The notes under the pieces are model-generated. The model made no database searches. It was given only the letters and a program-made list of their open reading frames with translations, and had not been told where the DNA came from. DNA of 64,000 nucleotides, from NCBI RefSeq assembly GCF_022095675.1, contig NZ_JAHYSG010000065.1, positions 6,279-70,278 of the forward strand. Reading direction: 5' to 3'. This stretch comes from Dactylosporangium sp. AC04546. Its GTDB lineage: Bacteria; Actinomycetota; Actinomycetes; Mycobacteriales; Micromonosporaceae. Positions 1 through 64,000 of the stretch are shown piece after piece; position 1 is the stretch's first letter; every line of letters begins with the position of its first letter. The position numbers were made by a program, and so were the translations under genes.

Positions 1-90
1 GTGCGGCTCGGCGGTGACGACGCCACCACCCACCGGCTGACCAGGCCACCGGACGACCCAGACCCGGAACAGACCGTCCGCCTGGACTAG
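1..90 (+). CDS. C-terminal end of a gene cut by the window edge
   Basis: The first 90 bases are open in frame 1 and end in TAG at 88-90, giving about 29 polar residues ending in EQTVRLD. The true start lies outside the window. The tail is Asp/Pro/Arg-rich and carries no recognisable domain, so no function can be given. It converges on the lyase gene that ends three bases downstream. Confidence 0.4.
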   Translation: MRLGGDDATTHRLTRPPDDPDPEQTVRLD

Positions 91-93
91 GGC

Positions 94-939
94 TCAGCTC
101 AGGCGGGCCAGCGAGCCGATCTCCAGCGCGGCCCAGACGGCGCCGTCCGGGCCGATCGTCAGGCCGTGCGGCTCCGAGGCCGGGGTCGGCAGTTCGTGCG
201 CCGTCACCACGCCGTCCGCCGTGACGTGCCCGATGCGGTTGCCGGCCCACTCGGTGAACCAGCAGCCGCCGCTCGGGTCGGCGACGATCGCGTGCGGCCG
301 CGCGGCCCGGTCGGCGAGCGGGTACTCGCTGACCTTCCCGTCCGGCGTGATCCGCCCGACCTGCCCCGCGCCGATCTCCACGAACCACACCGCCCCGTCG
401 GCGCCGAGCGTGATGCCCACCGGGGCCGCACCGGCCGTCGGCAGCGGGAACACCGTGACCGCGCCGTCCGTGGTGACCCGGGCGACCGCGTCGGCCTGGT
501 TGAGCGTGCACCACAGCGCGCCGTCCGCCCCGGCCGTGATCATCGACGGCATGCTCCCGGGCACCGGCACCTGGAACGTGGTCACCGACCCGTCGGTGCC
601 GAGCCGCCCGACCGCCCCGTCCTGCAGCGCCGTGAACCAGAGCGCGCCGTCCGGCCCGGTCGCGATGCCGTACGCCTGGGGTACCGCGAAAGCCGAGACC
701 GCGCCGTCGACGGTGATCCGGCCGATGTGCCCGTCGCTATACCGCGTGAACCACAGCGCGCCGTCGGGCCCGGGCGTGATGACGGCGGCCCGGCCGGCGG
801 GGAAGCGGGTCACCGCGCCTTCGACGGTCACCCGGCAGACGGCGCCGGCGTGCACGAGCGTGCACCAGAGGGCGCCGTCGGGGCCGGCCGCGATCCCGTA
901 CGGCCCCTCGCCCGGCGCGGCGATCGTGAACTCCTGCAT
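94..939 (-). CDS. vgb: Virginiamycin B lyase-like beta-propeller protein
   Basis: This resembles streptogramin B lyase (Vgb), which opens the ester ring of type B streptogramins by elimination. The protein is a run of about seven propeller blades, each with a GPDGALWF-type turn. Counted from the ATG at 939, His216, Glu256, His258 (in the string SEPHG) and Glu273 line up in spacing with the catalytic set of characterised Vgb enzymes (H228, E268, H270, E284). I chose the ATG at 939 because GGGAGGG lies five bases upstream; an ATG at 960 is also in frame. Length (281 aa) is near the family norm. No signal peptide is seen. The true substrate is not proven, since many environmental homologues are untested. 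Confidence 0.82.
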   Translation of the reverse strand: MQEFTIAAPGEGPYGIAAGPDGALWCTLVHAGAVCRVTVEGAVTRFPAGRAAVITPGPDGALWFTRYSDGHIGRITVDGAVSAFAVPQAYGIATGPDGALWFTALQDGAVGRLGTDGSVTTFQVPVPGSMPSMITAGADGALWCTLNQADAVARVTTDGAVTVFPLPTAGAAPVGITLGADGAVWFVEIGAGQVGRITPDGKVSEYPLADRAARPHAIVADPSGGCWFTEWAGNRIGHVTADGVVTAHELPTPASEPHGLTIGPDGAVWAALEIGSLARLS

Positions 940-1020
940 CTCGGCCCTCCCACTGTTCATGCGGCTATTGTCTCGCCGGCGCCGCGCCCGCCGACCCCGA
1001 CGCGTGGGCGGACCCGGTGG

Positions 1021-1869
1021 CTACCCGAGCCCGAGGCGCTGCAGGGCCAGCATGACGAAGCCGCGCGGCGCCCGCTCCCATCCGCACACGGCCGCCGGCA
1101 GCGCGGCGTCGGCGTCGTCGACGAGCACCGCGAGTGCCGCGTCGGGCAGCGCGTCACCGCGCCGGTAGGCGAGCGCGACCGCCGCCGTGAAGCCGGGCAA
1201 CAGCTCCCGCAGCCGCGCGTCGACGGCCGGGTCGGGGTCGGTCGAGTGCGCGAGCGCCAGGTCCGCGCTGCGCCGCACGTCCACCCGCCCGGCGGGCACC
1301 TGAACGAGGGCCCGGGTCGCGGCGGCCGTCGGCGGGAACCAGGCCAGCAGCGCGGCCGCCCGCGCGGCGACGTCGTCGTCGGGGTCGGCCACCCACCGCA
1401 CGACCGCGTCGAGGTGCTCGGCCGTGCGCCGGTAGCTGTCGGCCGCCCACCGCACGGCCGCCCGGTCGCCGATCTCGATGTCCTCGTCCGACCACTCGTC
1501 GAGCCCGGCGAACCAGCGCGCCTCCCCGGCGGTGGCCTCGCGCGCGAAGGCCGCGGCGGCGTCGAACGGCAGCTGGTCGTCGCGCCGGTCGCCGATCGCG
1601 ACGGCGTCGAGCAGCGCGAGCACGCTGCCCCGCTCGGGCGTCGCCGCGTCGTCGACGAGCGCGACCAGCCACGGCACGACGGCCTGGCTGGCCTCCCACC
1701 GGGTGCCCTGGTGGTAGACGCTCGTGGCCAGCGCCTGCCGCGCGTGCAGGCGCTCGCCGGCGTCGGCACTCAGCAGCGACCGCAGGTGCCCCGGCACGTC
1801 CTGCGCCGTCCCGTAGGCGTGGTGCAGCCCCTCCCAGCCGGCTCGATCGACACCGAGGAGCGGATTCAC
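1021..1869 (-). CDS. HEAT-repeat protein of unknown role
   Basis: A 282-residue soluble protein made of alternating helices rich in Ala, Leu and Asp, with repeated blocks such as DDDVAARAAALLAWFP and DPAVDARLRELLPGF that look like HEAT-type repeats. Such proteins usually serve as binding scaffolds, but no partner is evident here. The GTG start at 1869 has AGGG eight bases upstream (GGTAGGG) and a TATAGC-like -10 just before that. The short gap to 1929 also serves the divergent small gene. Confidence 0.7.
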   Translation of the reverse strand: MNPLLGVDRAGWEGLHHAYGTAQDVPGHLRSLLSADAGERLHARQALATSVYHQGTRWEASQAVVPWLVALVDDAATPERGSVLALLDAVAIGDRRDDQLPFDAAAAFAREATAGEARWFAGLDEWSDEDIEIGDRAAVRWAADSYRRTAEHLDAVVRWVADPDDDVAARAAALLAWFPPTAAATRALVQVPAGRVDVRRSADLALAHSTDPDPAVDARLRELLPGFTAAVALAYRRGDALPDAALAVLVDDADAALPAAVCGWERAPRGFVMLALQRLGLG

Positions 1870-1928
1870 GCCGCGACCCTACCGCTATACGCTCCGCCGG
1901 TGCGTTTGAAGATCGCTGCGCACTCGTC

Positions 1929-2300
1929 GTGACGTCCGACTCCGCCGGTACCACCGAGCAGCACGGCGGCAGCCTGCGCGACGCGATGCGCGGCGACCGG
2001 CCGATGGCGATCACCTGCGACACGGCCGACAAGGAGCGCTTCGTGTACCAGGACTGCGCGAGCCCGCACAACGCCGAGTACACCGGCTCGGCCGTCGACG
2101 GCGGGCAGCCCGAGGTCACCTGCGCCCGGCTGGTGGCCGAGTACGTCGGGCTCACGCCGGAGGTGCTGCGCACCCGTACCGACCTGCGGGTGCGGTGGCT
2201 GGAGATCGACGCCGACCACGTCGGCTGCCTGGCCGTCGCCGCCGACGAGCCCAAGGTGCTCAGCGCCTCTGTGCGCGGGATCGGGCACGCGCCGCTCTGA
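1929..2300 (+). CDS. Small protein resembling a septum-formation domain, possibly truncated
   Basis: A 123-residue protein from a GTG start. The central part has a Cys spacing and a SPHNAEYTG motif reminiscent of the Septum_form domain found at the ends of actinobacterial membrane proteins. It has no signal peptide or membrane helix, although such domains normally lie outside the membrane, and no good ribosome site precedes the GTG. It may therefore be a detached remnant of a longer gene. The divergent HEAT gene begins 60 bases away. Confidence 0.5.
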   Translation: MTSDSAGTTEQHGGSLRDAMRGDRPMAITCDTADKERFVYQDCASPHNAEYTGSAVDGGQPEVTCARLVAEYVGLTPEVLRTRTDLRVRWLEIDADHVGCLAVAADEPKVLSASVRGIGHAPL

Positions 2301-2331
2301 CCCGCCGAGCGCGGTGACGTCCCAGGTGCCG

Positions 2332-2685
2332 TTATCGCGCCAGGAGTACCGCTGCCAGGGCCAGAGCACCGGGGACGGCCTGGACGAACAGGATGCGCCG
2401 GCTGGCGGTCGCGGCCCCGTAGATCCCGGCGACGATGACGCACCCGAGGAAGAAGGCCTGGAACGGCACGGACCGGTCGATCAGGCCCCACACGAGGCCG
2501 GCGGCGAGGAAGCCGTTGTAGAGGCCCTGGTTGGCGGCGAGGGTCTTGCTCGCCTCGGCGAACTCCGCCGTGGTGCCGAACGCCGCGCGGGTGCGCGGCG
2601 CCGTCCACAGGAACATCTCCAGCACGAGGAAGTAGAGGTGGAGGGCGGCGACGAGCCCGACGAGGACCCCGGCGACAACAGACAC
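2332..2685 (-). CDS. DUF1304 family membrane protein
   Basis: A 117-residue protein with about four hydrophobic helices. It has the DUF1304 pattern: an N-terminal AALHLYFLVLEMFLW segment, then NQGLYNGFLAAGL, then FFLGCVIVAGIYG. Members are small integral membrane proteins of unknown activity. The start is GTG at 2685. It lies on the same strand as the lipoprotein gene upstream, 36 bases from it, so the two may be cotranscribed. Confidence 0.8.
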   Translation of the reverse strand: MSVVAGVLVGLVAALHLYFLVLEMFLWTAPRTRAAFGTTAEFAEASKTLAANQGLYNGFLAAGLVWGLIDRSVPFQAFFLGCVIVAGIYGAATASRRILFVQAVPGALALAAVLLAR

Positions 2686-2721
2686 CGCGACAGCGTAGGG
2701 CCTTCGGCGCCGCCCGCGCGA

Positions 2722-3057
2722 TCAGCTGGTCTGGATGCGGATCACGACGTTCTTGTCGGTGACCTCCTGGACCGTGATGTCGAAGCCCTCGGCCTGCGCC
2801 GTGCCGTCGACCGGGACACTCACGGTGGTGCCGGCCACATCGAGCTTGACGACGCCGTTGTCCACCCCCACGAGCTTCACGTCGACGCCGAGGACCGAGG
2901 ACTCGGCCTCGACGCCGCGGTCGAAGGTGACCGTGCAGGCGCTCGTCGAGCACTCGACGTTGTCAGTGGAGCAGGCGGTCAGCCCGCCCAGGCCAAGAAC
3001 GATGGCGGCGGTGACCACGGTGGCTTTGCCGGCGATGCGGCGGGTCAGGGTCGTCAT
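2722..3057 (-). CDS. Predicted lipoprotein of unknown function
   Basis: A 111-residue protein. The ATG at 3057 begins a basic n-region (MTTLTRRIAGK), a hydrophobic stretch and a lipobox LTAC, so Cys29 is the predicted lipidated residue. Two further cysteines (about residues 37 and 41) could pair. The mature part is short, beta-rich and acidic (DNGVVKLDVAGTTVSVPVDG). No family is recognised. It is expected on the outer face of the membrane. Confidence 0.7.
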   Translation of the reverse strand: MTTLTRRIAGKATVVTAAIVLGLGGLTACSTDNVECSTSACTVTFDRGVEAESSVLGVDVKLVGVDNGVVKLDVAGTTVSVPVDGTAQAEGFDITVQEVTDKNVVIRIQTS

Positions 3058-3089
3058 GCCGACCGAGTCTAGCTGGCGCGGGCCAGGCC

Positions 3090-3836
3090 CTATTTTGTGT
3101 CTGCCAGCAGGAACTCGGCCAGCACCGGGGCCAGCGCGGCCGGGTCGACGTCGTGCGTCTGCCCGTCGAGCACCAGTTCCCGCGCGCCCGGGATGGCCTG
3201 GGCGGCCCGGTGTGCCCCGTCGCGCAGGCCCTGCGGGCTGGCGCCGCCGCTGACCACCAGCGCGCGCACGTCCGCCGGGCGCCAGTCGCGCAGCACGGCG
3301 TCGTCGTACGCGAGCGTGTGCGCGATCGCCTCCAGCGGCGCCCACCCGGGCGAGCCCCGGAACCCGGCGACGACCTCGGCCGGCATGCCGACCAGCGTCA
3401 TGAACAGCGCGACGGCGTCGCCCCTGCGGTTGTCGTCGAGCAGCTCGGTGAGCCGTTTGGTGTAGTCGTCGTCGTGGGTGGCGTGCAGCGGCGGCTCGTA
3501 CAGCACGATCGCCTTGGCCTTCTCCGCGGCGAGCATCACGAGCGCGGCGCCCGACGAGAGGCCGAACAGGTAGGCCTCCCCACCGGCCGCGTCGACGATC
3601 GCGTGGAGGTCCTCGATTTCACGGCGCGGGCTGTACGGCAGGGTGTCGCCGCTCTCGCCCCGCCCGCGCCGGTCGTAGGCGTACACGGTGAAGTGGTCGG
3701 TGAGCCGGGCCGCGAGCGGCCGCATCGGCCCGCCGGCCCGGTAGCACATGGCGCCGTCGACGAGGACGAGCGCGGGCCCGCTGCCGCCGCGCTCGTACGC
3801 GATGTTCGTTCCGTCGGCCGAGGTGACGGTCGGCAT
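3090..3836 (-). CDS. Alpha/beta hydrolase
   Basis: A 248-residue alpha/beta-hydrolase-fold protein. The nucleophile elbow reads GLSSG, the oxyanion region LVDGAM, and the late His is in GQTHDVDP. The N-terminus (TSADGTNIAYERGGSGPALVLVDG) is typical of small esterase/haloperoxidase-like hydrolases. It ends an operon of ArsR, SRPBCC and hydrolase. A GTG at 3845 overlaps the stop of the SRPBCC gene (GTGA), but the GGAG upstream is better spaced for the ATG at 3836 (10 bases), which I chose. The substrate is unknown. Confidence 0.82.
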   Translation of the reverse strand: MPTVTSADGTNIAYERGGSGPALVLVDGAMCYRAGGPMRPLAARLTDHFTVYAYDRRGRGESGDTLPYSPRREIEDLHAIVDAAGGEAYLFGLSSGAALVMLAAEKAKAIVLYEPPLHATHDDDYTKRLTELLDDNRRGDAVALFMTLVGMPAEVVAGFRGSPGWAPLEAIAHTLAYDDAVLRDWRPADVRALVVSGGASPQGLRDGAHRAAQAIPGARELVLDGQTHDVDPAALAPVLAEFLLADTK

Positions 3837-3841
3837 GGTGG

Positions 3842-4282
3842 TCACGCTCCGTTCGTGAGTCGCTGCAGGTAGACGTCGAAGCGGTCGAGGCTGGTCTGGA
3901 AGCCGGCGCGGGCCGCTGGGGAGCGGTATTGTTCGGGGACGTTGGTCTGGTGGGTGACGACCTCGGTCCGCCCGTCCTCGAGGTCGACGAACGTGATCGT
4001 CGTGGTCATCCCGCCCTCGACGTCGGGCTCCACCCACGCGAGCCGGTCGGGCCGGCTGATCTCGGTGTAGACGGCCCTCATGGTGTACGTGCCGCCGTCG
4101 CTGTCGCTGACCATCGTGGTCTCGAACCGGCCGCCGGGCCGCAGCTCGACGACAATGTTCTCGACGGGCGTGGTGGTGCCGACGGGCCCCCAGAACTCCG
4201 CGAGGTGCTCGGGCGTCGTCATGCAGTCGAAGAGCAGGTCCGGTGACGCGCGGTGCACGCGCCGGAAGATGAGCTCACTCAT
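3842..4282 (-). CDS. SRPBCC (AHSA1-type) ligand-binding protein
   Basis: A 146-residue protein with the START-like SRPBCC fold of the AHSA1 group: SPDLLFDCMTTPEHLAEFWGP near the N-terminus, GGRFETTM, then TTTITFVDLEDGRTEV and a C-terminal helix. These proteins bind hydrophobic ligands. The group is very often encoded next to an ArsR repressor, as here. The ATG overlaps the ArsR stop (ATGA), so translation is likely coupled. Confidence 0.85.
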   Translation of the reverse strand: MSELIFRRVHRASPDLLFDCMTTPEHLAEFWGPVGTTTPVENIVVELRPGGRFETTMVSDSDGGTYTMRAVYTEISRPDRLAWVEPDVEGGMTTTITFVDLEDGRTEVVTHQTNVPEQYRSPAARAGFQTSLDRFDVYLQRLTNGA

Positions 4283-4626
4283 GCTGTCGCACCTCGCGCC
4301 TTGTTGAGCCGTTCAAGGTGGGCCTCGAGCCGGTCGTGCCGCTCGGCCCAGACCTGCCGATGCCGCTCGATCCACGACACGGCGGCTTCGAGCCGCTCCC
4401 CGTCGAGCGCGCAGGGCCGCGCCTGCGCACTGCGCGACCGCGAGATGAGCCGCGCCCGTTCGAGCACCTTGAGATGCTTGGAGACGGCCTGCTGCGACAT
4501 GGCGAACGGCTCGGCGAGCTGCTGCACGGTGGCATCCCCGTCGGCGAGCCGCTCGAGGATGGCCCGCCGAGTGGGGTCCGCGAGCGCCGCGAACACAAGA
4601 CTGAGTTCGTCCTCAACCACAACCAC
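4279..4626 (-). CDS. ArsR-family transcriptional repressor
   Basis: A winged-helix regulator with the ArsR core: LVFAALADPTRRAILERLADGD, then QLAEPFAMSQQAVSKHLKVLERARLI as the recognition helix region, then the wing. No metal-binding Cys motif is seen, so it belongs to the metal-independent type usually paired with SRPBCC genes. I chose the GTG at 4626 because AGGG lies eight bases upstream. A TTG at 4662 is possible but would sit inside the palindromic operator. It heads the ArsR-SRPBCC-hydrolase operon and probably represses it. Confidence 0.85.
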   Translation of the reverse strand: MVVVEDELSLVFAALADPTRRAILERLADGDATVQQLAEPFAMSQQAVSKHLKVLERARLISRSRSAQARPCALDGERLEAAVSWIERHRQVWAERHDRLEAHLERLNKARGATA

Positions 4627-4657
4627 ACGTCGAACCCTATCCACAACCGCCGTGTTG

Positions 4658-4675
4658 CACAACTAGTTGGTTGTG
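4658..4675. promoter_or_regulatory. Candidate ArsR operator
   Basis: CACAAC-6 nt-GTTGTG is a perfect inverted repeat about 30 bases upstream of the preferred ArsR start. Its position suggests autoregulation. It resembles in half-site (CAAC/GTTG) the twin operators in front of the lone SRPBCC gene at 40423. Binding is inferred. Confidence 0.5.
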
Positions 4676-4806
4676 AAACCGGCGGCTCGAGTGGTGTGCC
4701 AGCCTGGCCAACGCTCGACGGCACCGCCGAACAGCTCCACGAACTCCTCAGCAGCGACGTCGCGGCTGCCGGCTGAAGCCGCACTGTGATCGTTGGGTTG
4801 CGGTGT

Positions 4807-4853
4807 GACGTTGGTCGATCTACCCGCGCACCGAGGGCAGATCGACCAACGTC
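4807..4853. repeat. Dispersed hairpin, family B copy 1
   Basis: A 19-base arm GACGTTGGTCGATCTACCC pairs with a near-perfect complement (one mismatch) across a 9-base loop. It lies in the 318-base gap between the ArsR start and the hydrolase that ends at 4945, on the 3' side of the hydrolase. It may terminate hydrolase transcription. The outer arm sequence recurs at 17745 and 35242, with a relative at 60053. Nothing else is seen in this gap apart from the operator. Confidence 0.75.
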
Positions 4854-4944
4854 GACTACTGGCCCGACCACTCGCGGGCGCCGGGCGCGGGCGAAGTTCC
4901 ACGGACCCGGGTCCTGGGAGATACGGAGCCGTGCGGGCCGCGGC

Positions 4945-5640
4945 CTAGCTTGCGGCGGCGGCGGCGATGACGGCGGCCAGGTCCTCCGGGCGGGTGAGCT
5001 GGGGCCAGTGGCCGGCCGGGAGGTCGACGTGGTGGACGGTGCGGATGTGGGCGTACTCGCGGACCGGGGGCAGCCCCTGCTCGATCCAGCCGCGCAGCGT
5101 GGCGCTGGTGAAGTCGGTCGACACCGCCGTCACCGGGACGTCGTAGCGGGCCGGGTCGTGCAGGTGCTGGCGGTCGCTCAGGACGCCGGCCGGGGACGGG
5201 ATCGCCAGGGCGCGCAGGGTCTCCCGCAGCTGCGGGGTCAGGCCCGCCAGCTCCGACTCGTCGAACGCGGACCAGTCCGGCATCGGGACGTTGCCCGCCT
5301 CCGACGGGAAGTCGTCCGCGATCGGCTCGCCGTGCGGGGTCGGGAAGCCCCCGACGTAGACGGCGTGGGCGACGCGGGAGGGGCGGGCGTCCAGTGCGGC
5401 GTGGGCGATGCCCGCGCCGGCCGAGTGGCCGACCAGGACCACCGAGGACGAAGCGGCGTCGATCGCTGACACCACGGCCTCGACGTGGTCGTGCAGGGTG
5501 ATGGCCGTGCGGTCGGCGTCGTGGGTCATGCCGGGGAGCGTGAGCGGGACGGGGTGGTGGCCGGCCTTCTCCAGGGCGGGGGTCACCCGCTCCCACACGG
5601 TGCCGTCCAGCCACAGGCCCGGGACCAGGATGATGTCCAT
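4945..5640 (-). CDS. Alpha/beta hydrolase
   Basis: A 231-residue compact alpha/beta hydrolase. It begins MDIILVPGLWLDGTVWERV, has the nucleophile motif GHSAG near residue 93 and the terminal His in PAGHWPQL. The form matches small esterases of the salicylate-esterase/AB-hydrolase-6 type. No signal peptide is seen, so it should be cytoplasmic. The EAL-HDOD gene upstream is 15 bases away on the same strand, so cotranscription is possible. The substrate is unknown. Confidence 0.82.
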   Translation of the reverse strand: MDIILVPGLWLDGTVWERVTPALEKAGHHPVPLTLPGMTHDADRTAITLHDHVEAVVSAIDAASSSVVLVGHSAGAGIAHAALDARPSRVAHAVYVGGFPTPHGEPIADDFPSEAGNVPMPDWSAFDESELAGLTPQLRETLRALAIPSPAGVLSDRQHLHDPARYDVPVTAVSTDFTSATLRGWIEQGLPPVREYAHIRTVHHVDLPAGHWPQLTRPEDLAAVIAAAAAS

Positions 5641-5655
5641 CGGGCCAACCTACCG

Positions 5656-6879
5656 TCAGGGCTCGGCGGGGCGGGGGGCGATGATCTGGCCCGTGTACGC
5701 CACCGCGTCCAGGTAGGCGCGGGCCGTGTCCTCGACCGGGAGCGGGGCGGCCAGCAGCATCGGCAGGTCGGACGCCTCGTAGGCGGCGACCAGGGACAGC
5801 AGCTCGCCCAGCGGGCCGGCGCCGGCGACCAGGGCCTCGGTGACGTCCTGGCTCAGGGACAGGCGGACGGTCAGCGCCGCCGCGGGCTGGCCGAGCAGCT
5901 CGGCGACCGAGCTCACCAGGCCGACCGTGAACGCGGCCTCCGGGGGGAGCGCCATACGCGCGGCGATGTTCTGGCACATGCGGGCGCGGGTGATCGCGGC
6001 GGAGAGCTGGTGGGTGCCGGGGTCGTCGAGGTCGCTGACGAGCATGAGGGTGGCCCAGTCGCGGAGGCGGTCGACGCCGAGGAGCAGGACCGCCTCGTGG
6101 ACCGAGGACACCTTGACCGGCAGGCCGAGCGCGTCGGCGTTCGCCGCGGCCGTGAGGCGCAGGGCGAGCGCCGGGTCGCTGGTGACCAGGCCGACCACTC
6201 GGGCCAGGGGGATGCTCGGGCCGACGAGCAGGCTGAGCAGCTCGACGCGGGCCAGGCGGGACGGTGACAGGGCGGCGGCGCTCACCACCTGCGGACGGCC
6301 CAGCACGTACCCCTGGAAGTAGTCGAAGCCCAGCTCGCGCGCCTGGTCGAGCTGGCCGGGGGTCTCCAGGCGTTCGGCGACGAGCTGGAGGTTGTCGTAC
6401 TTGCGGCACCGCGCGACGGTCTCGGCGAGCTCGGCGAGCGGGGTGTCGAGCACGTCGATCTTGACGTAGGCGGCGAGTTCGAGCAGCGGCTCGTGGCCGA
6501 GGCCGAAGACGTAGTCGTCGAGGGCGATGCGGTACCCCTGGGCGACCAGGCGGGCGACGGCGGCCACGACCTCCTCGTCGAGGTCGACGGTCTCGAGGAT
6601 CTCCAGGACGACCTGCTCGTGGTCGAACGGCAGGGGGAGCTCGCCCACCAGGAACTCGCGGGTCAGGTTGACGAAGCACAGGTGGCGGCCGCACAGCGGC
6701 TCGATGCCGATCTCGGTGAAGGCGGTGATCAGCACCCGGCTGGTGGCGTACGCACCGCGCTTGTCGGCCTCCACCGCGCCGGCGTCACCGCGGAACAGCA
6801 GCTCGTAGCCGTGGACGCCGCCGAGCCGGTCGAAGATCGGCTGGCGGCCGACGTGGACGGCGCCGGAAGGGGGCAACAT
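5656..6879 (-). CDS. Degenerate EAL plus HDOD signalling protein (YuxH-like)
   Basis: A 407-residue protein. The N-terminal half is an EAL-like barrel starting HVGRQPIFDRLGGVHGYELLFR. The signature EAL reads ELL, and the usual DDFG reads DDYV, so c-di-GMP hydrolysis is unlikely. The C-terminal half (about residue 205 on) is an HDOD domain (SDPALALRLTAAAN, SVHEAVLLLGVDRLRDW). This matches YuxH/CdgJ-type proteins, which act through protein contacts in motility or stress signalling. The ATG at 6879 begins exactly at the domain. It lies near the GGDEF-EAL and che genes, which fits a signalling role. Confidence 0.85.
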   Translation of the reverse strand: MLPPSGAVHVGRQPIFDRLGGVHGYELLFRGDAGAVEADKRGAYATSRVLITAFTEIGIEPLCGRHLCFVNLTREFLVGELPLPFDHEQVVLEILETVDLDEEVVAAVARLVAQGYRIALDDYVFGLGHEPLLELAAYVKIDVLDTPLAELAETVARCRKYDNLQLVAERLETPGQLDQARELGFDYFQGYVLGRPQVVSAAALSPSRLARVELLSLLVGPSIPLARVVGLVTSDPALALRLTAAANADALGLPVKVSSVHEAVLLLGVDRLRDWATLMLVSDLDDPGTHQLSAAITRARMCQNIAARMALPPEAAFTVGLVSSVAELLGQPAAALTVRLSLSQDVTEALVAGAGPLGELLSLVAAYEASDLPMLLAAPLPVEDTARAYLDAVAYTGQIIAPRPAEP

Positions 6880-6919
6880 ACCGCACTCATCGACTCGGCG
6901 GTCGCGACAATGAGCAATT

Positions 6920-7582
6920 CTATGCGGTACCGGCGAGCGCGTGGATCTTCCAGCCGAGGTCGGGGAAGCCGGCCGCGACGGCGACGTGCGCGCTGGCGAC
7001 GTTGGCCGGGTCGTGCAGGTACAGGGCGACGGCGTCGCCCGCCACGATCCGCCGGGCGGCCCGGGCGACCAGGCGGCGGGCCAGGCCCCGGCCGCGGGCA
7101 CGCTCCTCGGTGCCGACCGAGATCTCCACGCCGGTCGGGTCGTGCGGCTTGAGCCCGACACCGGCCAGGTAGCTGCCGTCCTCGTCGCGGGCCACCAGGA
7201 CCTCGCCCGGGAAGGGCCGCAGCCAGTCGGGCAGGCCCGGGCCGTCGGAGGGCTCCCACTCCCCCGCGTCGGGCAGCCCGGCAGTGGGCGCGTCGGACCA
7301 GCGGAAGACGCCGGTGAAGAAGCGGTGCCCGGGCCGGTCGAGCAGGGCGGGCAGCCGGTCGGCCAGCGCCCCGGCGCCGGCCGTGGCGATCAGCTCGGAC
7401 ACGGCCTCGACCCGCCCGGGCGGGACGGACAGCACGCCGTTTCCGGCGGCGTCGGTCACCCCGATGGCGAGCTGCTCGCCGCCGTCCCAGCGCGGCTTCT
7501 CCCGGGCCGCGTGCCCGACCACGACCAGACCGCGGGGCGAGGGCCAGCTCCCGAGCCACGTCCGCAGAAACGACTCCAGCAC
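6920..7582 (-). CDS. GNAT-family acetyltransferase
   Basis: A 220-residue protein from a GTG start. The C-terminal half carries the GNAT acetyl-CoA loop ERARGRGLARRLV and a late strand with HDPANVASAHVAVAAGF, typical of the fold. The N-terminal 110 residues are less conserved and may form a second degenerate GNAT-like or substrate-binding part. The acceptor cannot be predicted. It stands alone between the EAL-HDOD gene and the secreted protease. Confidence 0.75.
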   Translation of the reverse strand: MLESFLRTWLGSWPSPRGLVVVGHAAREKPRWDGGEQLAIGVTDAAGNGVLSVPPGRVEAVSELIATAGAGALADRLPALLDRPGHRFFTGVFRWSDAPTAGLPDAGEWEPSDGPGLPDWLRPFPGEVLVARDEDGSYLAGVGLKPHDPTGVEISVGTEERARGRGLARRLVARAARRIVAGDAVALYLHDPANVASAHVAVAAGFPDLGWKIHALAGTA

Positions 7583-7708
7583 CCGTCGATCCTAGCCGCG
7601 CGGTTTCGAAAGGTATCGCGGCCGCGGCGCCGACAAATCCGGGCAAACACGGATCATATCGGCGCCGCAACCGCAAGATCGGCACGGAAAGTGACACGGA
7701 ATGCGCGG

Positions 7709-8236
7709 CTAGAAGACGGTTGCGGGGACGGGAGCGGCCGCGGCCGCCGAGGCGAAGTTGCGCTGGACGGCGGAGGCCTCCGCGGCGCTGGGGGTGGCGT
7801 TGGCACAGGAGACCGGCGCACTGCTGCCCGACATCAGGTCACTGCAGAGGCCGGTGCGGTTGTCCGGCAGGCCGAGGATGTGCCCGAACTCGTGGGTCGC
7901 GATGCGCAGGACGGAGTAGCCGTCGTTCACCGCCTCCCGGCCCATCACCCAGCGGCCGTTGCCGAGCGAGGTCGGGTAGGTGCGGGGCCAGCCGTTGTCG
8001 GCGGTGACCCGGATGTTCGGGGTGCGCCCGGCCGGGACGGGGACCAGCCGGACGTTCGTGACGCGGCCGTTCCACAGGGTGGCGGCCTGGTTGACCACGG
8101 ACACGAACTCCTGGGCCTGGCTCGCGTCGTAGTAGAGGGTGCGGGTGGCGGCGAACGCCGGGCCGGCGGTGGTGAGCTGGACGCCCAGCAGTGCGGCGAC
8201 GGCGAGCAGGGCGGCGGCGAGTCTACGTCTGACCAT
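7709..8236 (-). CDS. Secreted snapalysin-type zinc metalloprotease
   Basis: A 175-residue protein with a clear signal peptide (MVRRRLAAALLAVAALLGV, predicted cut after AFA). The zinc site is HEFGHILGLPD, i.e. HExxHxxGxxD of the M7 (snapalysin) family, followed by CSDLM, which supplies the Met-turn. Snapalysins are small extracellular neutral proteases of actinobacteria. Length fits the family. Two cysteines around the site (LCSD, SCAN) probably form the conserved disulfide. It is divergent from the GGDEF-EAL gene. Confidence 0.9.
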   Translation of the reverse strand: MVRRRLAAALLAVAALLGVQLTTAGPAFAATRTLYYDASQAQEFVSVVNQAATLWNGRVTNVRLVPVPAGRTPNIRVTADNGWPRTYPTSLGNGRWVMGREAVNDGYSVLRIATHEFGHILGLPDNRTGLCSDLMSGSSAPVSCANATPSAAEASAVQRNFASAAAAAPVPATVF

Positions 8237-8327
8237 GGCCGTACCGTACGAGACATCGTTGTCCTTCGATACATTCTGCTCCGGTCATACCGCTCAGGTC
8301 GGGCGTCGCCGCCACGATGAATGCGGT

Positions 8328-10226
8328 GTGCGACGACTCCTGCGGATGCTGCCGAGCGGCCGGCCGCTGCCCGAGCGCGACTGGCGCGTGCGGCACGGCG
8401 CCATCCTGTGGATCGTCGCCGCCCATGCGCTGGGCCTGTTCCTGTACGGGCTGGCGCGCGGCTACCCGGTGACCCATGCGCTCGCCGACGTGCTGCCGCT
8501 GGTCGGCGCCCTGGCCGTGGCCGGGCCGGCGACGTTCTCCCGCAAGGTCCGGGCCGCCGCGGCGACGCTGGGGCTGATGGCGTCCTCGGCCATCCTGGTG
8601 CACCTGGGGCACGGGATGACCGAGATGCACTTCCACTTCTTCGTGATGCTCGTGGTCATCACGTTCTACATGGACTGGCACACGTTCTTGCTGGCGGCCG
8701 CGTTCGTGCTGGTCGAGCACGCGGTGGTCGGCGTGATCGCGCCGCAGGTCGTCTACAACCACGCCGACGCGTGGGCGCACCCGGTGCGCTTCGCGCTCAT
8801 CCACGCGCTGTTCGTGAGCGGGGCGGCGGTGGCCGCGATCGTCAACTGGCGGTTCGCGGACCGGGCGCAGAACGCGGAGCGGGAGATCGCCGAGCGGCTC
8901 GCGTACGAGGCCGGGCACGACGCGCTGACCGGCGTGCTGAACCGGCGCGAGTTCGACCGCCGCCTGGCCGCGACGCTGGCCCGGCCGATCCCGCCGGAGG
9001 GGCACGCGCTGTGCTTCCTGGACCTGGACCGGTTCAAGATCGTGAACGACAGCTGCGGCCACGCCGCGGGCGACGCGCTGCTGTGCCAGGTGACCGAGCT
9101 GATCGCCGCCGAGCTCACCGACGGCGACGTGTTCGCCCGGGTGGGCGGGGACGAGTTCGTGGTACTGCAGACGAACCGCGCCGTCGAGGAGGCCACCGCG
9201 GTCGCCGAGCGGATCCGCCAGCGGGTGGCCGCGCACCGGTTCCCGCGCAACGGGCGGGTGTTCTCGGTGGGGCTGAGCATCGGCGTGGTGCCGATCACGA
9301 CGGACGGCACCGGCGGACCGGACGCGATGCGCGCGGCCGACCTGGCCTGTTACGCGGCGAAGAACCAGGGCCGCAACCGGGTGCACGTCGTGTCGGCGGG
9401 CGACGAGCGGCTGGACCGGCAGCGGGACCAGGCGCAGTGGGCCGAGCGGGTGATGAGCGCGGTCCACGACGACAACCTGGTGCTGTACTACCAGCCGATC
9501 GTCCCGATCGCCGCGCACGGCGGGAGCACGTTCGGGGAGCTGCTGGTGCGGATGCGCGGCGACGACGGCCAGCTCATCGGGCCGGGTGCGTTCCTGCCGG
9601 CGGCGGAGCGGTACAACCTGGTCACCTCGATCGACCGCTGGGTCATCGGTGCCGCGATCCGGCGCCTGGCCGAGCGGTACCGGGCCGGCGCGCCCGGCGA
9701 CGAGACGTTCTCGATCAACGTCTCGGGCGGGTCGCTCGGCGACGAGGCGCTGCTGGCGTTCATCCGGGAGCGGCTGACGCGGTACCGCATCCCGCCGCGC
9801 GCGTTGTGCTTCGAGGTCACCGAGACGGTCGCGATCGGCGATCTCGGGCAGGCGGTCGCGTTCATCACCGAGCTGCGCGGGCTGGGCTGCCGGTTCGCGC
9901 TGGACGACTTCGGCAGCGGCCTGTCGGGGTTCACGTACCTCAAGCAGCTCCCGGTCGACCTGGTGAAGATCGACGGCGCGTTCGTGCGGGGGATCACGAC
10001 CGACTCGGTCGACCGCGCGATGGTCGAGTCGGTGAACCGGATCAGCCACGAGATGGGCCTGCGGACGGTCGCCGAGTTCGTCGAGGACGCCGCGGTGCTC
10101 GACGAGCTGCGGGTGATCGGGGTCGACTACGCCCAGGGGTTCGGCACCGGTGTGCCGGTCCCGTTCGACGACTGGCTGGTGGCGAACCCGCCGCACCCGG
10201 CGGCCGCGCTGGCGACCCTGCCGTAG
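8328..10226 (+). CDS. Membrane GGDEF-EAL protein
   Basis: About 632 residues. Residues ~24-190 form roughly six membrane helices. A GGDEF domain follows with an intact VGGDEF near residue 273, then an EAL domain in which the signature reads ELL (near 403) but EVTETVA, ALDDFGSG (near 525) and VDLVKIDG are kept. This predicts a diguanylate cyclase with a probable phosphodiesterase half. The GTG at 8328 gives the shortest sensible N-terminus; an ATG at 8346 is possible. It precedes cheW by 84 bases and may share control with the chemotaxis operon. Confidence 0.88.
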   Translation: MRRLLRMLPSGRPLPERDWRVRHGAILWIVAAHALGLFLYGLARGYPVTHALADVLPLVGALAVAGPATFSRKVRAAAATLGLMASSAILVHLGHGMTEMHFHFFVMLVVITFYMDWHTFLLAAAFVLVEHAVVGVIAPQVVYNHADAWAHPVRFALIHALFVSGAAVAAIVNWRFADRAQNAEREIAERLAYEAGHDALTGVLNRREFDRRLAATLARPIPPEGHALCFLDLDRFKIVNDSCGHAAGDALLCQVTELIAAELTDGDVFARVGGDEFVVLQTNRAVEEATAVAERIRQRVAAHRFPRNGRVFSVGLSIGVVPITTDGTGGPDAMRAADLACYAAKNQGRNRVHVVSAGDERLDRQRDQAQWAERVMSAVHDDNLVLYYQPIVPIAAHGGSTFGELLVRMRGDDGQLIGPGAFLPAAERYNLVTSIDRWVIGAAIRRLAERYRAGAPGDETFSINVSGGSLGDEALLAFIRERLTRYRIPPRALCFEVTETVAIGDLGQAVAFITELRGLGCRFALDDFGSGLSGFTYLKQLPVDLVKIDGAFVRGITTDSVDRAMVESVNRISHEMGLRTVAEFVEDAAVLDELRVIGVDYAQGFGTGVPVPFDDWLVANPPHPAAALATLP

Positions 10227-10310
10227 AAACCTACAGTGCCGGGCGCCGGCGCCGATCAGCCTGTTGTCCGAGGTTTCTCTCAGGGTCTCTCCCAGAGGCA
10301 GGCATGACCG

Positions 10311-10805
10311 GTGAGCATCAGCACTGAGGCGGGCCGCTTCCTGACCTTCTCGCTCAACGGCGAGGCGTACGCGCTCGACATCTTCCACGTCACCGAGATC
10401 ATCGAGTACCGCCAGCTGACGGCCGTCCCGATGGCCCCGGACTTCGTGCGCGGGGTGATCAACCTGCGGGGGCGCGCGGTGCCCGTGATCGACCTGGGGA
10501 TCCGCTTCGGCCAGGGCCCGACCGTGGTGGGGCGGCGGACCAGCATCATCATCGTGCACAACGGCGACTCGGACATCGGCATCCTGGTCGACATCGTCAA
10601 CAAGGTCGTCGGGTTCGGCGCCGCGGACGTGGAGCCGACACCGAGCTTCGGCACCGGCATCCAGCCCGAGTTCATCAGCGGCATGGCGCGGCGGGAGAAC
10701 GACTTCATCATCGTGCTCGACCTGGAGCGGGTCCTGTCCCCGGTCGACGTCGCCGAGCTGTCCCGACCCGCCGGGTCGGCCGAGCCGTCCGACGAGAGCC
10801 AGTGA
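10311..10805 (+). CDS. cheW: Chemotaxis coupling protein CheW
   Basis: A 164-residue CheW protein that links chemoreceptors to CheA. It shows FLTFSLNGEAYALDIFHVTEI, the VRGVINLRGRAVPVIDL core and a C-terminal FIIVLDLERVLS. A Ser/Glu-rich tail of about 20 residues extends past the usual end. The start is GTG at 10311. Its stop overlaps the CheR start (GTGA), beginning a chain of overlapping che genes. Confidence 0.93.
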   Translation: MSISTEAGRFLTFSLNGEAYALDIFHVTEIIEYRQLTAVPMAPDFVRGVINLRGRAVPVIDLGIRFGQGPTVVGRRTSIIIVHNGDSDIGILVDIVNKVVGFGAADVEPTPSFGTGIQPEFISGMARRENDFIIVLDLERVLSPVDVAELSRPAGSAEPSDESQ

Positions 10806-11644
10806 CGGGCTCGCTCGACGCCCCGCCGGAGATCAGCGGACAGGAGTTCGCGGCGATCTCGACCCTGCTGTACCAGCGCACCGGCATCCGGCTGGCGGCC
10901 GGTAAGGAGACGCTCGTCATGGGCCGCCTGGGCCGGCGGCTACGCCAGCTCGGGGTGGACACCTACGCCGACTACGTGCGGCTGCTGCTCCGGCCCGGCG
11001 GCGAGGAGGTACGCCAGGCGATCGACCTGCTGACCACGAACGAGACGTCGTTCTTCCGGGAGCCGCCGCACTTCGACTACCTGCGGGAGGTCATCGTGCC
11101 GGGGCACGCGTCGGCGCACCGGATCTTCCGGCTGTGGAGCGCCGCCAGCTCCAGCGGCGAGGAGGCCTACACGGCGGCGATGGTGCTGGCCGAGACCCCG
11201 CCCGCGGGGTCGTTCGAGATCGTCGGCACCGACGTCTCGACGCGGATCGTCGCCGGTGCGCGGCGCGGGCTGTACCCGATCGAGGCGGCGGCGCGGATCC
11301 CGATGCCGCTGCTGCGCAAGTACTGGCTGAAGGGCCGCGACGAGTACGCCGGGCTGATGGCGGCGGGCAGCACGCTGCGGGAGCGGGTCAGCTTCCTGCA
11401 CGCGAACCTGCTCGACGACCTGGCCGACCTGGGCCGGTTCGACGTGATCCTGCTGCGCAACGTGATGATCTACTTCGACCAGCCCACGAAGGCGTCGCTC
11501 ATCCGCCGGCTCCAGGACATGTTGTACCCCGGGGGGCACCTCATCGTCAGCCTGTCGGAGTCGCTCAACGCCGTCCCGTCGCGGCTGCGCATGGTGCGCC
11601 CGTCCATCTACCGGCTGCCTTCCGTGGACGGCGCCGATGGCTGA
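10802..11644 (+). CDS. cheR: Chemoreceptor glutamate methyltransferase CheR
   Basis: A 280-residue SAM-dependent methyltransferase that methylates receptor glutamates. The N-terminal helical domain is followed by TTNETSFFREPPHFDYLR, the SAM-binding RLWSAASSSGEEAYT and DVILLRNVMIYFD. All are standard for CheR, and the length is normal. It overlaps both cheW and cheD, so translation is probably coupled. It acts with CheB on the receptors encoded at 13086 and 17845. Confidence 0.95.
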   Translation: MTGSLDAPPEISGQEFAAISTLLYQRTGIRLAAGKETLVMGRLGRRLRQLGVDTYADYVRLLLRPGGEEVRQAIDLLTTNETSFFREPPHFDYLREVIVPGHASAHRIFRLWSAASSSGEEAYTAAMVLAETPPAGSFEIVGTDVSTRIVAGARRGLYPIEAAARIPMPLLRKYWLKGRDEYAGLMAAGSTLRERVSFLHANLLDDLADLGRFDVILLRNVMIYFDQPTKASLIRRLQDMLYPGGHLIVSLSESLNAVPSRLRMVRPSIYRLPSVDGADG

Positions 11645-12080
11645 CGTGTTCCTGCACCCGGGCGGGTTCCATTTCGCCGGCGCCGGCACCCGGATCGCGA
11701 CGCTGCTCGGCTCGTGTGTCACGGTCACGCTGTGGCACCCGGGGTTGCGCATCGGCGGGATGTGCCACTACCTGCTGCCGGGCCCGGGGCCGGACGGGCG
11801 CTATGCCGGCGGCGCGTTCGAGCTGTTCCTAAGTGAGCTGGCGCGGACCGGGACGCGGCCGGCGCAGTACCAGGCGAAGCTCTTCGGCGGCGGCGCGCAG
11901 CTGGCCGGCGACGGGGTGGGCCGGGCCAACGTGGCGGCCGGGCTGCGGCTGCTCGACCGGCACGGCTTCGCACTGGTGGCCCACGACGTGGCCGGGACGG
12001 GCGCGCGGCGGCTGTGGTTCGACCTGGCCACGGGCGAGGTCTGGGTCCGCTCGTCGATGGTCGAGGACGCGGCCTCATGA
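11637..12080 (+). CDS. cheD: Receptor glutamine deamidase CheD
   Basis: A 147-residue CheD. The catalytic residues are in place: Cys27 in LLGSCVTV and His44 in GGMCHYLLP, matching the numbering of characterised CheD. The strand [14 protein letters not shown] and the [19 protein letters not shown] end fit the family. It deamidates receptor glutamines and, in CheC/CheD systems, is controlled by CheY-P. No cheC is seen in this window. It overlaps cheR by 8 bases and cheB by 4. Confidence 0.93.
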
Positions 12081-13093
12081 TCCGGACCATCGTCGTCGAC
12101 GACTCCGCCGTGGTGCGGCAGGTGCTGACCGCGCGGCTGTCGGCGGAGCCGGGCATCGCGGTGACCGGCGCCGCGTCCGACCCGATCTTCGCGATGCGGC
12201 TGATGCAGCGGGAGTGGCCGGACGTGCTCGTGGTCGACATCGAGATGCCCCGCATGGACGGCATCACGTTCGTCAGGCAGGTGATGGCGATCCGGCCGAC
12301 GCCGATCGTCGTCTGCTCCACGCTGGTCGGCCCGGGCGCGCGGGCCACCATGGACGCGCTCGCCGCGGGTGCGGTGAGCGCGGTGCCGAAGCCGACGACC
12401 GGGCTGAAGCAGTACCTCGAGGACGACACCGGCAACATCGTGGCCGCGGTGCGGGCGGCGGCGTCGGGGCGGGCCCGGCGCAGCGAACCGCCGCCGCCCC
12501 GGCTGGCTCCCGTTGTCGCGGGATCCTGTGAGCGGCGGCTCGTGGCGATCGGCACGTCCACAGGCGGCACGCAGGCCCTGGAGCGGGTGCTGACCGCGCT
12601 GCCCGGCGGGGCTCCCGCCATGGTCGTCGTGCAGCACATGCCGGAGCGGTTCACGGCCGCGTTCGCCGAGCGGATGGACCGGCTGTGCGCGGTGACGGTG
12701 CGGGAGGCCGCCGACGGCGACCGGCTCGCCGACGGCCTGGTCCTGGTCGCCCCGGGCGGGCGGCACCTGGAGGTGGCGCGCGACGGGCCGGGGTACCGCG
12801 TGCGGGTCTTCGACGGCCCGCCGGTGAACCGGCACCGCCCGTCGGTGGACGTGCTGTTCCGGTCGGTCGCGAAGGTGGCCGGGAAGCGGGCGCTCGGCAT
12901 CATCATGACCGGGATGGGCGACGACGGCGCCCGGGGCCTGCTGGAGATGCGGCAGGCGGGGGCCGCGACGGTGGCGCAGGACGAGGCGACGTGCGTCGTG
13001 CACGGCATGCCGAAGGAGGCGGTGAAGCTCGGCGCGGTCGAGCGTGAGGTGCCGCTCCCAGCGATAGCAGAGGTGATCCGCGGTCATGGCTGA
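12077..13093 (+). CDS. cheB: Receptor methylesterase CheB
   Basis: 338 residues. A receiver domain ([12 protein letters not shown]; phospho-acceptor in [11 protein letters not shown]) is joined by a linker to the methylesterase domain with catalytic Ser in [12 protein letters not shown], His in VVQHMPERF and Asp in [11 protein letters not shown]. It reverses CheR methylation when phosphorylated by CheA. The ATG overlaps the cheD stop. The linker is short and Pro/Arg-rich. Confidence 0.95.
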
Positions 13094-14108
13094 GGTGTTG
13101 TCCATCGTCGTCGCGCTGCTGGCCGGTGTGGCCGGCGGTTATCTGCTCGGCCGGCGGCGTCCTGCCGCTGCCGTCGAGGATCTGCGGCCGTCCTCCGACG
13201 ACTTCCGGCGGGGCGTCGGGGAGTTCGCCGGGGCGGTGGCGCCGGTGTGGTCGGCGCAGATCGGGTCGTCGCGGGCCCAGATGGAGTCGGCGATCGGCGC
13301 TGTCACCCGCAAGTTCAGCGACATCGTCACCGATCTCGACGACGTGCTGCGGTCGTCGGCGTCGGTGACCGGGGGTACCGGATCCTTCTCGGAGGGCCGG
13401 GAACGCCTCGGCAACGTGGTGACGACGCTCGACAACGCGCTGCGGGCCAAGCACCAGGCGGTGCACGACCTCACCCGGCTCGCCGGGCTGAACGATGACC
13501 TGAAGCAGATGACGGGCGAGGTCGCGCAGATCGCCGCGCAGACCAACCTGCTCGCCCTGAACGCGTCGATCGAGGCGGCCCGGGTCGGCAAGGCGGGCGC
13601 CGGCTTCGGCGTGGTCGCGCTGGAGGTGCGCCAGCTCGCGGACCGTTCGCTGGAGACGAGCGTGCAGATGGCCGACAAGGTGGGCGGGATCGGCTCGGCG
13701 ATCGAGTCGGTGCTGGCCGGCGCCGCGGGCGACGCCGAACGCGAGAGCGTGGCGGTGGCCCGGGCGAACACCGACGTGCAGGAGGTCATCGACGAGCTGG
13801 TGGCGATCGTCGACCGGTCGCGTGAGTCGTCGCGGCGGCTGGAGACGGCGGCGGTGAGCATCCGGTCGGGCATCTCCGACGCCATCGTGAACCTGCAGTT
13901 CCAGGACCGGGTCGGGCAGGTCCTGCAGCACCTGGAGGACAACATCCAGCGGATGCCCGCGCACGTGGCCTCGGCGCCGGCGTCCGGGCCGCAGGCGCGG
14001 CCGCTGCTCGACGAGCTCGAGCAGACGTACACGATGCACGGCGAGCGCGACGCGCACCACGGCGGCACCGTCGCCGCGCCGCCGTCGTCGGAGATCACTT
14101 TCTTCTAG
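13086..14108 (+). CDS. Short methyl-accepting chemotaxis protein without sensor domain
   Basis: 340 residues. One N-terminal membrane helix ([19 protein letters not shown]) leads straight to a receptor signalling helix pair. The hairpin tip [19 protein letters not shown] is intact and should contact CheA/CheW. There is no periplasmic domain and no obvious HAMP. The C-terminal part contains [23 protein letters not shown], a motif seen in cytoplasm-facing chemoreceptor-like proteins. It probably senses an internal or membrane signal. It overlaps cheB by 8 bases. Confidence 0.88.
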
Positions 14109-14123
14109 TCACTGGAGGGCAGC

Positions 14124-14492
14124 ATGTCCAAGACCGTTCTCGTCGTCGACGACTCGGCCTCCGTCCGGCAGGTCGTCGCGATCGCGCTGAAGGGCGCCGG
14201 CTACGACGTCATCGACGCCGTCGACGGCCAGGACGCGCTGCGCAAGCTCGACGGCCAGCGGGTCCACCTGGTCATCTCCGACGTCAACATGCCGAACATG
14301 GACGGCATCACGCTGGTGGGCGAGATCCGCAAGCAGGCCGCGTACCGGTTCACGCCGATCATCATGCTGACCACCGAGTCGCAGGAGGAGAAGAAGCGGC
14401 AGGCCCAGGCGGCGGGCGCGAAGGCGTGGGTGACGAAGCCGTTCCAGCCGGCGCAGATGCTCGCCGCCGTGTCGAAGCTGATCGCGCCGTGA
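14124..14492 (+). CDS. cheY: Response regulator CheY
   Basis: A 122-residue single receiver domain. Acidic pocket DD (9-10), phospho-acceptor Asp53 in ISDVNMPNMDG, switch Thr in MLTTES and Lys in TKPFQP are all present. It carries CheA's signal to the flagellar motor. GGAGGGCAGC precedes the ATG at a good distance. It overlaps the STAS gene by 4 bases. Confidence 0.93.
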   Translation: MSKTVLVVDDSASVRQVVAIALKGAGYDVIDAVDGQDALRKLDGQRVHLVISDVNMPNMDGITLVGEIRKQAAYRFTPIIMLTTESQEEKKRQAQAAGAKAWVTKPFQPAQMLAAVSKLIAP

Positions 14493-14764
14493 CCGCCGTC
14501 TCGCTGTCCCTGGACGGGGAGCTCACCGTCATCAACGCCGCCGAGCAGCACGAGCGCCTCCTGCGGGCCCTCGACGGCTCCCGGTTGGACGTCAGCCTGG
14601 CGGGTGTCACCGACCTCGACACGGCGGGGCTGCAGGTGCTGCTGTTCTTGTCCCGCGAGGCCGCGCGGCGATCCGTCCCGGTGTCCTTCGCCGGCCACAG
14701 CCCGGCGGTACTGGAGGTGCTGCGTCTCGTCGGCCTCTCGCCTTCGCTCGAGGTGGACACGTGA
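14489..14764 (+). CDS. STAS-domain protein in the che operon
   Basis: A 91-residue STAS domain from a GTG that overlaps the cheY stop. The anti-sigma-antagonist phosphoserine motif position reads VTDLDTAGLQVLL, where the usual DSSG/DTAG loop holds Thr. Similar domains sit between cheY and cheA in several chemotaxis operons, but their role there is not settled. It may bind CheA or a partner switch. It overlaps the cheA start (GTGA). Confidence 0.85.
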   Translation: MTAVSLSLDGELTVINAAEQHERLLRALDGSRLDVSLAGVTDLDTAGLQVLLFLSREAARRSVPVSFAGHSPAVLEVLRLVGLSPSLEVDT

Positions 14765-16854
14765 ACGACGATGACATCCGCGACGCGCTCGAAACGTTCA
14801 TCACCGAGGCGCGCGAGCTGACCCAGGACTTCGAGGAGGGGCTGCTCGAGCTGGAGTCGGCGCCCGACGACCCGGAGGCGATCAACTCGCTGTTCCGGGC
14901 GATGCACACGCTGAAGGGCTCGGCCGGCCTGTTCGGGCTGCGCCACCTGGTGTCGTTCACGCACGTGCTGGAGTCGGTTCTCGACCAGCTGCGGGCGGGC
15001 ACGCTGCACGTGACGCCCGCGCTGGTGAGCGCGCTGCTGCCCTGCGCCGACCACATCACGGCGCTGGTCGACGGTGTGGCGACGGGTCGCATGTCGCCCA
15101 CGCCTGCCGAGGACGAGGTGAGCGCGCGCCTCCTAGCACCCTTCTCGTCAGGTATGGTCGATTCTGGGGGCCCCCCGGAGATTGCCGTTTCAGGCAATCC
15201 CCGCACCTGGCTGCTCAGCCTCTGGTTCGGGCCCGACTGCCTGCGCAACGGCATGGATCCGTTGTCGTTTCTGCGGTACCTCACAACGCTGGGCACGGTC
15301 GTGCGGGTCATCACGGTCCCCGACGCGCTGCCGCCGGCCGACGAGGCGGATCCGGAGTCCTGCTACCTGGGCTTCGAGGTGGAGTACGTCAGCGAGGCCT
15401 CGAAGGCCGACATCGAGAGCGTCTTCGAGTTCGTCCGTGACGAGAGCACGATCCGCATCCTGCCGGCCGACGACGCGATCGCGTTGATCGAGTCGCTGCC
15501 GGAGAACGACCGCATCGGCGACCTGCTGCGCCGCGGCGGCGTGGTCACCGACCTGGAGCTGGCGCGGGCGCTGCGGATCCAGCACGAGGCGGGTCCGCTC
15601 GGCAAGCCGCTGGGCGAGATCCTGGTCGCCGAGCAGATGGTGCAGCAGCCGGTGGTAGAGGCGGCGCTGGGCCGGCAGCGCAAGGTCGCCGACGGCCGCC
15701 CGCAGGACAACCAGACGATCCGGGTGTTCGCCTCGCGCCTGGACAAGCTCATCGACCTCGTCGGGGAGCTGGTCATCGCGCAGGCCGGCGTCGGCTCGGC
15801 CGACGGCCTGTCGGAGGTGCAGCAGCACGTGCTGCGCCTGGTCGAGGAGGTCCGCCATACGGCCCTGTCGCTGCGCATGGTCCCGATCGGCACCACGCTG
15901 CGCCGCTTCGAGCGGGTGGTCCGCGACGTGTGCCTGGACCTGGACAAGGAGGTCGACCTGGTCATCACGGGCGGCGAGGCGGAGATGGACAAGGCCCTGG
16001 TCGAGCGCATCGGCGACCCGCTGATGCACCTGGTCCGCAACGCCCTCGACCATGGCATCGAGCCTCGCGCCGAACGCGAGCGGCTCGGCAAGCCGGCCCG
16101 CGGCAGCCTGCGCCTCCATGCGTTCCACGACGCCGGCAGCATCGTCATCGAGGTCTCGGACGACGGCCGGGGCCTGAACCGCGACAGGATCCTGGCCAAG
16201 GCCGTCGACCGCGGCCTGGTGGCGCCGTCGGCGACGCTGGGCGACCCCGAGGTGTACGCCCTGATCTTCGAGCCTGGCTTCTCCACGGCCGACGCGGTCT
16301 CGAACCTGTCCGGCCGCGGCGTGGGCATGGATGTGGTCCGCGGCGCGATCACGGCGCTGCGGGGCAGCATCGACGTGCAGACGGCGCCGGGCGCGGGCAC
16401 GACGATCCAGATCCGGTTGCCGCTGACGCTGGCCATCATCGACGGCTTCCTGGTCGGGGCCGGGGACTCGTGCTTCATCATTCCGCTGGACCGGGTGACG
16501 GAGTGCGTCGAGCTCCCGCCGTCGGCCGCGGGCCGGTCGTTGCTGCACCTGCGGGACGAGGCGCTGCCGTTCGTCCGCCTGCGTCAGGCCTTCGGTATCC
16601 CTGGGGCTCCGAGCCGCCGCCAGAGTGTCGTGGTGATCGAGCACTCAGGGCAGCGCGCGGGCATCGTGGTGGATCACCTCCTTGGGCAGTCGCAGACGGT
16701 GATCAAGCCGCTGGGTCCGCTCTTCAAGGACGTCCGGTGGGTGAGCGGCTCTACGATCCTCGGCAGCGGGGATGTGGCCCTGATCCTGGACATCGATGCG
16801 TTGATGGCTCAGTACATCGCCCGGGACCGCCAGCGCAGGCTGGTCCCGGCTTAG
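14761..16854 (+). CDS. cheA: Chemotaxis histidine kinase CheA
   Basis: 697 residues. The Hpt domain has His49 in AMHTLKGSAGLFGL. A middle region (~135-250) starting WLLSLWFGPDCLRNGMDPL is an accessory domain found in many CheA proteins; a short LGKPLGEILVAEQMV block follows. Then come the dimerisation domain, the ATPase (HLVRNALDHGIEPR, DDGRGLN, GRGVGMDVV) and a C-terminal CheW-like domain (SCFIIPLDRVTECVEL). All parts needed for phosphotransfer to CheY and CheB are present. It is the last gene of the operon; palindromes follow from 16894. Confidence 0.95.
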   Translation: MNDDDIRDALETFITEARELTQDFEEGLLELESAPDDPEAINSLFRAMHTLKGSAGLFGLRHLVSFTHVLESVLDQLRAGTLHVTPALVSALLPCADHITALVDGVATGRMSPTPAEDEVSARLLAPFSSGMVDSGGPPEIAVSGNPRTWLLSLWFGPDCLRNGMDPLSFLRYLTTLGTVVRVITVPDALPPADEADPESCYLGFEVEYVSEASKADIESVFEFVRDESTIRILPADDAIALIESLPENDRIGDLLRRGGVVTDLELARALRIQHEAGPLGKPLGEILVAEQMVQQPVVEAALGRQRKVADGRPQDNQTIRVFASRLDKLIDLVGELVIAQAGVGSADGLSEVQQHVLRLVEEVRHTALSLRMVPIGTTLRRFERVVRDVCLDLDKEVDLVITGGEAEMDKALVERIGDPLMHLVRNALDHGIEPRAERERLGKPARGSLRLHAFHDAGSIVIEVSDDGRGLNRDRILAKAVDRGLVAPSATLGDPEVYALIFEPGFSTADAVSNLSGRGVGMDVVRGAITALRGSIDVQTAPGAGTTIQIRLPLTLAIIDGFLVGAGDSCFIIPLDRVTECVELPPSAAGRSLLHLRDEALPFVRLRQAFGIPGAPSRRQSVVVIEHSGQRAGIVVDHLLGQSQTVIKPLGPLFKDVRWVSGSTILGSGDVALILDIDALMAQYIARDRQRRLVPA

Positions 16855-16893
16855 GCGCCGTGCTCGTCGGCTGGTCGGTTTCCCCGGCCGCGC

Positions 16894-16949
16894 CATGATC
16901 CAGGGAAGCTTGTGGCTGTCATGGCAGCCACAAGTTTCCCTGGATCATG
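16894..16949. repeat. Family A palindrome copy 1
   Basis: Two 25-base arms starting CATGATC and pairing with one mismatch flank a 6-base loop TCATGG. It sits 39 bases after cheA between convergent genes, so it may act as a terminator hairpin. The same 25-6-25 layout with the same loop occurs at 17009, and with a different loop at 46987. Confidence 0.8.
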
Positions 16950-17008
16950 AGCCTGGGCCGGCCACTCTCCTGTGGGCGCCGCCTGGTCGGTGTCTCGGGC
17001 TACGACGC

Positions 17009-17064
17009 CATGATCGATGGCGAGTTCTGGTTGTCATGGCAGCCAGAACTCACCATCGATCATG
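17009..17064. repeat. Family A palindrome copy 2
   Basis: The same 56-base architecture and TCATGG loop as the copy at 16894, but the inner arm sequence differs on both sides together, so pairing is kept. Conserved parts are the CATGATC end and the TGGYTG/CAGCCA block next to the loop. Two pairing mismatches are of the wobble kind on one strand. Confidence 0.8.
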
Positions 17065-17095
17065 GGCCGGCCGACGACGCCTGCGTGGCGACGCC

Positions 17096-17696
17096 GGTCG
17101 GTCGGTCGACCGACCAAGGCGCCCGCCGCGGGCATCGGCTGCGGGGGCTGGCCGGGCTGCGGTGGCGCGAAGCCCGGCAGGCAACTCGGTCGGTCGATCG
17201 ACCGAACTTCGCTCGGTCGGTCGATCGACCGGACATACGTGAGCACGCTTCGGCCGGCCGGCCGATCGATCGAGCAAACGCGAGCACGCGTCGGTCGGTC
17301 GGTCGACCGACCGCGCGATCGACGCTTCGGGCATTCAGCAGCGCCTCGAAGCCAGCCAGGCGCAGGCAGTCGCCGCAGTCGGTCGATCGACCGACCGACC
17401 GACCGCACGATCGACGCTTCGCGCAGTCAGCCGGCCTCGAAGCCAGCCATGCGCAGGCAGTCGGCCGCGTTCGGTCGATCGACCGACCGCACGATCGACG
17501 CTTCGCGCAGACGACCGCACCCTCGAAGCCAGCCCAGACGCAGGCAGTCGGCGGTGTCGGCAAACCGCCGGGCGCCGACGACCCGGATCGCGAACCACAT
17601 AACGTGCTCGCGCGCCCTCCGCCGGCCCGGCCTCGGCCAACGCGTCGACCGGACGAACGAAGGCGCGGGCAGCTTTAGGTCGGTCGACCGACCGAC
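17096..17696. repeat. Array of GGTCGATCGACC-type palindromes
   Basis: About 600 non-coding bases between the convergent cheA and chemoreceptor genes contain at least seven perfect palindromes built on GGTCGACC or GGTCGATCGACC, often extended by extra GGTC/GACC steps (near 17100, 17190, 17218, 17296, 17381, 17472 and 17680). All frames look open because the repeats lack stop triplets. The encoded strings (RSIDRP and similar) are low complexity, so I do not call genes here. Confidence 0.85.
17291..17556. repeat. Three tandem repeats of 86-92 bp
   Basis: Units at 17291-17378, 17379-17470 and 17471-17556 share four blocks in order: a TCGGTCG-type palindrome, CGATCGACGCTTCG, CTCGAAGCCAGCC and CGCAGGCAGTCG. 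Within each unit GCTTCG and CGAAGC can pair, so every unit combines a palindrome and a potential hairpin. Spacing varies by a few bases through gain or loss of GACC steps. Confidence 0.8.
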
Positions 17697-17744
17697 GGTT
17701 CACACCCCCGCCGCCCGCCAGCCGTGCGCGCGGCCATCTAGCAA

Positions 17745-17804
17745 GACGTTGGTCGATCTACCCGCGTTCCGCGCGATCAACTGAAAGGTAGATCGACCAA
17801 CGTC
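17745..17804. repeat. Family B hairpin copy 2
   Basis: Perfect 18-base arms beginning GACGTTGGTCGATC enclose a 24-base loop. It lies 41 bases beyond the 3' end of the chemoreceptor gene and could terminate it. The arm is nearly identical to the copies at 4807 and 35242 and shares GGTCGATC with the adjacent palindrome array. Confidence 0.8.
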
Positions 17805-17844
17805 TACAGCCACCGTGCCGTTCCACCGTAGGCGGGCAGCGCGG

Positions 17845-19566
17845 TCAGAAGCGGTCGAACTTCGACTCGTCGATGTCAGGAACCGATACCTCCGCTGTGC
17901 GGGCGGTGCCGGCGTACGCCGGGGCCGGACGACGGCCGCCGCGCCCAGCCGAGCTGCGCGACTGGCCGCCGCGGGACACCTCGCCGAAGGCGCTGCGGTT
18001 CGACGGGCGCCGCAGGCCCGAGTCGCCCGTGTTGAAGAACGTCATCAGATCCTGCAGCTGGTGCGTCTGAGCGGCCATCTCCTCGGCAGTCGCCGCCAGT
18101 TCCTCGCTAGAGGAGGCCGTCTGCTCGGTCACCTTGCCGATCTGGGTCATCGCGATGTTGATCTGGCGGACCCCGGTCGCCTGTTCGTTGCTGGAGGCGG
18201 CGATCTCCTGCACCAGGTCCGAGGTACGCGTGATGCTCGGAATGATCTTCCCCAGCAGGTCGCCGGCGCGCTCGGCCGTCTGGACGCTGCCCGCGGCCAG
18301 CTCGCTGATCTCCTGGGCGGCGATCTGGCTGCGTTCGGCGAGTTTGCCGACCTCCGTCGCCACGACCGCGAAGCCCTTGCCGTGCTCGCCGGCCCGGGCC
18401 GCCTCGATCGTCGCGTTGAGCGCCAGCATGTTCGTCTGGAAGGCGATGTCGTCGATGATCCCGATCTTGCTCGTGATCTGCTTCATCGCGTCGACGGTGC
18501 GCTGGACGGCGGCACCGCCCTCGTGGGCCTCCGTGGCGGCCTGGCCGGCGATGCCCTCCGTCGTCGTCGCGTTGTCGCTGTTCTGGCTGATACTCGCGGT
18601 CATCTGCTCCATCGACGCGGTGGTCTCCTCCACGCTCGCCGCCTGCTCGGTGGCGGCCTGGGAGAGGCTCTGCGACGCGCCGCTGATCTGGTTCGAGGCG
18701 TTGGCGAGCTGGTGTGCCGCCTCGATCACCGTGCGGACCGTCTCGGTCAGGCGGTCCAGGGCGCTGTTCAGCGCGATGCCCATCCGGCCGACCTCGTCGC
18801 GGCTCGTCACGCCGAGGCGCTGATCGAGGCGGCCGTCGGCGAGGCCGGAGAGCACGGTGACCGTCTCCTTCAGCGGGCGCGACACCGCCCGCACGACCAC
18901 GGTGACCATGGAGAACGTGATGAGGACGGCCAGCAGGGTCAGGCCGAGCAGCAGCACCTGCGCGGTGTTGTACTCCGATGCCGACGCGTCCAGCGCGTTG
19001 CGAGCCTCGCCGTTCTCCCGGTCGACCAGCTTGGCCAGCGCGCCGGAGATCTGTTCGGCGACCGGGTCGACCTCGTCGCGGCTGATCCGGTTGTACTCCG
19101 CGTAGTCGCGCGCGGTCGCCGCCGGGATCGACTTGCCGGTGAGGATCCGCTGGTAGGACGCGAACGCGGTGGAGAACGCGTCGCGGTCGGCCTTGCCGGT
19201 GGCGTCGGTGCTGAGGCCGGTGAAGCTCTTCCAGCTCTGCTCCAGGCCGGCGATCGCGTCCTGGACGAGCTGGGTCGACCGGGTCGCGTCGGCGTCGCTC
19301 TGCGCCAGGGCGAGGCCGCGCATCTGGAAGCGGATCTCCTTGTAGTCCAGCGCGACGTCGTCGAGCAGCTGCACCGAGCGCAGATTCTGGTGGTACAGCT
19401 GGGACAGCCGGTCCTGGCTGTTGCCGAGGTACAGCAGCCCGATCGCTCCGACGGCCGCGAGCAGCACGCACACCACGATGGCGACCACCCGCAGCTTCCA
19501 CGCGACGGACAGGTCCCGGAAGGCGGAGGTGAAGGAACGGCGGCTCGGCATCGTTGCTGTGCTCAT
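17845..19566 (-). CDS. Transmembrane methyl-accepting chemotaxis protein
   Basis: About 573 residues from the ATG at 19566 (an ATG at 19608 is also in frame). TM1 is residues ~25-47; a four-helix-bundle sensor of ~150 residues follows, then TM2 ([17 protein letters not shown]), a HAMP domain and a long signalling domain with the tip [19 protein letters not shown]. The C-terminal tail is Gly/Arg/Ser-rich and ends ESKFDRF; no NWETF-type tether is seen. It converges on the che operon and is the likely ligand-sensing partner for its CheA/CheW. Confidence 0.92.
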
Positions 19567-19633
19567 CGTGGCAAGGCCCCCCGTGCGACGGTTCTCGCCC
19601 ACACCCATCGGACCCGCCCAGGAAAGTCTGAGG

Positions 19634-20260
19634 TTAAGCCGGGGGCAGGTTCACCGCGATCTCCTCACCGAGCGTGGCGCCGAGCTGCAGCGGCAGGTCG
19701 TCGCCGCTCCAGAACTTGCCCGGGTCGTACCAGTTCGCCCGTTTGCCGCCGGGCAGCAGGCCCATCGCCTCGTAGGTGACGGCCACCACCTCGGCGCAGT
19801 AGGCGGTCTCCAGCGAGGCGTCGCTGTGCTGCCGCAGGTTGGGCAGCCGGCCCTGGAACCACCGGCCGGCGAGCCGCGCGGTGGAGGGGAACGGCGTGCC
19901 GTCGAGGCGCGCGACCGTCCGCAGTACCGCATCCTCCATCGCCGGATTCACCTCGAAGTGCAGCTGGCGCAGCCAGGCGCGCTGGCCGTAGCGGCGGCCC
20001 CAGACCAGCACGGCGTCACGCAGGTCGTGCAGCTGCACACCGCGGTGATGGGTCCCCGTCCACCGGTCGGGCAGCGACTTGCCCAGCTCCGCGTGCCACA
20101 TGAGCGGTGGCATGTCATCGAGTACCACGGCCATGCCGACATGGTTGACCGGACTGTTCGTCAGGGTCTGGATCGCGCGGTCGGCGGTCGAACGGCCGCG
20201 GAACACCCACAGGTCACCGGTGCGGGTCATCCGCACGGCTTCGTCGAGATCGACGCTCAC
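19634..20260 (-). CDS. YiiX/NlpC-P60-like papain-fold protein
   Basis: A 208-residue protein. An early His ([11 protein letters not shown]) and a late Cys ([16 protein letters not shown]) appear in the order expected for circularly permuted NlpC/P60 (YiiX-like) hydrolases, which cut amide or thioester-type bonds. There is no signal peptide, so it acts inside the cell. The substrate is unknown. The assignment rests on motif order only. It is divergent from a small membrane protein at 20281. Confidence 0.6.
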
Positions 20261-20280
20261 CGCCGTTAGCCTAGGTGCTC

Positions 20281-20487
20281 ATGAAGGCGAAGTGGTGGAA
20301 GGTGCTCGGCCTGGCGGGTGTCGTCGGCGTGGCGGCGACCGGGGCGCTGGTGGTGCGGGCGGAGCGGCGGCGCCGGGCGTACACGCCCGAGGAGATCCGC
20401 GCCAGGCTGCAGGAGCGGCACAGCATCGCACAGAGCGGGACGAGTCGCGGCTCACGTACCAGTGATCCCGATGGTCACTTAGGGTAG
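20281..20487 (+). CDS. Small single-pass membrane protein
   Basis: A 68-residue protein: MKAKWWKVLGLAGVVGVAATGALVV forms one membrane helix, followed by a basic patch RAERRRRAY and a polar tail. A GTG at 20275 is also in frame. No family is recognised. It ends five bases before serA, so the two may be cotranscribed. Confidence 0.6.
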   Translation: MKAKWWKVLGLAGVVGVAATGALVVRAERRRRAYTPEEIRARLQERHSIAQSGTSRGSRTSDPDGHLG

Positions 20488-20492
20488 GTAAT

Positions 20493-21719
20493 GTGCAGTC
20501 ACTGACATCCCAGGCCGACCCCGTGCGGGTCCTGTTCCTCGAAAACATCCACCCGGTCGCGGTCGAGCGGATGCGATCCGAGGGATACCAGGTTGAGACC
20601 ATCGGGCGCGCGCTCGACGAGGACGAGCTGATCGCCAAGCTCGACGGGGTCCACCTGCTGGGCATCCGGTCCAAGACGCAGGTCACCGCGGCCGCGCTGG
20701 CTCAGGCGCCGCAGCTGCGCGCGATCGGCGCGTTCTGCATCGGCACCGACCAGATCGACCTGCGCTCCGCGGCCGAGACCGGCATCGCGGTGTTCAACGC
20801 GCCCTTCTCCAACACGCGCAGTGTCGTCGAGCTCGCCGTCGCCGAGATCATCGCGCTCACCCGCCGGCTCACCGAGAAGAACGCCGGCATGCACAACGGC
20901 GTCTGGGACAAGGACGCCGAGGGCAGCCACGAGGTGCGCGGCCGGTCCATCGGCATCGTCGGCTACGGCAACATCGGCACGCAGCTGTCCGTGCTCGCCG
21001 AGAACCTGGGTCTGCGGGTGTACTTCTACGACACCGCCGACAAGCTCGCGCTCGGCAACGCCCAGCGCTGCGACAGCCTCGACGAGCTGCTGGAGCGCTC
21101 CGACATCGTCACCCTGCACGTCGACGGGCGCCCGGGCAACAGCGGCTTCTTCGGCGAGGAGCAGTTCGCCAGGATGCGCCCGCGCAGCATCTTCCTCAAC
21201 CTGAGCCGCGGCTTCGTGATCGACCACGACGCGCTGCGCCGCCACCTCGACAACGGGCACCTCGCCGGTGCGGCCGTCGACGTGTTCCCGAAGGAGCCGA
21301 AGGGCAAGGGCGACGAGTTCCAGTCGGCCCTGCGCGGCCTGCCCAACGTCATCCTGACCCCGCACATCGGCGGGTCGACGGAGGAGGCCCAGTCCGACAT
21401 CGGCTCGTTCGTCGCCGAGAAGCTGCACAAGTACGTGGCGGAGGGCTCCACGACGCTCAGCGTCAACCTGCCGTCGCTCAACCTGCAGCAGGCCCCCGGC
21501 ACGCACCGCATCGCCCTGCTGCACCACAACGTGCCGGGTGTGCTCGCCGACGTCAACAGCATCCTGGCCGGCCACAAGGTCAACGTGGAGGGCCAGATCC
21601 TGGCCACCCGCGGCGAGTACGGCTACCTGCTCGCCGACATCGCGATCGACTACCCGGACGAGATCCTGGCCCAGCTCAGCGGCATGGCCACGACGGTCCA
21701 GCTCCGCGTGCTGTCCTAG
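20493..21719 (+). CDS. serA: D-3-phosphoglycerate dehydrogenase
   Basis: 408 residues, the shorter E. coli-like SerA that makes 3-phosphohydroxypyruvate for serine synthesis. It has the Rossmann motif GYGNIGTQ, substrate Arg in NLSRGF, and the catalytic His in TPHIGGSTEEAQ. A C-terminal ACT domain (IALLHHNVPGVLADVNSIL) suggests serine feedback. The GTG start follows AGGGTAGG. Most actinobacteria carry a longer SerA with an extra domain, so this may be a second copy. A strong hairpin follows at 21732. Confidence 0.93.
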   Translation: MQSLTSQADPVRVLFLENIHPVAVERMRSEGYQVETIGRALDEDELIAKLDGVHLLGIRSKTQVTAAALAQAPQLRAIGAFCIGTDQIDLRSAAETGIAVFNAPFSNTRSVVELAVAEIIALTRRLTEKNAGMHNGVWDKDAEGSHEVRGRSIGIVGYGNIGTQLSVLAENLGLRVYFYDTADKLALGNAQRCDSLDELLERSDIVTLHVDGRPGNSGFFGEEQFARMRPRSIFLNLSRGFVIDHDALRRHLDNGHLAGAAVDVFPKEPKGKGDEFQSALRGLPNVILTPHIGGSTEEAQSDIGSFVAEKLHKYVAEGSTTLSVNLPSLNLQQAPGTHRIALLHHNVPGVLADVNSILAGHKVNVEGQILATRGEYGYLLADIAIDYPDEILAQLSGMATTVQLRVLS

Positions 21720-21731
21720 GACCGCCAAGTC

Positions 21732-21813
21732 CGCGTCGATCTTGGAGTTGTGGCGCCGGCAATCTCCCGGCTTGCCCGACTCTGTCAGGCACCACAACTC
21801 CAAGATCGACGCG
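21732..21813. terminator. Long hairpin between convergent genes
   Basis: Perfect 22-base arms starting CGCGTCGATCTTGGAGTTG, with further pairing (GCC/GGC) after one mismatch, enclose a loop of about 30 bases. It fills the space between the serA stop and the SRPBCC stop, so it can end transcription from both sides. Its ends differ from families A and B. Confidence 0.7.
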
Positions 21814-21814
21814 T

Positions 21815-22435
21815 TCAGGACGCTGCGTCCGGGGCGAACTGGCCCATCGACGCCTCCACGGCCGCCTCCACCTCGGCCTCCGTCGCCGTGCCCGACTCGC
21901 GGGCCACAGCCGCCCAGGCGTGCACCGACTGGCGGGCGAACTCCTGGCCCTCCGCCGTGGCGGCGAAGGCGAGGGGGTCGCCGTCGAACTCGCCGTGGAG
22001 GTGCCGGGCCAGGGCCATGAGCGCCCCGTCCCACCCGGGCCCGACGTAGAGCGCCCCGGCGCCGCCGCCGGCGATCTCGATCGGGACCGTGTGCTCCAGC
22101 TCCAGCAGCGCGCGGTCGCCGTCGGCACTGAGGCGGACCGTCACGATGCTCGTCGGGCCGCCGAACGTGACCTTCAGCCGCGAAGGCGGCGAGCACTCCA
22201 GGATGTCGCCGCCCGCGTTGCCCTCCAGCTGGAAGCTGCCCCCGGCCCGCAGGTCCCCGCTGATCGGCATCAGCCAGCGTGCGATGCGGGACGGGTCGGT
22301 GATCGCGTCCCACACGTCGGGAACGTCGGCGTCGTACGAGCGGCGCAGCCGCACCGCGACCGTCTCCCCGCTCGCCGACGGCAGCCGGCTGACCTCGCGG
22401 TGAATGGCCTTCAGGTGCCCGGCGATGTCCATCAT
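21815..22435 (-). CDS. SRPBCC (AHSA1-type) protein
   Basis: 206 residues from the ATG at 22435, which overlaps the ArsR stop (ATGA). SRPBCC features are RRSYDADVPDVWDAITDPSRIARWL, GDLRAGGSFQLEGNAGG and a C-terminal helix LMALARHLHGEF. An extra ~50-residue acidic Ala/Glu tail follows. It forms a two-gene unit with the ArsR gene, like the pair at 3842-4626. The ligand is unknown. Confidence 0.85.
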   Translation of the reverse strand: MMDIAGHLKAIHREVSRLPSASGETVAVRLRRSYDADVPDVWDAITDPSRIARWLMPISGDLRAGGSFQLEGNAGGDILECSPPSRLKVTFGGPTSIVTVRLSADGDRALLELEHTVPIEIAGGGAGALYVGPGWDGALMALARHLHGEFDGDPLAFAATAEGQEFARQSVHAWAAVARESGTATEAEVEAAVEASMGQFAPDAAS

Positions 22436-22791
22436 GGGTCGTCTCCCCTCGTCTCGTTGCCACGGATCCGGCGCGCACGCCTGCCCCGGGCCAGCTCGGT
22501 GGCCAGGGCGTCGAGGTGCTGGTCCCAGGTCCGGCGGAACCGGTCCAGCCACGCGTCCACCTCGCGCAGCGGCGCGGCGTCGACGGCGTAGAGCCGCCGG
22601 GCCCCGTCCACCCGCACCGTGGCGAAGCCGTGCTCGCGGAGCACCTTGAGGTGCTGTGAGACGGCGGGCTGGGAGATCCGGAACTCCTCCTGCACGACGG
22701 CGCTGATCGCCCCGGAGGCCTGCTCGCCGTCGGCGAGCAGCTCCAGGATGCGCCGCCGCACGGGGTCCCCGAGGACGTCGAACGCGTGCAC
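22432..22791 (-). CDS. ArsR-family transcriptional repressor
   Basis: About 119 residues from a GTG at 22791. The ArsR core is VLGDPVRRRILELLADGEQ followed by QEEFRISQPAVSQHLKVLREHGFA, then the wing DGARRLYAVD. No metal site is seen. Upstream lies the palindrome CTTATATAAG, which could serve as -10 and operator together, giving a nearly leaderless mRNA. It probably represses itself and the SRPBCC gene. Confidence 0.85.
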   Translation of the reverse strand: MHAFDVLGDPVRRRILELLADGEQASGAISAVVQEEFRISQPAVSQHLKVLREHGFATVRVDGARRLYAVDAAPLREVDAWLDRFRRTWDQHLDALATELARGRRARRIRGNETRGDDP

Positions 22792-22800
22792 AAGTCGCAG

Positions 22801-22819
22801 CTTATATAAGTCGACGCTT
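22801..22819 (-). promoter_or_regulatory. Candidate promoter/operator of the second ArsR gene
   Basis: CTTATATAAG (22801-22810) is a perfect AT-rich palindrome in very GC-rich DNA, followed by AAGTCGACGCTT. It lies 10-28 bases before the ArsR GTG and overlaps the stop codon of the DUF2306 gene. AT-rich bases at this place suggest the -10 region with an overlapping operator. Confidence 0.45.
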
Positions 22820-23440
22820 AATTGATAGCTCCGCGACGACGATGTTGATGAACCAGCCGGCGAACATGCACCAGGCCCGCGCGTCGGCGTCCGGCGCGCC
22901 GGCGAAGGCCGTGTAGAAGCCGTGCGTGAACGCCTGCGTGCCGGCGCCCATGGCGAGCGCGTACGCACGGATCATCCACGCCCGGTGCGTGCGCACGTCA
23001 CGCCGCCGGATCGCGGCGAAGCCGGCGACGATCGCACCGGCCATCACTCCGCCGACGACCAGCCGCTGGATGTTCGTGAACGTGTTGTCGGAGTCCGGCA
23101 GCTGATAGAAGAGCGTCATCCAGATCCCGGACAGCGCGACGGCCAGCCCGGCCGGCACGAGCACCCGGCCGGTGAGCCGGTGCCAGCGCGGGCGGCGCCG
23201 GCGCAGCCCCGGATGGAACTGGAACGCGCCCAGGATGCTGTAGAGCGTGGCGCCCACGATGTGCACCACGACCGGCACCGGCATGTCGTGGAACCGCGCG
23301 TTGTCCGGGGTGACCTCGGTCCCGGCGGCGAGCGTGCCCACCCGGAACGCCCCGGCGATGACCGGGATCGCCGCGAGCGCGAGCAGTCCCGCGGGGACGA
23401 GCCAGTCCGGGCGTCTCCTCACTGCTGTCGTCATGCTCAT
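22802..23440 (-). CDS. DUF2306 membrane protein
   Basis: 212 residues with about six membrane helices: WLVPAGLLALAAIPVIAG, VVVHIVGATLYSILGAFQF, RVLVPAGLAVALSGIW, LVVGGVMAGAIVAGF and others. HPGLRRRRPRWHRLTGR and RTHRAWMIRAYALAMGAGTQAFT are typical of DUF2306, whose function is unknown. The ATG at 23440 is chosen (MSMTTAVRRR). Its stop lies inside the ArsR promoter, so read-through into the ArsR pair is possible. Confidence 0.85.
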   Translation of the reverse strand: MSMTTAVRRRPDWLVPAGLLALAAIPVIAGAFRVGTLAAGTEVTPDNARFHDMPVPVVVHIVGATLYSILGAFQFHPGLRRRRPRWHRLTGRVLVPAGLAVALSGIWMTLFYQLPDSDNTFTNIQRLVVGGVMAGAIVAGFAAIRRRDVRTHRAWMIRAYALAMGAGTQAFTHGFYTAFAGAPDADARAWCMFAGWFINIVVAELSIKRRLI

Positions 23441-23499
23441 GATGATTCGGGGGTTCCGGCGGTACCACATCGGCCCGCGAGCGGCGGGAAACTAGGCCC

Positions 23500-24180
23500 T
23501 CAGAACGAGCCGCCACTGTACTTTTGCGGCCGCACACGGTCGGTCTCGTAGGCCCACATCGCGATCTCGACCCGGTTCCGCGCCCCGATCTTGTTCATCA
23601 GGCTGGCGACGTGGGTCTTGACGGTACTGAGCGTGATGCGCAGCTCCTGGGCGATCTCGGCGTTGGTGCGCCCCTGGGCGAGCGCCCCCACGACCTGCTC
23701 CTCCCGGTCGGTGAGCGGCTCGATCGGCTGCCGGGTCGGCTGCACCGGTCCGGCCGCGGCGAACGCCCGCAGCAGCCGGGTGGTGACGCTGGGCGCGATG
23801 AGCGCGTCGCCGCCGGCCGCCGCGTGCACGGCCTGCACGAGCAGGGCGGGCCCGGCATCCTTGAGCAGGAACCCGCGCGCCCCGGCCCGCAGCGCCGCGT
23901 ACACGTACTCGTCGAGGTCGAACGTGGTGATGACGACGACCGCGAGCGGGTCGGCGACCTGCGGCCCGGCGAGCGCCCGGGTCGCCTCGATGCCGTCGAG
24001 ACCGGGCATGCGGATGTCGAGCAGGCACACATCGGGCCGCTCCCGCCGGGCCAGCTCAACCGCCCGCCGCCCGTCACCGGCCTCGGCGACGACCTCGATG
24101 CCCGGCTGCGCGTTGAGGATCATGGTAAGCCCGGTCCGGACGATCTCCTGGTCGTCGGCCACGAGCACGCGCACCGTCAC
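23500..24180 (-). CDS. LuxR/NarL-type response regulator
   Basis: 226 residues. The receiver has DD at 9-10, phospho-acceptor Asp55 (LLDIRMPGLDG), Thr in VVITTFDLDEYVYAALRAGA and Lys in LLKDAGP. The C-terminal LuxR helix-turn-helix reads LTDREEQVVGALAQGRTNAEIAQEL. Its GTG overlaps the stop of the sensor kinase gene, so the pair forms one two-component system. Target genes are unknown. Confidence 0.93.
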   Translation of the reverse strand: MTVRVLVADDQEIVRTGLTMILNAQPGIEVVAEAGDGRRAVELARRERPDVCLLDIRMPGLDGIEATRALAGPQVADPLAVVVITTFDLDEYVYAALRAGARGFLLKDAGPALLVQAVHAAAGGDALIAPSVTTRLLRAFAAAGPVQPTRQPIEPLTDREEQVVGALAQGRTNAEIAQELRITLSTVKTHVASLMNKIGARNRVEIAMWAYETDRVRPQKYSGGSF

Positions 24181-25679
24181 GCGACCGCCCCGCCACCGCT
24201 GGCAACCCGCCCGCCGAACGGCGGCGCCGCGGCCACCTCAGCGGTCGCGCCGGCAACCCGCCCGTGGAACGGCAACACCCCGGCCACCTCGGCCGTCGCG
24301 CCAGCGACCCGCCCATCGAGCGGCAAGGCCGCAGCCGGCGCACCGGCAGCGCGGTCGGGGTGACTGCTGGCCGCGGTCACGGTCGCGCCCGCAACCCGGC
24401 CGTCGAACGGCAGCACCCCGGCCACGTCGGCCGTCGCGCCGGTGAGCCGGCCGTCGAACGGCAGCACCGCGGCCACCGTCCAGCCCCGGCCGGGGGCCGG
24501 TCCGGCCTCGCAGGTTCCCCCGAGCAGCACGGCCCGCTCCCGCATCCCGATGAGGCCGTAACCAGGCCGGATCATCGTGCCGCCCTCCCCCTCGCCCGGC
24601 CGGGCCTCGCCGTCGTCGGTCACGCGCAGCCGGACCGCCCTGTCGTCGGCGGCGACCCGCACCTCGATCCGGGTGGCGTGCCGCGCGTGCCGCCGGGCGT
24701 TGGTGACCGACTCCTGGGCCAGCCGGTACACCGCGCTGCCGACCGCCGCCGGCACCTGCCCGACCGCGCCGTCGATCCGCACCTCCACGGCCGGCGCCAC
24801 GACCGGCGCCGGGTCGGCGAGCCGCTCGATGTCGGCGATACCCCCGGCAAGAGCTCCGGCCGAAGCGCCGACCGAAGCGCCAACGGACGCGCCAACCGAC
24901 GCGCCAACCGACGCGCCGGACGAGAATCCGTCCGTGGCGCCGGCCGGCGGAGCGTCCGGCTCCACGCCGCGCAGGAGCCGCACGATGGCCCGCATCTCGT
25001 CGAGTGCCTTCGCCGCCTCCGCCTCGATCACCTTCAGGGCGTCCACCGCCGCGCCCGGGGTGAGCTCCTCGGTGACGATGCCCGCCTGGGCCCGGATGCG
25101 CATCGCCGAGACGTGGTGGGCCACCGTGTCGTGCAGGTCGCGCGCCAGGCGCTCCCGCTCCAGCAGCCGGACCTGCTCGAACTCCCGGTGGCGGGCCCGG
25201 GCGCGGAACCGCAGCGCCAGGCCGAGTGCCGAGGCCGCCCCCAGGACGGCGAAGCCCTCCAGCACCTCGCCGCCGCCCACGTCGCCGACGAGCACCGTCG
25301 CAATGATCTTGGCCGTGATGATCGCCGAGCCGGTCACGGCCTCCGCGCCGGAGCCCCAGCGGAACAACGCGTAGGGCAGCAGCACCAGGAACGACAGCGC
25401 CAGCATGTCCGGTGGGGACCCGCTGGTCAGCAGGGCCGCCACCCCGCAGGCCGGGAACGCCACGGCGACCGGCAGCAGGGGGTGCGAGCGCCGCACCAGC
25501 AGCAGGGGCACCAGGCCCAGCGCGAGGCCGAGGCTCACCCACCGCCACGGCACGCCCGGGCGGAAGGCCGCCTCGAGCACCGCGAAGAGCGCGAACCCGG
25601 CGACGAGCGCCCAGTCCGGCCGCCCGCGCGGCGGCGCGCCGCCGGCCCGCGGCTCGCTCCAGACCGCCCGGAGAAACAT
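24177..25679 (-). CDS. Sensor histidine kinase with repetitive C-terminus
   Basis: 500 residues. Several N-terminal membrane helices (residues ~25-150), then the HisKA_3 box LARDLHDTVAHH with His183, a linker with five copies of a GASV-like unit (~252-277), and the ATPase (ESVTNARRHARH, GYGLIGMRERAVLLGG). The normal domain ends near VAAVLPFDGR at residue ~407. The remaining ~90 residues are imperfect copies of VLPFDGRVAGATAEVAG, which look like duplications of that very end. The repeats should not affect kinase activity directly. It partners the LuxR-type regulator. Confidence 0.9.
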   Translation of the reverse strand: MFLRAVWSEPRAGGAPPRGRPDWALVAGFALFAVLEAAFRPGVPWRWVSLGLALGLVPLLLVRRSHPLLPVAVAFPACGVAALLTSGSPPDMLALSFLVLLPYALFRWGSGAEAVTGSAIITAKIIATVLVGDVGGGEVLEGFAVLGAASALGLALRFRARARHREFEQVRLLERERLARDLHDTVAHHVSAMRIRAQAGIVTEELTPGAAVDALKVIEAEAAKALDEMRAIVRLLRGVEPDAPPAGATDGFSSGASVGASVGASVGASVGASAGALAGGIADIERLADPAPVVAPAVEVRIDGAVGQVPAAVGSAVYRLAQESVTNARRHARHATRIEVRVAADDRAVRLRVTDDGEARPGEGEGGTMIRPGYGLIGMRERAVLLGGTCEAGPAPGRGWTVAAVLPFDGRLTGATADVAGVLPFDGRVAGATVTAASSHPDRAAGAPAAALPLDGRVAGATAEVAGVLPFHGRVAGATAEVAAAPPFGGRVASGGGAVA

Positions 25680-25713
25680 GGATCGATGGTATGACTCCGG
25701 CGGGCGGCTCAGA

Positions 25714-26544
25714 TCAGTCCAAAGTACGAGTCACCGCGTCCACGAGCGTCGCCGCCTGGCGGTGGCCGGCCCGGGCCGAGGCCGCCCGGCGGGCCGGGTC
25801 GAGCGCGTTGCGGCCCATCGCGGCGCGCGACCCGGGGTCGGGGGTGACGACGAGGGACCGGACGTCGGGGCCCAGCGCGGCGATCTCCACGGCGACGCGG
25901 CCGGAGCGGCGGATGCCGCCGGTGATCGGGGCCAGCACGATCACCCGGTCGTAGCCGGCGGCGAGGTGGACGTGGGCGGGCGAGCGGACGCCGCCGTCCA
26001 TGTACCGCCGCCCGTCGATGGTGACCGCCGGCCAGACGATCGGCACGGCGCAGCTCGCCGCGACGGCCGAGACGAGGTCGACGCCCGAGGCGGCGTCGAA
26101 GACCACCTCCTCGCCGGTCTCCGCGTCGACGGCGGTGACCCGCAGCCGGGGCGGGTCGGGCCAGGCGTGCACGGGCAGCCGGCCGGCGATGACCGCGCGC
26201 CGCTCCTGCTCGGGAACCGTTGTGGCGCGCAGGGCCAGGTGACCCAGGTGGGCGAGGGCGGCGCGGTCGGAGCGGTGGACGGCCGCCGCGGCGTAGCGCA
26301 GGAGCACTCCGGGGCCCATCGCCGCCGCCAGCTCGCCGGTCGGCGGCGCGAGCTGCCTGGAGTACAACTCCTGCAACGAAAGGCCGGAGGTGATCTGGGC
26401 GCCGACCACCGCGCCCGCTGAGGTGCCGACGACGAGCCCGGCGTCGCGCAGGTCGAGGCCGGCCTCGGCCAGCCCGGTGAGGACGCCCGTCTCCCACGCG
26501 ACGCCGACCACGCCGCCACCGCCGAGCACTAAAGCCGTTGCCAT
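25714..26544 (-). CDS. Patatin-like phospholipase
   Basis: 276 residues from the ATG at 26544. Patatin motifs are complete: oxyanion loop [15 protein letters not shown], nucleophile GTSAG (Ser near residue 43) and catalytic Asp in YMDGGVRSP. This predicts a lipid acyl hydrolase of the RssA/bacterial patatin type. No signal peptide is present. It is divergent from RNase Z with 18 bases between start codons. Confidence 0.9.
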
Positions 26545-26562
26545 GCGCGAGAAGATATCGGG

Positions 26563-27474
26563 GTGCGCGAACTTGTGGTACTGGGCACCGCCAGCCAGGT
26601 CCCGACCCGGACCCGCAACCACAACGGGTACTTCCTGGCGTGGGACGGCGAGGGGATCCTGTTCGACCCGGGCGACGGCACCCAGCGGCAGATGGCGCAC
26701 GCTGGGGTGGCGGCCTCCGACGTCACCCGGATCTGCATCACGCACTTCCACGGCGACCACTGCCTGGGGCTGCCGGGGGTGATCCAGCGACTGTCCCTGG
26801 ACCGCGCGCCCCAGCCGGTGCCGGTGCACTTTCCGTTCGAGGGTCTGCAGTACTTCGAGCGCCTCCGCCACGCGTCGAGCTTCTACGACGCCGTGGACCT
26901 GCGGCCCGATCCGCTCACCGATGAGTATGTCGCCATGAAAGCGGACAAAGTACAGCTGGAGGCGCGGCGGCTGGACCACGGCATACCGACGTACGGCTAC
27001 CGGCTGGTCGAGCCCGACGGCCGGCGCATGCTCCCCGACCGGCTGCGCGAGCACGGCATCGCGGGGCCCGCGGTCGGCGAGCTGCGGCGGACCGGCCGTC
27101 TGGAGCGTGACGGCAGGATGGTGACGCTGGAGGAGGTGAGCGAGCCGCGCCCCGGGCAGCGGTTCGCGTTCGTGATGGACACCCGGCTGTGCGCAGCCGT
27201 CGCCGAGCTGGCCGACGGGGCCGACCTGCTGGTGATCGAGTCCACGTACCTCGACGCGGAGCGGGACCTGGCCGAGGCGCACGGCCACCTCACCGCCGGG
27301 CAGGCGGCGGCCGTGGCCGCGGAGTGCGGGGTGCGCACGCTCGTGCTCACCCACTTCTCGCAGCGCTACGACGACCCGGACGCGTTCCGCCGGGAGGCCG
27401 AGGCGCGGTTCGACGGCGAGGTCGTGGTGGCGGAGGACCTGACCCGCGTGCGCGTGCCGGCCCGCCGTCCCTGA
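26563..27474 (+). CDS. rnz: Ribonuclease Z
   Basis: 303 residues of the metallo-beta-lactamase fold. The metal site [12 protein letters not shown], later YGYRL, FVMDTR and LTHFSQRY match tRNA 3'-processing endonuclease RNase Z. It removes 3' trailers so that CCA can be present or added. Length is normal for the short form. The start is GTG at 26563. Confidence 0.93.
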
Positions 27475-27503
27475 TCATCCGACCAGGAACCTCGCCGCCC
27501 GAA

Positions 27504-27800
27504 TCAGTCGCATTCCCGGCAGATCGGCGCGCCGTTCTTCTCCCGGGCCAGCTGGCTGCGGTGGTGAACCAGGAAACAGCTGGAGCAGCGGAACTCGTCG
27601 CCGCGCATCGGCACGACGGGCACGGTCAGCTCTTCGTCGGGCAGCTCCGCGCCCGGTAGCTCGAAGCCTGAGTCGTTGTCGTCGACGTCGACGAGCGGCG
27701 ACTGCGCTGTAGCCCGGCGGGCGGTGAGCTCTTCGAGGCTGTCCTCGGCGAGATCGCCGGCCGGGTGGCGAGGCGCGTCGTAGTCGGTACTGATGGCCAT
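27504..27800 (-). CDS. DUF4193 zinc-ribbon-like protein
   Basis: 98 residues from the ATG at 27800, preceded by GAGGG eight bases upstream. The C-terminus has two Cys pairs (FRCSSC and ICRECD) that likely bind zinc. The N-terminal half is acidic and disordered. DUF4193 proteins are a conserved actinobacterial family of unknown role. A GTG at 27809 is also in frame. Confidence 0.9.
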   Translation of the reverse strand: MAISTDYDAPRHPAGDLAEDSLEELTARRATAQSPLVDVDDNDSGFELPGAELPDEELTVPVVPMRGDEFRCSSCFLVHHRSQLAREKNGAPICRECD

Positions 27801-27959
27801 GGCGTTCACCCTCTCTCGGTGACTTGGTTGTGTAACGAACGCCGTCGGGCCCGGATGTGTTCCCGACCGACATGAATGAATTGCATGTGGTCCAGCTCAC
27901 GTCACGCAGCGCCGATTTTGTCTACTGTGGACATATCAACAGCGTTGGCGCCAACGAGG

Positions 27960-28928
27960 CTACCTCGCGCCGTCCCCGCTTCGCGGACTTTTCGAAAACC
28001 CGGTGTCGCACAGTCTGTCCGCCGCCGCCCGGCCGGACAGGAAGGCGGCCTCCACGCGGGGCCGGCCGAACCCGTCGCCGGCCAGGAGTACCCCGTCCAC
28101 CAGGGCAAACTGGGCGTCCGACGGCCGGGCCGGCCGCGACTCGGGCCAGCACCGCACGGCGACCGGCGCCGCGGGGTCCGGCAGGTGCAGCACCTCCCGG
28201 ACGGCCGCCTCGACGTCAGCGACCGCGTCCTCCCGCGCGTAGGCCGGGGTGCTGTGGGCGACCAGGACCGGCGCCCGGTCCCCGCGGCGGTCCCCGTCGT
28301 CGCAGACGGTCACCAGCACCGGGTGGTCGTTGACGAAGGCGCCGGCGAAGTCGGGCCAGCTGCGGGACGGGTAGCGCAGCGCGACCGCGAGGCACGGCCG
28401 CCAGTCCTGCGCCTCGGCGACCGCCCGGGCCGGCGGGTGGACGGCGGCGGCCTGCGGTGCCGGCATCGCCAGCACCACCCGGTCGCCCAGCCCGGCTGGT
28501 AGGTCCAGAGCCGACAGGCCCCGACCGGAATGAGCGAGGTCGCGGACGGCGACCCCGTAGCGGACCGGCAGGTCGGCGGCCAGGTCCGCGGCGAGCGAGC
28601 CCAGCCCGCCGGGGGCGCACCAGCGCACCGGCCCGGGGGCCTCCGGGGCGTGCGGGCTCTCGCCGTACACCTCGAAATGCCCCGTCCACGGCCGGACGAG
28701 GCCCCGCCGCTGCCAGCCGTCCACCACGGCACGGAAGGCGGGGTCGCTCACGGTGAAGTAGGCGGCGCCGAGGTCGACCGGCCGGCCGTCGGCCGCCGGG
28801 CTGGCCAGGCGGCCACCCGGGACCGCGCCGCGCTCCAGCACGCGGACGTCCACGCCGCGGTCGATCAGGACACGCGCACAGGCGAGCCCCGCGATCCCGG
28901 CTCCGACCACCACTACGCTGCTCGTCAT
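27960..28928 (-). CDS. FAD-dependent amine-oxidase-like protein
   Basis: 322 residues. The N-terminal dinucleotide fold reads VVVVGAGIAGLACARVL, with a GGRLAS motif, PVDLGAAYF and a C-terminal FAD motif LLAGDGFGRPRVEAAFLSGRAAAD. It resembles renalase-type NAD(P)/FAD oxidoreductases. The substrate is unknown. The start codon (28928-28926) overlaps that of the divergent GcvT-fused dehydrogenase, so its leader must lie inside the other gene. Confidence 0.85.
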   Translation of the reverse strand: MTSSVVVVGAGIAGLACARVLIDRGVDVRVLERGAVPGGRLASPAADGRPVDLGAAYFTVSDPAFRAVVDGWQRRGLVRPWTGHFEVYGESPHAPEAPGPVRWCAPGGLGSLAADLAADLPVRYGVAVRDLAHSGRGLSALDLPAGLGDRVVLAMPAPQAAAVHPPARAVAEAQDWRPCLAVALRYPSRSWPDFAGAFVNDHPVLVTVCDDGDRRGDRAPVLVAHSTPAYAREDAVADVEAAVREVLHLPDPAAPVAVRCWPESRPARPSDAQFALVDGVLLAGDGFGRPRVEAAFLSGRAAADRLCDTGFSKSPRSGDGAR

Positions 28929-31350
28929 GAACCTCCCCGAACGGGCTCGCGTCGTTGTCGTCGGCGGCGGGGTGATCGGCACCTCGGTCGCCTACCACCT
29001 GGCGCGGCAGGGCGTCTCCGACGTGGTGCTGCTGGAGCGCGACCGGCTCACGGCCGGCACCACCTGGCACGCGGCGGGCCTGATGGTCACGTTCGGCTCG
29101 CTGTCGGAGACCTCGACGCGGATGCGACAGTACACGCGCGACCTGTACGCCGGTCTGGAATCCGAGACCGGTCTCTCGACCGGGCTACGCCAGTGCGGGT
29201 TCATCGAGCTGGCGACCGACGAGGACCGGCTGGAGGAGTACCGCCGGGTGGCCGCGTTCAACCGCCACTGCGGCGTCGACGTGCACGAGATCTCCCCCGC
29301 CGAGGTCCGCGCCCTGTTCCCCCTCGCCCGGACCGACGACGTGCTGGCCGGCTTCTACGTCGCCGAGGACGGCCGGGCCAACCCGGTCGACGTGACGATG
29401 TCGCTGGCCAAGGGCGCCCGGATGCGCGGCGTGCGGGTCCTGGAGGGGGTGCCGGTCACCGGCGTCCTGCGTAAAGGCGACACGGTCACCGGGGTGCGCA
29501 CCCCGTTCGGTGACATCGAGGCCGAGACCGTCGTCAACTGCGCCGGCATGTGGGCCCGGCAGCTCGGCGAGCAGGCCGGGGTGAGCATCCCGCTGCAGGC
29601 CGCCGAGCACTACTACCTCATCACCGAGCCGATCGACGGGGTGAGCGCCGACCTGCCGGTGCTGGAGGACCCGGGCGCGTACGGGTACTTCCGGGAGGAG
29701 ACCGGCGGCCTCATGGTCGGCCTGTTCGAGGGCGCGGCCGCGCCGTGGAGCGTCGACCGGGTGCCCGACGACTTCTCCTTCGGCACGCTCCCGCCGGACT
29801 GGGACCGGATGGCGCCCTACCTGGAGGCGGCGATGGCCCGCATCCCGGTGACCGCCACGGCCGGCGTCCGCACGTTCTTCTGCGGCCCGGAGAGCTTCAC
29901 CCCGGACCTCGCGCCGATCTTCGGCGAGTCCCCCGAGCTGCGCAACTACTTCGTCGCCGCCGGCCTCAACTCGATCGGCATCCTGACCGGCGGCGGGATC
30001 GGCCGGGCCCTGGCGCACTGGATCGCCGAGGGCCGGCCCGACGTCGACGTCACCGGCATGCACATCGACCGCCTCCGGCCCTACCAGGGCAACCGCCGCT
30101 ACCGGGCGGAGCGGACGGTCGAGGCGCTCGGCATGGTGTACCAGGCCCACTACCCGAACCGGGCGATGCGCTCGGCCCGTGACGCCAAGCGGTCGCCGCT
30201 GCACGACCGCCTCGCGGTCCACCGGCCCTACCTGCGCGACGTCTCCGGCTGGGAGATGCCGGACGTGTACGGCTTCACCGGGCCGCTCACCCCGACGTGG
30301 GGGCGCCCGGAGTACTTCGAGCAGTGGGCCGCCGAGCACCGGGCCGCGCGCGAGGGCGTGATCCTCATGGACATGTCCTTCATGGCGAAGTTCCTGGTCC
30401 AGGGCCGCGACGCCGCCGGCGTGCTGGAGGAGCTGTCGGCGAACCGGGTCGGCACGATGGGCACGGTCACCTACACCCAGTGGCTCAACGAGGGCGGCAC
30501 GATCGAGGCCGACCTGACCGTGACCCGCCTCGACGAGGACCGCTTCTGGGTCGTCGCGTCCGACACCGCGCACCGGCACGTCGAGGCCCGGCTGCGCCGG
30601 CACGCGGGCGCCCGGCACGCGTTCGTCACCGACGTCACCTCCGGCTGGGCCCAGCTCAACGTGCAGGGCCCCGGGTCGCGCGACCTGCTCGCGGCCGTCT
30701 CGCCGTCCGACCTGTCGTTCCCGTTCCGCGGCGCGGCGGAGATCGAGATCGGCTACGCGCGGGTGCTGTGCCTGCGCATCACCTACGTGGGCGAGCTGGG
30801 CTACGAGCTGTATGTGCCGGCCGAGCAGGCCGTCCACGTCTACGACACGCTCGTCGAGGCCGGGGCGTCCGCAGGTCTGCGCCACGCCGGGCTCAAGGCG
30901 CTCGCCAGCCTGCGGATGGAGAAGGGGTACCGCGACTACGGCCACGACATCGACAACACCGACGGCGTGCTGGAGGCCGGCCTGGGGTTCGCGGTGGCGC
31001 TGGACAAGCCGGCGTTCGTCGGCCGCGACGCCGTGCTCGCCCGCAAGGCCGCCGGCCCGCTCACCCAGCGGCTGGTCCAGGTGCTGGTCACCGACCCCAA
31101 GGCGCTGCTGTACCACGGGGAGGTCGTCCGCCGGGACGGCCGCGACGTGGGCTACGTGCGGGCCGCGTCCTACGGGCACACGCTCGGCGGCGCGGTCGGC
31201 CTGGCGATGCTGGCCACCGGCGGCGAGCCGCTCGACCAGGAGTGGCTCGACGGCGGCGAGCTGACCGTCGAGGTGGCCGGCTCCGTGTACCCGGCCCGGG
31301 CCTCGCTGCGGCCGCTCTACGACCCCACCAGCGCGAGGGTCCGCGCCTGA
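28927..31350 (+). CDS. FAD dehydrogenase fused to a GcvT-type domain
   Basis: 807 residues, the layout of dimethylglycine/sarcosine dehydrogenases. An N-terminal DAO-type FAD domain (VVVVGGGVIGTSVAYHL; residues ~1-370) is followed by a spacer and a tetrahydrofolate-binding GcvT-like domain (~430-800: ILMDMSFMAKFLVQG, YVGELGYELYVP, GLKALASLRMEKGYRDYG). It probably oxidises an N-methylated amine and passes the one-carbon unit to folate. The exact substrate cannot be read from sequence. No other glycine-betaine pathway gene is adjacent. Confidence 0.88.
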   Translation: MNLPERARVVVVGGGVIGTSVAYHLARQGVSDVVLLERDRLTAGTTWHAAGLMVTFGSLSETSTRMRQYTRDLYAGLESETGLSTGLRQCGFIELATDEDRLEEYRRVAAFNRHCGVDVHEISPAEVRALFPLARTDDVLAGFYVAEDGRANPVDVTMSLAKGARMRGVRVLEGVPVTGVLRKGDTVTGVRTPFGDIEAETVVNCAGMWARQLGEQAGVSIPLQAAEHYYLITEPIDGVSADLPVLEDPGAYGYFREETGGLMVGLFEGAAAPWSVDRVPDDFSFGTLPPDWDRMAPYLEAAMARIPVTATAGVRTFFCGPESFTPDLAPIFGESPELRNYFVAAGLNSIGILTGGGIGRALAHWIAEGRPDVDVTGMHIDRLRPYQGNRRYRAERTVEALGMVYQAHYPNRAMRSARDAKRSPLHDRLAVHRPYLRDVSGWEMPDVYGFTGPLTPTWGRPEYFEQWAAEHRAAREGVILMDMSFMAKFLVQGRDAAGVLEELSANRVGTMGTVTYTQWLNEGGTIEADLTVTRLDEDRFWVVASDTAHRHVEARLRRHAGARHAFVTDVTSGWAQLNVQGPGSRDLLAAVSPSDLSFPFRGAAEIEIGYARVLCLRITYVGELGYELYVPAEQAVHVYDTLVEAGASAGLRHAGLKALASLRMEKGYRDYGHDIDNTDGVLEAGLGFAVALDKPAFVGRDAVLARKAAGPLTQRLVQVLVTDPKALLYHGEVVRRDGRDVGYVRAASYGHTLGGAVGLAMLATGGEPLDQEWLDGGELTVEVAGSVYPARASLRPLYDPTSARVRA

Positions 31351-31370
31351 CGCGGCCCCCGTTTCGCCGC

Positions 31371-31874
31371 TCAGCCGAGGAGCTTGAACGCCAGGGTCGT
31401 CGACCACCTGTGCATGTCGGGCTCGACGGCCGGGTCGGTCTCGTAGAGCTCCAGCCGGCACGCCCACCGCTCGCCGCTCGGGGTGTCGACCTTGTCGAAC
31501 ACCAGGCCCTGCGCGTCGGCCCAGGCCAGCAGCTCGCCGGTCACGCCGAGCAGCTCGTCGGGGTGCCCGACGTGCGTCACCGTGAGGTACCGCCCGGCGG
31601 GCAGCACGCCGGCGTGCACCGGCCCCTCCCCGGGCACCGGCACGGCGAGCGGCACGCCGACCTCGACCTCCAGCAGGTTGTCCATGTCGATGACGTCGTA
31701 CTTGAAGAACGGCGCACCGGCGGGCTCGGCGCCCCGGACGGTGAGAAAGGCGAACACGTCGCTCATGCGGTCGGCCACCTTGCCCAGCTCGTGCATCGGG
31801 ACGGCACCGCCGATGCCGACGTAGGGCTGGGATTCGCGTTCGATGATCGTCGGGTTCACAGCCATATCCCCCAT
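31371..31874 (-). CDS. GyrI-like small-molecule-binding protein
   Basis: 167 residues of the GyrI/AraC effector-binding fold: a repeated SHS2-type layout with GIGGAVPMHELGKVADRMSDVFAFL and VHAGVLPAGRYLTVTHVGHPDEL, ending in a WACRLELYETDP strand. No DNA-binding domain is attached, so it is a stand-alone ligand binder. Two starts are possible (31874 or 31865). It follows the VanW gene by four bases on the same strand. Confidence 0.8.
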   Translation of the reverse strand: MGDMAVNPTIIERESQPYVGIGGAVPMHELGKVADRMSDVFAFLTVRGAEPAGAPFFKYDVIDMDNLLEVEVGVPLAVPVPGEGPVHAGVLPAGRYLTVTHVGHPDELLGVTGELLAWADAQGLVFDKVDTPSGERWACRLELYETDPAVEPDMHRWSTTLAFKLLG

Positions 31875-31878
31875 GCTG

Positions 31879-33588
31879 TCACGGGGTCGCCGCCGGCGGC
31901 GGCCCGCAGACGAAGTGCGGCTCCGGGTCGTAGCGCCAGGCGAACCGATCCCGCCGGACCTCCCTGCCGCCCTGCTTGACGATCCGGAACGCCTCCTGGT
32001 GGAAGCCGGGCAGACCGTCGGTCGGGTTGCAGTCGGGCTCCTGGAGGTACACCGTCTGCGGCTGGACCACCTTGGTGCGTGGGCCGTACTCGGTGGTGAC
32101 CTCGTAGCGCCGGGTGCCGTAGAGCGTCACGGTGACCGAGGTGTCGGTCGTCGCCGTGTCGACCAGGATCCCGGTCGGGCCGTCGTTGCGGAACCGCAGG
32201 TCGAGCTGCTTGTAGACGACGGTCGCCTCGATGACCGCCGGGTAGCGGTCGAAGTAGTAGCTGTGCGGATGGTGCTCGACGTCCTGCAGCCCGGCGTAGT
32301 AGGCGGCGTTGAACAGCGTCGTCGCGACCTGGGAGACCCCGCCGCCCGGCGAGTTCTTGATCTTCCCGTCTTCGATGCCGGGTGCGTCGACGTAGCCCTT
32401 GGCCCGGCTGCGCTCGCCGACGTGGTCGTTGAGGCTGAACGTCTCGCCCGGCCGGACCAGCGCGCCGCGCAGCGCCTCGGCCATCGTGCGGATGTTCACC
32501 ACGCGCGGCTGCCCGGCGGCGAACTTCGTGGTGAACGCCGAGACCTGCTCGGCGATCCCGAGCCGGCCGAGCTCGGCCGCGGTGGTCCTGGCGGTGGCCG
32601 GGACGAGGTTCGTCTGCACCCGCCGGGGCGTCGCCGTGCCGCGCAGCGCGGCGAGGATCGGGCCGGGGCTGAGGTCGACCTGCCGGCCGTCCTGCTCGCG
32701 CTTGATGACGGGCTTGCCGTCGGCGATCTGGAACGTCGCGTCGGTGGCCGGAACCTCGACCTTGCCCAGGTTCGTCCGCATCGCCTGCCGCAGGGCGGCC
32801 GCGTCGACGGTCGCCTCGATGCGGCCCTCGTCGTCGGACTCCATGCGCAGGGCGGCGGCGATCGCGGTGGCCGGGACGGTCACGTCGCCGCGGGGCGTGA
32901 CGAGCACGAGCGGCGCGGCGACCGCGGGCGTGGCGAGTTCGGCGACGAGCCGGTCGACGTCGGCGCGGCTGGAGCGCGGCACCAGGTCGACGACCGGGAA
33001 CTCGATCGGCCGGCCGCGCAGCCAGCCCCGCTCGGCGATGCCCGCGACGGCGGCGCGGTCGAGGCCGCGGCCGCTGACCGGGTACACCGCGACGGGGTGC
33101 TGGCGTTCGAACCGCACGGCCGGCATGACCGGGGCGTCGCCCTGCGCGCCGAGGTGCACCATGAGCGCGTCGTAGAGCCTCGGCCCGTCGACGCGGATCA
33201 CCGGCTCGACGCTGACGCCGCCGCGCAGCCACCGGAACGGCCCGGGCGAGGCCTCGGCGGCCCGCTCGACGGTGGCGTCGACGTCGAGGGCCAGCCCGAC
33301 CGCGGCCGGTTCGATGATCGCCTGTTCGGTACCGACGCGGACGTCGACCGGACCGTCGGTGTCCATGGCGCGCAGCCGGGCCGCCGCCTCCTCGCGGGAC
33401 ATCCCGCCGAGGTCGACGCCGAGCACGTGGACGCCCCGGTCGACGTCGGCGGCGTACGTGCTGACGGCGGCCAGGCCCGGGATGACGACGAGCAGCGTGA
33501 CGGCGATCACCAGGCGCCGCCGGCGCCGCGCCCGCGCCCGGCGCACGACCGGCGGGACGACGGGACGCGTGCGGACCTCGATTGCCAT
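31879..33588 (-). CDS. VanW family protein
   Basis: 569 residues. One N-terminal membrane helix (RLVIAVTLLVVIPGLAAVSTY), then putative peptidoglycan-binding domains (~60-330), then the VanW domain (FSLNDHVGERSRAKGY, GGGVSQVATTLFNAAYYAG, HPHSYYFDRYPAVIEA, FRNDGPTGILV) and a short end strand. It is membrane-anchored with the bulk outside. Its role is unknown despite the name. Two late Cys (PDCNP, FVCGP) may pair. It should be cotranscribed with the GyrI-like gene. Confidence 0.9.
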   Translation of the reverse strand: MAIEVRTRPVVPPVVRRARARRRRRLVIAVTLLVVIPGLAAVSTYAADVDRGVHVLGVDLGGMSREEAAARLRAMDTDGPVDVRVGTEQAIIEPAAVGLALDVDATVERAAEASPGPFRWLRGGVSVEPVIRVDGPRLYDALMVHLGAQGDAPVMPAVRFERQHPVAVYPVSGRGLDRAAVAGIAERGWLRGRPIEFPVVDLVPRSSRADVDRLVAELATPAVAAPLVLVTPRGDVTVPATAIAAALRMESDDEGRIEATVDAAALRQAMRTNLGKVEVPATDATFQIADGKPVIKREQDGRQVDLSPGPILAALRGTATPRRVQTNLVPATARTTAAELGRLGIAEQVSAFTTKFAAGQPRVVNIRTMAEALRGALVRPGETFSLNDHVGERSRAKGYVDAPGIEDGKIKNSPGGGVSQVATTLFNAAYYAGLQDVEHHPHSYYFDRYPAVIEATVVYKQLDLRFRNDGPTGILVDTATTDTSVTVTLYGTRRYEVTTEYGPRTKVVQPQTVYLQEPDCNPTDGLPGFHQEAFRIVKQGGREVRRDRFAWRYDPEPHFVCGPPPAATP

Positions 33589-33749
33589 GTCGCTACCGTG
33601 CCCGATCCATACCCTTTCACGCGGAAAGTCGGCATCAATGTCCCCCTACGTGTCACCGCGAATCCTGTCCGTCAACCACAGGAGTGGGGGATGTGCCGTC
33701 TCGGGCGGCCGGGAACGACACTGACGAGGGTCGCTGGCAGGATGTGAGG

Positions 33750-34580
33750 GTGCGTCAGTTCCGGACGTTGGCCATGCGCGTTCGCTCTCCCGAGGCGAGC
33801 GCGGCGCTGGCGCACGCCGCCGAGCGGATCGGCCTGCCGGTGGCGCAGCTGCCCGGCGACCCGGCCGAGGTGACCGGGTTACGCTCCGCCGACGGCGTCG
33901 CCTGGCGGGCCGCCGGCGGGTATCTCACCACGCTCATCGCCGCCGGCGCCGACATCCGGCTCTACGGCGCGAGCCCGCAGTGGTTCGCCAACCTGCCGCG
34001 CGACGTCACCGGCCGGGACGTCCGCCTGGTCAGCGTGGGCGAGGCGCCCGACCTGGTCGGCTCGCGGCCGGCGGTGGCGAAGCTGGCCGACGAGAAGCAC
34101 CCGGCGTTCTCGGCGGCCTGGGTGCGCAACGCCGACGACCTGCGCAACCGGCTGCGCACGGCCCGGCTGCCGGCCGACAGCACGCTCATCATCATGGATC
34201 ACTGGCTGGACCTGGCCTCGGAGTACCGCGTCTTCACCCTCGGCCGGCAGCCGGTCGGCTGGTCGCCGTACCTGGTCGAGGGCGAGGAGTGGAGCCCGTC
34301 GCTGCGCACCCACCGGGCGTCGTGGCACGACGAGGCGGCCGCGTTCGTCGCGATGATGCTCGCCGAGCTGCCCGACGACGACGTGCCGCCGACCGCGGTC
34401 ATCGACGTCGGGCGCACCGACGACGGCCGGTTCGCCGTCCTCGAGGTCAACAACGTGTGGAGCTCGGGCCTGTACAGCTGCGACCCCGACGGCGTCCTGC
34501 GCGCGGTGCTCTCGGCGAACGACCCGGACTGCGCGGCACGCTGGCGCTGGCAGCCGGTCCCGGTGCTCGGGTCGTTCTGA
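33750..34580 (+). CDS. ATP-grasp domain protein
   Basis: 276 residues from a GTG at 33750 (AGGA seven bases upstream). The C-terminal half has the ATP-grasp look: DSTLIIMDHWLDLASEYRVF, WSPYLVEG, PTAVIDVGRTDDGRFAVLEVNNVWSSGLY with the metal-binding Glu-x-Asn pair. It probably ligates an unknown acid and amine. It is followed five bases later by a phosphoribosyltransferase gene, suggesting one unit. Confidence 0.75.
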   Translation: MRQFRTLAMRVRSPEASAALAHAAERIGLPVAQLPGDPAEVTGLRSADGVAWRAAGGYLTTLIAAGADIRLYGASPQWFANLPRDVTGRDVRLVSVGEAPDLVGSRPAVAKLADEKHPAFSAAWVRNADDLRNRLRTARLPADSTLIIMDHWLDLASEYRVFTLGRQPVGWSPYLVEGEEWSPSLRTHRASWHDEAAAFVAMMLAELPDDDVPPTAVIDVGRTDDGRFAVLEVNNVWSSGLYSCDPDGVLRAVLSANDPDCAARWRWQPVPVLGSF

Positions 34581-34585
34581 ACCGC

Positions 34586-35122
34586 ATGGCCTCGCTCATC
34601 GACCGGCTGAAGATCGGCTTCCACTGGCGCGGCGACGGCGAGGTGGCCTTCGCCGACGTCACCGAGTGGTGGCGCGACCCGGTCGTCCTGCGCGACCTCC
34701 CGCCCGCCCTGGCCGCCCTGGTGCCCGGCGAGCCCACGGTCGTCATCGGCCCGGCGAGCCGCGGCACCCTGCTCGGCGCGCTCGTCGCCGCCCACCTCGG
34801 CGTCGGCCTGGTCGAGCTGCGCAAGAACGACCGCGTGGCCGAGCACGCCCCGGAGTTCCTGACCCACCAGCTGCCGCGGTCGTACCACGAGGGCGGCGCC
34901 CGGCTGAGCTTCCGCCGCGCGCTGATCCGCCCGGCCGACCGCGTCCTCTGCGTCGACGACTGGATCGAGACGGGCGCCCAGGCCCTCGCCGCCCGCTCGC
35001 TGGTGACCTCGATCGGCGCGGCGTGGCTCGGCACCGCGTGCGTGGTGAGCGACCTCCCGGCCGGCGCCCCGGCGGCCGGCGAGCTCGGCCTGCGGTGGCT
35101 CCTGCACGCCGACGAGCTCTGA
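34586..35122 (+). CDS. Phosphoribosyltransferase
   Basis: 178 residues. The PRPP loop reads VLCVDDWIETGAQALAA, and the earlier strand TVVIGPASRGTLLGALVAAHLGVG with GLVELRKN is typical of adenine-type PRTases. The WRDP tract before it is unusual for Apt. The base is unknown, and housekeeping apt is probably elsewhere. It follows the ATP-grasp gene closely and ends in a terminator at 35124. Confidence 0.82.
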   Translation: MASLIDRLKIGFHWRGDGEVAFADVTEWWRDPVVLRDLPPALAALVPGEPTVVIGPASRGTLLGALVAAHLGVGLVELRKNDRVAEHAPEFLTHQLPRSYHEGGARLSFRRALIRPADRVLCVDDWIETGAQALAARSLVTSIGAAWLGTACVVSDLPAGAPAAGELGLRWLLHADEL

Positions 35123-35123
35123 G

Positions 35124-35144
35124 CCCTCCCTCGCACGGGGGAGG
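35124..35144 (+). terminator. Stem-loop after the phosphoribosyltransferase
   Basis: CCTCCC (35125-35130) pairs with GGGAGG (within 35137-35144) across a short loop, immediately after the TGA. There is no T-run, as is usual in this GC range. A second, longer hairpin (family B) follows at 35242. Confidence 0.5.
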
Positions 35145-35241
35145 CGGGTGGCTCGCGCGCGGGAACCGCTGAGGATCGATGGCCCATAGCGTCGGCAGCA
35201 TGGCTACCGAGGTTCGCCTCCCGCACTCCCGCTCCTGGACA

Positions 35242-35301
35242 GACGTTGGTCGATCCACCCTCAGTTCGATCGTGCTGCGTGCGGGTGGATCGACCGACGT
35301 C
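35242..35301. repeat. Family B hairpin copy 3
   Basis: 19-base arms beginning GACGTTGGTCGATCCACCC pair with one mismatch across a 22-base loop. The element ends 18 bases before the preferred UbiA start, and an upstream in-frame ATG would make it coding, so it complicates the start call. The arm differs from copies 1 and 2 by a paired C/G change that keeps the stem. Confidence 0.8.
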
Positions 35302-35319
35302 GTAGCGGTCGTCCACCTC

Positions 35320-36156
35320 ATGCGGCCGTGGTTCTGGCCGCTCGGCTGGGGCGGCGCCTACCTCGGCGCCGTGCTCGCCACCGGCACCCTCTTCCCGCCC
35401 GTCACGCCCGGCGCCGTCGCCCTCGCGTTCGTGCTCGGGCCGCTCGTGTGGGGGGCGGTGCTCGCGGTCAACGACCGGTACGACCTGGAGACCGACCGTC
35501 GCAACCCGCGCAAGGCCACCGCACCGCTGGTCACCGGGGCCCTCGACGCGGCGGCGCTGACCCGCTGGGCGCGCCGGCTCACGATCGCGGCCCTCGCGGG
35601 TGCCGCCCTCGGCGGCTGGCAGCTCTTCACCGGGACGGCGCTCGTGCTGCTGCTCGGCTGGCTGTACAGCGCCCCGCCCTGGCGCCTGAAGGGCCGCGCC
35701 GGGTGGGACGTGACGGTCAACGCCCTGGCCGTCGGGGTGCTCGGCCCGCTGTCGGGCTGGTCGCTGTACCGCCCGTTCACCGAGTACCCGCTCGTCATGG
35801 TCGCGCTCGGCCTGCTGCTCGGCGCGGCGCTGTACCTGCCGACCACGGTGATCGACGTCGAGGCCGACCGGGCGGCCGGCGACGTGACGTCGGCGGTCCG
35901 CTGGAGCCCGCCCGCCTGCCACCGCTTCGGCGTCGCGCTGTGGACGGCGGCGGTGCTCCTGTGGCTGGCCTGCTGCCACCTGGGCGTCCTGACCGTCCGG
36001 GACGCGTGGCCACTGCAGGATGCGGCGGCTCCGGTACTGCTGGTGCTGTACACGGTGCTCGCCTCCCGCCCGTCGATCGCCCGGATGGCGGTGGTGTCGG
36101 CGGCGTTCGCTGTGCCCGCCGCCGACTTCCTCCTCGCGTACGTCGCCACGCACTGA
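35320..36156 (+). CDS. UbiA-family prenyltransferase
   Basis: 278 residues with about eight membrane helices. The first Asp-rich motif is NDRYDLETDRRNPRK and the second is DVEADRAAGD, as needed for prenyl diphosphate and Mg binding. It transfers a prenyl chain to an aromatic or related acceptor in the membrane. The ATG at 35320 is chosen because upstream in-frame ATGs would translate the family B hairpin. The acceptor is unknown, and no biosynthetic partner genes adjoin. Confidence 0.85.
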   Translation: MRPWFWPLGWGGAYLGAVLATGTLFPPVTPGAVALAFVLGPLVWGAVLAVNDRYDLETDRRNPRKATAPLVTGALDAAALTRWARRLTIAALAGAALGGWQLFTGTALVLLLGWLYSAPPWRLKGRAGWDVTVNALAVGVLGPLSGWSLYRPFTEYPLVMVALGLLLGAALYLPTTVIDVEADRAAGDVTSAVRWSPPACHRFGVALWTAAVLLWLACCHLGVLTVRDAWPLQDAAAPVLLVLYTVLASRPSIARMAVVSAAFAVPAADFLLAYVATH

Positions 36157-36250
36157 CCGGCGGCCCCCGTTGAACTTGCCTCCGGTCACGTGCCGAAAGT
36201 CTGTCAACGCGCTCGTCGCGGCGGCTAGAGCCGCGGGGCCATCCGGGACG

Positions 36251-36264
36251 CTGGGACGTCCCAG
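36251..36264. promoter_or_regulatory. Perfect palindrome upstream of the HTH receptor gene
   Basis: CTGGGACGTCCCAG is a 14-base perfect palindrome in the 210-base gap before the membrane HTH gene. It could be an operator for that gene's own HTH. The rest of the gap shows no clear promoter. Confidence 0.35.
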
Positions 36265-36366
36265 CCATCCCCACCAGGGCAAACACGGGTGGGACGGGAC
36301 GACGTTCATGCCGTGCCGGTACGATGCGGTCCCGGCCACGCCGCGACCCCGGGAGAGAAGACGGCG

Positions 36367-38211
36367 ATGCACCACCCACACGGAGACCTCGCCGCGCTCC
36401 TGACCGCATTGAAGGACCGCAGCGGCTACAGCTACGCGTGGCTGGGCCGCAAAATCAACGCGAGCAAGTCGGCGGTGCACCGCTACATCGCCGGCCAGGC
36501 CGTCCCCCACGACTTCGGCACGGTGGAGCGCCTGGCGAAGGCCTGCGGCGCGACCCCGGCCGAGCTGGACCGCCTGTACGCCCTGTGGACCGCCGCCCTC
36601 CGCGACCCGGCCGTCCCCACGGAGCGCACCTCGTCCCCACCAGGCACCGAGACCGGCCAGGCCGCACTACTCACCGCGGCGGCCACCGCGACTCCCGCAC
36701 CGGCCGCTCCCACACCTGCCTCGGCCACCGCGACTCCCGCACCGACCTCGCCCGCGCCGGCCGCTTCCTCAACCACCCCCGCTCGCCTCGCACCGGATTT
36801 ATCCCCCAGCAGCGACATTTCGGAAATGCCCGGTTCAATTGGCGACCGGAAGCGCTCCGCCGCGGGCGGCCGAGGGTGGCGGTGGTCGTGGCGGGCGTAC
36901 ACCGCGGCGGCCGCCGGGCTCGTGGTGCTCGCCGCCGCCGTGGTCACGGCCGTGCTGGTCGGGCAGGCGCCCGGGCAGCAGGGAAGCGCCGGGGCCACCG
37001 GGGAGCCGCAGTGGATCAGCGGGCCCAGTTGGACGTTGCCGCCTACCCGGGTGTCCAGCGCGTTCTTCGGGGTCACCATCAACACCCCCACGGGGCACAT
37101 GCCGGGCTTCCCGATCGGGGCGTTACGGCTCTGGGACAGCGAGACCCGGTGGGCGCAGATCCAGCCGGCCAGGGGCGAGTTCGACTGGGCCACGCTCGAC
37201 CGGCTCGTCGGCGGGGCCGAGGCCGCCGGGCTGCCCGTGCTCTTCGTGGCCGGGGGCACGCCCAGCTGGGCGGCGCCCGAGGGGAAGCGGTCCGTGTACC
37301 CGGAGAACGCGCGGTCGGCGCCGCCCGACGACCTCGGCGACTGGGACGCGTTCGTGCGGGCGCTCACCCAGCGGTACCGGGGAAGAATCGAGGCCTATGA
37401 GATCTGGGCCTTCGCCAATGATGCCCGCCTATTCTCCGGCTCCGTCGAGACGCTCGTCGAGATGACCGAGCGGGCCAGCGCGATCATCCGGGCCGCCGAC
37501 CCGCTCGCCACCGTGGTCTGCCCGGGGATGGGCAACCTGTGGAGTCCCGAGGCGCAGCAGGTGATGCGGCGCTTCGCGCAGCTCGGCGGGTATCGGCACT
37601 GCAACGTCGCCGGGATCAAGCTGCACCAGCGCACGGCCGAGGACCCGCCGGAGACGATGCTCGAGCTCACCGGGAACGTCGACCGGATCTTCGACGATGC
37701 CGGGATCAACCCGCCGCTGTGGAACACCGGCACGACGTACGCCATCCCGCTGCAAGGGTCGCTCGCCGAGCCGAAGGCGCGCAACTACGCCGTGCGGTTC
37801 TTCCTCGTCGGCCTGTTCGCGCGCAACGTGCACCTCGACCGGATGTACTTCTACAACTGGGGCGGCACCAAGATCCCCATTGTGCTCCAGGCGGACGGCG
37901 GGGCGCCGACCGCCGCCGGGCTCGCGGTGGCGCAGCTGCAGCGGTGGCTGGCCACGGCCGAGATCCGGGCCTGCGGGCACGGGCCCGCCGTCGGGCTGCC
38001 GGTCAACGCCTGGCAGTGCGAGTTCACCGTCGACACTCCCCTGGGCCGGCGCCGGGCGGTCATCCGCTGGACGCACGCCGGCACCGCGACGATGACCGCC
38101 GACGCGGGCGTCGTCGAGCTGCTCCGCCTCGACGGCACGACCACCGCGCTGCGCCAGGGCGGCGAGCTGGCCCTTACTGAGGAGCCGGTGCTGATCCGCT
38201 TCGACGCGTGA
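36367..38211 (+). CDS. Membrane HTH protein with a degenerate GH39-like domain
   Basis: 614 residues. An N-terminal XRE-type HTH (~8-60: YAWLGRKINASKSAVHRYIAG) is followed by an Ala/Pro/Thr linker (~85-150), one membrane helix (~175-198), and a TIM-barrel domain like GH39 xylosidases (FGVTINTPTGHMPGFPIGALRLWDSE). Where active enzymes have WNEP, this has WAFAND (Phe349 at the acid/base place). Where the nucleophile Glu is expected, it reads WNTGTT (Gly455). Both catalytic glutamates appear lost, so it is probably a carbohydrate sensor linked to cytoplasmic DNA binding. GGGAGAG precedes the ATG. Confidence 0.82.
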   Translation: MHHPHGDLAALLTALKDRSGYSYAWLGRKINASKSAVHRYIAGQAVPHDFGTVERLAKACGATPAELDRLYALWTAALRDPAVPTERTSSPPGTETGQAALLTAAATATPAPAAPTPASATATPAPTSPAPAASSTTPARLAPDLSPSSDISEMPGSIGDRKRSAAGGRGWRWSWRAYTAAAAGLVVLAAAVVTAVLVGQAPGQQGSAGATGEPQWISGPSWTLPPTRVSSAFFGVTINTPTGHMPGFPIGALRLWDSETRWAQIQPARGEFDWATLDRLVGGAEAAGLPVLFVAGGTPSWAAPEGKRSVYPENARSAPPDDLGDWDAFVRALTQRYRGRIEAYEIWAFANDARLFSGSVETLVEMTERASAIIRAADPLATVVCPGMGNLWSPEAQQVMRRFAQLGGYRHCNVAGIKLHQRTAEDPPETMLELTGNVDRIFDDAGINPPLWNTGTTYAIPLQGSLAEPKARNYAVRFFLVGLFARNVHLDRMYFYNWGGTKIPIVLQADGGAPTAAGLAVAQLQRWLATAEIRACGHGPAVGLPVNAWQCEFTVDTPLGRRRAVIRWTHAGTATMTADAGVVELLRLDGTTTALRQGGELALTEEPVLIRFDA

Positions 38212-38593
38212 CGTCGGTGGCCACCAGCTCGACCTCGAAGCCGTCGCGGTCCTCGAGATAGCCGGCGCAGTGCTCCGGGCCGCCCGCGAACGGGTGCTTG
38301 TCGGCGAAGAGCAGCCGCCAGCCGTGCGCGGGCGCCTCCGCGACGAGCGCGTCGAGCCTGGGGCGATCGGCAACCCAGAACGCCAGGTGGTTCAGGCCTG
38401 GGCGCATGCGGTCGTGCGCGTCGGCCGAGAGCGCGGGTGAGCGCTCCAGGACGACGTACGTGGGGCCGTGCCGCCAGCTGCGGCCGGCGGGCCAGTCCTG
38501 GAACGGCTCGTAGCCCAGCTCGGTCAGCAGCCAGCCCCAGGACGCGACGGCACGCTCCAGGTCGGGCACCCAGAGCTCGACGTGGTGCAGCAC
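38174..38593 (-). CDS. VOC (glyoxalase-fold) family protein
   Basis: 139 residues with two beta-alpha-beta-beta-beta halves: HHVELWVPDLERAVASWGWLL and LNHLAFWVADRPRLDALV, ending with YLEDRDGFEVELVA. Metal-ligand positions (His, Glu) are in place, so it may be a dioxygenase, isomerase or binding protein. It overlaps the 3' end of the HTH receptor gene by 38 bases, tail to tail. Confidence 0.82.
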   Translation of the reverse strand: MLHHVELWVPDLERAVASWGWLLTELGYEPFQDWPAGRSWRHGPTYVVLERSPALSADAHDRMRPGLNHLAFWVADRPRLDALVAEAPAHGWRLLFADKHPFAGGPEHCAGYLEDRDGFEVELVATDVTRRSGSAPAPQ

Positions 38594-38599
38594 CGCCCG

Positions 38600-39217
38600 C
38601 TACTCGAAGCGGGCCGGGTCGCCGGCGCCCACGCGCAGGATCTCCGGCTCGTCGCCGGACAGGTCGACGACGGTGGTGGGCTCCACGCCGCACTCGCCGT
38701 CGACGACCGCGTCGACCTGATGGTCGAGCAGCTCCTTGATCTCCCAGCCCTGGGTCATCGGCTCGTCCTGGCCGGGCAGCATCAGCGTGCTCGACAGCAG
38801 GGGCTCGCCCAGCTCGGCGAGCAGCGCCTGGGTGACCGTGTGCTGCGGGATCCGGACCCCGACGGTGCGCTTCTTGGGGTGCAACAGCCGCCGTGGCACC
38901 TCGGGGCTGGCCGGCAGGATGAACGTGTAGCTGCCCGGCGTGGACGCCTTCACCAGGCGGAACACCGAGTTGCTGATCTGCACGAACTGGCCCATCTGGG
39001 CGAAGTCCGCGCACATGAGGGTGAAGTGGTGCCGGTCGTCCAGCTTGCGGATGTCCCGGATGCGATCCAGCCCGGGCCGGCTGCCCAGCTGGCAGCCGAG
39101 CGCGTAGCAGGAGTCCGTCGGGTAGGCGATCAGCCCGTCGTCCCGCAGCAGCGCGACGATCTGCTGCAGCAGCCGCGACTGGGGGTTGTCGGGGTGAACG
39201 TCGAGGTACCTGGCCAC
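38600..39217 (-). CDS. YciO/Sua5-type threonylcarbamoyl-AMP synthase family protein
   Basis: 205 residues with the YrdC fold: AYPTDSCYALGC, LDDRHHFTLMC, SYTFILPAS, KKRTVGVRIPQH and SSTLMLPG. The sequence matches the YciO subgroup, which is related to the t6A enzyme TsaC/Sua5 but may not be the housekeeping copy. It lacks the Sua5 C-terminal domain. The start is GTG. It lies just upstream of the VOC gene on the same strand. Confidence 0.85.
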   Translation of the reverse strand: MARYLDVHPDNPQSRLLQQIVALLRDDGLIAYPTDSCYALGCQLGSRPGLDRIRDIRKLDDRHHFTLMCADFAQMGQFVQISNSVFRLVKASTPGSYTFILPASPEVPRRLLHPKKRTVGVRIPQHTVTQALLAELGEPLLSSTLMLPGQDEPMTQGWEIKELLDHQVDAVVDGECGVEPTTVVDLSGDEPEILRVGAGDPARFE

Positions 39218-39245
39218 CGCACCAGCCTACGTGTAGGAATAGCCC

Positions 39246-39599
39246 ATGACGGATCTGGAGGCGGTGACCCAGTGGGTGGACGGCTACGTCCGCGCCTGGA
39301 ACAGCAACGACCCGGTGGAGATCGGCGACCTGTTCGCCGAGGACGCGGCCTACTACACGGCGCCGTTCCAGGACCCGTGGCGCGGCCGGGAGGCGATCGT
39401 GGCCGGCTGGCTCGCCCACCGCGACCGGCCGGGCGAGGCGTCGTTCGCCTGGTTCCCGATGATCGTCGGCCCGGACCTGAGCATCGTGCAGGGCACGACG
39501 GTGTACCCCACCGAGACCTACAGCAACCTGTGGCTGATCCGGCTGGACGGGGTCGGGCAGTGCCGCGAGTTCACCGAGTGGTGGATGCCGCACTCGTGA
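39246..39599 (+). CDS. SnoaL/NTF2-like protein
   Basis: 117 residues of the cone-shaped NTF2-like fold: VTQWVDGYVRAWNSNDPVEIGDLFAEDAAYYTAPF, then GREAIVAGWL, ending in FTEWWMP. Such proteins are isomerases, hydrolases or simple binders. No catalytic pair can be assigned safely. The 3' end overlaps the next gene tail to tail by 29 bases. Confidence 0.8.
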   Translation: MTDLEAVTQWVDGYVRAWNSNDPVEIGDLFAEDAAYYTAPFQDPWRGREAIVAGWLAHRDRPGEASFAWFPMIVGPDLSIVQGTTVYPTETYSNLWLIRLDGVGQCREFTEWWMPHS

Positions 39600-40275
39600 C
39601 CGCGTGGTCCGGCCCGCGCAGCCGGAGCCACACGATGAGCACGTAGGCGAGCAGCAGCGCCAGCGCCGCGATCCGGAACGCGGCGAACGCCACCGACGCG
39701 CTGTTCGCGTCCAGTACCGCGGCGCTGAACGCGGCCCGGTCGGACGGATCGGGCAGGTCGTGGCGCATGTCGATGAGCACGAAGACCAGCAGCGGGACGA
39801 GCGCGACCCGCCAGGCCAGGTACGTCCAGTGGCGCAGGATCACCCGCCGGTCGTGACCGAGCCGGCCGGCCACCCGCCCGATCGTGCTGATCCAGAGGAT
39901 GAGCACGATGAGGAACGCCCAGAGCCCGGTGCGCAGGCCCTCCCCCAGCTCGTGGACGAGCTCGAACACCCGGTCGGCGTCGGGGCCGTCGAGCGCGTCG
40001 GGATCGTCCGGGTAGCGGGCGACGAGCGCGCTCTCCCGCCGCAGCGCGACGATCTGCACGACCAGCGTCGCCATGTGCCCGACGGTCGCCACGACGAGCA
40101 GCCAGGTGAACGCCTGCCACCACCACGGCGAGCGCTGCGCCGGCGGGGGTCCTTCGACGAGCGCCGCGACGGCCGCGGCCGACGGCACCCCACCGTGCGT
40201 CACACAGAGCGGACCGTCCGTGCCCAGTGGGGCCGGGTATCCAGTAGCTCCGCACCGCACGCATGGGTTCGCCAC
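39571..40275 (-). CDS. Four-helix membrane protein with N-terminal Cys motif
   Basis: 234 residues from a GTG. The first 30 residues carry CVRC and LCVTH, a likely small zinc-ribbon. Four membrane helices follow (near 50-78, 115-137, 148-172 and 195-220), with an acidic stretch between the first two. The layout recalls DUF4328-type proteins, but the match is not certain. Function unknown. Confidence 0.6.
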   Translation of the reverse strand: MANPCVRCGATGYPAPLGTDGPLCVTHGGVPSAAAVAALVEGPPPAQRSPWWWQAFTWLLVVATVGHMATLVVQIVALRRESALVARYPDDPDALDGPDADRVFELVHELGEGLRTGLWAFLIVLILWISTIGRVAGRLGHDRRVILRHWTYLAWRVALVPLLVFVLIDMRHDLPDPSDRAAFSAAVLDANSASVAFAAFRIAALALLLAYVLIVWLRLRGPDHAVTSAASTTR

Positions 40276-40343
40276 AAGCTCGGCAGCCTAGCCCACGTTC
40301 CCGCCCACCGCCCGCCCCCGAACGGCCAGTTCGACCCGTTCAC

Positions 40344-40403
40344 GCAACCAGTGGTTGCACATTGCCCGGCGGGCGTTGTAGGTTTTGCGCAACCGAAGGT
40401 TGC
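40344..40403 (+). promoter_or_regulatory. Promoter with twin operators
   Basis: Two perfect 15-base palindromes of the form GCAACC-3 nt-GGTTGC lie at 40344-40358 and 40389-40403, 45 bases centre to centre. Between them TTGCAC (40355) and TAGGTT (40379) form a plausible -35/-10 pair with an 18-base spacer. The first operator overlaps the -35 and the second covers the expected start point. AAGGAG follows, 9 bases before the ATG at 40423. Confidence 0.6.
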
Positions 40404-40422
40404 ATAACGAAGGAGTCAGAAC

Positions 40423-40866
40423 ATGGTCGACATCCTGCATCGGGTCGGTTGCGTCGCCCCGCTGGACGACGTGTACCGGGCGGTGACGACGATCGAGGGG
40501 CTCGCCGGGTGGTGGACCACGGACACGGTCGGCAAGAGCGAGGTCGGAGGACAGCTGGCGTTCCGCTTCGGGGAGGCCGGCGGCTTCGACATGGAGATCC
40601 TGGACCTCGACCCGGCGGGCCACGTGCGCTGGCGGGTCACCGACGGTCCGGCGGAGTGGATCGGCACCGAGATCGACTGGCGCCTGGAGCGGCGCGGCGA
40701 GTACACGATCGTGCTGTTCAAGCACGAGGGCTGGCGTGAGCCGGTCGAGTTCATGCACCACTGCAGCACCAGGTGGGCGACGTTCCTGCTGAGCCTGAAG
40801 GAGCTGACCGAGCAGGGCCGCGGCCGCCCGTACCCGGAGCAGGTCGACATCAGCGACTGGACGTGA
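40423..40866 (+). CDS. SRPBCC protein under twin-operator control
   Basis: 147 residues of the AHSA1-type SRPBCC fold: VAPLDDVYRAVTTIEGLAGWWT, KSEVGGQLAFRFGE, GTEIDWRLERRGEYTIVLFKHEGW and a long C-terminal helix. The ribosome site AAGGAG is well placed. Unlike the other two SRPBCC genes here, it has no adjacent ArsR gene, so its regulator acts from elsewhere. Function unknown; hydrophobic ligand binding is likely. Confidence 0.85.
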   Translation: MVDILHRVGCVAPLDDVYRAVTTIEGLAGWWTTDTVGKSEVGGQLAFRFGEAGGFDMEILDLDPAGHVRWRVTDGPAEWIGTEIDWRLERRGEYTIVLFKHEGWREPVEFMHHCSTRWATFLLSLKELTEQGRGRPYPEQVDISDWT

Positions 40867-40882
40867 CCGACGGGCGCGTCGC

Positions 40883-42406
40883 TCAGTAGCCCTTCCACTC
40901 CTCCCGGGCGTACTGCAGAATCCGCGGGTCCATGAGGGTCGACGGCGGGACGTCCACGCGGCGGCGGTCGGCCGGGAAGACCTGAGCGGCGCGCAGCACG
41001 TCCGGGTCCAGGAAGCGCAGCGGGGCGGGCGGGTCCACGCTCATCGCGGGCGGGTTCGGCGACGCCGAGGCCAGGAAGAAGCCCCAGTCGCCGAACGACG
41101 GCACGTCCACGTGGTACGGGACCGTCGCGAAGCCCGCCTCCGCGAGCGACGCGCCCACACACCAGTAGGAGCGCTGGGCGAAGTACGGCGAGCCGGACTG
41201 CACGACGATCCGGCCGCCGGGCGCCAGCGCCTTGCGCACCATCGCGTAGAACTCGACCGAGTACAGCTTCGCGGTGGCGGTCTCGTCCGGGTCGGGCATG
41301 TCCACGATGATCGCGTCGAACTGGGGCGTCTCGTCCCGCAGCCACGCGAACGCGTCCGTGTTCAGCAGGCGTACCCGGGGGTCAGCGAACGCATCGGCGT
41401 TGAGCTTGTGCAGACGGGGGTCGGTGCGGGCGAGATCGATGACGGCCGGGTCCAGCTCAACCTCGGTGACGGTGGCGACGTCGGGGTACTTCAACACCTC
41501 CCGCAGCGCCAACCCGTCACCGCCGCCGAGGATGAGCACGGACCGCCGGGGGCCGGCGAGCACCGGGTGCACCAGGGCCTCGTGGTAGCGGTACTCGTCG
41601 CGCGAGGCGAACTGGAGATCGCCGTTGAGGAACAGCCGCACGTCGGACCCGTCCAGCGACTGGGTCAGGACGATCTCCTGGTACCGGCTGTGGGTGGCGA
41701 AGACGACCGGGTCGGCGTACAGCTCCTGGCGGGCGGTCACCTCGAAGCGCTGCGACAGCGCGAACGACGCCCCGAGCACGGCCAGCACCGCGAGCGCGGC
41801 GGCGCTCAGCGACACCGTCGAGCGGCGCACCAGGTCGCGGCGGAACACGGTGAACACGACGAGCAGGCCGACGACCGCGTTCACCACGCCGACGACGAGC
41901 GCGCCGCGCAGCTGGCCGAAGACCGGCAGCAGCAGGAACGGGAACGCCAGGCCGCCCAGCAGGGCGCCGATGTAGTCGGCGGCGAACAGGTCGGCGACGG
42001 CGCTGCCGGCGTCCTGCTGCCGGATGCGCTGCAGCAGGACCATGAGCAGCGGAATCTCGGCGCCGATGAGCATGCCGAGCAGCAGCGCCATGGCGACCAG
42101 CGCCGGGGCGTACAGGTCCAGCCAGGCGAACGCGGCGTACAGCACGAGCACCGACAGGCCGCCGAACAGGGCCAGCAGCAGCTCGATCGCGGCGAACGCG
42201 ACGAGGGCGTGCTTCTGCAGCGGCTTCGCGGCGAGCGCGCCGATGCCCATCGCGAAGACCATCACGCCGAGCACGATCGACGCCTGCGCGGCGGTGTCGC
42301 CGATGAGGTAGCTGCCGAGGGCGACCAGGGCGAGCTCGTACACCAGGCCGCAGGCCGCGCACACGAACACCGCCAGCAGGACCGCCGTCCGCCGGAACCG
42401 CGTCAC
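40883..42406 (-). CDS. Membrane-fused spermidine-synthase-like protein
   Basis: 507 residues. The N-terminal ~210 residues form about seven membrane helices; the rest is an aminopropyltransferase-type domain with SAM-binding ILGGGDGLALREVL, VTEVELDPAVIDLAR and DMPDPDETATAKLYS. Such fusions are common in bacteria, and polyamine synthesis is not proven. The GTG at 42406 overlaps the preceding gene's stop. It is the last gene of a six-gene operon running from 45529. Confidence 0.85.
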   Translation of the reverse strand: MTRFRRTAVLLAVFVCAACGLVYELALVALGSYLIGDTAAQASIVLGVMVFAMGIGALAAKPLQKHALVAFAAIELLLALFGGLSVLVLYAAFAWLDLYAPALVAMALLLGMLIGAEIPLLMVLLQRIRQQDAGSAVADLFAADYIGALLGGLAFPFLLLPVFGQLRGALVVGVVNAVVGLLVVFTVFRRDLVRRSTVSLSAAALAVLAVLGASFALSQRFEVTARQELYADPVVFATHSRYQEIVLTQSLDGSDVRLFLNGDLQFASRDEYRYHEALVHPVLAGPRRSVLILGGGDGLALREVLKYPDVATVTEVELDPAVIDLARTDPRLHKLNADAFADPRVRLLNTDAFAWLRDETPQFDAIIVDMPDPDETATAKLYSVEFYAMVRKALAPGGRIVVQSGSPYFAQRSYWCVGASLAEAGFATVPYHVDVPSFGDWGFFLASASPNPPAMSVDPPAPLRFLDPDVLRAAQVFPADRRRVDVPPSTLMDPRILQYAREEWKGY

Positions 42407-43575
42407 GGCTGCGGCGCCTGCGGTTTCGGTGGCGTCTCCCCGGCGGCTTCGGTCGCGGTGGCGTCGGTCGCCACGATCGCCACGGTCGGCGCGTCGTCCG
42501 CTGCGGCCCATGCCGGCGCAGCCTCAGTCGAAGCCTCCGCGCCCGCGCCCGCCGCGCCCGTAGCCGCCGCAGTCGTTCCCGCCGCGGCCGAAGCCGCCGC
42601 GTCCGTTCCCGCCGCAACCGTTCCCGCCGCAACCGTTCCCGCCGCGTCCGTGGAAGTGGAAGCCGACGCGGCCTCGGCCACGGTCTGGGCGGCGGCTGCC
42701 TGCGCCGCCGCGGCCTGGGCCGACGCCGCCTTGGCCCGCTGGGCCGCCGCCGCGCTCGATCCGCGCTTGCGGGGCGGACCGCCCTTGCCCGGCCGGGCCG
42801 CCTTCCCGGTCGGCGCCACCTTCGCGGCGGCGGCCGGCGTCGTCTTGGCGGCCGGCGTGGCGAACGGGTCGGTCTCCTCGCCGCGCTTGAACCGCCGCGA
42901 CGAGCGGATCCCGAAGATCAGCGTGACCAGCGCCCCGAGCAGCAGCACGCTCGACACGAGCACCAGCACCCAGCGGTCGCGCCAGAAGTCGCTGCCGGTG
43001 CTCGGCAGCGGCGCCACGGAGCCGGTCGCGGTGGGCTCCGGCACGGCGCCGCTCACGATGCCGGCCTGCTGCGCGATGAGCGGCAAAGCCTCGGCCGCGC
43101 CGAGGATCGCCTGGCTCGGGTCGTCGAGTAGCTGCTTGGTCCCGACGCCGACCTGGTCGAGCGCCGCGCTGTCGAGGCGCGTCGGAGCGTCGACGTTGGT
43201 GACGAACGTGTAGTACGCGTAGTCCTCGGAGTCGCTGCTGTCCGAGTAGTAGTAATACGTCCCGCGGACCACGATGTACTTCGCGCAGCTCGTCGGGTCC
43301 TCGTTGGCGCGCTTGCCGGCGCCGAGGTTGGAGCCGGCGCTGATCTCGGTCGACGAGGCGTAGAGCTGCCAGCCGTAGCACACGCCGTGGGCCTTCGCGG
43401 CCCGGTCGAGGCCGGCGACCACGGAGGCCGCGTCGATGCTCGACGGCGGCGTCACCGCCTCGTCGTCGCCCGACGAGGAGAAGAACGCGGCCACGCAGAT
43501 GCCGACGACGACCACGCCGACCACCCAGACGGCGTTGATGACCTTGCTGTTGTCGGTCTTCGCGGCGGCAGCCAT
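42403..43575 (-). CDS. Two-TM protein with Ala-rich cytoplasmic tail
   Basis: 390 residues. One helix near residues 14-35, an extracytoplasmic domain (~40-200) with cysteines in GVCYGW and TSCAKY and a Tyr-rich strand GTYYYYSDSSDSEDYAYYTF, a second helix (WVLVLVSSVLLLGALVTLIFG), then a ~150-residue tail of Lys/Pro then Ala/Thr repeats. No family is recognised. Its start overlaps the DUF350 stop by one base and its stop overlaps the synthase start, so it is part of that operon. The tail is low complexity. Confidence 0.7.
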   Translation of the reverse strand: MAAAAKTDNSKVINAVWVVGVVVVGICVAAFFSSSGDDEAVTPPSSIDAASVVAGLDRAAKAHGVCYGWQLYASSTEISAGSNLGAGKRANEDPTSCAKYIVVRGTYYYYSDSSDSEDYAYYTFVTNVDAPTRLDSAALDQVGVGTKQLLDDPSQAILGAAEALPLIAQQAGIVSGAVPEPTATGSVAPLPSTGSDFWRDRWVLVLVSSVLLLGALVTLIFGIRSSRRFKRGEETDPFATPAAKTTPAAAAKVAPTGKAARPGKGGPPRKRGSSAAAAQRAKAASAQAAAAQAAAAQTVAEAASASTSTDAAGTVAAGTVAAGTDAAASAAAGTTAAATGAAGAGAEASTEAAPAWAAADDAPTVAIVATDATATEAAGETPPKPQAPQP

Positions 43576-43997
43576 CAGAGGATCGCCGCGGCGATGATGG
43601 CACCGACGGCCAGGTGGACGGCGGCGGTGATCCACACGGCCGGATGGGACTCCGGGTGGACCAGCAGCGCGCCGAGCTTCCCGGGCGTGGCCATGTCGAC
43701 GACGATGAACGCGACGGTCATCACCAGCAGGCCGACCAGCCCGTAGCCGACCGTGGAGGCGATGCCCTTCACGAAGTCGCCGTCGCTGGCCACGATCGCG
43801 GTCACGGTGATCGCGCCGACGGCGACCAGGTTCGATGCCAGCAGGATCGCCGCGTTGGCGTTGCGGTCGGTCCAGATGAGCTGGCGCAGCGAGCCGGGCG
43901 TCGCGACGTCGACGAGCACCGCACCGATGGCCATGAGCACGATGCCGATCGCGGCGTAGCCGAGGGTGATCGCGAGGTCGGTGACGAGTTCGAGCAT
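43575..43997 (-). CDS. DUF350 membrane protein
   Basis: 140 residues with four membrane helices arranged as two similar halves (GYAAIGIVLMAIGAVLVDVATPG and GYGLVGLLVMTVAFIVVDMATPG), the internal repeat of DUF350 (YjfL-like). Function is unknown. In other bacteria DUF350 is recurrently found with DUF4178 and aminopropyltransferase-type genes, and sometimes with PspA. No PspA gene is in this window. Confidence 0.9.
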   Translation of the reverse strand: MLELVTDLAITLGYAAIGIVLMAIGAVLVDVATPGSLRQLIWTDRNANAAILLASNLVAVGAITVTAIVASDGDFVKGIASTVGYGLVGLLVMTVAFIVVDMATPGKLGALLVHPESHPAVWITAAVHLAVGAIIAAAIL

Positions 43998-44002
43998 GTC
44001 GA

Positions 44003-44431
44003 CTACTTTCCGCTGCCGGGGCCGCCACCGCGGCCGCTGTTGCCGTCGCCGCGCCCGACCCAGCCGCTCCCGCCGACGGTGCCGGCGTAGCGGCTGTACG
44101 ACGTGCGCAGAGCCTCGACCAGGATCAGCGTCCCGGTGCCGTTCGGCTTCAGGACGACGGAGTCCTTGGAGTACCGCAGGTAGATCCCGGTCGCGTCGGC
44201 GTACTGCCCGGCGGGCGACCAGGCGCCCGTGATCTCGTTGGCGACGCGCGTCGGGGACTTGCCGCTGGTGTACGCGCGGGCGTCCGTGCCGATGTCGCGG
44301 GTGGTCGCCCGCTGGTAGTGGTTCGACACGTACGCGCGCGGCGAGAAGCTGCCGGAGAACACCGTGATGCCGCCGATGAGCAGGCCCACGGCGCCCAGGC
44401 AGGCCGCCATGACGTACCAGATCCGTCTCAC
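44003..44431 (-). CDS. DUF4247 protein
   Basis: 142 residues from a GTG at 44431 that overlaps the DUF2617 stop. One N-terminal helix (IWYVMAACLGAVGLLIGGITVF) is followed by YVSNHYQRATTRD, DATGIYLRYSKDSVVL and a Gly/Ser-rich end with GRGGGPGSGK. This matches DUF4247, a membrane-anchored extracytoplasmic family of unknown function. It is in the same operon as DUF350. Confidence 0.82.
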   Translation of the reverse strand: MRRIWYVMAACLGAVGLLIGGITVFSGSFSPRAYVSNHYQRATTRDIGTDARAYTSGKSPTRVANEITGAWSPAGQYADATGIYLRYSKDSVVLKPNGTGTLILVEALRTSYSRYAGTVGGSGWVGRGDGNSGRGGGPGSGK

Positions 44432-44910
44432 GCTGACGTCACCACCGTCTCCGTCGTCACGAGCTCCCCGGTCTGCGGGTAGGCGTGGGCCGTCCACCAG
44501 GCGGCGCCGCCCGGCACGGCCCGCGCGGCGAGCACGGTCAGCGCGTCGCGGGCCCCCGGGAAGGCACCGGCGAGCGCGTGCGCCTCGTCCTCGGCCCGGC
44601 GGCGCAGATCCGCGCACGCACTCGCGAAGTCACCGGCGTCAAGCGTGCAGACCGAGGCGCTGAAGGTGTACCCGGGGCGCGCGAACGACGCGGGCAGGCC
44701 GGCCGGCAGCGCGGGCAGGCAGGCGACCGTCTCGTCGACGTCGCGGAACCGCACCTGGTGCGACGCGCCGAGCAGCCGCAGCACGACCGCCTCGCCGCCC
44801 GGCAGCGGCACGGTCAGCGTGCGCAGCGCGGGCTGCGGCGGCAGGCCGAGCGCGAAGCGCAGGTCGGCCGCGGTCGTGTCGATGTACGGCGTGTCGAGCG
44901 TGACGAGCAC
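44428..44910 (-). CDS. DUF2617 protein
   Basis: 160 residues from a GTG just after the DUF4178 stop. It begins VLVTLDTPYIDTTAADLRFALG and contains VVLRLLGASHQVRF and a C-terminal AWWTAHAYPQTGELV, as in DUF2617. No membrane helix is seen, so it should be cytoplasmic. Function unknown. Operon position suggests it works with its membrane neighbours. Confidence 0.82.
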   Translation of the reverse strand: MLVTLDTPYIDTTAADLRFALGLPPQPALRTLTVPLPGGEAVVLRLLGASHQVRFRDVDETVACLPALPAGLPASFARPGYTFSASVCTLDAGDFASACADLRRRAEDEAHALAGAFPGARDALTVLAARAVPGGAAWWTAHAYPQTGELVTTETVVTSA

Positions 44911-44911
44911 G

Positions 44912-45529
44912 TCAGCCGCCCTGCGCCCACACGCGGACCTCCGAGCGCAGCAGCGTCTCGCCCCGGCCGACCTCCCACTTGTCGGCCTCGCCCGGGCCGG
45001 CGTAGGACTCGAACGACAGCAGCGCGCCGTCGCTCGACTCGTAGTCCGCGTACTTCGCGGTGCCCGTGGCCGCCAGCCCGGTGGTACCACTGGAGGCGAA
45101 TTTGGCTTTTCCGGACTCGTCCTTCGAGTAGCGCCGGCCGTCGAAGTCGATGGTCGCCGGGCCCGGCGTCACGGTCGCCGAGGGCACCTCGTGCCACAGC
45201 GACAGCTCCAGGTCGGGGTCTTCCTCGACGCTCAGCCACACCTTGCGGCCGCCGGTCGAGTCGTCGAGCAGGTGCTCTGCCCAGCCCCACGACTGCTCCG
45301 TGTAGTGCAGGGTGCCACGCACCGTGTACGTCGTGCCGCGAATCTCGACGAGGTCGCCCGCCTTGAGTTTGCGGGGGTCGCCGCGCAGCACGTCCTCGCC
45401 GGCGTCGCGGAACGGGTCCTGCGGTCCCGCCGGTGCGGGCGCCGCCGGTTTGCGGTTGCGCAGCAGCACGACGACGAGCACCGCGACGACGGCGAGCAGC
45501 ACGACGACGAGGATTACCAGGCCGGTCAC
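44912..45529 (-). CDS. DUF4178 protein
   Basis: 205 residues. An N-terminal helix (LVILVVVLLAVVAVLVVVLL) anchors a domain with LKAGDLVEIRGTTYTVRGTLHY, WAEHLLDD, VWLSVEEDPDLELSLWHE and a late FESYAGPGEADKWEVGRGE, typical of DUF4178. It is the first gene of the six-gene operon ending at 40883. The start is GTG. No promoter element is clear in the 144 bases up to the DUF2252 gene. Confidence 0.85.
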   Translation of the reverse strand: MTGLVILVVVLLAVVAVLVVVLLRNRKPAAPAPAGPQDPFRDAGEDVLRGDPRKLKAGDLVEIRGTTYTVRGTLHYTEQSWGWAEHLLDDSTGGRKVWLSVEEDPDLELSLWHEVPSATVTPGPATIDFDGRRYSKDESGKAKFASSGTTGLAATGTAKYADYESSDGALLSFESYAGPGEADKWEVGRGETLLRSEVRVWAQGG

Positions 45530-45673
45530 AGGGGGTCCTCACAGGCTCGGGAGATCCAATCTGGCCGCCGAGGGTAGCAAGCCCGCGCACGTTCATGGCA
45601 GAGCCGCGCGGGATTCGGTCAGGTTTCGGGCAACGGCGGTCCGTTCCGAGCGCCGGATGCCTAGGTTTGATCA

Positions 45674-46978
45674 GTGGTTGACACCCAGCAGCGGGCGGAC
45701 GAGCTCGTCGACGTCCTGGTCACCGAGTTCGGCGACCTCATGGCCCTCGACCCGGCCGCGTTCCGCCGGAAGTTCCGCAAGATGGCCGCCTCTCCGTTCG
45801 CGTTCTACCGCGGCAGCGCGTGCGTGTACTACGCCGACCTGCACACCCAGGCCGACCCGTTCCTCGACGAGCGGACGTCGCGGGTGTGGATCCACGGCGA
45901 CCTGCACGCCGAGAACTTCGGCACCTACCTGAACTCGGCCGGCATCCTCGTCTTCAACGTCAACGACTTCGACGAGGCGTACGTCGGCCCGTTCACCTGG
46001 GACCTCAAGCGGTTCGCGGCGAGCATCGCGCTCATCGGCTACGCGAAGGCGCTCTCCGACGCCGTCATCGGTGACCTCGTGACGGGCTATGCGCGCACAT
46101 ACGTGCAGGAGCTGCGCGCGATCGCCGCCGGCGGTGAAGAGGCGATCGGCTCGCTGACCCTGGACACCACCGACGGGGTGCTGCGCGACGTGCTGCAGCG
46201 GGCCCGCCTGAACACCCGGGTCGGCCTGCTCGACGAGCAGACGGTGATCGAGGACTACGACCGCCGGTTCATGATGTCCGACGGCGTCTACCAGGTCGAC
46301 GAGGCGATGCGCGCCGACGTCGAGGCCGCGTTCGCCGACTACCTCCCGACGCTGCCGACCCTGGACGCCGCGCGCCCCGAGCAGTACAAGATCAAGGACA
46401 TCGTCATGCGGAAGGGCGTCGGCATCGGCTCGGCCGGCCTGCCCTCCTACAACGTCCTGCTGGAGGGCCACACCCAGGCCCTGGAGAACGACGTCATCAT
46501 CTACATGAAGCAGGGCCAGACCCCGGCGGTGTCACGCTGGATCGACGACCCGCAGGTCAAGGGATACTTCAAGCACCAGGGCCACCGCACCAGCGAGTCG
46601 CAGCGTGCCCTGCAGGCCCACGCGGACATCTGGGCCGGTCACACCGTCCTTCGCGGGGTGGGCCAGGTGGTGGCGGAGGTCTCGCCGTACGCGGCGGACC
46701 TGGACTGGAGCGACGTCAACGAGCTCCCGGACCTCTCGAGCGTGACGAACTACCTGGGCCGCGCGACGGCCCGCATGCACTCGGTCGCCGACGACGAGTC
46801 GAGCCACGACCTGGTCGACTTCTCGACGGAGGAGGCGATCGTGGCCGCCATCGACCGCGACGAGCCCGCCTTCACGGCGTCGCTGGTGGAGTTCGCACAC
46901 GAGTACGGCGCCCGCGCCCGCGCGGACCACCAGATCTTCGTCGACCTGTTCCGCAACGGAAAGCTCCCGGGCCTGTAG
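45674..46978 (+). CDS. DUF2252 protein (kinase-like fold)
   Basis: 434 residues. The motif WIHGDLHAENFGTY and the later FNVNDFDEAYVGPFTWDLKR recall the catalytic and metal loops of aminoglycoside-kinase-like folds. The C-terminal YLGRATARMHSVADDES is typical of DUF2252. The substrate is unknown. The start is GTG at 45674. A family A palindrome follows 8 bases after the stop. Confidence 0.88.
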   Translation: MVDTQQRADELVDVLVTEFGDLMALDPAAFRRKFRKMAASPFAFYRGSACVYYADLHTQADPFLDERTSRVWIHGDLHAENFGTYLNSAGILVFNVNDFDEAYVGPFTWDLKRFAASIALIGYAKALSDAVIGDLVTGYARTYVQELRAIAAGGEEAIGSLTLDTTDGVLRDVLQRARLNTRVGLLDEQTVIEDYDRRFMMSDGVYQVDEAMRADVEAAFADYLPTLPTLDAARPEQYKIKDIVMRKGVGIGSAGLPSYNVLLEGHTQALENDVIIYMKQGQTPAVSRWIDDPQVKGYFKHQGHRTSESQRALQAHADIWAGHTVLRGVGQVVAEVSPYAADLDWSDVNELPDLSSVTNYLGRATARMHSVADDESSHDLVDFSTEEAIVAAIDRDEPAFTASLVEFAHEYGARARADHQIFVDLFRNGKLPGL

Positions 46979-46986
46979 GGCCCGCC

Positions 46987-47042
46987 CATGATCGTGGGAA
47001 ACATCCGGTTGCCCTGACAGCCAGATGTTTCCCACGATCATG
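46987..47042. repeat. Family A palindrome copy 3
   Basis: The same 25-6-25 plan and CATGATC ends as at 16894 and 17009, here with the loop CCCTGA. Two pairing differences are wobble-type on one strand. It lies exactly between the convergent DUF2252 and argG genes and may terminate both. Confidence 0.8.
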
Positions 47043-47056
47043 AAGGACCCGGGCGG

Positions 47057-49150
<2,094 letters not shown>

Positions 49151-49161
<11 letters not shown>

Positions 49162-50008
49162 CGAGCGCGCCGGCGAAGGCGGCCACCGCCGGGTGGGTCG
49201 CGGTTCCGGCGCGGTACGCCAGGCGGGTTCGGCGGCGGGTCGGCAGCGGCGTGAGCACCACGCCCGCCGGGAGTGGGTCCGCCGCCAGCTCGGGCACGAG
49301 CGCCACGCCCTGCCCCGCGGCGACGAACGCCAGGACCGTCGCGAAATCGTCGGCGTGGTGCCGGGCCCGGGGCGTGAAGCCGGCCGCCTCGCAGACCCGG
49401 ATCGTCATCGCGTGGCACAGCGTGCCGGGGGTCGACAGGATCCACTGGTGGTCGCGGCACGCCGGCAGGGTCAGCGGCGCCAGCGCGGCGACGAAGATGG
49501 TCTCGTCGCGCAGCGGTGCGGTCTCCAGCGACGGGTCCGGCTCGATGGGCACCAGGTCGTAGTCGTGCACCAGGGCGACGTCCAGCGTGCCGTCGCGCAG
49601 CTTCGGCGGTACCGCTGCCGGATCAAGCTCTTCGACAGACAGCTCCAGGCCCGGATGCGCCGACGCCACGGCGACCAGGGCCGGCGGCAGCAGGGTGCGC
49701 ATCGCGGTCGGGAACGCGCCGATCCGCAGGGGGCCGGTGAGGCCGGTGCGGGTGGCGGCCACAGCCGCGGTCGCCCGCTCCAGCGCGGCCAGGACCTCCT
49801 CGGCGTGCGCCACCAGCACGCGGCCGGCCGGGGTCAGCTCGACGCGCCGGCCGGTCCGGGCCAGCAGGGCCGCGCCGGCCTCGCGCTCCAGCGCCGCGAG
49901 CTGCTGCGAAACGGCGGACGGCGTGTAGGCGTTGGCGGTGGCGACGGCGGCGATCGTGCCGCGGTGGGCAAGCTCGCGCAGCAGGCGGAGCTTCCGGACG
50001 TCGAGCAT
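49151..50008 (-). CDS. LysR-family regulator
   Basis: 285 residues. An N-terminal winged helix (LDVRKLRLLRELAHRGTIAAVATANAYTPSAVSQQLAALERE) is followed by an effector-binding domain (GPLRIGAFPTAMRTLLPPAL, DVALVHDYD, VAAGQGVALVPELAADPL). It is divergent from the DapA-like gene with 70 bases between starts, the usual arrangement for a LysR regulator and its target. The inducer is unknown. Confidence 0.9.
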
Positions 50009-50078
50009 CAGTTCAGCTTATGCTCGACGGTACCAACGTGAAATGGAATTGACGCTCGGCGCCCGGCAGGCTGGTGGC

Positions 50079-50948
50079 ATGGATGGCATCTATGTCCCGT
50101 TGATCACGCCCTTCGATACTTCCGGTTCGGTCGATCTCGATGCCCTGCACGAGCTCGCCGGCTCGCTGCTCGCGGACGGCGTCGCCGGGTTCGTCGCGCT
50201 GGGCACGACCGGCGAGCCGGCCACGCTGTCCGAGGCCGAGCGCGACGAGGTGGTGGCCGTCTGCGCGAAGCTGGGGGCGCCGCTGATCGTCGGGGCCGGC
50301 GGGTCCGGCACCGCCGCGACGGTCGAGGCGCTCCGGCGGCTGCCGTCCGGCGTCACGGCGATGGTGATGGTGCCGCCGTACCTCAGGCCCGGCCCCGCGG
50401 GCGTGCTGGCCCACTTCCGCGCGGTCGCGGCGGCGTCGCCGGTGCCGGTCGTCGTCTATCACGTGCCGTACCGCACCGGGCAGGCCCTGGACCTGTCGAC
50501 GCTGCTCGAGATCGCCGCGATCCCCGGCGTGGCCGGCATGAAACTGTCCGACGGCCCGATCTCCGGCGACACCGTCGAGCTGCTCGGCGCGGTCCCCGCC
50601 GGCTTCCCGGTGCTGGGCGGGGACGACGCGGTGATCTCGCCGCTGCTGGCGCTGGGCGCCGCCGGCGGGATCCTGGCGTCGGCGCACATCGATACCGCGG
50701 CATTCGTCGAGCTGTATGCCGCCTGGAGCGCCGGCGACGTCGCCCGCGCGCGGCCGCTCGGGCGCCGGCTGGCCGGGCTGTCCCGCGCGCTCTTCGCCGA
50801 GCCGAACCCGGCCGTGATCAAGGCGGTGCTGCACGCGGAGGGGCGGATCGCGTCGCCGGCGGTGCGCCTGCCGCTGCTGCCGGCCTCGCCGGAGGCACTC
50901 GCGGCAGTGGCACGTTTCCGGGATTTGAACCGGCCCGGCCGCTCCTAA
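50079..50948 (+). CDS. DHDPS/NAL-family aldolase
   Basis: 289 residues of the dihydrodipicolinate synthase/N-acetylneuraminate lyase family. The Schiff-base lysine is Lys155 in GVAGMKLSD, the tyrosine is in VVYHVP, and the GTTGE loop is at ~42-46. The specificity residues differ from housekeeping DapA, and dapA is normally in another context, so a sugar-acid or pyruvate-linked aldolase is likely. It is probably controlled by the divergent LysR gene. ATG 50079 is chosen; 50043 is also possible. Confidence 0.88.
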   Translation: MDGIYVPLITPFDTSGSVDLDALHELAGSLLADGVAGFVALGTTGEPATLSEAERDEVVAVCAKLGAPLIVGAGGSGTAATVEALRRLPSGVTAMVMVPPYLRPGPAGVLAHFRAVAAASPVPVVVYHVPYRTGQALDLSTLLEIAAIPGVAGMKLSDGPISGDTVELLGAVPAGFPVLGGDDAVISPLLALGAAGGILASAHIDTAAFVELYAAWSAGDVARARPLGRRLAGLSRALFAEPNPAVIKAVLHAEGRIASPAVRLPLLPASPEALAAVARFRDLNRPGRS

Positions 50949-50999
50949 CGTTGGTGTCATCGCAGGGAGCGATACACCAACCAAGTCCAGGGGGACGAG

Positions 51000-51401
51000 A
51001 TGAGCGACCACTACGACGGCGGCGCCGACTACGAGCACTACGAGGCCGGCGAGGACCACCAGGCGCTCGACCAGCTGCACCAGGAGCACGCGGCCGAGCA
51101 GGACTACGCCAGCAACTTCAACGTCTACGAGCAGGACACCGAGTCCGCCGAGTCCACCGACTTCCAGCAGGGCCACGCCGTGCAGTACGACAGCCCGGAC
51201 GGCACGCACTACGAGGAGCAGGACTTCACCAACTACAGCAACGACTCGTACGACTCGAACCACGTCTTCGCGGCCGAGGGCTCCGAGTCCTACCACGCGG
51301 AGCAGTACGACGAGCTCGACGCGCTCAAGGCCCGCTTCGACTCGGCCTTCGTCGAGGGCACCGAGTACCACGGCGGCGGCTACGAGATCGCGGCCAAGTA
51401 G
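51000..51401 (+). CDS. Acidic Tyr/Ser-rich protein, paralogue 1 of 3
   Basis: 133 residues with no Cys, very few Lys, and many Asp, Glu, Tyr, Ser and His. No signal peptide, membrane helix or known domain is seen. The core NFNVYEQDTESAESTDFQQG, then DGTHYEEQDF, YDSNHVFAAEGSES and ELDALKARFDSAF, is shared with genes at 56213 and 61016. GGGGG sits seven bases before the ATG. The terminator at 51435 follows. Function is unknown; the composition suggests a mostly disordered or partner-folded protein. Confidence 0.85.
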   Translation: MSDHYDGGADYEHYEAGEDHQALDQLHQEHAAEQDYASNFNVYEQDTESAESTDFQQGHAVQYDSPDGTHYEEQDFTNYSNDSYDSNHVFAAEGSESYHAEQYDELDALKARFDSAFVEGTEYHGGGYEIAAK

Positions 51402-51434
51402 GGCTCTCCCAGCAGCATCCCACCCCTGGCGTAC

Positions 51435-51461
51435 GGCCGGTCACCCGCGCGGTGACCGGCC
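51435..51461. terminator. Bidirectional hairpin terminator
   Basis: GGCCGGTCAC and GTGACCGGCC form a perfect 10-base stem with a 7-base loop. It lies 33 bases after acidic paralogue 1 and contains the stop codon of the convergent PLDc_N gene, so it can serve both. Confidence 0.7.
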
Positions 51462-51878
51462 TTCGCCGTCCTGGCCCTCCTCCTCGCGGCGGCGCAGCTC
51501 CTCCTCGCGCCGGCGCAGGTCGGCCTCCCACTTGCTGAACATCTCCTCGTCGTCGCGCCGGCCCTTGGCGAGGCCCCGCAGGAACTCGGGGTCGTCGTCC
51601 GGCGCGACCGAGCGGCTGGGCCGGGTCGCCTCGGGGAACCCGCCGCCCGCCCGCCACTCGGCGCCGCGCCGTGCCACGGCGCGCTGGGGGCGGCCCGCGA
51701 CGAACCAGACGATCGCGCCGACCGGCGAGAACAGCAGGATGATGAACACCCAGGCGATCTTGGGCAGGTTGCGGATCTCGTCCTCGTCCGTCGACAGGCA
51801 GTCGATGAGCGCGACGACGAGCAGCGCGAGGTTGACCAGGAAGAGTAGTCCGTAGAGGCGCACCACGCGCCACATCAT
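51441..51878 (-). CDS. PLDc_N-domain membrane protein
   Basis: 145 residues. Two helices make the PLDc_N domain (LYGLLFLVNLALLVVALIDCL and IAWVFIILLFSPVGAIVWFV, with the typical LPKIAW and GRP end). The C-terminal ~70 residues are charged and likely coiled-coil (FSKWEADLRRREEELRRREEEG). It lacks phospholipase catalytic HKD motifs. It is probably a small envelope protein. Its stop is inside the terminator hairpin. Confidence 0.88.
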   Translation of the reverse strand: MMWRVVRLYGLLFLVNLALLVVALIDCLSTDEDEIRNLPKIAWVFIILLFSPVGAIVWFVAGRPQRAVARRGAEWRAGGGFPEATRPSRSVAPDDDPEFLRGLAKGRRDDEEMFSKWEADLRRREEELRRREEEGQDGEGRSPRG

Positions 51879-51931
51879 GCCGGACGCGCCCGCTTCTGTC
51901 CGCCCCTGGTGCACTCCAGCTTCCCGGAGGC

Positions 51932-53236
51932 TCATGCCGGACGCGGTCGCTCCTGTCCGGCCCGGTCTCCTCCGGTGGCCCGCAGGCTTCGGCCGACCTC
52001 GGCCGCCGCGTGCCTGGCGGCGTCCGTGACCTCGGCCCGGCGCAGGTCGGGCAGCACCGCGGTCAACGCGTCGACCCAGGCGAGCTCGGGCCGCACATGC
52101 CAGCGCCGGACCGCCTGGAGCGGCTTGGCGGCCTCCCGCAGCGCGCCGACCCGCTCGGCGGCGAGGCCGGGATCGTTGCCCTTGATCGCCCGCAGCGCCT
52201 CGGCGGCCCGCTTCCGCACGACCGCTCCGGTGCGGACGGGCACGAGCAGCGCCGCCGGAAGGACCGCGCAGAGCGCCCCGGCGACGACCGCGGCGAGCCG
52301 CCCGGCGAGCAGCGCGTGCGGATCGGCGACCCCGAGCAGCTGGTACAGCAGCGCGAGCGCGGCGGTGACACTCGCGGCCCACCAGGCGTAGCCGTAGTCG
52401 CGCAGCACGGCGCCGGCAGCGAGGACCGCGAGCAGCAGCCCGACGGTGAGGGTCCGGTTCGCGCCGACGGCGCCGGCGAGGAGCGTGGCGGCGACGGTAC
52501 CGCCCACGGCCCCGACCGTCCGGTGGATGCCCTTGAGGATCGCGTCACCGCGCGACCGGGCGGCGGCCCCGACGGTGTAGGCACTGATGACGGTCCACGC
52601 CCAGTGATCGCCGAAGACCGATTGCCCGACGAGGAAGGCGGCCGCGAGCGCGACACCGGCCTGCACCCCGCGCGCGAGGTGCACCCGCGCCGGCACTCCA
52701 GCGGCGGGCTCCTGCCGGACGGGCCGATCTCTGCGAACCATCAGCCCAACCGTCAGCACGTACGCGTCCGCGACCAGGACCGCCAGGGTCGCCCACAGCA
52801 GCGTCCGCAGCGGGTGGGCGCCCGGCGCAACGGGCGCGATCAGCATCCCGATCAGCGGCAGGACCAGCGCCCGGCCCACCGTCGCCGCCGCCCGCCCCAG
52901 CGCCCGGGCCGCCGTCGCCAGCGCCACGGCCAGCACGAAGAAGCAGTCCCCGGCCAGGTGCGACGCCCCGAACAGCACGGCGAACACCGCCACCGTCAGC
53001 GATCCGGCCGGAACCAGCAGCAACCGCCGCGCGTCGGTGTGGGGTGACCGGCCACCCATGAGGGCCACCGCCGCGCCCAGGACCACCACTCCGAGGCTCG
53101 CGAACGGCGCCAGCGTCGCGACCGTCGCCACCACGGGCAGCAACCCGACAGCCGCCCGCCTCGCGCGCGGACCAGTCGTCGCCGGGAAGATACTACGCAC
53201 CTGCTGAATAATCCGCTCGGCCCGGACGGCGGTCAA
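51932..53236 (-). CDS. FUSC-family membrane protein
   Basis: 434 residues with two clusters of hydrophobic helices (~28-165 and ~195-330), the second matching FUSC (GDHWAWTVISAYTVGAAARSRGDAILKGIHRTVGAVGG). Such proteins are linked to efflux of aromatic acids or similar compounds. The start appears to be TTG at 53236, close behind a TATAC box, so a leaderless mRNA is possible. It is divergent from the MarR gene, its likely regulator. Confidence 0.85.
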   Translation of the reverse strand: MTAVRAERIIQQVRSIFPATTGPRARRAAVGLLPVVATVATLAPFASLGVVVLGAAVALMGGRSPHTDARRLLLVPAGSLTVAVFAVLFGASHLAGDCFFVLAVALATAARALGRAAATVGRALVLPLIGMLIAPVAPGAHPLRTLLWATLAVLVADAYVLTVGLMVRRDRPVRQEPAAGVPARVHLARGVQAGVALAAAFLVGQSVFGDHWAWTVISAYTVGAAARSRGDAILKGIHRTVGAVGGTVAATLLAGAVGANRTLTVGLLLAVLAAGAVLRDYGYAWWAASVTAALALLYQLLGVADPHALLAGRLAAVVAGALCAVLPAALLVPVRTGAVVRKRAAEALRAIKGNDPGLAAERVGALREAAKPLQAVRRWHVRPELAWVDALTAVLPDLRRAEVTDAARHAAAEVGRSLRATGGDRAGQERPRPA

Positions 53237-53289
53237 GGGGTCCGTATAGTGAGGCGATCGACGATCCCGAGCTGGCGGCCGCCCGGGCC

Positions 53290-53688
53290 GTGCGGCGGGC
53301 CACGCAGCGGCTCTCGCGGCGGCTTCAGGCGCAGCGCGCCCCCGAAGGGCTCAGCCTGACCAAGATCAGCCTGCTCGGGCACCTCGCGCGGCGCGGGCCC
53401 ATGGCCGCCGGGGCGCTTGCCGCGGCTGACCGGCTGCAGCCACAGTCCGTCACCCGCGTGCTCGCCGAACTGGAGCAGGCCGGGCACATCGAGCGCGTCG
53501 CCAACCCGGCCGACCGGCGGCAGCGGGTGTTTTCGATCAGCGCCGCCGGGCGGGCGGCGCTGCGCGAGGACATGCGGTGGCGCGACGAGTGGCTGGCCGC
53601 GGCCATGCGCGCCGGGCTGAGCGACGCGGAGCGCGAGCTGATCGCGGCGGCGGCTACGGTACTGGAGCGGCTGGCCGACTCAGAGTGA
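53290..53688 (+). CDS. MarR-family regulator
   Basis: 132 residues from a GTG. The winged helix runs through LSLTKISLLGHLARRGPMAAGALAAADRLQPQSVTRVLAELEQAGHIERVANPADRRQRVFSISAAG, typical of MarR. The reading frame stays open upstream to about 53242 without an ATG, so the true start could be earlier. It is divergent from the FUSC gene and probably represses it in response to a phenolic compound. The 3' end overlaps the MBL gene by 9 bases. Confidence 0.85.
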   Translation: MRRATQRLSRRLQAQRAPEGLSLTKISLLGHLARRGPMAAGALAAADRLQPQSVTRVLAELEQAGHIERVANPADRRQRVFSISAAGRAALREDMRWRDEWLAAAMRAGLSDAERELIAAAATVLERLADSE

Positions 53689-54282
53689 GCGCGCCTCGGC
53701 GCCGATCGTCGTGTCGGTGCCGTGGCCGGTGTGCACGACCGTGTCCGCGGGCAGCGTCAGCAGCCGGGTGCGGATCGAGTTGAGAATCGTGGGCTTGTCC
53801 GAAAATGATCGGCCTGTCGCGCCCGGCCCGCCCTGGAACAGGGTGTCGCCGGTGAAGACCACGCGGAGCGACGGCGCGTAGAAGCAGACGGCTCCGGGGC
53901 TGTGGCCGGGCGTGTGCAGTACCGTCAGGACCACCCCGCCCGCGGTGAGCTCCTGACCGTCCGTGAGGTGCGTGTCCGGCTCCAGGTCCGGGTACTTCAT
54001 GTGCCACAGCACCAGGTCGTCGGCGTGCAGCAGGATCGGCGCGCCGGTGCGCAGGGCGAGGTCGGGGGCCGCGTCGATGTGGTCGTCGTGGCCGTGCGTG
54101 CAGGCGATCGCCACGACCCGCCGGTGGCCGACGGCGTGCAGGATCGCGTCCGCGTCGTGGGCGGCGTCGATCACGACCACCTCGTCGTCGTCGCCGACGA
54201 TCCACACGTTGTTGTCGACGTCGAAGGTCTCCCCGTCGAGCGAGAACGTCCCCGACGTGACCACCCGGTCGATGCGCGCCAT
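53680..54282 (-). CDS. Metallo-beta-lactamase-fold hydrolase (glyoxalase II-like)
   Basis: 200 residues. The metal site THGHDDHID, HTPGHSPG, FTGDTLF and VHTGHGTDT are all present, in the layout of glyoxalase II-like thioesterases. It may cleave an S-acyl adduct of mycothiol or another thiol. The ATG at 54282 is clear. It is convergent with the MarR gene. Confidence 0.9.
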   Translation of the reverse strand: MARIDRVVTSGTFSLDGETFDVDNNVWIVGDDDEVVVIDAAHDADAILHAVGHRRVVAIACTHGHDDHIDAAPDLALRTGAPILLHADDLVLWHMKYPDLEPDTHLTDGQELTAGGVVLTVLHTPGHSPGAVCFYAPSLRVVFTGDTLFQGGPGATGRSFSDKPTILNSIRTRLLTLPADTVVHTGHGTDTTIGAEARSL

Positions 54283-54315
54283 AGCCTTACCGTATGCGCT
54301 CCGCCCGCTCGGCGC

Positions 54316-54534
54316 TCACCCTTCGAGAGCGGCACGCCGGCGCCGCACGTACGGCAGCGCGAACATGTACAGCCCGGTGCCGAGCAGCAGCCCGAGCGGC
54401 AGCAGCGGCGTGAGCGTGAGCCAGATCGCCGGCTCCTCCTGCACGACCACGACGGCGGTGACGAGCACGACGCTCAGCGTGAACGCGATCGACGTCCAGC
54501 GGTGGAACTGCCTGATGCCCTTGCTCCAGTTCAT
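54316..54534 (-). CDS. Small two-helix membrane protein
   Basis: 72 residues from the ATG at 54534. MNWSKGIRQFHRWTSIAFTLSVVLVTAVVVVQ and WLTLTPLLPLGLLLGTGLYMFALPYV give two membrane helices with an RRRR tail inside. A longer frame to 54591 has no better start. No family is assigned. It lies on the same strand as the MBL gene, 33 bases upstream of it. Confidence 0.75.
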   Translation of the reverse strand: MNWSKGIRQFHRWTSIAFTLSVVLVTAVVVVQEEPAIWLTLTPLLPLGLLLGTGLYMFALPYVRRRRAALEG

Positions 54535-54665
54535 GGCTGACCTCCCTCGGTACCCCCCGGCGACCTGCCGGGCGGAACGTTCGGAAGCCACGCTAGGCGC
54601 GCGTCAGGCCCGCCCGCTTCTCGAAACCTGCGCGCCTTCGGGGTGACGCCGGCGCGGGCGCGGCC

Positions 54666-54947
54666 TCATCGCCGGCCTCCGTGCGGGGAAGCCGTTCGTC
54701 GTGTCGTCGCGCGGCGGAAGGCTGCGCGTTCCTGTTCGGTGCTGCCGCCCCAGATGCCGTGGCGTTCGCCGGCCGTGATGGCGTGGCGCGCGCAGGGGCG
54801 GCGCACCGGGCAGGTCGCCCAGAAGGACTGGGCCCGGGTCACCGCCAGGCGGTCGTCCGGGTCCGGGTAGAACCAGGTCACGTCCAGGCCGCGGCAGGCC
54901 GCCAGGTCCCGCCACCCGTCCTGCGAAGATCGGCAGACAAAGCGCAT
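54666..54947 (-). CDS. WhiB-like protein with a variant cysteine set
   Basis: 93 residues from the ATG at 54947. The Wbl pattern is clear: DGWRDLAACRGLDVTWFYP, then CPVRRPC, the GIWGG beta-turn (residues 64-68) and a basic C-terminal tail. Canonical WhiB proteins use four cysteines (C...CxxC-x5-C) for a [4Fe-4S] cluster. Here Cys18, Cys46 and Cys52 are in place, but the CxxC partner is Trp43. Cys5 near the start could replace it. It probably binds a sigma factor or DNA, but its cluster may be unusual. Confidence 0.85.
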   Translation of the reverse strand: MRFVCRSSQDGWRDLAACRGLDVTWFYPDPDDRLAVTRAQSFWATCPVRRPCARHAITAGERHGIWGGSTEQERAAFRRATTRRTASPHGGRR

Positions 54948-55093
54948 GCGGCGCACGCTACTGACCGGACATGCGCGCGACATCAGTACTTTTACTGCGG
55001 GTGCGGTCCGGGTGCCGGGTCGGAGCGGGGCGGTGCGAGCGGTCAGGGTGACGCCCGGCACGCCGAACCAAGAGCGACGCCGGCCACGCCCCG

Positions 55094-55305
55094 ATGCGCT
55101 GGTCGCCGCCGAACGGCTACCCGGACGTCGCCGCGGCGTGGGCGGCCCTGTCGGGCTTCCTGATCCGCTGGAACGCGCACCTGAACGACCACCTCAACGA
55201 GCTGGCCCTGGCGCTCGAGGCGTTCGCGACCGCGGCGTCGGCTCGCTCGCGCAGGTGTTCCCGGGCGTCAGCCCGGCCGGATATGGGCTGGTCACAGCTC
55301 GGTAG
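55094..55305 (+). pseudogene. Possible frameshifted small gene
   Basis: In the 376-base gap between WhiB and the kinase gene, an ATG at 55094 opens a helical peptide (NGYPDVAAAWAALSGF, then WNAHLNDHLNELALALEAF). Around 55235-55255 the protein-like pattern moves to another frame (SLAQVFPGVSPAGYGLVTAR) and stops at 55305. Codon use at third positions is GC-rich in both parts. It may be a remnant or a sequencing error. Nothing else is seen in the gap. Confidence 0.3.
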
Positions 55306-55323
55306 GGCTGCTGTAATCGGCCG

Positions 55324-56220
55324 ATGGCGCGCATCGGCTGGGACGACCTTCCCGACCAGGTCCGGCACGGCGTCGAGGACATCCTCGGCGCCCCGGTGGC
55401 GTCCGCGGTCTCCCAGCCGGGCGGCTTCTCCCCCGGTACCGCTGACCGCGTGACAACACGGGCCGGCTCCCGCGCCTTCGTGAAGGCCGTCGGCGCCGCC
55501 CTCAACGAGGTGAGCCCGGTGATGCATCGGGCCGAGGCCCGGGTGACGGCGGCGCTGCCCGCGTCGACGCCGACCCCGCGACTGCTCGGCTTCTACGACG
55601 ACGGCGACTGGGTGGCGCTGGTCTTCGAGGACGTCGACGGCCGGCCGCCGCACGTGCCGTGGCGGCCCGACGAGCTGGAAGCGGCCCTGGAGGCACTGCG
55701 CCGCCTGCCGGTGCCGGTGACCGGCCTGCCGCCGCTGGCGTCACAGATCGCCTTCGACGGCTGGCGCAACCTCAAAGCCGACCGGGCGCGCGGCCTGGAC
55801 CCCTGGGCGGCGGCACGGCTGGACGAGCTGGCCGCCTGGGCCGACCGCGGGACGGCGGCCCTGGCCGGCACCTCGCTCGTGCACGGCGACCTGCGCTCCG
55901 ACAACCTGCTCATCCGGGCCGACGGCTCGGTGGTGGTGGTCGACTGGCCGTTCGGCTCGGCCGGCCCGCCGTGGTTCGACACGCTGTCGCTGATCCTCAA
56001 CGTCCGCCTCTACGGCGGCACACTCCCGGACTCCGTGCTGGACTCGTTCGCACCGGACCCTGACGACGTGACCGGCTGTGTGGCGGGCCTGGCCGCGTTC
56101 TTCACCGACCGGGCCCGCCTGCCCGCTCCCCCTGCCCTGCCGACCCTGCGCCGCTTCCAGCACGACCAGTCGGTGGTCATGCTGGAGTGGCTCCGCGAGC
56201 GGCTGCACAGGGCTACTTGA
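55324..56220 (+). CDS. Aminoglycoside phosphotransferase-like kinase
   Basis: 298 residues of the APH/choline-kinase fold. The catalytic loop reads LVHGDLRSDNLLI and the metal motif VVVVDWPFG (Asp kept). The glycine loop region is QPGGFSPGTADRV, with Lys in RAFVKAVG. Substrates of this wide family include sugars and antibiotics; resistance is not implied. The stop overlaps acidic paralogue 2 by 8 bases. Confidence 0.85.
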   Translation: MARIGWDDLPDQVRHGVEDILGAPVASAVSQPGGFSPGTADRVTTRAGSRAFVKAVGAALNEVSPVMHRAEARVTAALPASTPTPRLLGFYDDGDWVALVFEDVDGRPPHVPWRPDELEAALEALRRLPVPVTGLPPLASQIAFDGWRNLKADRARGLDPWAAARLDELAAWADRGTAALAGTSLVHGDLRSDNLLIRADGSVVVVDWPFGSAGPPWFDTLSLILNVRLYGGTLPDSVLDSFAPDPDDVTGCVAGLAAFFTDRARLPAPPALPTLRRFQHDQSVVMLEWLRERLHRAT

Positions 56221-56578
56221 CCGAGTACTCGGTGCCGGTGGCGAACGCACTGTCGAACTGGGCGCGCAGGGCGTCGAACTCGCTCCAGTCGGCGACGTGC
56301 GCCGACTCGCTGCCCTCGGCGGCGAAGACGTGCTCGGTGGCGTACTCGTCGTGGCTGTAGCTGACGTAGTCGGTGGACTCGTAGTGGGCGCCGTTCGGGT
56401 CGGTGTACTCGACGTGGCGGCCCTGCTCGAAGTCGGTGGACTCGGCCGAGGTGTGGTCCTGCTCGTAGACGGCGAAGTCGCTGTTGTAGTCGGCCTCGCT
56501 GGCGGAGGCCTCGTGCAGCTGCTCGACCTCGCCGCTCTCGGCGCCGGTCGCGTACTGGCCGTATTCGATGTCGCTCAT
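56213..56578 (-). CDS. Acidic Tyr/Ser-rich protein, paralogue 2 of 3
   Basis: 121 residues, Cys-free and strongly acidic. It shares SEADYNSDFAVYEQDHTSAES with the copy at 61016 almost residue for residue, and also STDFEQG, GAHYEST, HVFAAEGSES and EFDALRAQFDSAF with both others. AGGAGG sits five bases before the ATG, the strongest ribosome site of the three, so high expression is likely. Function unknown. Confidence 0.85.
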   Translation of the reverse strand: MSDIEYGQYATGAESGEVEQLHEASASEADYNSDFAVYEQDHTSAESTDFEQGRHVEYTDPNGAHYESTDYVSYSHDEYATEHVFAAEGSESAHVADWSEFDALRAQFDSAFATGTEYSVK

Positions 56579-56659
56579 GTCTTCCTCCTGGGAATCTCGT
56601 GTGTTGACAACGAAATTACGGCCGCCGCCGCGGCGGCGAATCCCGGAAGCGTGCCAGCG

Positions 56660-57529
56660 TCAGCGCTCCAGCGTCGTGCCGGTCGCGACCGCGCCGAGCT
56701 TGTCGGGGTTGGCCACGTTGTGGATCTCGCGGATGCGGCCCTCGTCGTCGAGGTCGAAGGTCACCGTGGCGATCACGCGGCCCGCGCCCGTGAAGACGAT
56801 GCCCGGGGCGCCGTTCAGCTCGACCAGGTCGGCGCGCATGTCGGCGGGGTCGACGCCCTCGTACGGGCGGGTGGCGACCGCCGCGAACCAGGTCGCCACG
56901 TGCTCGGCGCCGACCACCGGGCGCAGGGCCTGGCGGACCTTGCCGCCGCCGTCCGTCCACAGTGTCACGTCCGGGGCGAGCAGCTCCATCAACGCGTTGA
57001 GATCGCCGCCCGTCGACGCGGCGAAGAACCGCTCGGTCACCTCGCGGTGGCGGGTACGCGTCGCCGGGTACCGGGGCCGGCGGGTCCGCACGTGCTCGCG
57101 GGCCCGGTGGGCCGCCTGGCGGACGGTGTCCTCGGAGCGCTCGACGGCCGACGCGATCTCGCCGTAGCCGAACCCGAACGCCTCCTTCAGCACGAAGACC
57201 GCCCGCTCCAGCGGGCTGAGCTGCTCCAGTACCACGAGCAGGGCCATCGACACCGAGTCCGCGTCGACGGCCTCCGTGGTCGGCACCGGCTCCGGCAGCC
57301 ACGGGCCGACGTAGGTCTCCCGCCGCGCCTGCGCCGAGCGCAGCCGGTCCATGGCCAGGTTCGACACGATCCGCACCAGGTACGAGCGCGGGTCGGCGAC
57401 CTGCGAGCGGTCCGCCGACGACCAGCGCAGCCAGGCGTCCTGCACCGCGTCCTCGGCGTCGGCCGCCGAGCCGAGGACGCGGTACGCCACCGAGAACAGC
57501 AGGTTCCGGTGCTCATCGAAGACACTCAC
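56660..57529 (-). CDS. ECF41-type RNA polymerase sigma factor
   Basis: 289 residues. Region 2 (FDEHRNLLFSVAYRVLGSAADAEDAVQDAWLRW) and region 4 (LSPLERAVFVLKEAFGFGYGEIASAVERSEDTVRQAAHRARE) are followed by a SnoaL-like C-terminal domain with DGGGK and NPDKL, the two marks of ECF41 factors, where that domain controls activity in place of an anti-sigma. The GTG start overlaps the stop of the oxidoreductase, the usual ECF41 partner. A CTTCACG-17 nt-CGTC stretch upstream of the oxidoreductase (58723-58750) is a weak match to the ECF41 promoter. Confidence 0.9.
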   Translation of the reverse strand: MSVFDEHRNLLFSVAYRVLGSAADAEDAVQDAWLRWSSADRSQVADPRSYLVRIVSNLAMDRLRSAQARRETYVGPWLPEPVPTTEAVDADSVSMALLVVLEQLSPLERAVFVLKEAFGFGYGEIASAVERSEDTVRQAAHRAREHVRTRRPRYPATRTRHREVTERFFAASTGGDLNALMELLAPDVTLWTDGGGKVRQALRPVVGAEHVATWFAAVATRPYEGVDPADMRADLVELNGAPGIVFTGAGRVIATVTFDLDDEGRIREIHNVANPDKLGAVATGTTLER

Positions 57530-58683
57530 CGGGTGTACTTCCCGCCGCGGCGCCAGGCGAACATTCCCGACGCGGGCAGCTTGTAGGTGCGGGCGAACCC
57601 GGGCCACGGTGACGCGCTCACCGTCTCCTTGTACCAGGCCGCGCGGCGGCCCGTGAGGTACATCCGCCGCGGGCTCCCGTCGGGGTGGGTGAACTGCACC
57701 ACCGCGTCGCCCCGCCCCAGGCTGACCGGCGTGTGGAAGTAGCCGAAGCGGAACGGCCGCGGCGCCTTGCCGGCGAGCGCGCGGACGATCGTGGCGGCGG
57801 CGTGGACGCCGGTCGGCATGCCGCTCTGACACGTGCCGTGCATCATGCCGTACCGCTGGCGGATCGCGGCCGCGTCGCCGATCGCGTAGACGTCCGGGTG
57901 CGACACCGATCGCAGGAACGCGTCCGTCACGATGCGGCCGCGGTCGTCGACGGTGAGCCCCGCGGCGGCGGCGAGCGGCGCGACCCGGACCCCGCCGACC
58001 CAGAGCACGACGTCGGCGGCGACGGTCTCGCCGCCGGCCAGTTCGACGCCGTGCGGCAGCACCTTGACGATGTCGCTGTCCGCGCGAACGCGCACGCCGA
58101 GCCGGCGCAGTGCGTGGTCGAGGTGCCGCCGGGCGGCCGGGCCGAACGCGGCGCCCGGTTCCTCGCGGGCGAGCAGCACGACGTCCAGCCCGGGGTGCCG
58201 CTCGGCGAGCTCGGCCGCCGCCTCGATGCCGGTGAGCCCGCCGCCGCACACCGCGACCGTCCGGTGCTCGCCGCCGGCCAGGCGATTCGCCAGTACCGTG
58301 GCCTCGGCCGGCCCGTCGAGCGTGAACGCGTGGTCGTCGGCGCCGGGCACCGCCCGCGTGTCGGTCACGCTCCCCAGTGCGTAGACGAGGGTGTCGTACC
58401 GCACGATTCGCTCATCGTCGACGCGCACCGTGCGCGTTTCGGGGTCGATCCCGGTCACCCAGCCGGTCACCAGCTCGATGCCGGTACCGCGCAGCAGGTC
58501 GGGGATGCGCAGGTCCTTGAGCTCCTGCCCGGAGGCGACCTGGTGCAGCCGCAGGCGCTCGGTGAAGCGCTCGCTCGCCGAGACGACCGTGACGCGCACG
58601 TCCTGCTTGCGGGTGCGGCCGGCGAGGCTGACGGCGGCGGTCAGGCCGGCGTAGCCGGCGCCCAGAACCACGATCTTGTGCAT
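57526..58683 (-). CDS. FAD/NAD(P) oxidoreductase (NDH-2-like), ECF41 partner
   Basis: 385 residues. FAD motif VVLGAGYAGLTAAVSL at the start, NAD(P) motif VAVCGGGLTGIEAAAELA in the middle (~150-165), and a second FAD contact DVYAIGDAAAI. The layout fits type II NADH dehydrogenase-like enzymes. In ECF41 modules the first gene is commonly such an oxidoreductase or a carboxymuconolactone decarboxylase-like protein. It probably drives expression of, or signals to, the sigma factor it overlaps. Confidence 0.88.
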   Translation of the reverse strand: MHKIVVLGAGYAGLTAAVSLAGRTRKQDVRVTVVSASERFTERLRLHQVASGQELKDLRIPDLLRGTGIELVTGWVTGIDPETRTVRVDDERIVRYDTLVYALGSVTDTRAVPGADDHAFTLDGPAEATVLANRLAGGEHRTVAVCGGGLTGIEAAAELAERHPGLDVVLLAREEPGAAFGPAARRHLDHALRRLGVRVRADSDIVKVLPHGVELAGGETVAADVVLWVGGVRVAPLAAAAGLTVDDRGRIVTDAFLRSVSHPDVYAIGDAAAIRQRYGMMHGTCQSGMPTGVHAAATIVRALAGKAPRPFRFGYFHTPVSLGRGDAVVQFTHPDGSPRRMYLTGRRAAWYKETVSASPWPGFARTYKLPASGMFAWRRGGKYTR

Positions 58684-58782
58684 GTCCGTTGTCCTTCCCG
58701 TGTCGTTCTTTGACGAACACGAGACGGATCGCCGCGGGCCGGGCGTGAAGCGTGGTGGCGGGCGTCACACCCGCCGGACGCC

Positions 58783-59319
58783 TCAGCAGGCGTCGGCGGC
58801 CTTCCGGTCGAACTCGGCGCGGGTCATGACCGTGTCGGTGCGTACCTGGTCGGGGCCGAGCTGCTCGAGTTCGGCGAGCGTGAAGTGCAGCGGGGTCGGG
58901 GGCGGCTGCGCGAACACGTCGATGCGGTACACGACGCCTTCCTGCAGCTCCAGCGGCCCGGTCGGCGACGGCTGCGGCGCCGCTGGCTGCGACGGCTCGG
59001 CTGCTGCCGATACGTTGAACAGGGCCTCGGCCGCCCAGCCTTGCGGGACGACACCGAGCTCGATCGTCTCCGGGGCGCGGCTCGGCACGGTGCGGTTGAC
59101 GCGCCACAGGATGTCACCGAACCGGTCCGGCGGGTCGGTACGCAGCTGCAGGCCGGGCTGGTACTCCTTGCACAGCCGGAGGTGGACGACGGGCCGGCCG
59201 TCGGCGGTGCGGCCGAGCGCGAGCAGCGGCAGGGTCGGCTGCGGGCAGGCCGCGAGCGTGGACGCGGCCACGGCGAGCAGTGCGATCGAGGCGCCTCTAC
59301 GGAGCATGGAGGCGATCAT
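58783..59319 (-). CDS. Predicted lipoprotein
   Basis: 178 residues. MLRRGASIALLAVAASTLAAC gives a signal with lipobox LAAC, so it should be lipid-anchored outside. Mature sequence includes HLRLCKEYQPGLQLR, a Pro-rich stretch PSQPAAPQPSPTGPL and a final Cys that could pair with the internal Cys. A start at 59307 is also possible. No family is recognised. Confidence 0.75.
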   Translation of the reverse strand: MIASMLRRGASIALLAVAASTLAACPQPTLPLLALGRTADGRPVVHLRLCKEYQPGLQLRTDPPDRFGDILWRVNRTVPSRAPETIELGVVPQGWAAEALFNVSAAAEPSQPAAPQPSPTGPLELQEGVVYRIDVFAQPPPTPLHFTLAELEQLGPDQVRTDTVMTRAEFDRKAADAC

Positions 59320-59499
59320 GGACTGCCGGCCGCGCTACCGCTGTCCGCGCATGGACACACATGGCGACTACGTTATGTCACCGCACGGGTGCATCCGGTG
59401 ACGAAATTTCGTGAAATATCCTTCTTGCCTTCGCATTTCGGGTTAGGTGGAGGTCGCGACGGACGTTCCCCGTCGATCACTCGTCGAAAGGTCGTCATC

Positions 59500-60012
59500 A
59501 TGAAACGCTGGCTCATCCGGTCGGTGCAGGTAGCCGCGCTGTCGCTGGGTGGCCTCGCGCTCACCGGCACGGCGGCGCACGCCGACTGGCACAGCGGTCC
59601 GAACGTCGGTTTCTTCAACGGGAACCAGACCTCGACCACCGTCCAGGTGCCGGTGAACATCTGCGGCAACTCCCTGGCGATCCTCGGCATCGCCAGCGCA
59701 AACTGCAACGGCGGCGCAAACGCCTACTCCGGCAACGGCGGCAACTCCAGCGGCGCCGGCAACGCGAACGCCAGCTCGCACAAGAAAAAGAAGAAGAAGT
59801 ACAGCAACAACGCCTACTCCTCGAGCAACGGCAACGGCGGCGCGTACTCGAACGGTGGCGGCGGGGCGAACGCGTACAGCAACAACGGCGACTGGACGAG
59901 CGGCTACAACGTCGGCCTCTTCAACGGCAACCAGACCTCGACCACCGTCCAGGTCCCGATCAACGTGTCGTGCAACTCGGTGGCCGTGATCGGCATCTCC
60001 CAGAGCTGCTGA
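59500..60012 (+). CDS. Secreted chaplin-like protein with two chaplin domains
   Basis: 170 residues with a signal peptide (cut near AHA). Two chaplin-like domains, NVGFFNGNQTSTTVQVPVNI and NVGLFNGNQTSTTVQVPINV, each continue with a CGNSLAILGI or CNSVAVIGI part. A linker of Asn/Gly/Ser repeats with a run of six lysines (SSHKKKKKKYS) joins them. Chaplins are amyloid-forming surface proteins of aerial hyphae and spores in Streptomyces. There is no LPxTG anchor. AAAGG lies nine bases before the ATG, and hairpins follow at 60025 and 60053. Confidence 0.8.
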   Translation: MKRWLIRSVQVAALSLGGLALTGTAAHADWHSGPNVGFFNGNQTSTTVQVPVNICGNSLAILGIASANCNGGANAYSGNGGNSSGAGNANASSHKKKKKKYSNNAYSSSNGNGGAYSNGGGGANAYSNNGDWTSGYNVGLFNGNQTSTTVQVPINVSCNSVAVIGISQSC

Positions 60013-60024
60013 CAACCTGACCAC

Positions 60025-60041
60025 GGGGCACCGCCTGCCCC
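60025..60041 (+). terminator. Short GC hairpin after the chaplin-like gene
   Basis: GGGGCA-5 nt-TGCCCC, 12 bases after the stop codon, forms a compact six-base stem. It is the first of two hairpins between the chaplin-like and PhzF genes. Confidence 0.55.
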
Positions 60042-60052
60042 GAAGCGTCTGC

Positions 60053-60111
60053 GAGCGTTGGCCGATGTATCCCGCGGGATCAGCCCTCCCGAGGTACAAC
60101 GGCCAACGCTC
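60053..60111. repeat. Family B-related hairpin copy 4
   Basis: Arms beginning GAGCGTTGGCCG pair perfectly for 12 bases and then for TGTA after one mismatch, around a loop of about 23 bases. The CGTTGG core and size resemble family B, but the GGTCGATC part is changed. It lies between convergent genes. Confidence 0.6.
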
Positions 60112-60120
60112 TTCGCTCTT

Positions 60121-60942
60121 TCAGTCGGGCATCCGGACCGCGGTGCCGGTGACGGCGATGCCGGTGGCCGGGTCGGCGTCCAGGGCGACCGTGAGCAGGC
60201 TGGGGCGGCCCATGTCGGCGCCCTGGTGGATCGTCAGCGTGGTCGGGGTCTCGACCAGGGACAGCTCGCGCAGGTAGCCGCCGAACGCGGCGGCCGCGGC
60301 ACCCGTGGCCGGGTCCTCGTAGACGCCGCCGGGCGGGAACGGGTTGCGGGCGTGGAAGACCGTGGGCGACTCGCGCCAGACCAGGGCGACGGTCGTCCAG
60401 TCCTGGGCCGCCATCAGGTCGCGCAGCGCGGGCACGTCGTAGTCGAGGTCGGCCAGGCGCTCGCGGGTCGGCGCGGCGACGACCGGGTGCCAGGCGCCGG
60501 CGTACGCGGCCCGCAGCGGGAGCGCCTCGTCGGTCGTGTCCCAGCGCAGGGCACGCAGCAGTGCGGCGCGGACGTCGGCCGGGATCTCGCGGGTCGCCGG
60601 CGGGACGCTGCGCAGTGTCGCCGTGCCGGGCGTGGTGTCGACGTGGATGTCGCCGGCGTTCGCGCGGAGGTCGAGCGGGCCGGGGCCGAAGCGCTCGGCG
60701 TACGCCACCGCGGTCGCGATCGTCGCGTGCCCGCAGAACGGGACCTCGGCCAGCGGGCTGAAGTAGCGGATCCGGCCGCCGGCCTGCCCCTCGGGGAAGA
60801 GGAACGCCGTCTCCGAGTAGCCGACCTCGGCCGCGATCGCCTGCATCTTGGCGTCGTCGAGGCCGGTCGCGTCGAGCACGACCCCGGCCGGGTTGCCGCC
60901 GGCCGGATCGGTGCTGAACGCGCTGTACCGCAGAATCTCCAT
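60121..60942 (-). CDS. PhzF-family isomerase-like protein
   Basis: 273 residues of the PhzF fold. The catalytic Glu44 is in GYSETAFLF, with the paired CGHAT motif at ~70-74 and the second-half motif EDPATGAAAAAFGGYL. Members are isomerases or epimerases. No phenazine genes are nearby, so the substrate is unknown. It is a single gene, convergent with the chaplin-like gene. Confidence 0.88.
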   Translation of the reverse strand: MEILRYSAFSTDPAGGNPAGVVLDATGLDDAKMQAIAAEVGYSETAFLFPEGQAGGRIRYFSPLAEVPFCGHATIATAVAYAERFGPGPLDLRANAGDIHVDTTPGTATLRSVPPATREIPADVRAALLRALRWDTTDEALPLRAAYAGAWHPVVAAPTRERLADLDYDVPALRDLMAAQDWTTVALVWRESPTVFHARNPFPPGGVYEDPATGAAAAAFGGYLRELSLVETPTTLTIHQGADMGRPSLLTVALDADPATGIAVTGTAVRMPD

Positions 60943-61015
60943 GCCTCGACGCTAGGCGCGCCGGGTGGCGGCCGTGCGGTCCAATCCGTTTCCGGTGGAC
61001 CGCATGGCCTGGTGC

Positions 61016-61420
61016 CTAGTTGGACGTGATCGAGTGGCCGCCGTCGCCGCCCTCGATGTGCGTCGCCTCCTGGAACGACGAGTCCAGCTGCTGGCGCAGG
61101 GCGTCGAGCTCGGAGAACTGGGCCTGGTGCGACTCCTCGGAGCCCTCGGCCGCGAAGACGTGGTTCGAGTCGTACGAGTCGTGGCTGTAGTTCGTGAAGT
61201 TCTGCTCTTCGTAGTGCGCACCGTCCGGGCTGTCGAACTCCACGGAGTTGCCCTGCTGGAAGTCGGTGGACTCGGCCGACACGGTGTCCTGCTCGTAGAC
61301 GTTGAACTGCGAGTTGTAGTCGGCCTCGCTGCCCTCGGCCTGGTGGAGCTGGTCGAGCTCGGCGTGCTCCGCGCCGGCCTCCGCGTGACCGTACTCGAAG
61401 CCGGGGTCGTAGTCGCTCAT
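61016..61420 (-). CDS. Acidic Tyr/Ser-rich protein, paralogue 3 of 3
   Basis: 134 residues, Cys-free and strongly acidic. QFNVYEQDTVSAESTDFQQG, GAHYEEQNFTNYSHDSYDSN, HVFAAEGSE and ELDALRQQLDSSF match the copies at 51000 and 56213; the C-terminus is Gly/His/Ser-rich. The N-terminus DYDPGFEYGHAEAGAEHAEL is the most variable part. GGGAG lies about ten bases before the ATG. Function unknown. Confidence 0.85.
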   Translation of the reverse strand: MSDYDPGFEYGHAEAGAEHAELDQLHQAEGSEADYNSQFNVYEQDTVSAESTDFQQGNSVEFDSPDGAHYEEQNFTNYSHDSYDSNHVFAAEGSEESHQAQFSELDALRQQLDSSFQEATHIEGGDGGHSITSN

Positions 61421-61551
61421 GGTGATGGTCTCCCTCGGATGCGGGCTCGGGTGCTGTGACCGACGTTACGTTGCGCTCCGCGACCTGGTATCCCCCGAAC
61501 AGGCCACCCGCCCGACCCGGTAGAACCCCTGGAACGCGGTCCGGACGGACG

Positions 61552-62457
61552 TCATGGCGCTATTCGGGCCCGCAGTGCGGTCTCCAGCCGGTGCTGGTCG
61601 GCCTCCGACAGCGCGGCCATCGCGGCCGGGAACGCGTCGGTGAGGTCGACGAGCACGTCGAGGACGACCTCGTCCGCCAGCGCCCCGGGATCGCCGGGGC
61701 CGACCTTGGACCGGGCGCCGGCCAGCCGGGGCGGGTTCACCAGGCGCTCCGCGAGCCGGCGCAGCTCTTCCGGGCCGATGAAGGCATGGGGATCCCAGGG
61801 CTGGCTCCCGCCATACCGCACCTCGTCGAACTCGGCGATCTTGACCTTGAGTGACGGTCGCTGGCCGAACGGGACGGCGGCATCGGGCCGCAGGACGATG
61901 CCTTCGGCGAGGTTGCCGTCGATGGCGGGCAGGTGATGGACGGCCGGCATCCGGGTCTGGAACCGTGCCGGTGTCGCGTCCACTGTGGACCGTGGGCCGC
62001 GGGCGAGCAGCGGGACCACGTCGAGGCCACTGCTCCCGGCGATCGCGGCAACGTCGTCATAGCGGACGAACACCTCCTCGGCGAGGACGTCGAACAGGGC
62101 GAAGCGTATGTCGGGGGCGTACCAGACGCCGGTCTGGACCGGGCTCGCGCCGGGCACGGCCGGGACGTCTGCGTGCGGGTAGTGGCCGCCGTACAGCTCT
62201 CCGTAGAGCCGTACCGTCTGTTTCCCGGTGTGCTCGAGCGCGACGGCGACGGCCCGCTCGAACGCGGGGCGGAGCAGCTGCCAGCCGAAGAACGCCTCGT
62301 CGGGCCGCAGCCATGCCTTGCGCTTGCCCACTGTGATCGCTGCCTCGGTACCGGCGATGACCAGATTGGCGCCGTGGAGCTTCTCGGTCGCGATCCACGG
62401 CCCCTGGATGGCGACGGGCTGCCCGCTGAGGATCTTCGGGTACGCGAGGTGCTCCAC
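61552..62457 (-). CDS. Rnl2-type ATP-dependent RNA ligase
   Basis: 301 residues with the nucleotidyltransferase motifs in order: motif I TEKLHGAN with Lys26 as the AMP-bearing residue, RLYGELYGG, motif IIIa FALFDVL, motif IV LAEGIVLRP and motif V LKVKIAEFDE. This matches T4 Rnl2/REL-like ligases that seal nicks in RNA. A C-terminal helical region of ~70 residues follows. No repair partner (Pnkp, RtcB, toxin) is adjacent. The start is GTG. Confidence 0.85.
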   Translation of the reverse strand: MEHLAYPKILSGQPVAIQGPWIATEKLHGANLVIAGTEAAITVGKRKAWLRPDEAFFGWQLLRPAFERAVAVALEHTGKQTVRLYGELYGGHYPHADVPAVPGASPVQTGVWYAPDIRFALFDVLAEEVFVRYDDVAAIAGSSGLDVVPLLARGPRSTVDATPARFQTRMPAVHHLPAIDGNLAEGIVLRPDAAVPFGQRPSLKVKIAEFDEVRYGGSQPWDPHAFIGPEELRRLAERLVNPPRLAGARSKVGPGDPGALADEVVLDVLVDLTDAFPAAMAALSEADQHRLETALRARIAP

Positions 62458-62483
62458 CGCCGCAGGCTAGCGCCGTCTTTCCC

Positions 62484-63680
62484 TTACGACCTCACCATTT
62501 CGTAGTCGGGCAGGTCGAACGCGCCCGCCTTGGCGAACTGCCCGGCCAGGATCTGCTTCATGGGCCAGCGCAGCATCATCCGCATCGACATCGCCCGCAT
62601 CCGGATCATCGCCCGCCCCTGCGGCGCGAACGCGCCGATCCCGCCGGGTGGCAGCTCGGTGGCCGTGGCCACGTACTCGCGCAGCCGCTCCTGGTCGGCG
62701 GCGAACGCCCCGACCCCGCGCGCCTGCGTCAGCTCGCCCGCGAGGACGTACGCGCCGACGAGGGCCAGGCTGGTTCCGAGCCCGGCGAGCGGCGACCCGC
62801 AGTACCCGGCGTCGCCGAGCAGCACCACCCTCCCGCGCGACCAGTCGTCCACGCGCACCTGGCTGATCGAGTCGAGCACGAAGTCGGGCGCCTCCGGCAC
62901 CGCGGCGAGCAGCTCCGGCACCCGCCACCGCGCCCGCGCGAACCGCTCGGCCAGCCGCCGCTGCTGCTCGCGCACCGGCGCCCGCTCAAGACCGGGCTCG
63001 GCCGAGGTGAAGCTGAGGTATGCCTTGGCGATACCGTCGCGCTCGGGCCGCAGCCCGGCGACGAGCCCGCCGGGCGCGTTGTACATGTACATCCAGTGGT
63101 CGAGGTCGCCCGGGTCGGGCACGCTGAACCACGCCATGTAGGCGCCGAGCGGCCGCACATAGTCGGCCTCCGGCCCGAACGCGATGGCCCGCACCCCGGA
63201 GTGCACCCCGTCGGCCCCGACCACGACGTCGAACCGCTCCTGTCCCCCGTCTTCCTCGTCGGCAAATCGAACGACCACTCCGTCACCCGACTGGTCGATC
63301 GCGGTCACCCGGGTCCCGAAGCGGTACTCCACGCGGTCACGCGTGGCCTCGTACAGCACCCGACCGAGATCCCCCCGCATGATCTCGATCTCGGCCACGA
63401 ACCCTTCGCCACCGAACGCGTCGGCGGGCATCTCGGACGTCCGCCGCCCCCGATCGTCGACGGTGGCGACCCCGCGCTCGTCGAGCCGCAGGGCCATGAC
63501 GTCGGGCATGAGCCCCATCCGCTCCACGACCCGTTTGGCCGCCCCACGGATGTCCACCGCCTGCCCACCGACGCGGGGCTGTTGAGCCCGTTCGACGACG
63601 GTGACGTCGACACCGCCGAGCTGCAGCCAGTGGGCCAGGGCAGGTCCGGCGATGCCGGCACCGGAAATGAGCACTCGCAT
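62484..63680 (-). CDS. FAD-dependent aromatic monooxygenase
   Basis: 398 residues of the p-hydroxybenzoate hydroxylase fold. FAD motif ISGAGIAGPALAHWLQLGG, middle DVVVGADGVHSGVR and late GDAGYCGSPLAGLGTSLALVGAYVLAGEL are complete. It resembles TetX/PgaE-like flavin hydroxylases that act on polyketides or antibiotics. The substrate is unknown. No other pathway gene adjoins. The transposase fragment lies upstream. Confidence 0.9.
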   Translation of the reverse strand: MRVLISGAGIAGPALAHWLQLGGVDVTVVERAQQPRVGGQAVDIRGAAKRVVERMGLMPDVMALRLDERGVATVDDRGRRTSEMPADAFGGEGFVAEIEIMRGDLGRVLYEATRDRVEYRFGTRVTAIDQSGDGVVVRFADEEDGGQERFDVVVGADGVHSGVRAIAFGPEADYVRPLGAYMAWFSVPDPGDLDHWMYMYNAPGGLVAGLRPERDGIAKAYLSFTSAEPGLERAPVREQQRRLAERFARARWRVPELLAAVPEAPDFVLDSISQVRVDDWSRGRVVLLGDAGYCGSPLAGLGTSLALVGAYVLAGELTQARGVGAFAADQERLREYVATATELPPGGIGAFAPQGRAMIRMRAMSMRMMLRWPMKQILAGQFAKAGAFDLPDYEMVRS

Positions 63681-63722
63681 GCGGTCGAAGCTAGGCTGCC
63701 GGCGACTCGATGGGCGCGACGA

Positions 63723-63770
63723 CTAGTACACCCGCGCCACACGACCAGGCGGCTGCGCCTGGTGTACTAG
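63723..63770. terminator. Nested hairpin at the transposon edge
   Basis: CTAGTACACC and GGTGTACTAG form a perfect 10-base outer repeat, and ACCAGGCG/CGCCTGGT forms an inner 8-base stem. It lies directly downstream of the transposase stop and may end its transcript or isolate the monooxygenase gene. Confidence 0.55.
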
Positions 63771-64000
63771 GCCGTGTTTCGTAAGGCTCGGAGCCATTGG
63801 TTGATGATGGCTACGGTGATGGTGGCTTCGAAGCGGACGGCGAGTTTGTCGTAGCGGGTGGCCATTGCGCGGTGTTGTTTGAGCTGGTTGATGCCGCACT
63901 CGACGGCGTGACGCAGCCGGTAGACGGCCGGGTCAAAGGCGGGCGGCCGCCCGCCTTTGGATCCCTTGGCCTTGCGGTGGGCGTCCTGGTCGGCCTTGCT
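63767..64000 (-). CDS. IS5-family transposase, C-terminal part
   Basis: 77 residues in an open frame to the window edge. [48 protein letters not shown] matches the C-terminal end of IS5-type DDE transposases, including the final Glu in the RHAVECGIN region. The rest lies outside the window. The stop codon falls in CTAG, which fits the target type of IS5-group elements, and the terminal sequence GCCGTGTTTCGTAA begins next to it. Confidence 0.88.

What the first reader, a model, noticed from the sequence alone, without database searches (positions are those of the whole stretch)
51000..61420. Three paralogues of an unrecognised acidic, Cys-free, Tyr/Ser-rich protein within 10.4 kb
Genes at 51000-51401 (+), 56213-56578 (-) and 61016-61420 (-) share a core with VYEQD, SAESTDF, HYE, HVFAAEGSE and DALR/K...FDS blocks, yet they lie in unrelated neighbourhoods and on both strands. 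Each has a good ribosome site. I recognise no known family. The repeated Tyr/Ser and Glu/Asp content suggests a disordered protein that folds on a partner, perhaps a chaperone-like buffer, an envelope adhesin or a regulator. Three dispersed copies imply selection for more than one version.
Basis: partly seen in the sequence, partly recalled or inferred. Interest (0 to 1): 0.78.

Follow-up and report, generated by a model that had tools for sequence, protein, structure and literature searches.

The report
Multiplied acidic proteins with one switch
The three look-alike genes belong to an undescribed family of small acidic proteins, found in several copies in each Dactylosporangium genome examined and preceded by one shared promoter element that also sits in front of a dynamin-like gene cluster resembling the cell-wall stress system of mycobacteria, so a role in envelope stress can now be tested.

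Summary
In detail: three real paralogues (55% and 66% identical to the first copy, Cys-free, net charge -25 to -30), without a credible Pfam or NCBIfam match. They are 3 of 12 matches in this 13-Mb Dactylosporangium genome. All 7 genomes of the genus examined have 7-14 matches; a profile found none in 114 other Micromonosporaceae.

The key is the promoter. 36 of 41 copies scored carry TGGCAC-N6-GGGA(T/G)T, exactly 20 nt, TAnnnT; window copy C has a degenerate form. In the genome's 13 Mb the core pattern occurs 13 times: 10 before family copies, one before another acidic gene, one before an LCP cell-wall-enzyme locus, one between a STAND-ATPase/LuxR regulator and a dynamin-GTPase operon. That last site is identical (44/44) in 7 species; the element occupies this gap in 40 of 42 related loci. 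The locus resembles mycobacterial iniR-iniBAC; one dynamin matches IniA.

Best reading: an IniR-like envelope-stress regulon whose small acidic arm has been multiplied. Coding sequences are homogenised by gene conversion while promoters stay locus-specific, suggesting dosage rather than distinct versions. Regulator binding and the proteins' molecular action (IniB-like dynamin accessory or polyanionic buffer) are inferred.

The parts
50908..50925 (+). Shared promoter element TGGCACGTTTCCGGGATT of copy A
   Evidence: Exact match; expected 0.00 in 100 dinucleotide shuffles at up to 3 mismatches
50946..50951 (+). -10-like TAACGT, exactly 20 nt after the element
51000..51401 (+). Copy A of the acidic family (133 aa)
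   Evidence: GC3 1.00
51435..51461 (+). Hairpin GGCCGGTCACC-N5-GGTGACCGGCC, terminator-like
56639..56656 (-). Promoter element TGGCACGCTTCCGGGATT of copy B (1 mismatch)
56613..56618 (-). -10-like TAATTT at the same spacing
56213..56578 (-). Copy B of the acidic family (121 aa)
61489..61506 (-). Degenerate element TGGCCTGTTCGGGGGATA of copy C (6 mismatches, spacing kept)
61463..61468 (-). -10-like TAACGT at the same 20-nt spacing
61016..61420 (-). Copy C of the acidic family (134 aa)
   Evidence: AlphaFold2 model
60975..61004 (-). Imperfect hairpin after copy C, possible terminator

Best explanation
The three genes are members of a genus-specific, multi-copy family of small, probably cytosolic acidic proteins that form the amplified target arm of an IniR-like envelope-stress regulon. 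Proposed chain: (1) a STAND ATPase with a LuxR-type DNA-binding domain, encoded elsewhere in the genome, senses an envelope or metabolite signal (inferred by analogy with mycobacterial IniR); (2) it binds TGGCAC-N6-GGGAT at about -50 to -33 and activates a -10 promoter at fixed spacing (element and spacing shown; binding inferred from position, conservation and co-occurrence); (3) this switches on together a dynamin-like GTPase operon with IniA similarity and many single-gene acidic proteins (shared element shown; co-expression inferred); (4) the acidic proteins, made in quantity, act as IniB-like accessories of the dynamin machinery or as polyanionic/cation-binding buffers at stressed membrane (inferred, weakest step). 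Copies are kept nearly identical within a genome by gene conversion of the transcribed unit, so the multiplicity most likely serves dosage.
For: Family: 12 matches in own genome; 7 of 7 genomes of the genus with 7-14, 0 of 54 others; profile 7 of 121 in the family, all in the genus. Element: of 41 copies recovered by my gene caller, 36 have at most 4 mismatches, with TA...T at exactly 20 nt in 36 of 36, while the spacer varies. Core pattern in own 13 Mb: 13 hits against 1 for the reversed pattern; by place, 10 precede family copies, the others the STAND/dynamin locus, an LCP locus and another acidic gene. STAND/dynamin site identical 44/44 in 7 species; the same gap holds the element (looser pattern, N5-7 and 18-24 nt) in 13 of 14 and 27 of 28 related loci. 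Regulator: GerE 1.2e-17, AAA_16 9e-5 (below Pfam's cut-off); two Dynamin_N proteins 2e-15 and 2e-14; Hsp70 neighbour. Larger dynamin against PDB 6j72 IniA, E 1.2e-19; the other 3.9e-6. Strict element against regulator match in 121 genomes: 38 of 40 versus 42 of 81, Fisher 5.6e-7. In 7 loci the first gene after the element is an acidic Cys-free protein, with the dynamin reading frame seen after it in L330, L331 and L334. Independently of the element, in 5 genomes (G011, G065, G071, G073, G088) a DxDGDG gene found lies divergently next to the regulator match. Codon bias suggesting high expression: C-ending 0.986 versus 0.930 in neighbours. Gene conversion. Published parallel: IniR, a STAND activator, binds upstream of iniBAC; RNA-seq suggests excess IniB; M. 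smegmatis has a dnaK-like gene beside iniR (PMC5760070; sections read).
Against: No binding, expression or phenotype data. The regulator was not aligned with mycobacterial IniR, nor the element sought before mycobacterial iniB. Two genomes (G105, G138) have the strict element but no regulator match at E 1e-60; G008 has a DxDGDG gene with a 4-mismatch element (L282) but no regulator match; 42 genomes have the regulator without the strict element (several have looser forms). Genomes are related, so the Fisher value is optimistic. Published IniR controls only iniBAC, whereas this regulon would be wide. In Dactylosporangium no family member lies in the dynamin operon itself. The family shares no detectable homology with the DxDGDG proteins beyond the MS[DE] start. 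Window copy C and some diverged copies have a degenerate or unrecognised element. One locus in each set lacks the element (L339, L360; L360 nevertheless has a divergent DxDGDG gene).
Confidence: 0.6

Rival explanations
1. The element belongs to another activator (for example an AdpA-type AraC regulator or a developmental factor) and the acidic proteins are sporangium or spore proteins; the STAND gene is only one target or bystander.
For: TGGCACGTTT fits TGGCSNGWWY at 9 of 10 positions by eye (that this string is the AdpA consensus is recalled; the listing shows it in AdpA papers). The genus is sporangiate (recalled). PMC10733313 (passages) describes sigma control of sporangium dehiscence in Actinoplanes.
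Against: The 18-bp bipartite site is far more specific than an AdpA site and is nearly confined to acidic genes and the STAND/dynamin locus. The published sigma-SsdA motif GnTT-n14-CGGGTA differs. The element adjoins the STAND regulator in 40 of 42 loci. Genera with the element include Phytohabitans and Asanoa (names), which to my recollection form no sporangia.
Confidence: 0.15
2. The proteins are general polyanionic metal or calcium buffers, or desiccation protectants, with no functional tie to dynamins.
For: Net charge -25 to -30, 6-8% His, no Cys; His at positions 26, 69, 87, 98 at least 90% conserved in 92 sequences; under the same element sister genera make DxDGDG, calcium-loop-like proteins.
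Against: Does not explain the shared element with the dynamin/STAND locus or the acidic first gene beside the regulator in other genera. No metal-binding family matched the window proteins.
Confidence: 0.25
3. The copies are a selfish dispersed repeat or an inversion/phase-variation device rather than an expressed functional family.
For: Identical inverted pairs, a segment inverted between two copies in D. fulvum versus D. roseum, partial copies at contig ends.
Against: Several positions are syntenic across species; most copies scored have the conserved promoter; identity between copies stops near the promoter and shortly after the coding region; strong codon bias. dN/dS is 0.31-0.73 in 7 of 8 orthologue comparisons, 1.12 in one with few changes.
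Confidence: 0.06
4. DNA-mimic or anti-defence protein: an acidic fold that titrates DNA-binding proteins.
For: High negative charge and a predicted hairpin/helix core.
Against: No phage or defence family among the ten neighbours scanned with Pfam; chromosomal positions shared between species, under an envelope-type promoter; no significant structure match.
Confidence: 0.04

Closest known systems
iniR-iniBAC cell-envelope stress system of mycobacteria (PMC5760070)
   Same: STAND ATPase with LuxR-type DNA-binding domain next to a dynamin-like GTPase operon, one dynamin matching IniA, an Hsp70/dnaK-like neighbour, small or variable companion proteins
   Different: Published IniR acts on iniBAC only; here a defined element also precedes most of the 7-14 dispersed single-gene acidic copies; IniB is described as glycine-rich, the window proteins are not; regulator orthology not tested by alignment with IniR
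DxDGDG acidic repeat proteins (thrombospondin type 3/EF-loop-like) of Micromonosporaceae and relatives
   Same: Same promoter element, MS[DE] start, acidic, mostly Cys-free, similar size; in some genera the first gene beside the regulator, before the dynamin
   Different: The window family has no calcium-loop repeats; profile comparison finds no homology beyond the start
DUF5709 (a label that UniRef gives to two family members)
   Same: Name only
   Different: Those two members (P0070, P0090) match no Pfam model even at E 1

Membership tests
iniR-iniBAC-like system (the locus carrying the element) | STAND ATPase + LuxR HTH regulator adjacent to the operon | tested here: met
   L323:7045-9720, GerE 1.2e-17; AAA_16 9.2e-5, below Pfam's gathering score
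iniR-iniBAC-like system (the locus carrying the element) | Two dynamin-like GTPases, one an IniA homologue | tested here: met
   Dynamin_N twice; PDB 6j72 IniA E 1.2e-19
iniR-iniBAC-like system (the locus carrying the element) | Regulator binds upstream of the operon and responds to trehalose or envelope drugs | not testable with these tools
   Known in mycobacteria (PMC5760070); here only position and conservation of the element
iniR-iniBAC-like system (the locus carrying the element) | Regulator is an orthologue of mycobacterial IniR | not tested
   No direct alignment made; the N-terminal AAA and C-terminal LuxR domains agree with the published description; the MalT-like middle domain was not tested
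IniB (for the window proteins) | Glycine-rich body with conserved IniB N-terminal region | tested here: not met
   No glycine-rich body; no NCBIfam/Pfam match. Whether those libraries hold an IniB model was not checked, so the N-terminal region is untested
Thrombospondin type 3 / EF-hand repeats (for the window proteins) | DxDxDG calcium loops | tested here: not met
   No loops; hhalign aligns 6 columns only, probability 0.8%
AdpA regulon | TGGCSNGWWY operator bound by AdpA | tested here: inconclusive
   9 of 10 positions by eye; binding not testable
Sigma-SsdA regulon (Actinoplanes) | GnTT-n14-CGGGTA promoter | tested here: not met
   Motif compared by eye with the aligned promoters

The most novel reading that the evidence does not exclude
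An ancient IniR-type envelope-stress circuit, with one operator conserved across several families of the order, has in Micromonosporaceae captured many unlinked genes for unrelated acidic proteins; in Dactylosporangium a new fold (long polar beta-hairpin plus helix) became the main arm beside the calcium-loop proteins, was multiplied to as many as 14 places and is kept uniform by gene conversion as a dosage device that supplies an IniB-like polyanionic partner to a membrane-remodelling dynamin.
Probability: 0.42. Interest if true: 0.82.

Novelty: new variant of a known kind. Interest (0 to 1): 0.72.

Why it matters
The role of IniB is called unclear in the IniR paper, and no IniR DNA site turned up in the passages I searched. 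A sharply conserved candidate operator, found next to the regulator in 40 of 42 loci and in front of dozens of small acidic genes in soil actinomycetes, makes both questions testable outside pathogens. It also offers a case of concerted evolution of a dispersed bacterial protein family in which coding sequence and promoter have different histories.

Tried and rejected
Known family: Pfam and NCBIfam at E up to 1 gave only chance hits for the window proteins; three further family members (P0070, P0090 and one of the diverged type) and one other acidic protein matched nothing in Pfam; PDB by sequence none; Foldseek none at E 1e-3 or better, the best (E 0.47) being beta-hairpin stems of pore-forming toxins, which I give no weight. 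Homology with DxDGDG proteins: hhalign negative, reversed control also negative. Operon partners: neighbours are unrelated. Sigma-SsdA promoter: does not fit. Wide occurrence of the element: 0 of 295 other genomes in a phylum sample. The stricter pattern over 84,980 species gave 51 stretches: by record title 46 in Micromonosporaceae genera and 5 elsewhere (Hymenobacter, a Eubacteriaceae MAG, Glycomyces, a Bacillota MAG, Nostoc); one search shows no family-like gene after any of the five.

Rows dropped or mis-assigned: my gene caller missed several copies (for example those in L039, L048, L050, L061, L063), so 'of 41' means those it found in the stretches fetched; L068:9330 (contig end) was left out; L046 had a wrong start, so its promoter was not scored there (an element lies at G001:C1:9888034-9888051), and was trimmed for the tree; the codon count left out family ORFs of 200 codons or more; L048 copies were treated apart; L277 had a wrong start. 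In one search, L343 (an internal fragment of the regulator, no element) and the own locus L328 (element present) are not in '13 of 14'; with L343 it is 13 of 15. The A2 alignment holds 3 window proteins and 89 of the 120 listed homologues. The end of the script crashed on a print line; the results above it stand.
Full report
OBSERVATION. The three ORFs are real and homologous along their length: 133, 121 and 134 aa, 55% and 66% identity to the first copy, 55 invariant columns of 135. They are Cys-free, net charge -25 to -30, with 0-2 Lys and 1-2 Arg each. Pfam and NCBIfam give no credible match, the PDB none.

EXTENT OF THE FAMILY. The window's own genome (13.0 Mb, 348 contigs) has 12 matches at E <= 1e-3. 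In 61 genomes, 7 of 7 of the same genus have 7-14 matches (some of them fragments at contig ends) and 0 of 54 others have any. A profile of the most diverged type finds 7 of 121 genomes of the family, again only the genus. Contig lengths identify the relatives as D. vinaceum, D. sucinum, D. fulvum, D. roseum, D. siamense and D. aurantiacum. Of 174 homologous proteins in a 5.8-billion set, 120 are listed; the organism names shown there are all Dactylosporangium, and many rows have none.

GENE ANATOMY. Copies are single genes in unrelated neighbourhoods; several positions are shared between species. Of the 41 copies that my gene caller recovered in the fetched stretches, 36 carry TGGCACGTTTCCGGGATT with at most 4 mismatches; in 36 of 36 a TAnnnT -10-like hexamer starts exactly 20 nt later, while the spacer between is variable. 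The five others: window copy C (6 mismatches, spacing kept), L053 (5), L041 (7), L068:8690 (8), and L046 (wrong start in my script). In the window the element occurs twice at up to 3 mismatches, 0.00 expected. Window copy A ends in a strong terminator-like hairpin. Codon choice suggests strong expression: 0.986 C-ending in C/T-ending two-fold codon boxes versus 0.930 in neighbouring genes.

PREDICTED SHAPE. AlphaFold2 on a 92-sequence alignment gives mean pLDDT 59: residues 1-37 under 50, a long antiparallel hairpin 43-63/69-89 (block means 81-84 at residues 51-80, 56 and 64 at its ends) and a helix 96-120 at 50-66. A divergent member with a 14-sequence alignment, nine rows of which were of the common type, gives the same layout (mean 58; hairpin 35-57/63-85 with block means up to 95).

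THE PROMOTER LEADS OUT OF THE FAMILY. In the own genome 9 of 10 element matches (at most 2 mismatches) precede family copies; the tenth precedes a different acidic protein with DxDGDG repeats. With at most 2 mismatches the element is in 54 of 121 Micromonosporaceae genomes. With the -10 included it is in 40 of 121 (33 of 114 outside the genus), the reversed pattern in none of the 121, and in 0 of 295 other genomes of a phylum sample. In other genera it mostly precedes acidic, mostly Cys-free proteins that begin MS[DE] and often end near NPYA; some matches precede unrelated genes (e.g. L134, L135, L146, L172) or none that I could read (L119, L133, L139) and are probably chance or separate cases. 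The reverse test: a DxDGDG profile, blind to promoters, found members in 42 of 61 genomes at E 1e-15; 23 of the 30 loci fetched have the element within 4 mismatches upstream, 18 of 25 without the five profile seeds, which had been found through the element. One of the 23 (L288) lacks a -10 at the right distance. Four weaker matches in the own genome (L297-L300) have none. Family and DxDGDG proteins are not detectably homologous: the promoter, not the protein, is the common thread.

THE REGULATOR LOCUS. The relaxed core TGGCAC-N6-GGGA, 21-22 nt, TAnnnT gives 13 hits in the own genome and 90 in seven genomes of the genus (reversed pattern: 1 in all). In the own genome 10 precede family copies, one another acidic gene (L210), one a small membrane protein followed by an LCP cell-wall glycopolymer transferase, and one lies upstream of a dynamin-like GTPase. 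That last site, 44 bases, is identical in all seven species. It sits at the divergent start of an 891-aa ORF with AAA and LuxR-type domains (the true start is probably later, since the ORF as called runs over the element) and an operon with two Dynamin_N proteins, followed by a 231-aa acidic protein; an Hsp70-like gene converges. The larger dynamin matches IniA (PDB 6j72) at E 1.2e-19. With a somewhat looser pattern, related regulator loci from the order search have the element in the same gap in 13 of 14 cases (L329-L342; 15 of 200 genomes had a regulator match), those from the family search in 27 of 28 (L344-L371; 80 of 121 genomes). Strict element and regulator co-occur: 38 of 40 genomes with the element have the regulator, against 42 of 81 without (Fisher 5.6e-7; outside the genus 31 of 33 against 42 of 81, 9.5e-6); shared ancestry makes these values optimistic, and G105, G138 and G008 are exceptions. 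In seven of the loci the first gene after the element is itself an acidic Cys-free protein (L330, L331, L334, L341, L342, L353, L363); for L330, L331 and L334 the dynamin reading frame is seen after it. By coordinates alone, five genomes (G011, G065, G071, G073, G088) have a DxDGDG gene divergently next to the regulator.

COMPARISON WITH WHAT IS KNOWN. Mycobacterial IniR is a STAND ATPase with a LuxR-like C-terminus, encoded near iniBAC, that binds upstream of iniBAC; trehalose activates the operon; M. smegmatis has a dnaK-like gene next to iniR; RNA-seq suggested excess IniB; the role of IniB is called unclear (PMC5760070: abstract and sections 10, 11, 17 read). IniA performs membrane fission (PMC6715688: passages). 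The layout here matches, so I call it iniR-iniBAC-like; orthology of the regulator was not tested. I found nothing in print on this family or element in the ten paper searches.

EVOLUTION. The protein tree groups many copies by species rather than by syntenic position (8 of 10 D. vinaceum rows together at 99/99; 7 D. fulvum/D. roseum rows split by species at 90/89 and 91/85). Copies at some positions instead follow position: the diverged type, the pair beside the NADH-dehydrogenase-like gene, the multicopper-oxidase pair and window copy A with its D. sucinum counterpart. In D. fulvum two neighbouring copies share 0.98 of coding bases but 0.62 of promoter bases; one of them against the D. roseum copy with the same promoter shares 0.94 and 0.98. 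Two inverted pairs (L048, L067) have 100% identical coding segments; identity falls to background within roughly 90-115 nt upstream, at the element, and about 100 nt downstream. This is the signature expected of gene conversion of the transcribed unit. A segment between two inverted copies is itself inverted in D. fulvum relative to D. roseum.

HOW IT MOST LIKELY WORKS. Shown: family, element, fixed spacing, position of the element at the regulator/dynamin locus, the pattern of homogenisation. Inferred: the STAND protein binds the element and co-activates dynamins and acidic proteins; the acidic proteins are abundant cytosolic accessories or polyanionic buffers in membrane or envelope stress. 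Likelihood, my judgement: regulator-element link about 0.8; envelope-stress regulon about 0.65; direct IniB-like role with the dynamins about 0.4.

LIMITS. No expression, binding or phenotype data; trehalose sensing is only an analogy; the organism of the window is named by kinship with named genomes, not directly.

Noticed in passing
L054:9780-10592 versus L060:10092-9280: A segment between two inverted family copies at a shared locus is inverted between D. fulvum and D. roseum while the outer flanks are collinear: recombination between copies appears to rearrange the chromosome.
   Followed up: partly
L298:118-1746 (own genome contig C187), ending about 1.4 kb before the element at C187:4585: A 542-aa Gly/Tyr-rich protein with a Frankia_peptide/NHLP-like N-terminus (below the curated cut-offs) and C-terminal DxDGDG loops, perhaps IniB-like in build.
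   Followed up: partly
L323:9610-9780: Between element and dynamin start lies a short ORF beginning ATGAGCGAGGTC (MSEV...), possibly a remnant of an acidic first gene (read by eye).
   Followed up: no
L040, L052, L059, L066, L070, L071, L072: The most diverged family type sits at a shared position in all seven species, near a gene I read by eye as a magnesium/cobalt-chelatase-like protein; iniBAC induction is B12-dependent in M. marinum (title in a reference list; discussion).
   Followed up: no
P0150, P0176, P0178, P0187, P0220, P0227: Short proteins matching the DxDGDG query in Gordonia and mycobacteria are annotated 'pullulanase', probably a misannotation (four of the six sequences seen).
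   Followed up: no
L325:8473 (-) and L326: The element before a small membrane protein and an LCP family transferase, with the same core in 6 of 7 Dactylosporangium genomes and a similar site in the seventh (downstream gene read in two).
   Followed up: partly
L172 and L242: A similar element lies 50 nt before a large proline-rich protein with a membrane-anchor-like segment (by eye) in G133 and in Glycomyces dulcitolivorans.
   Followed up: no
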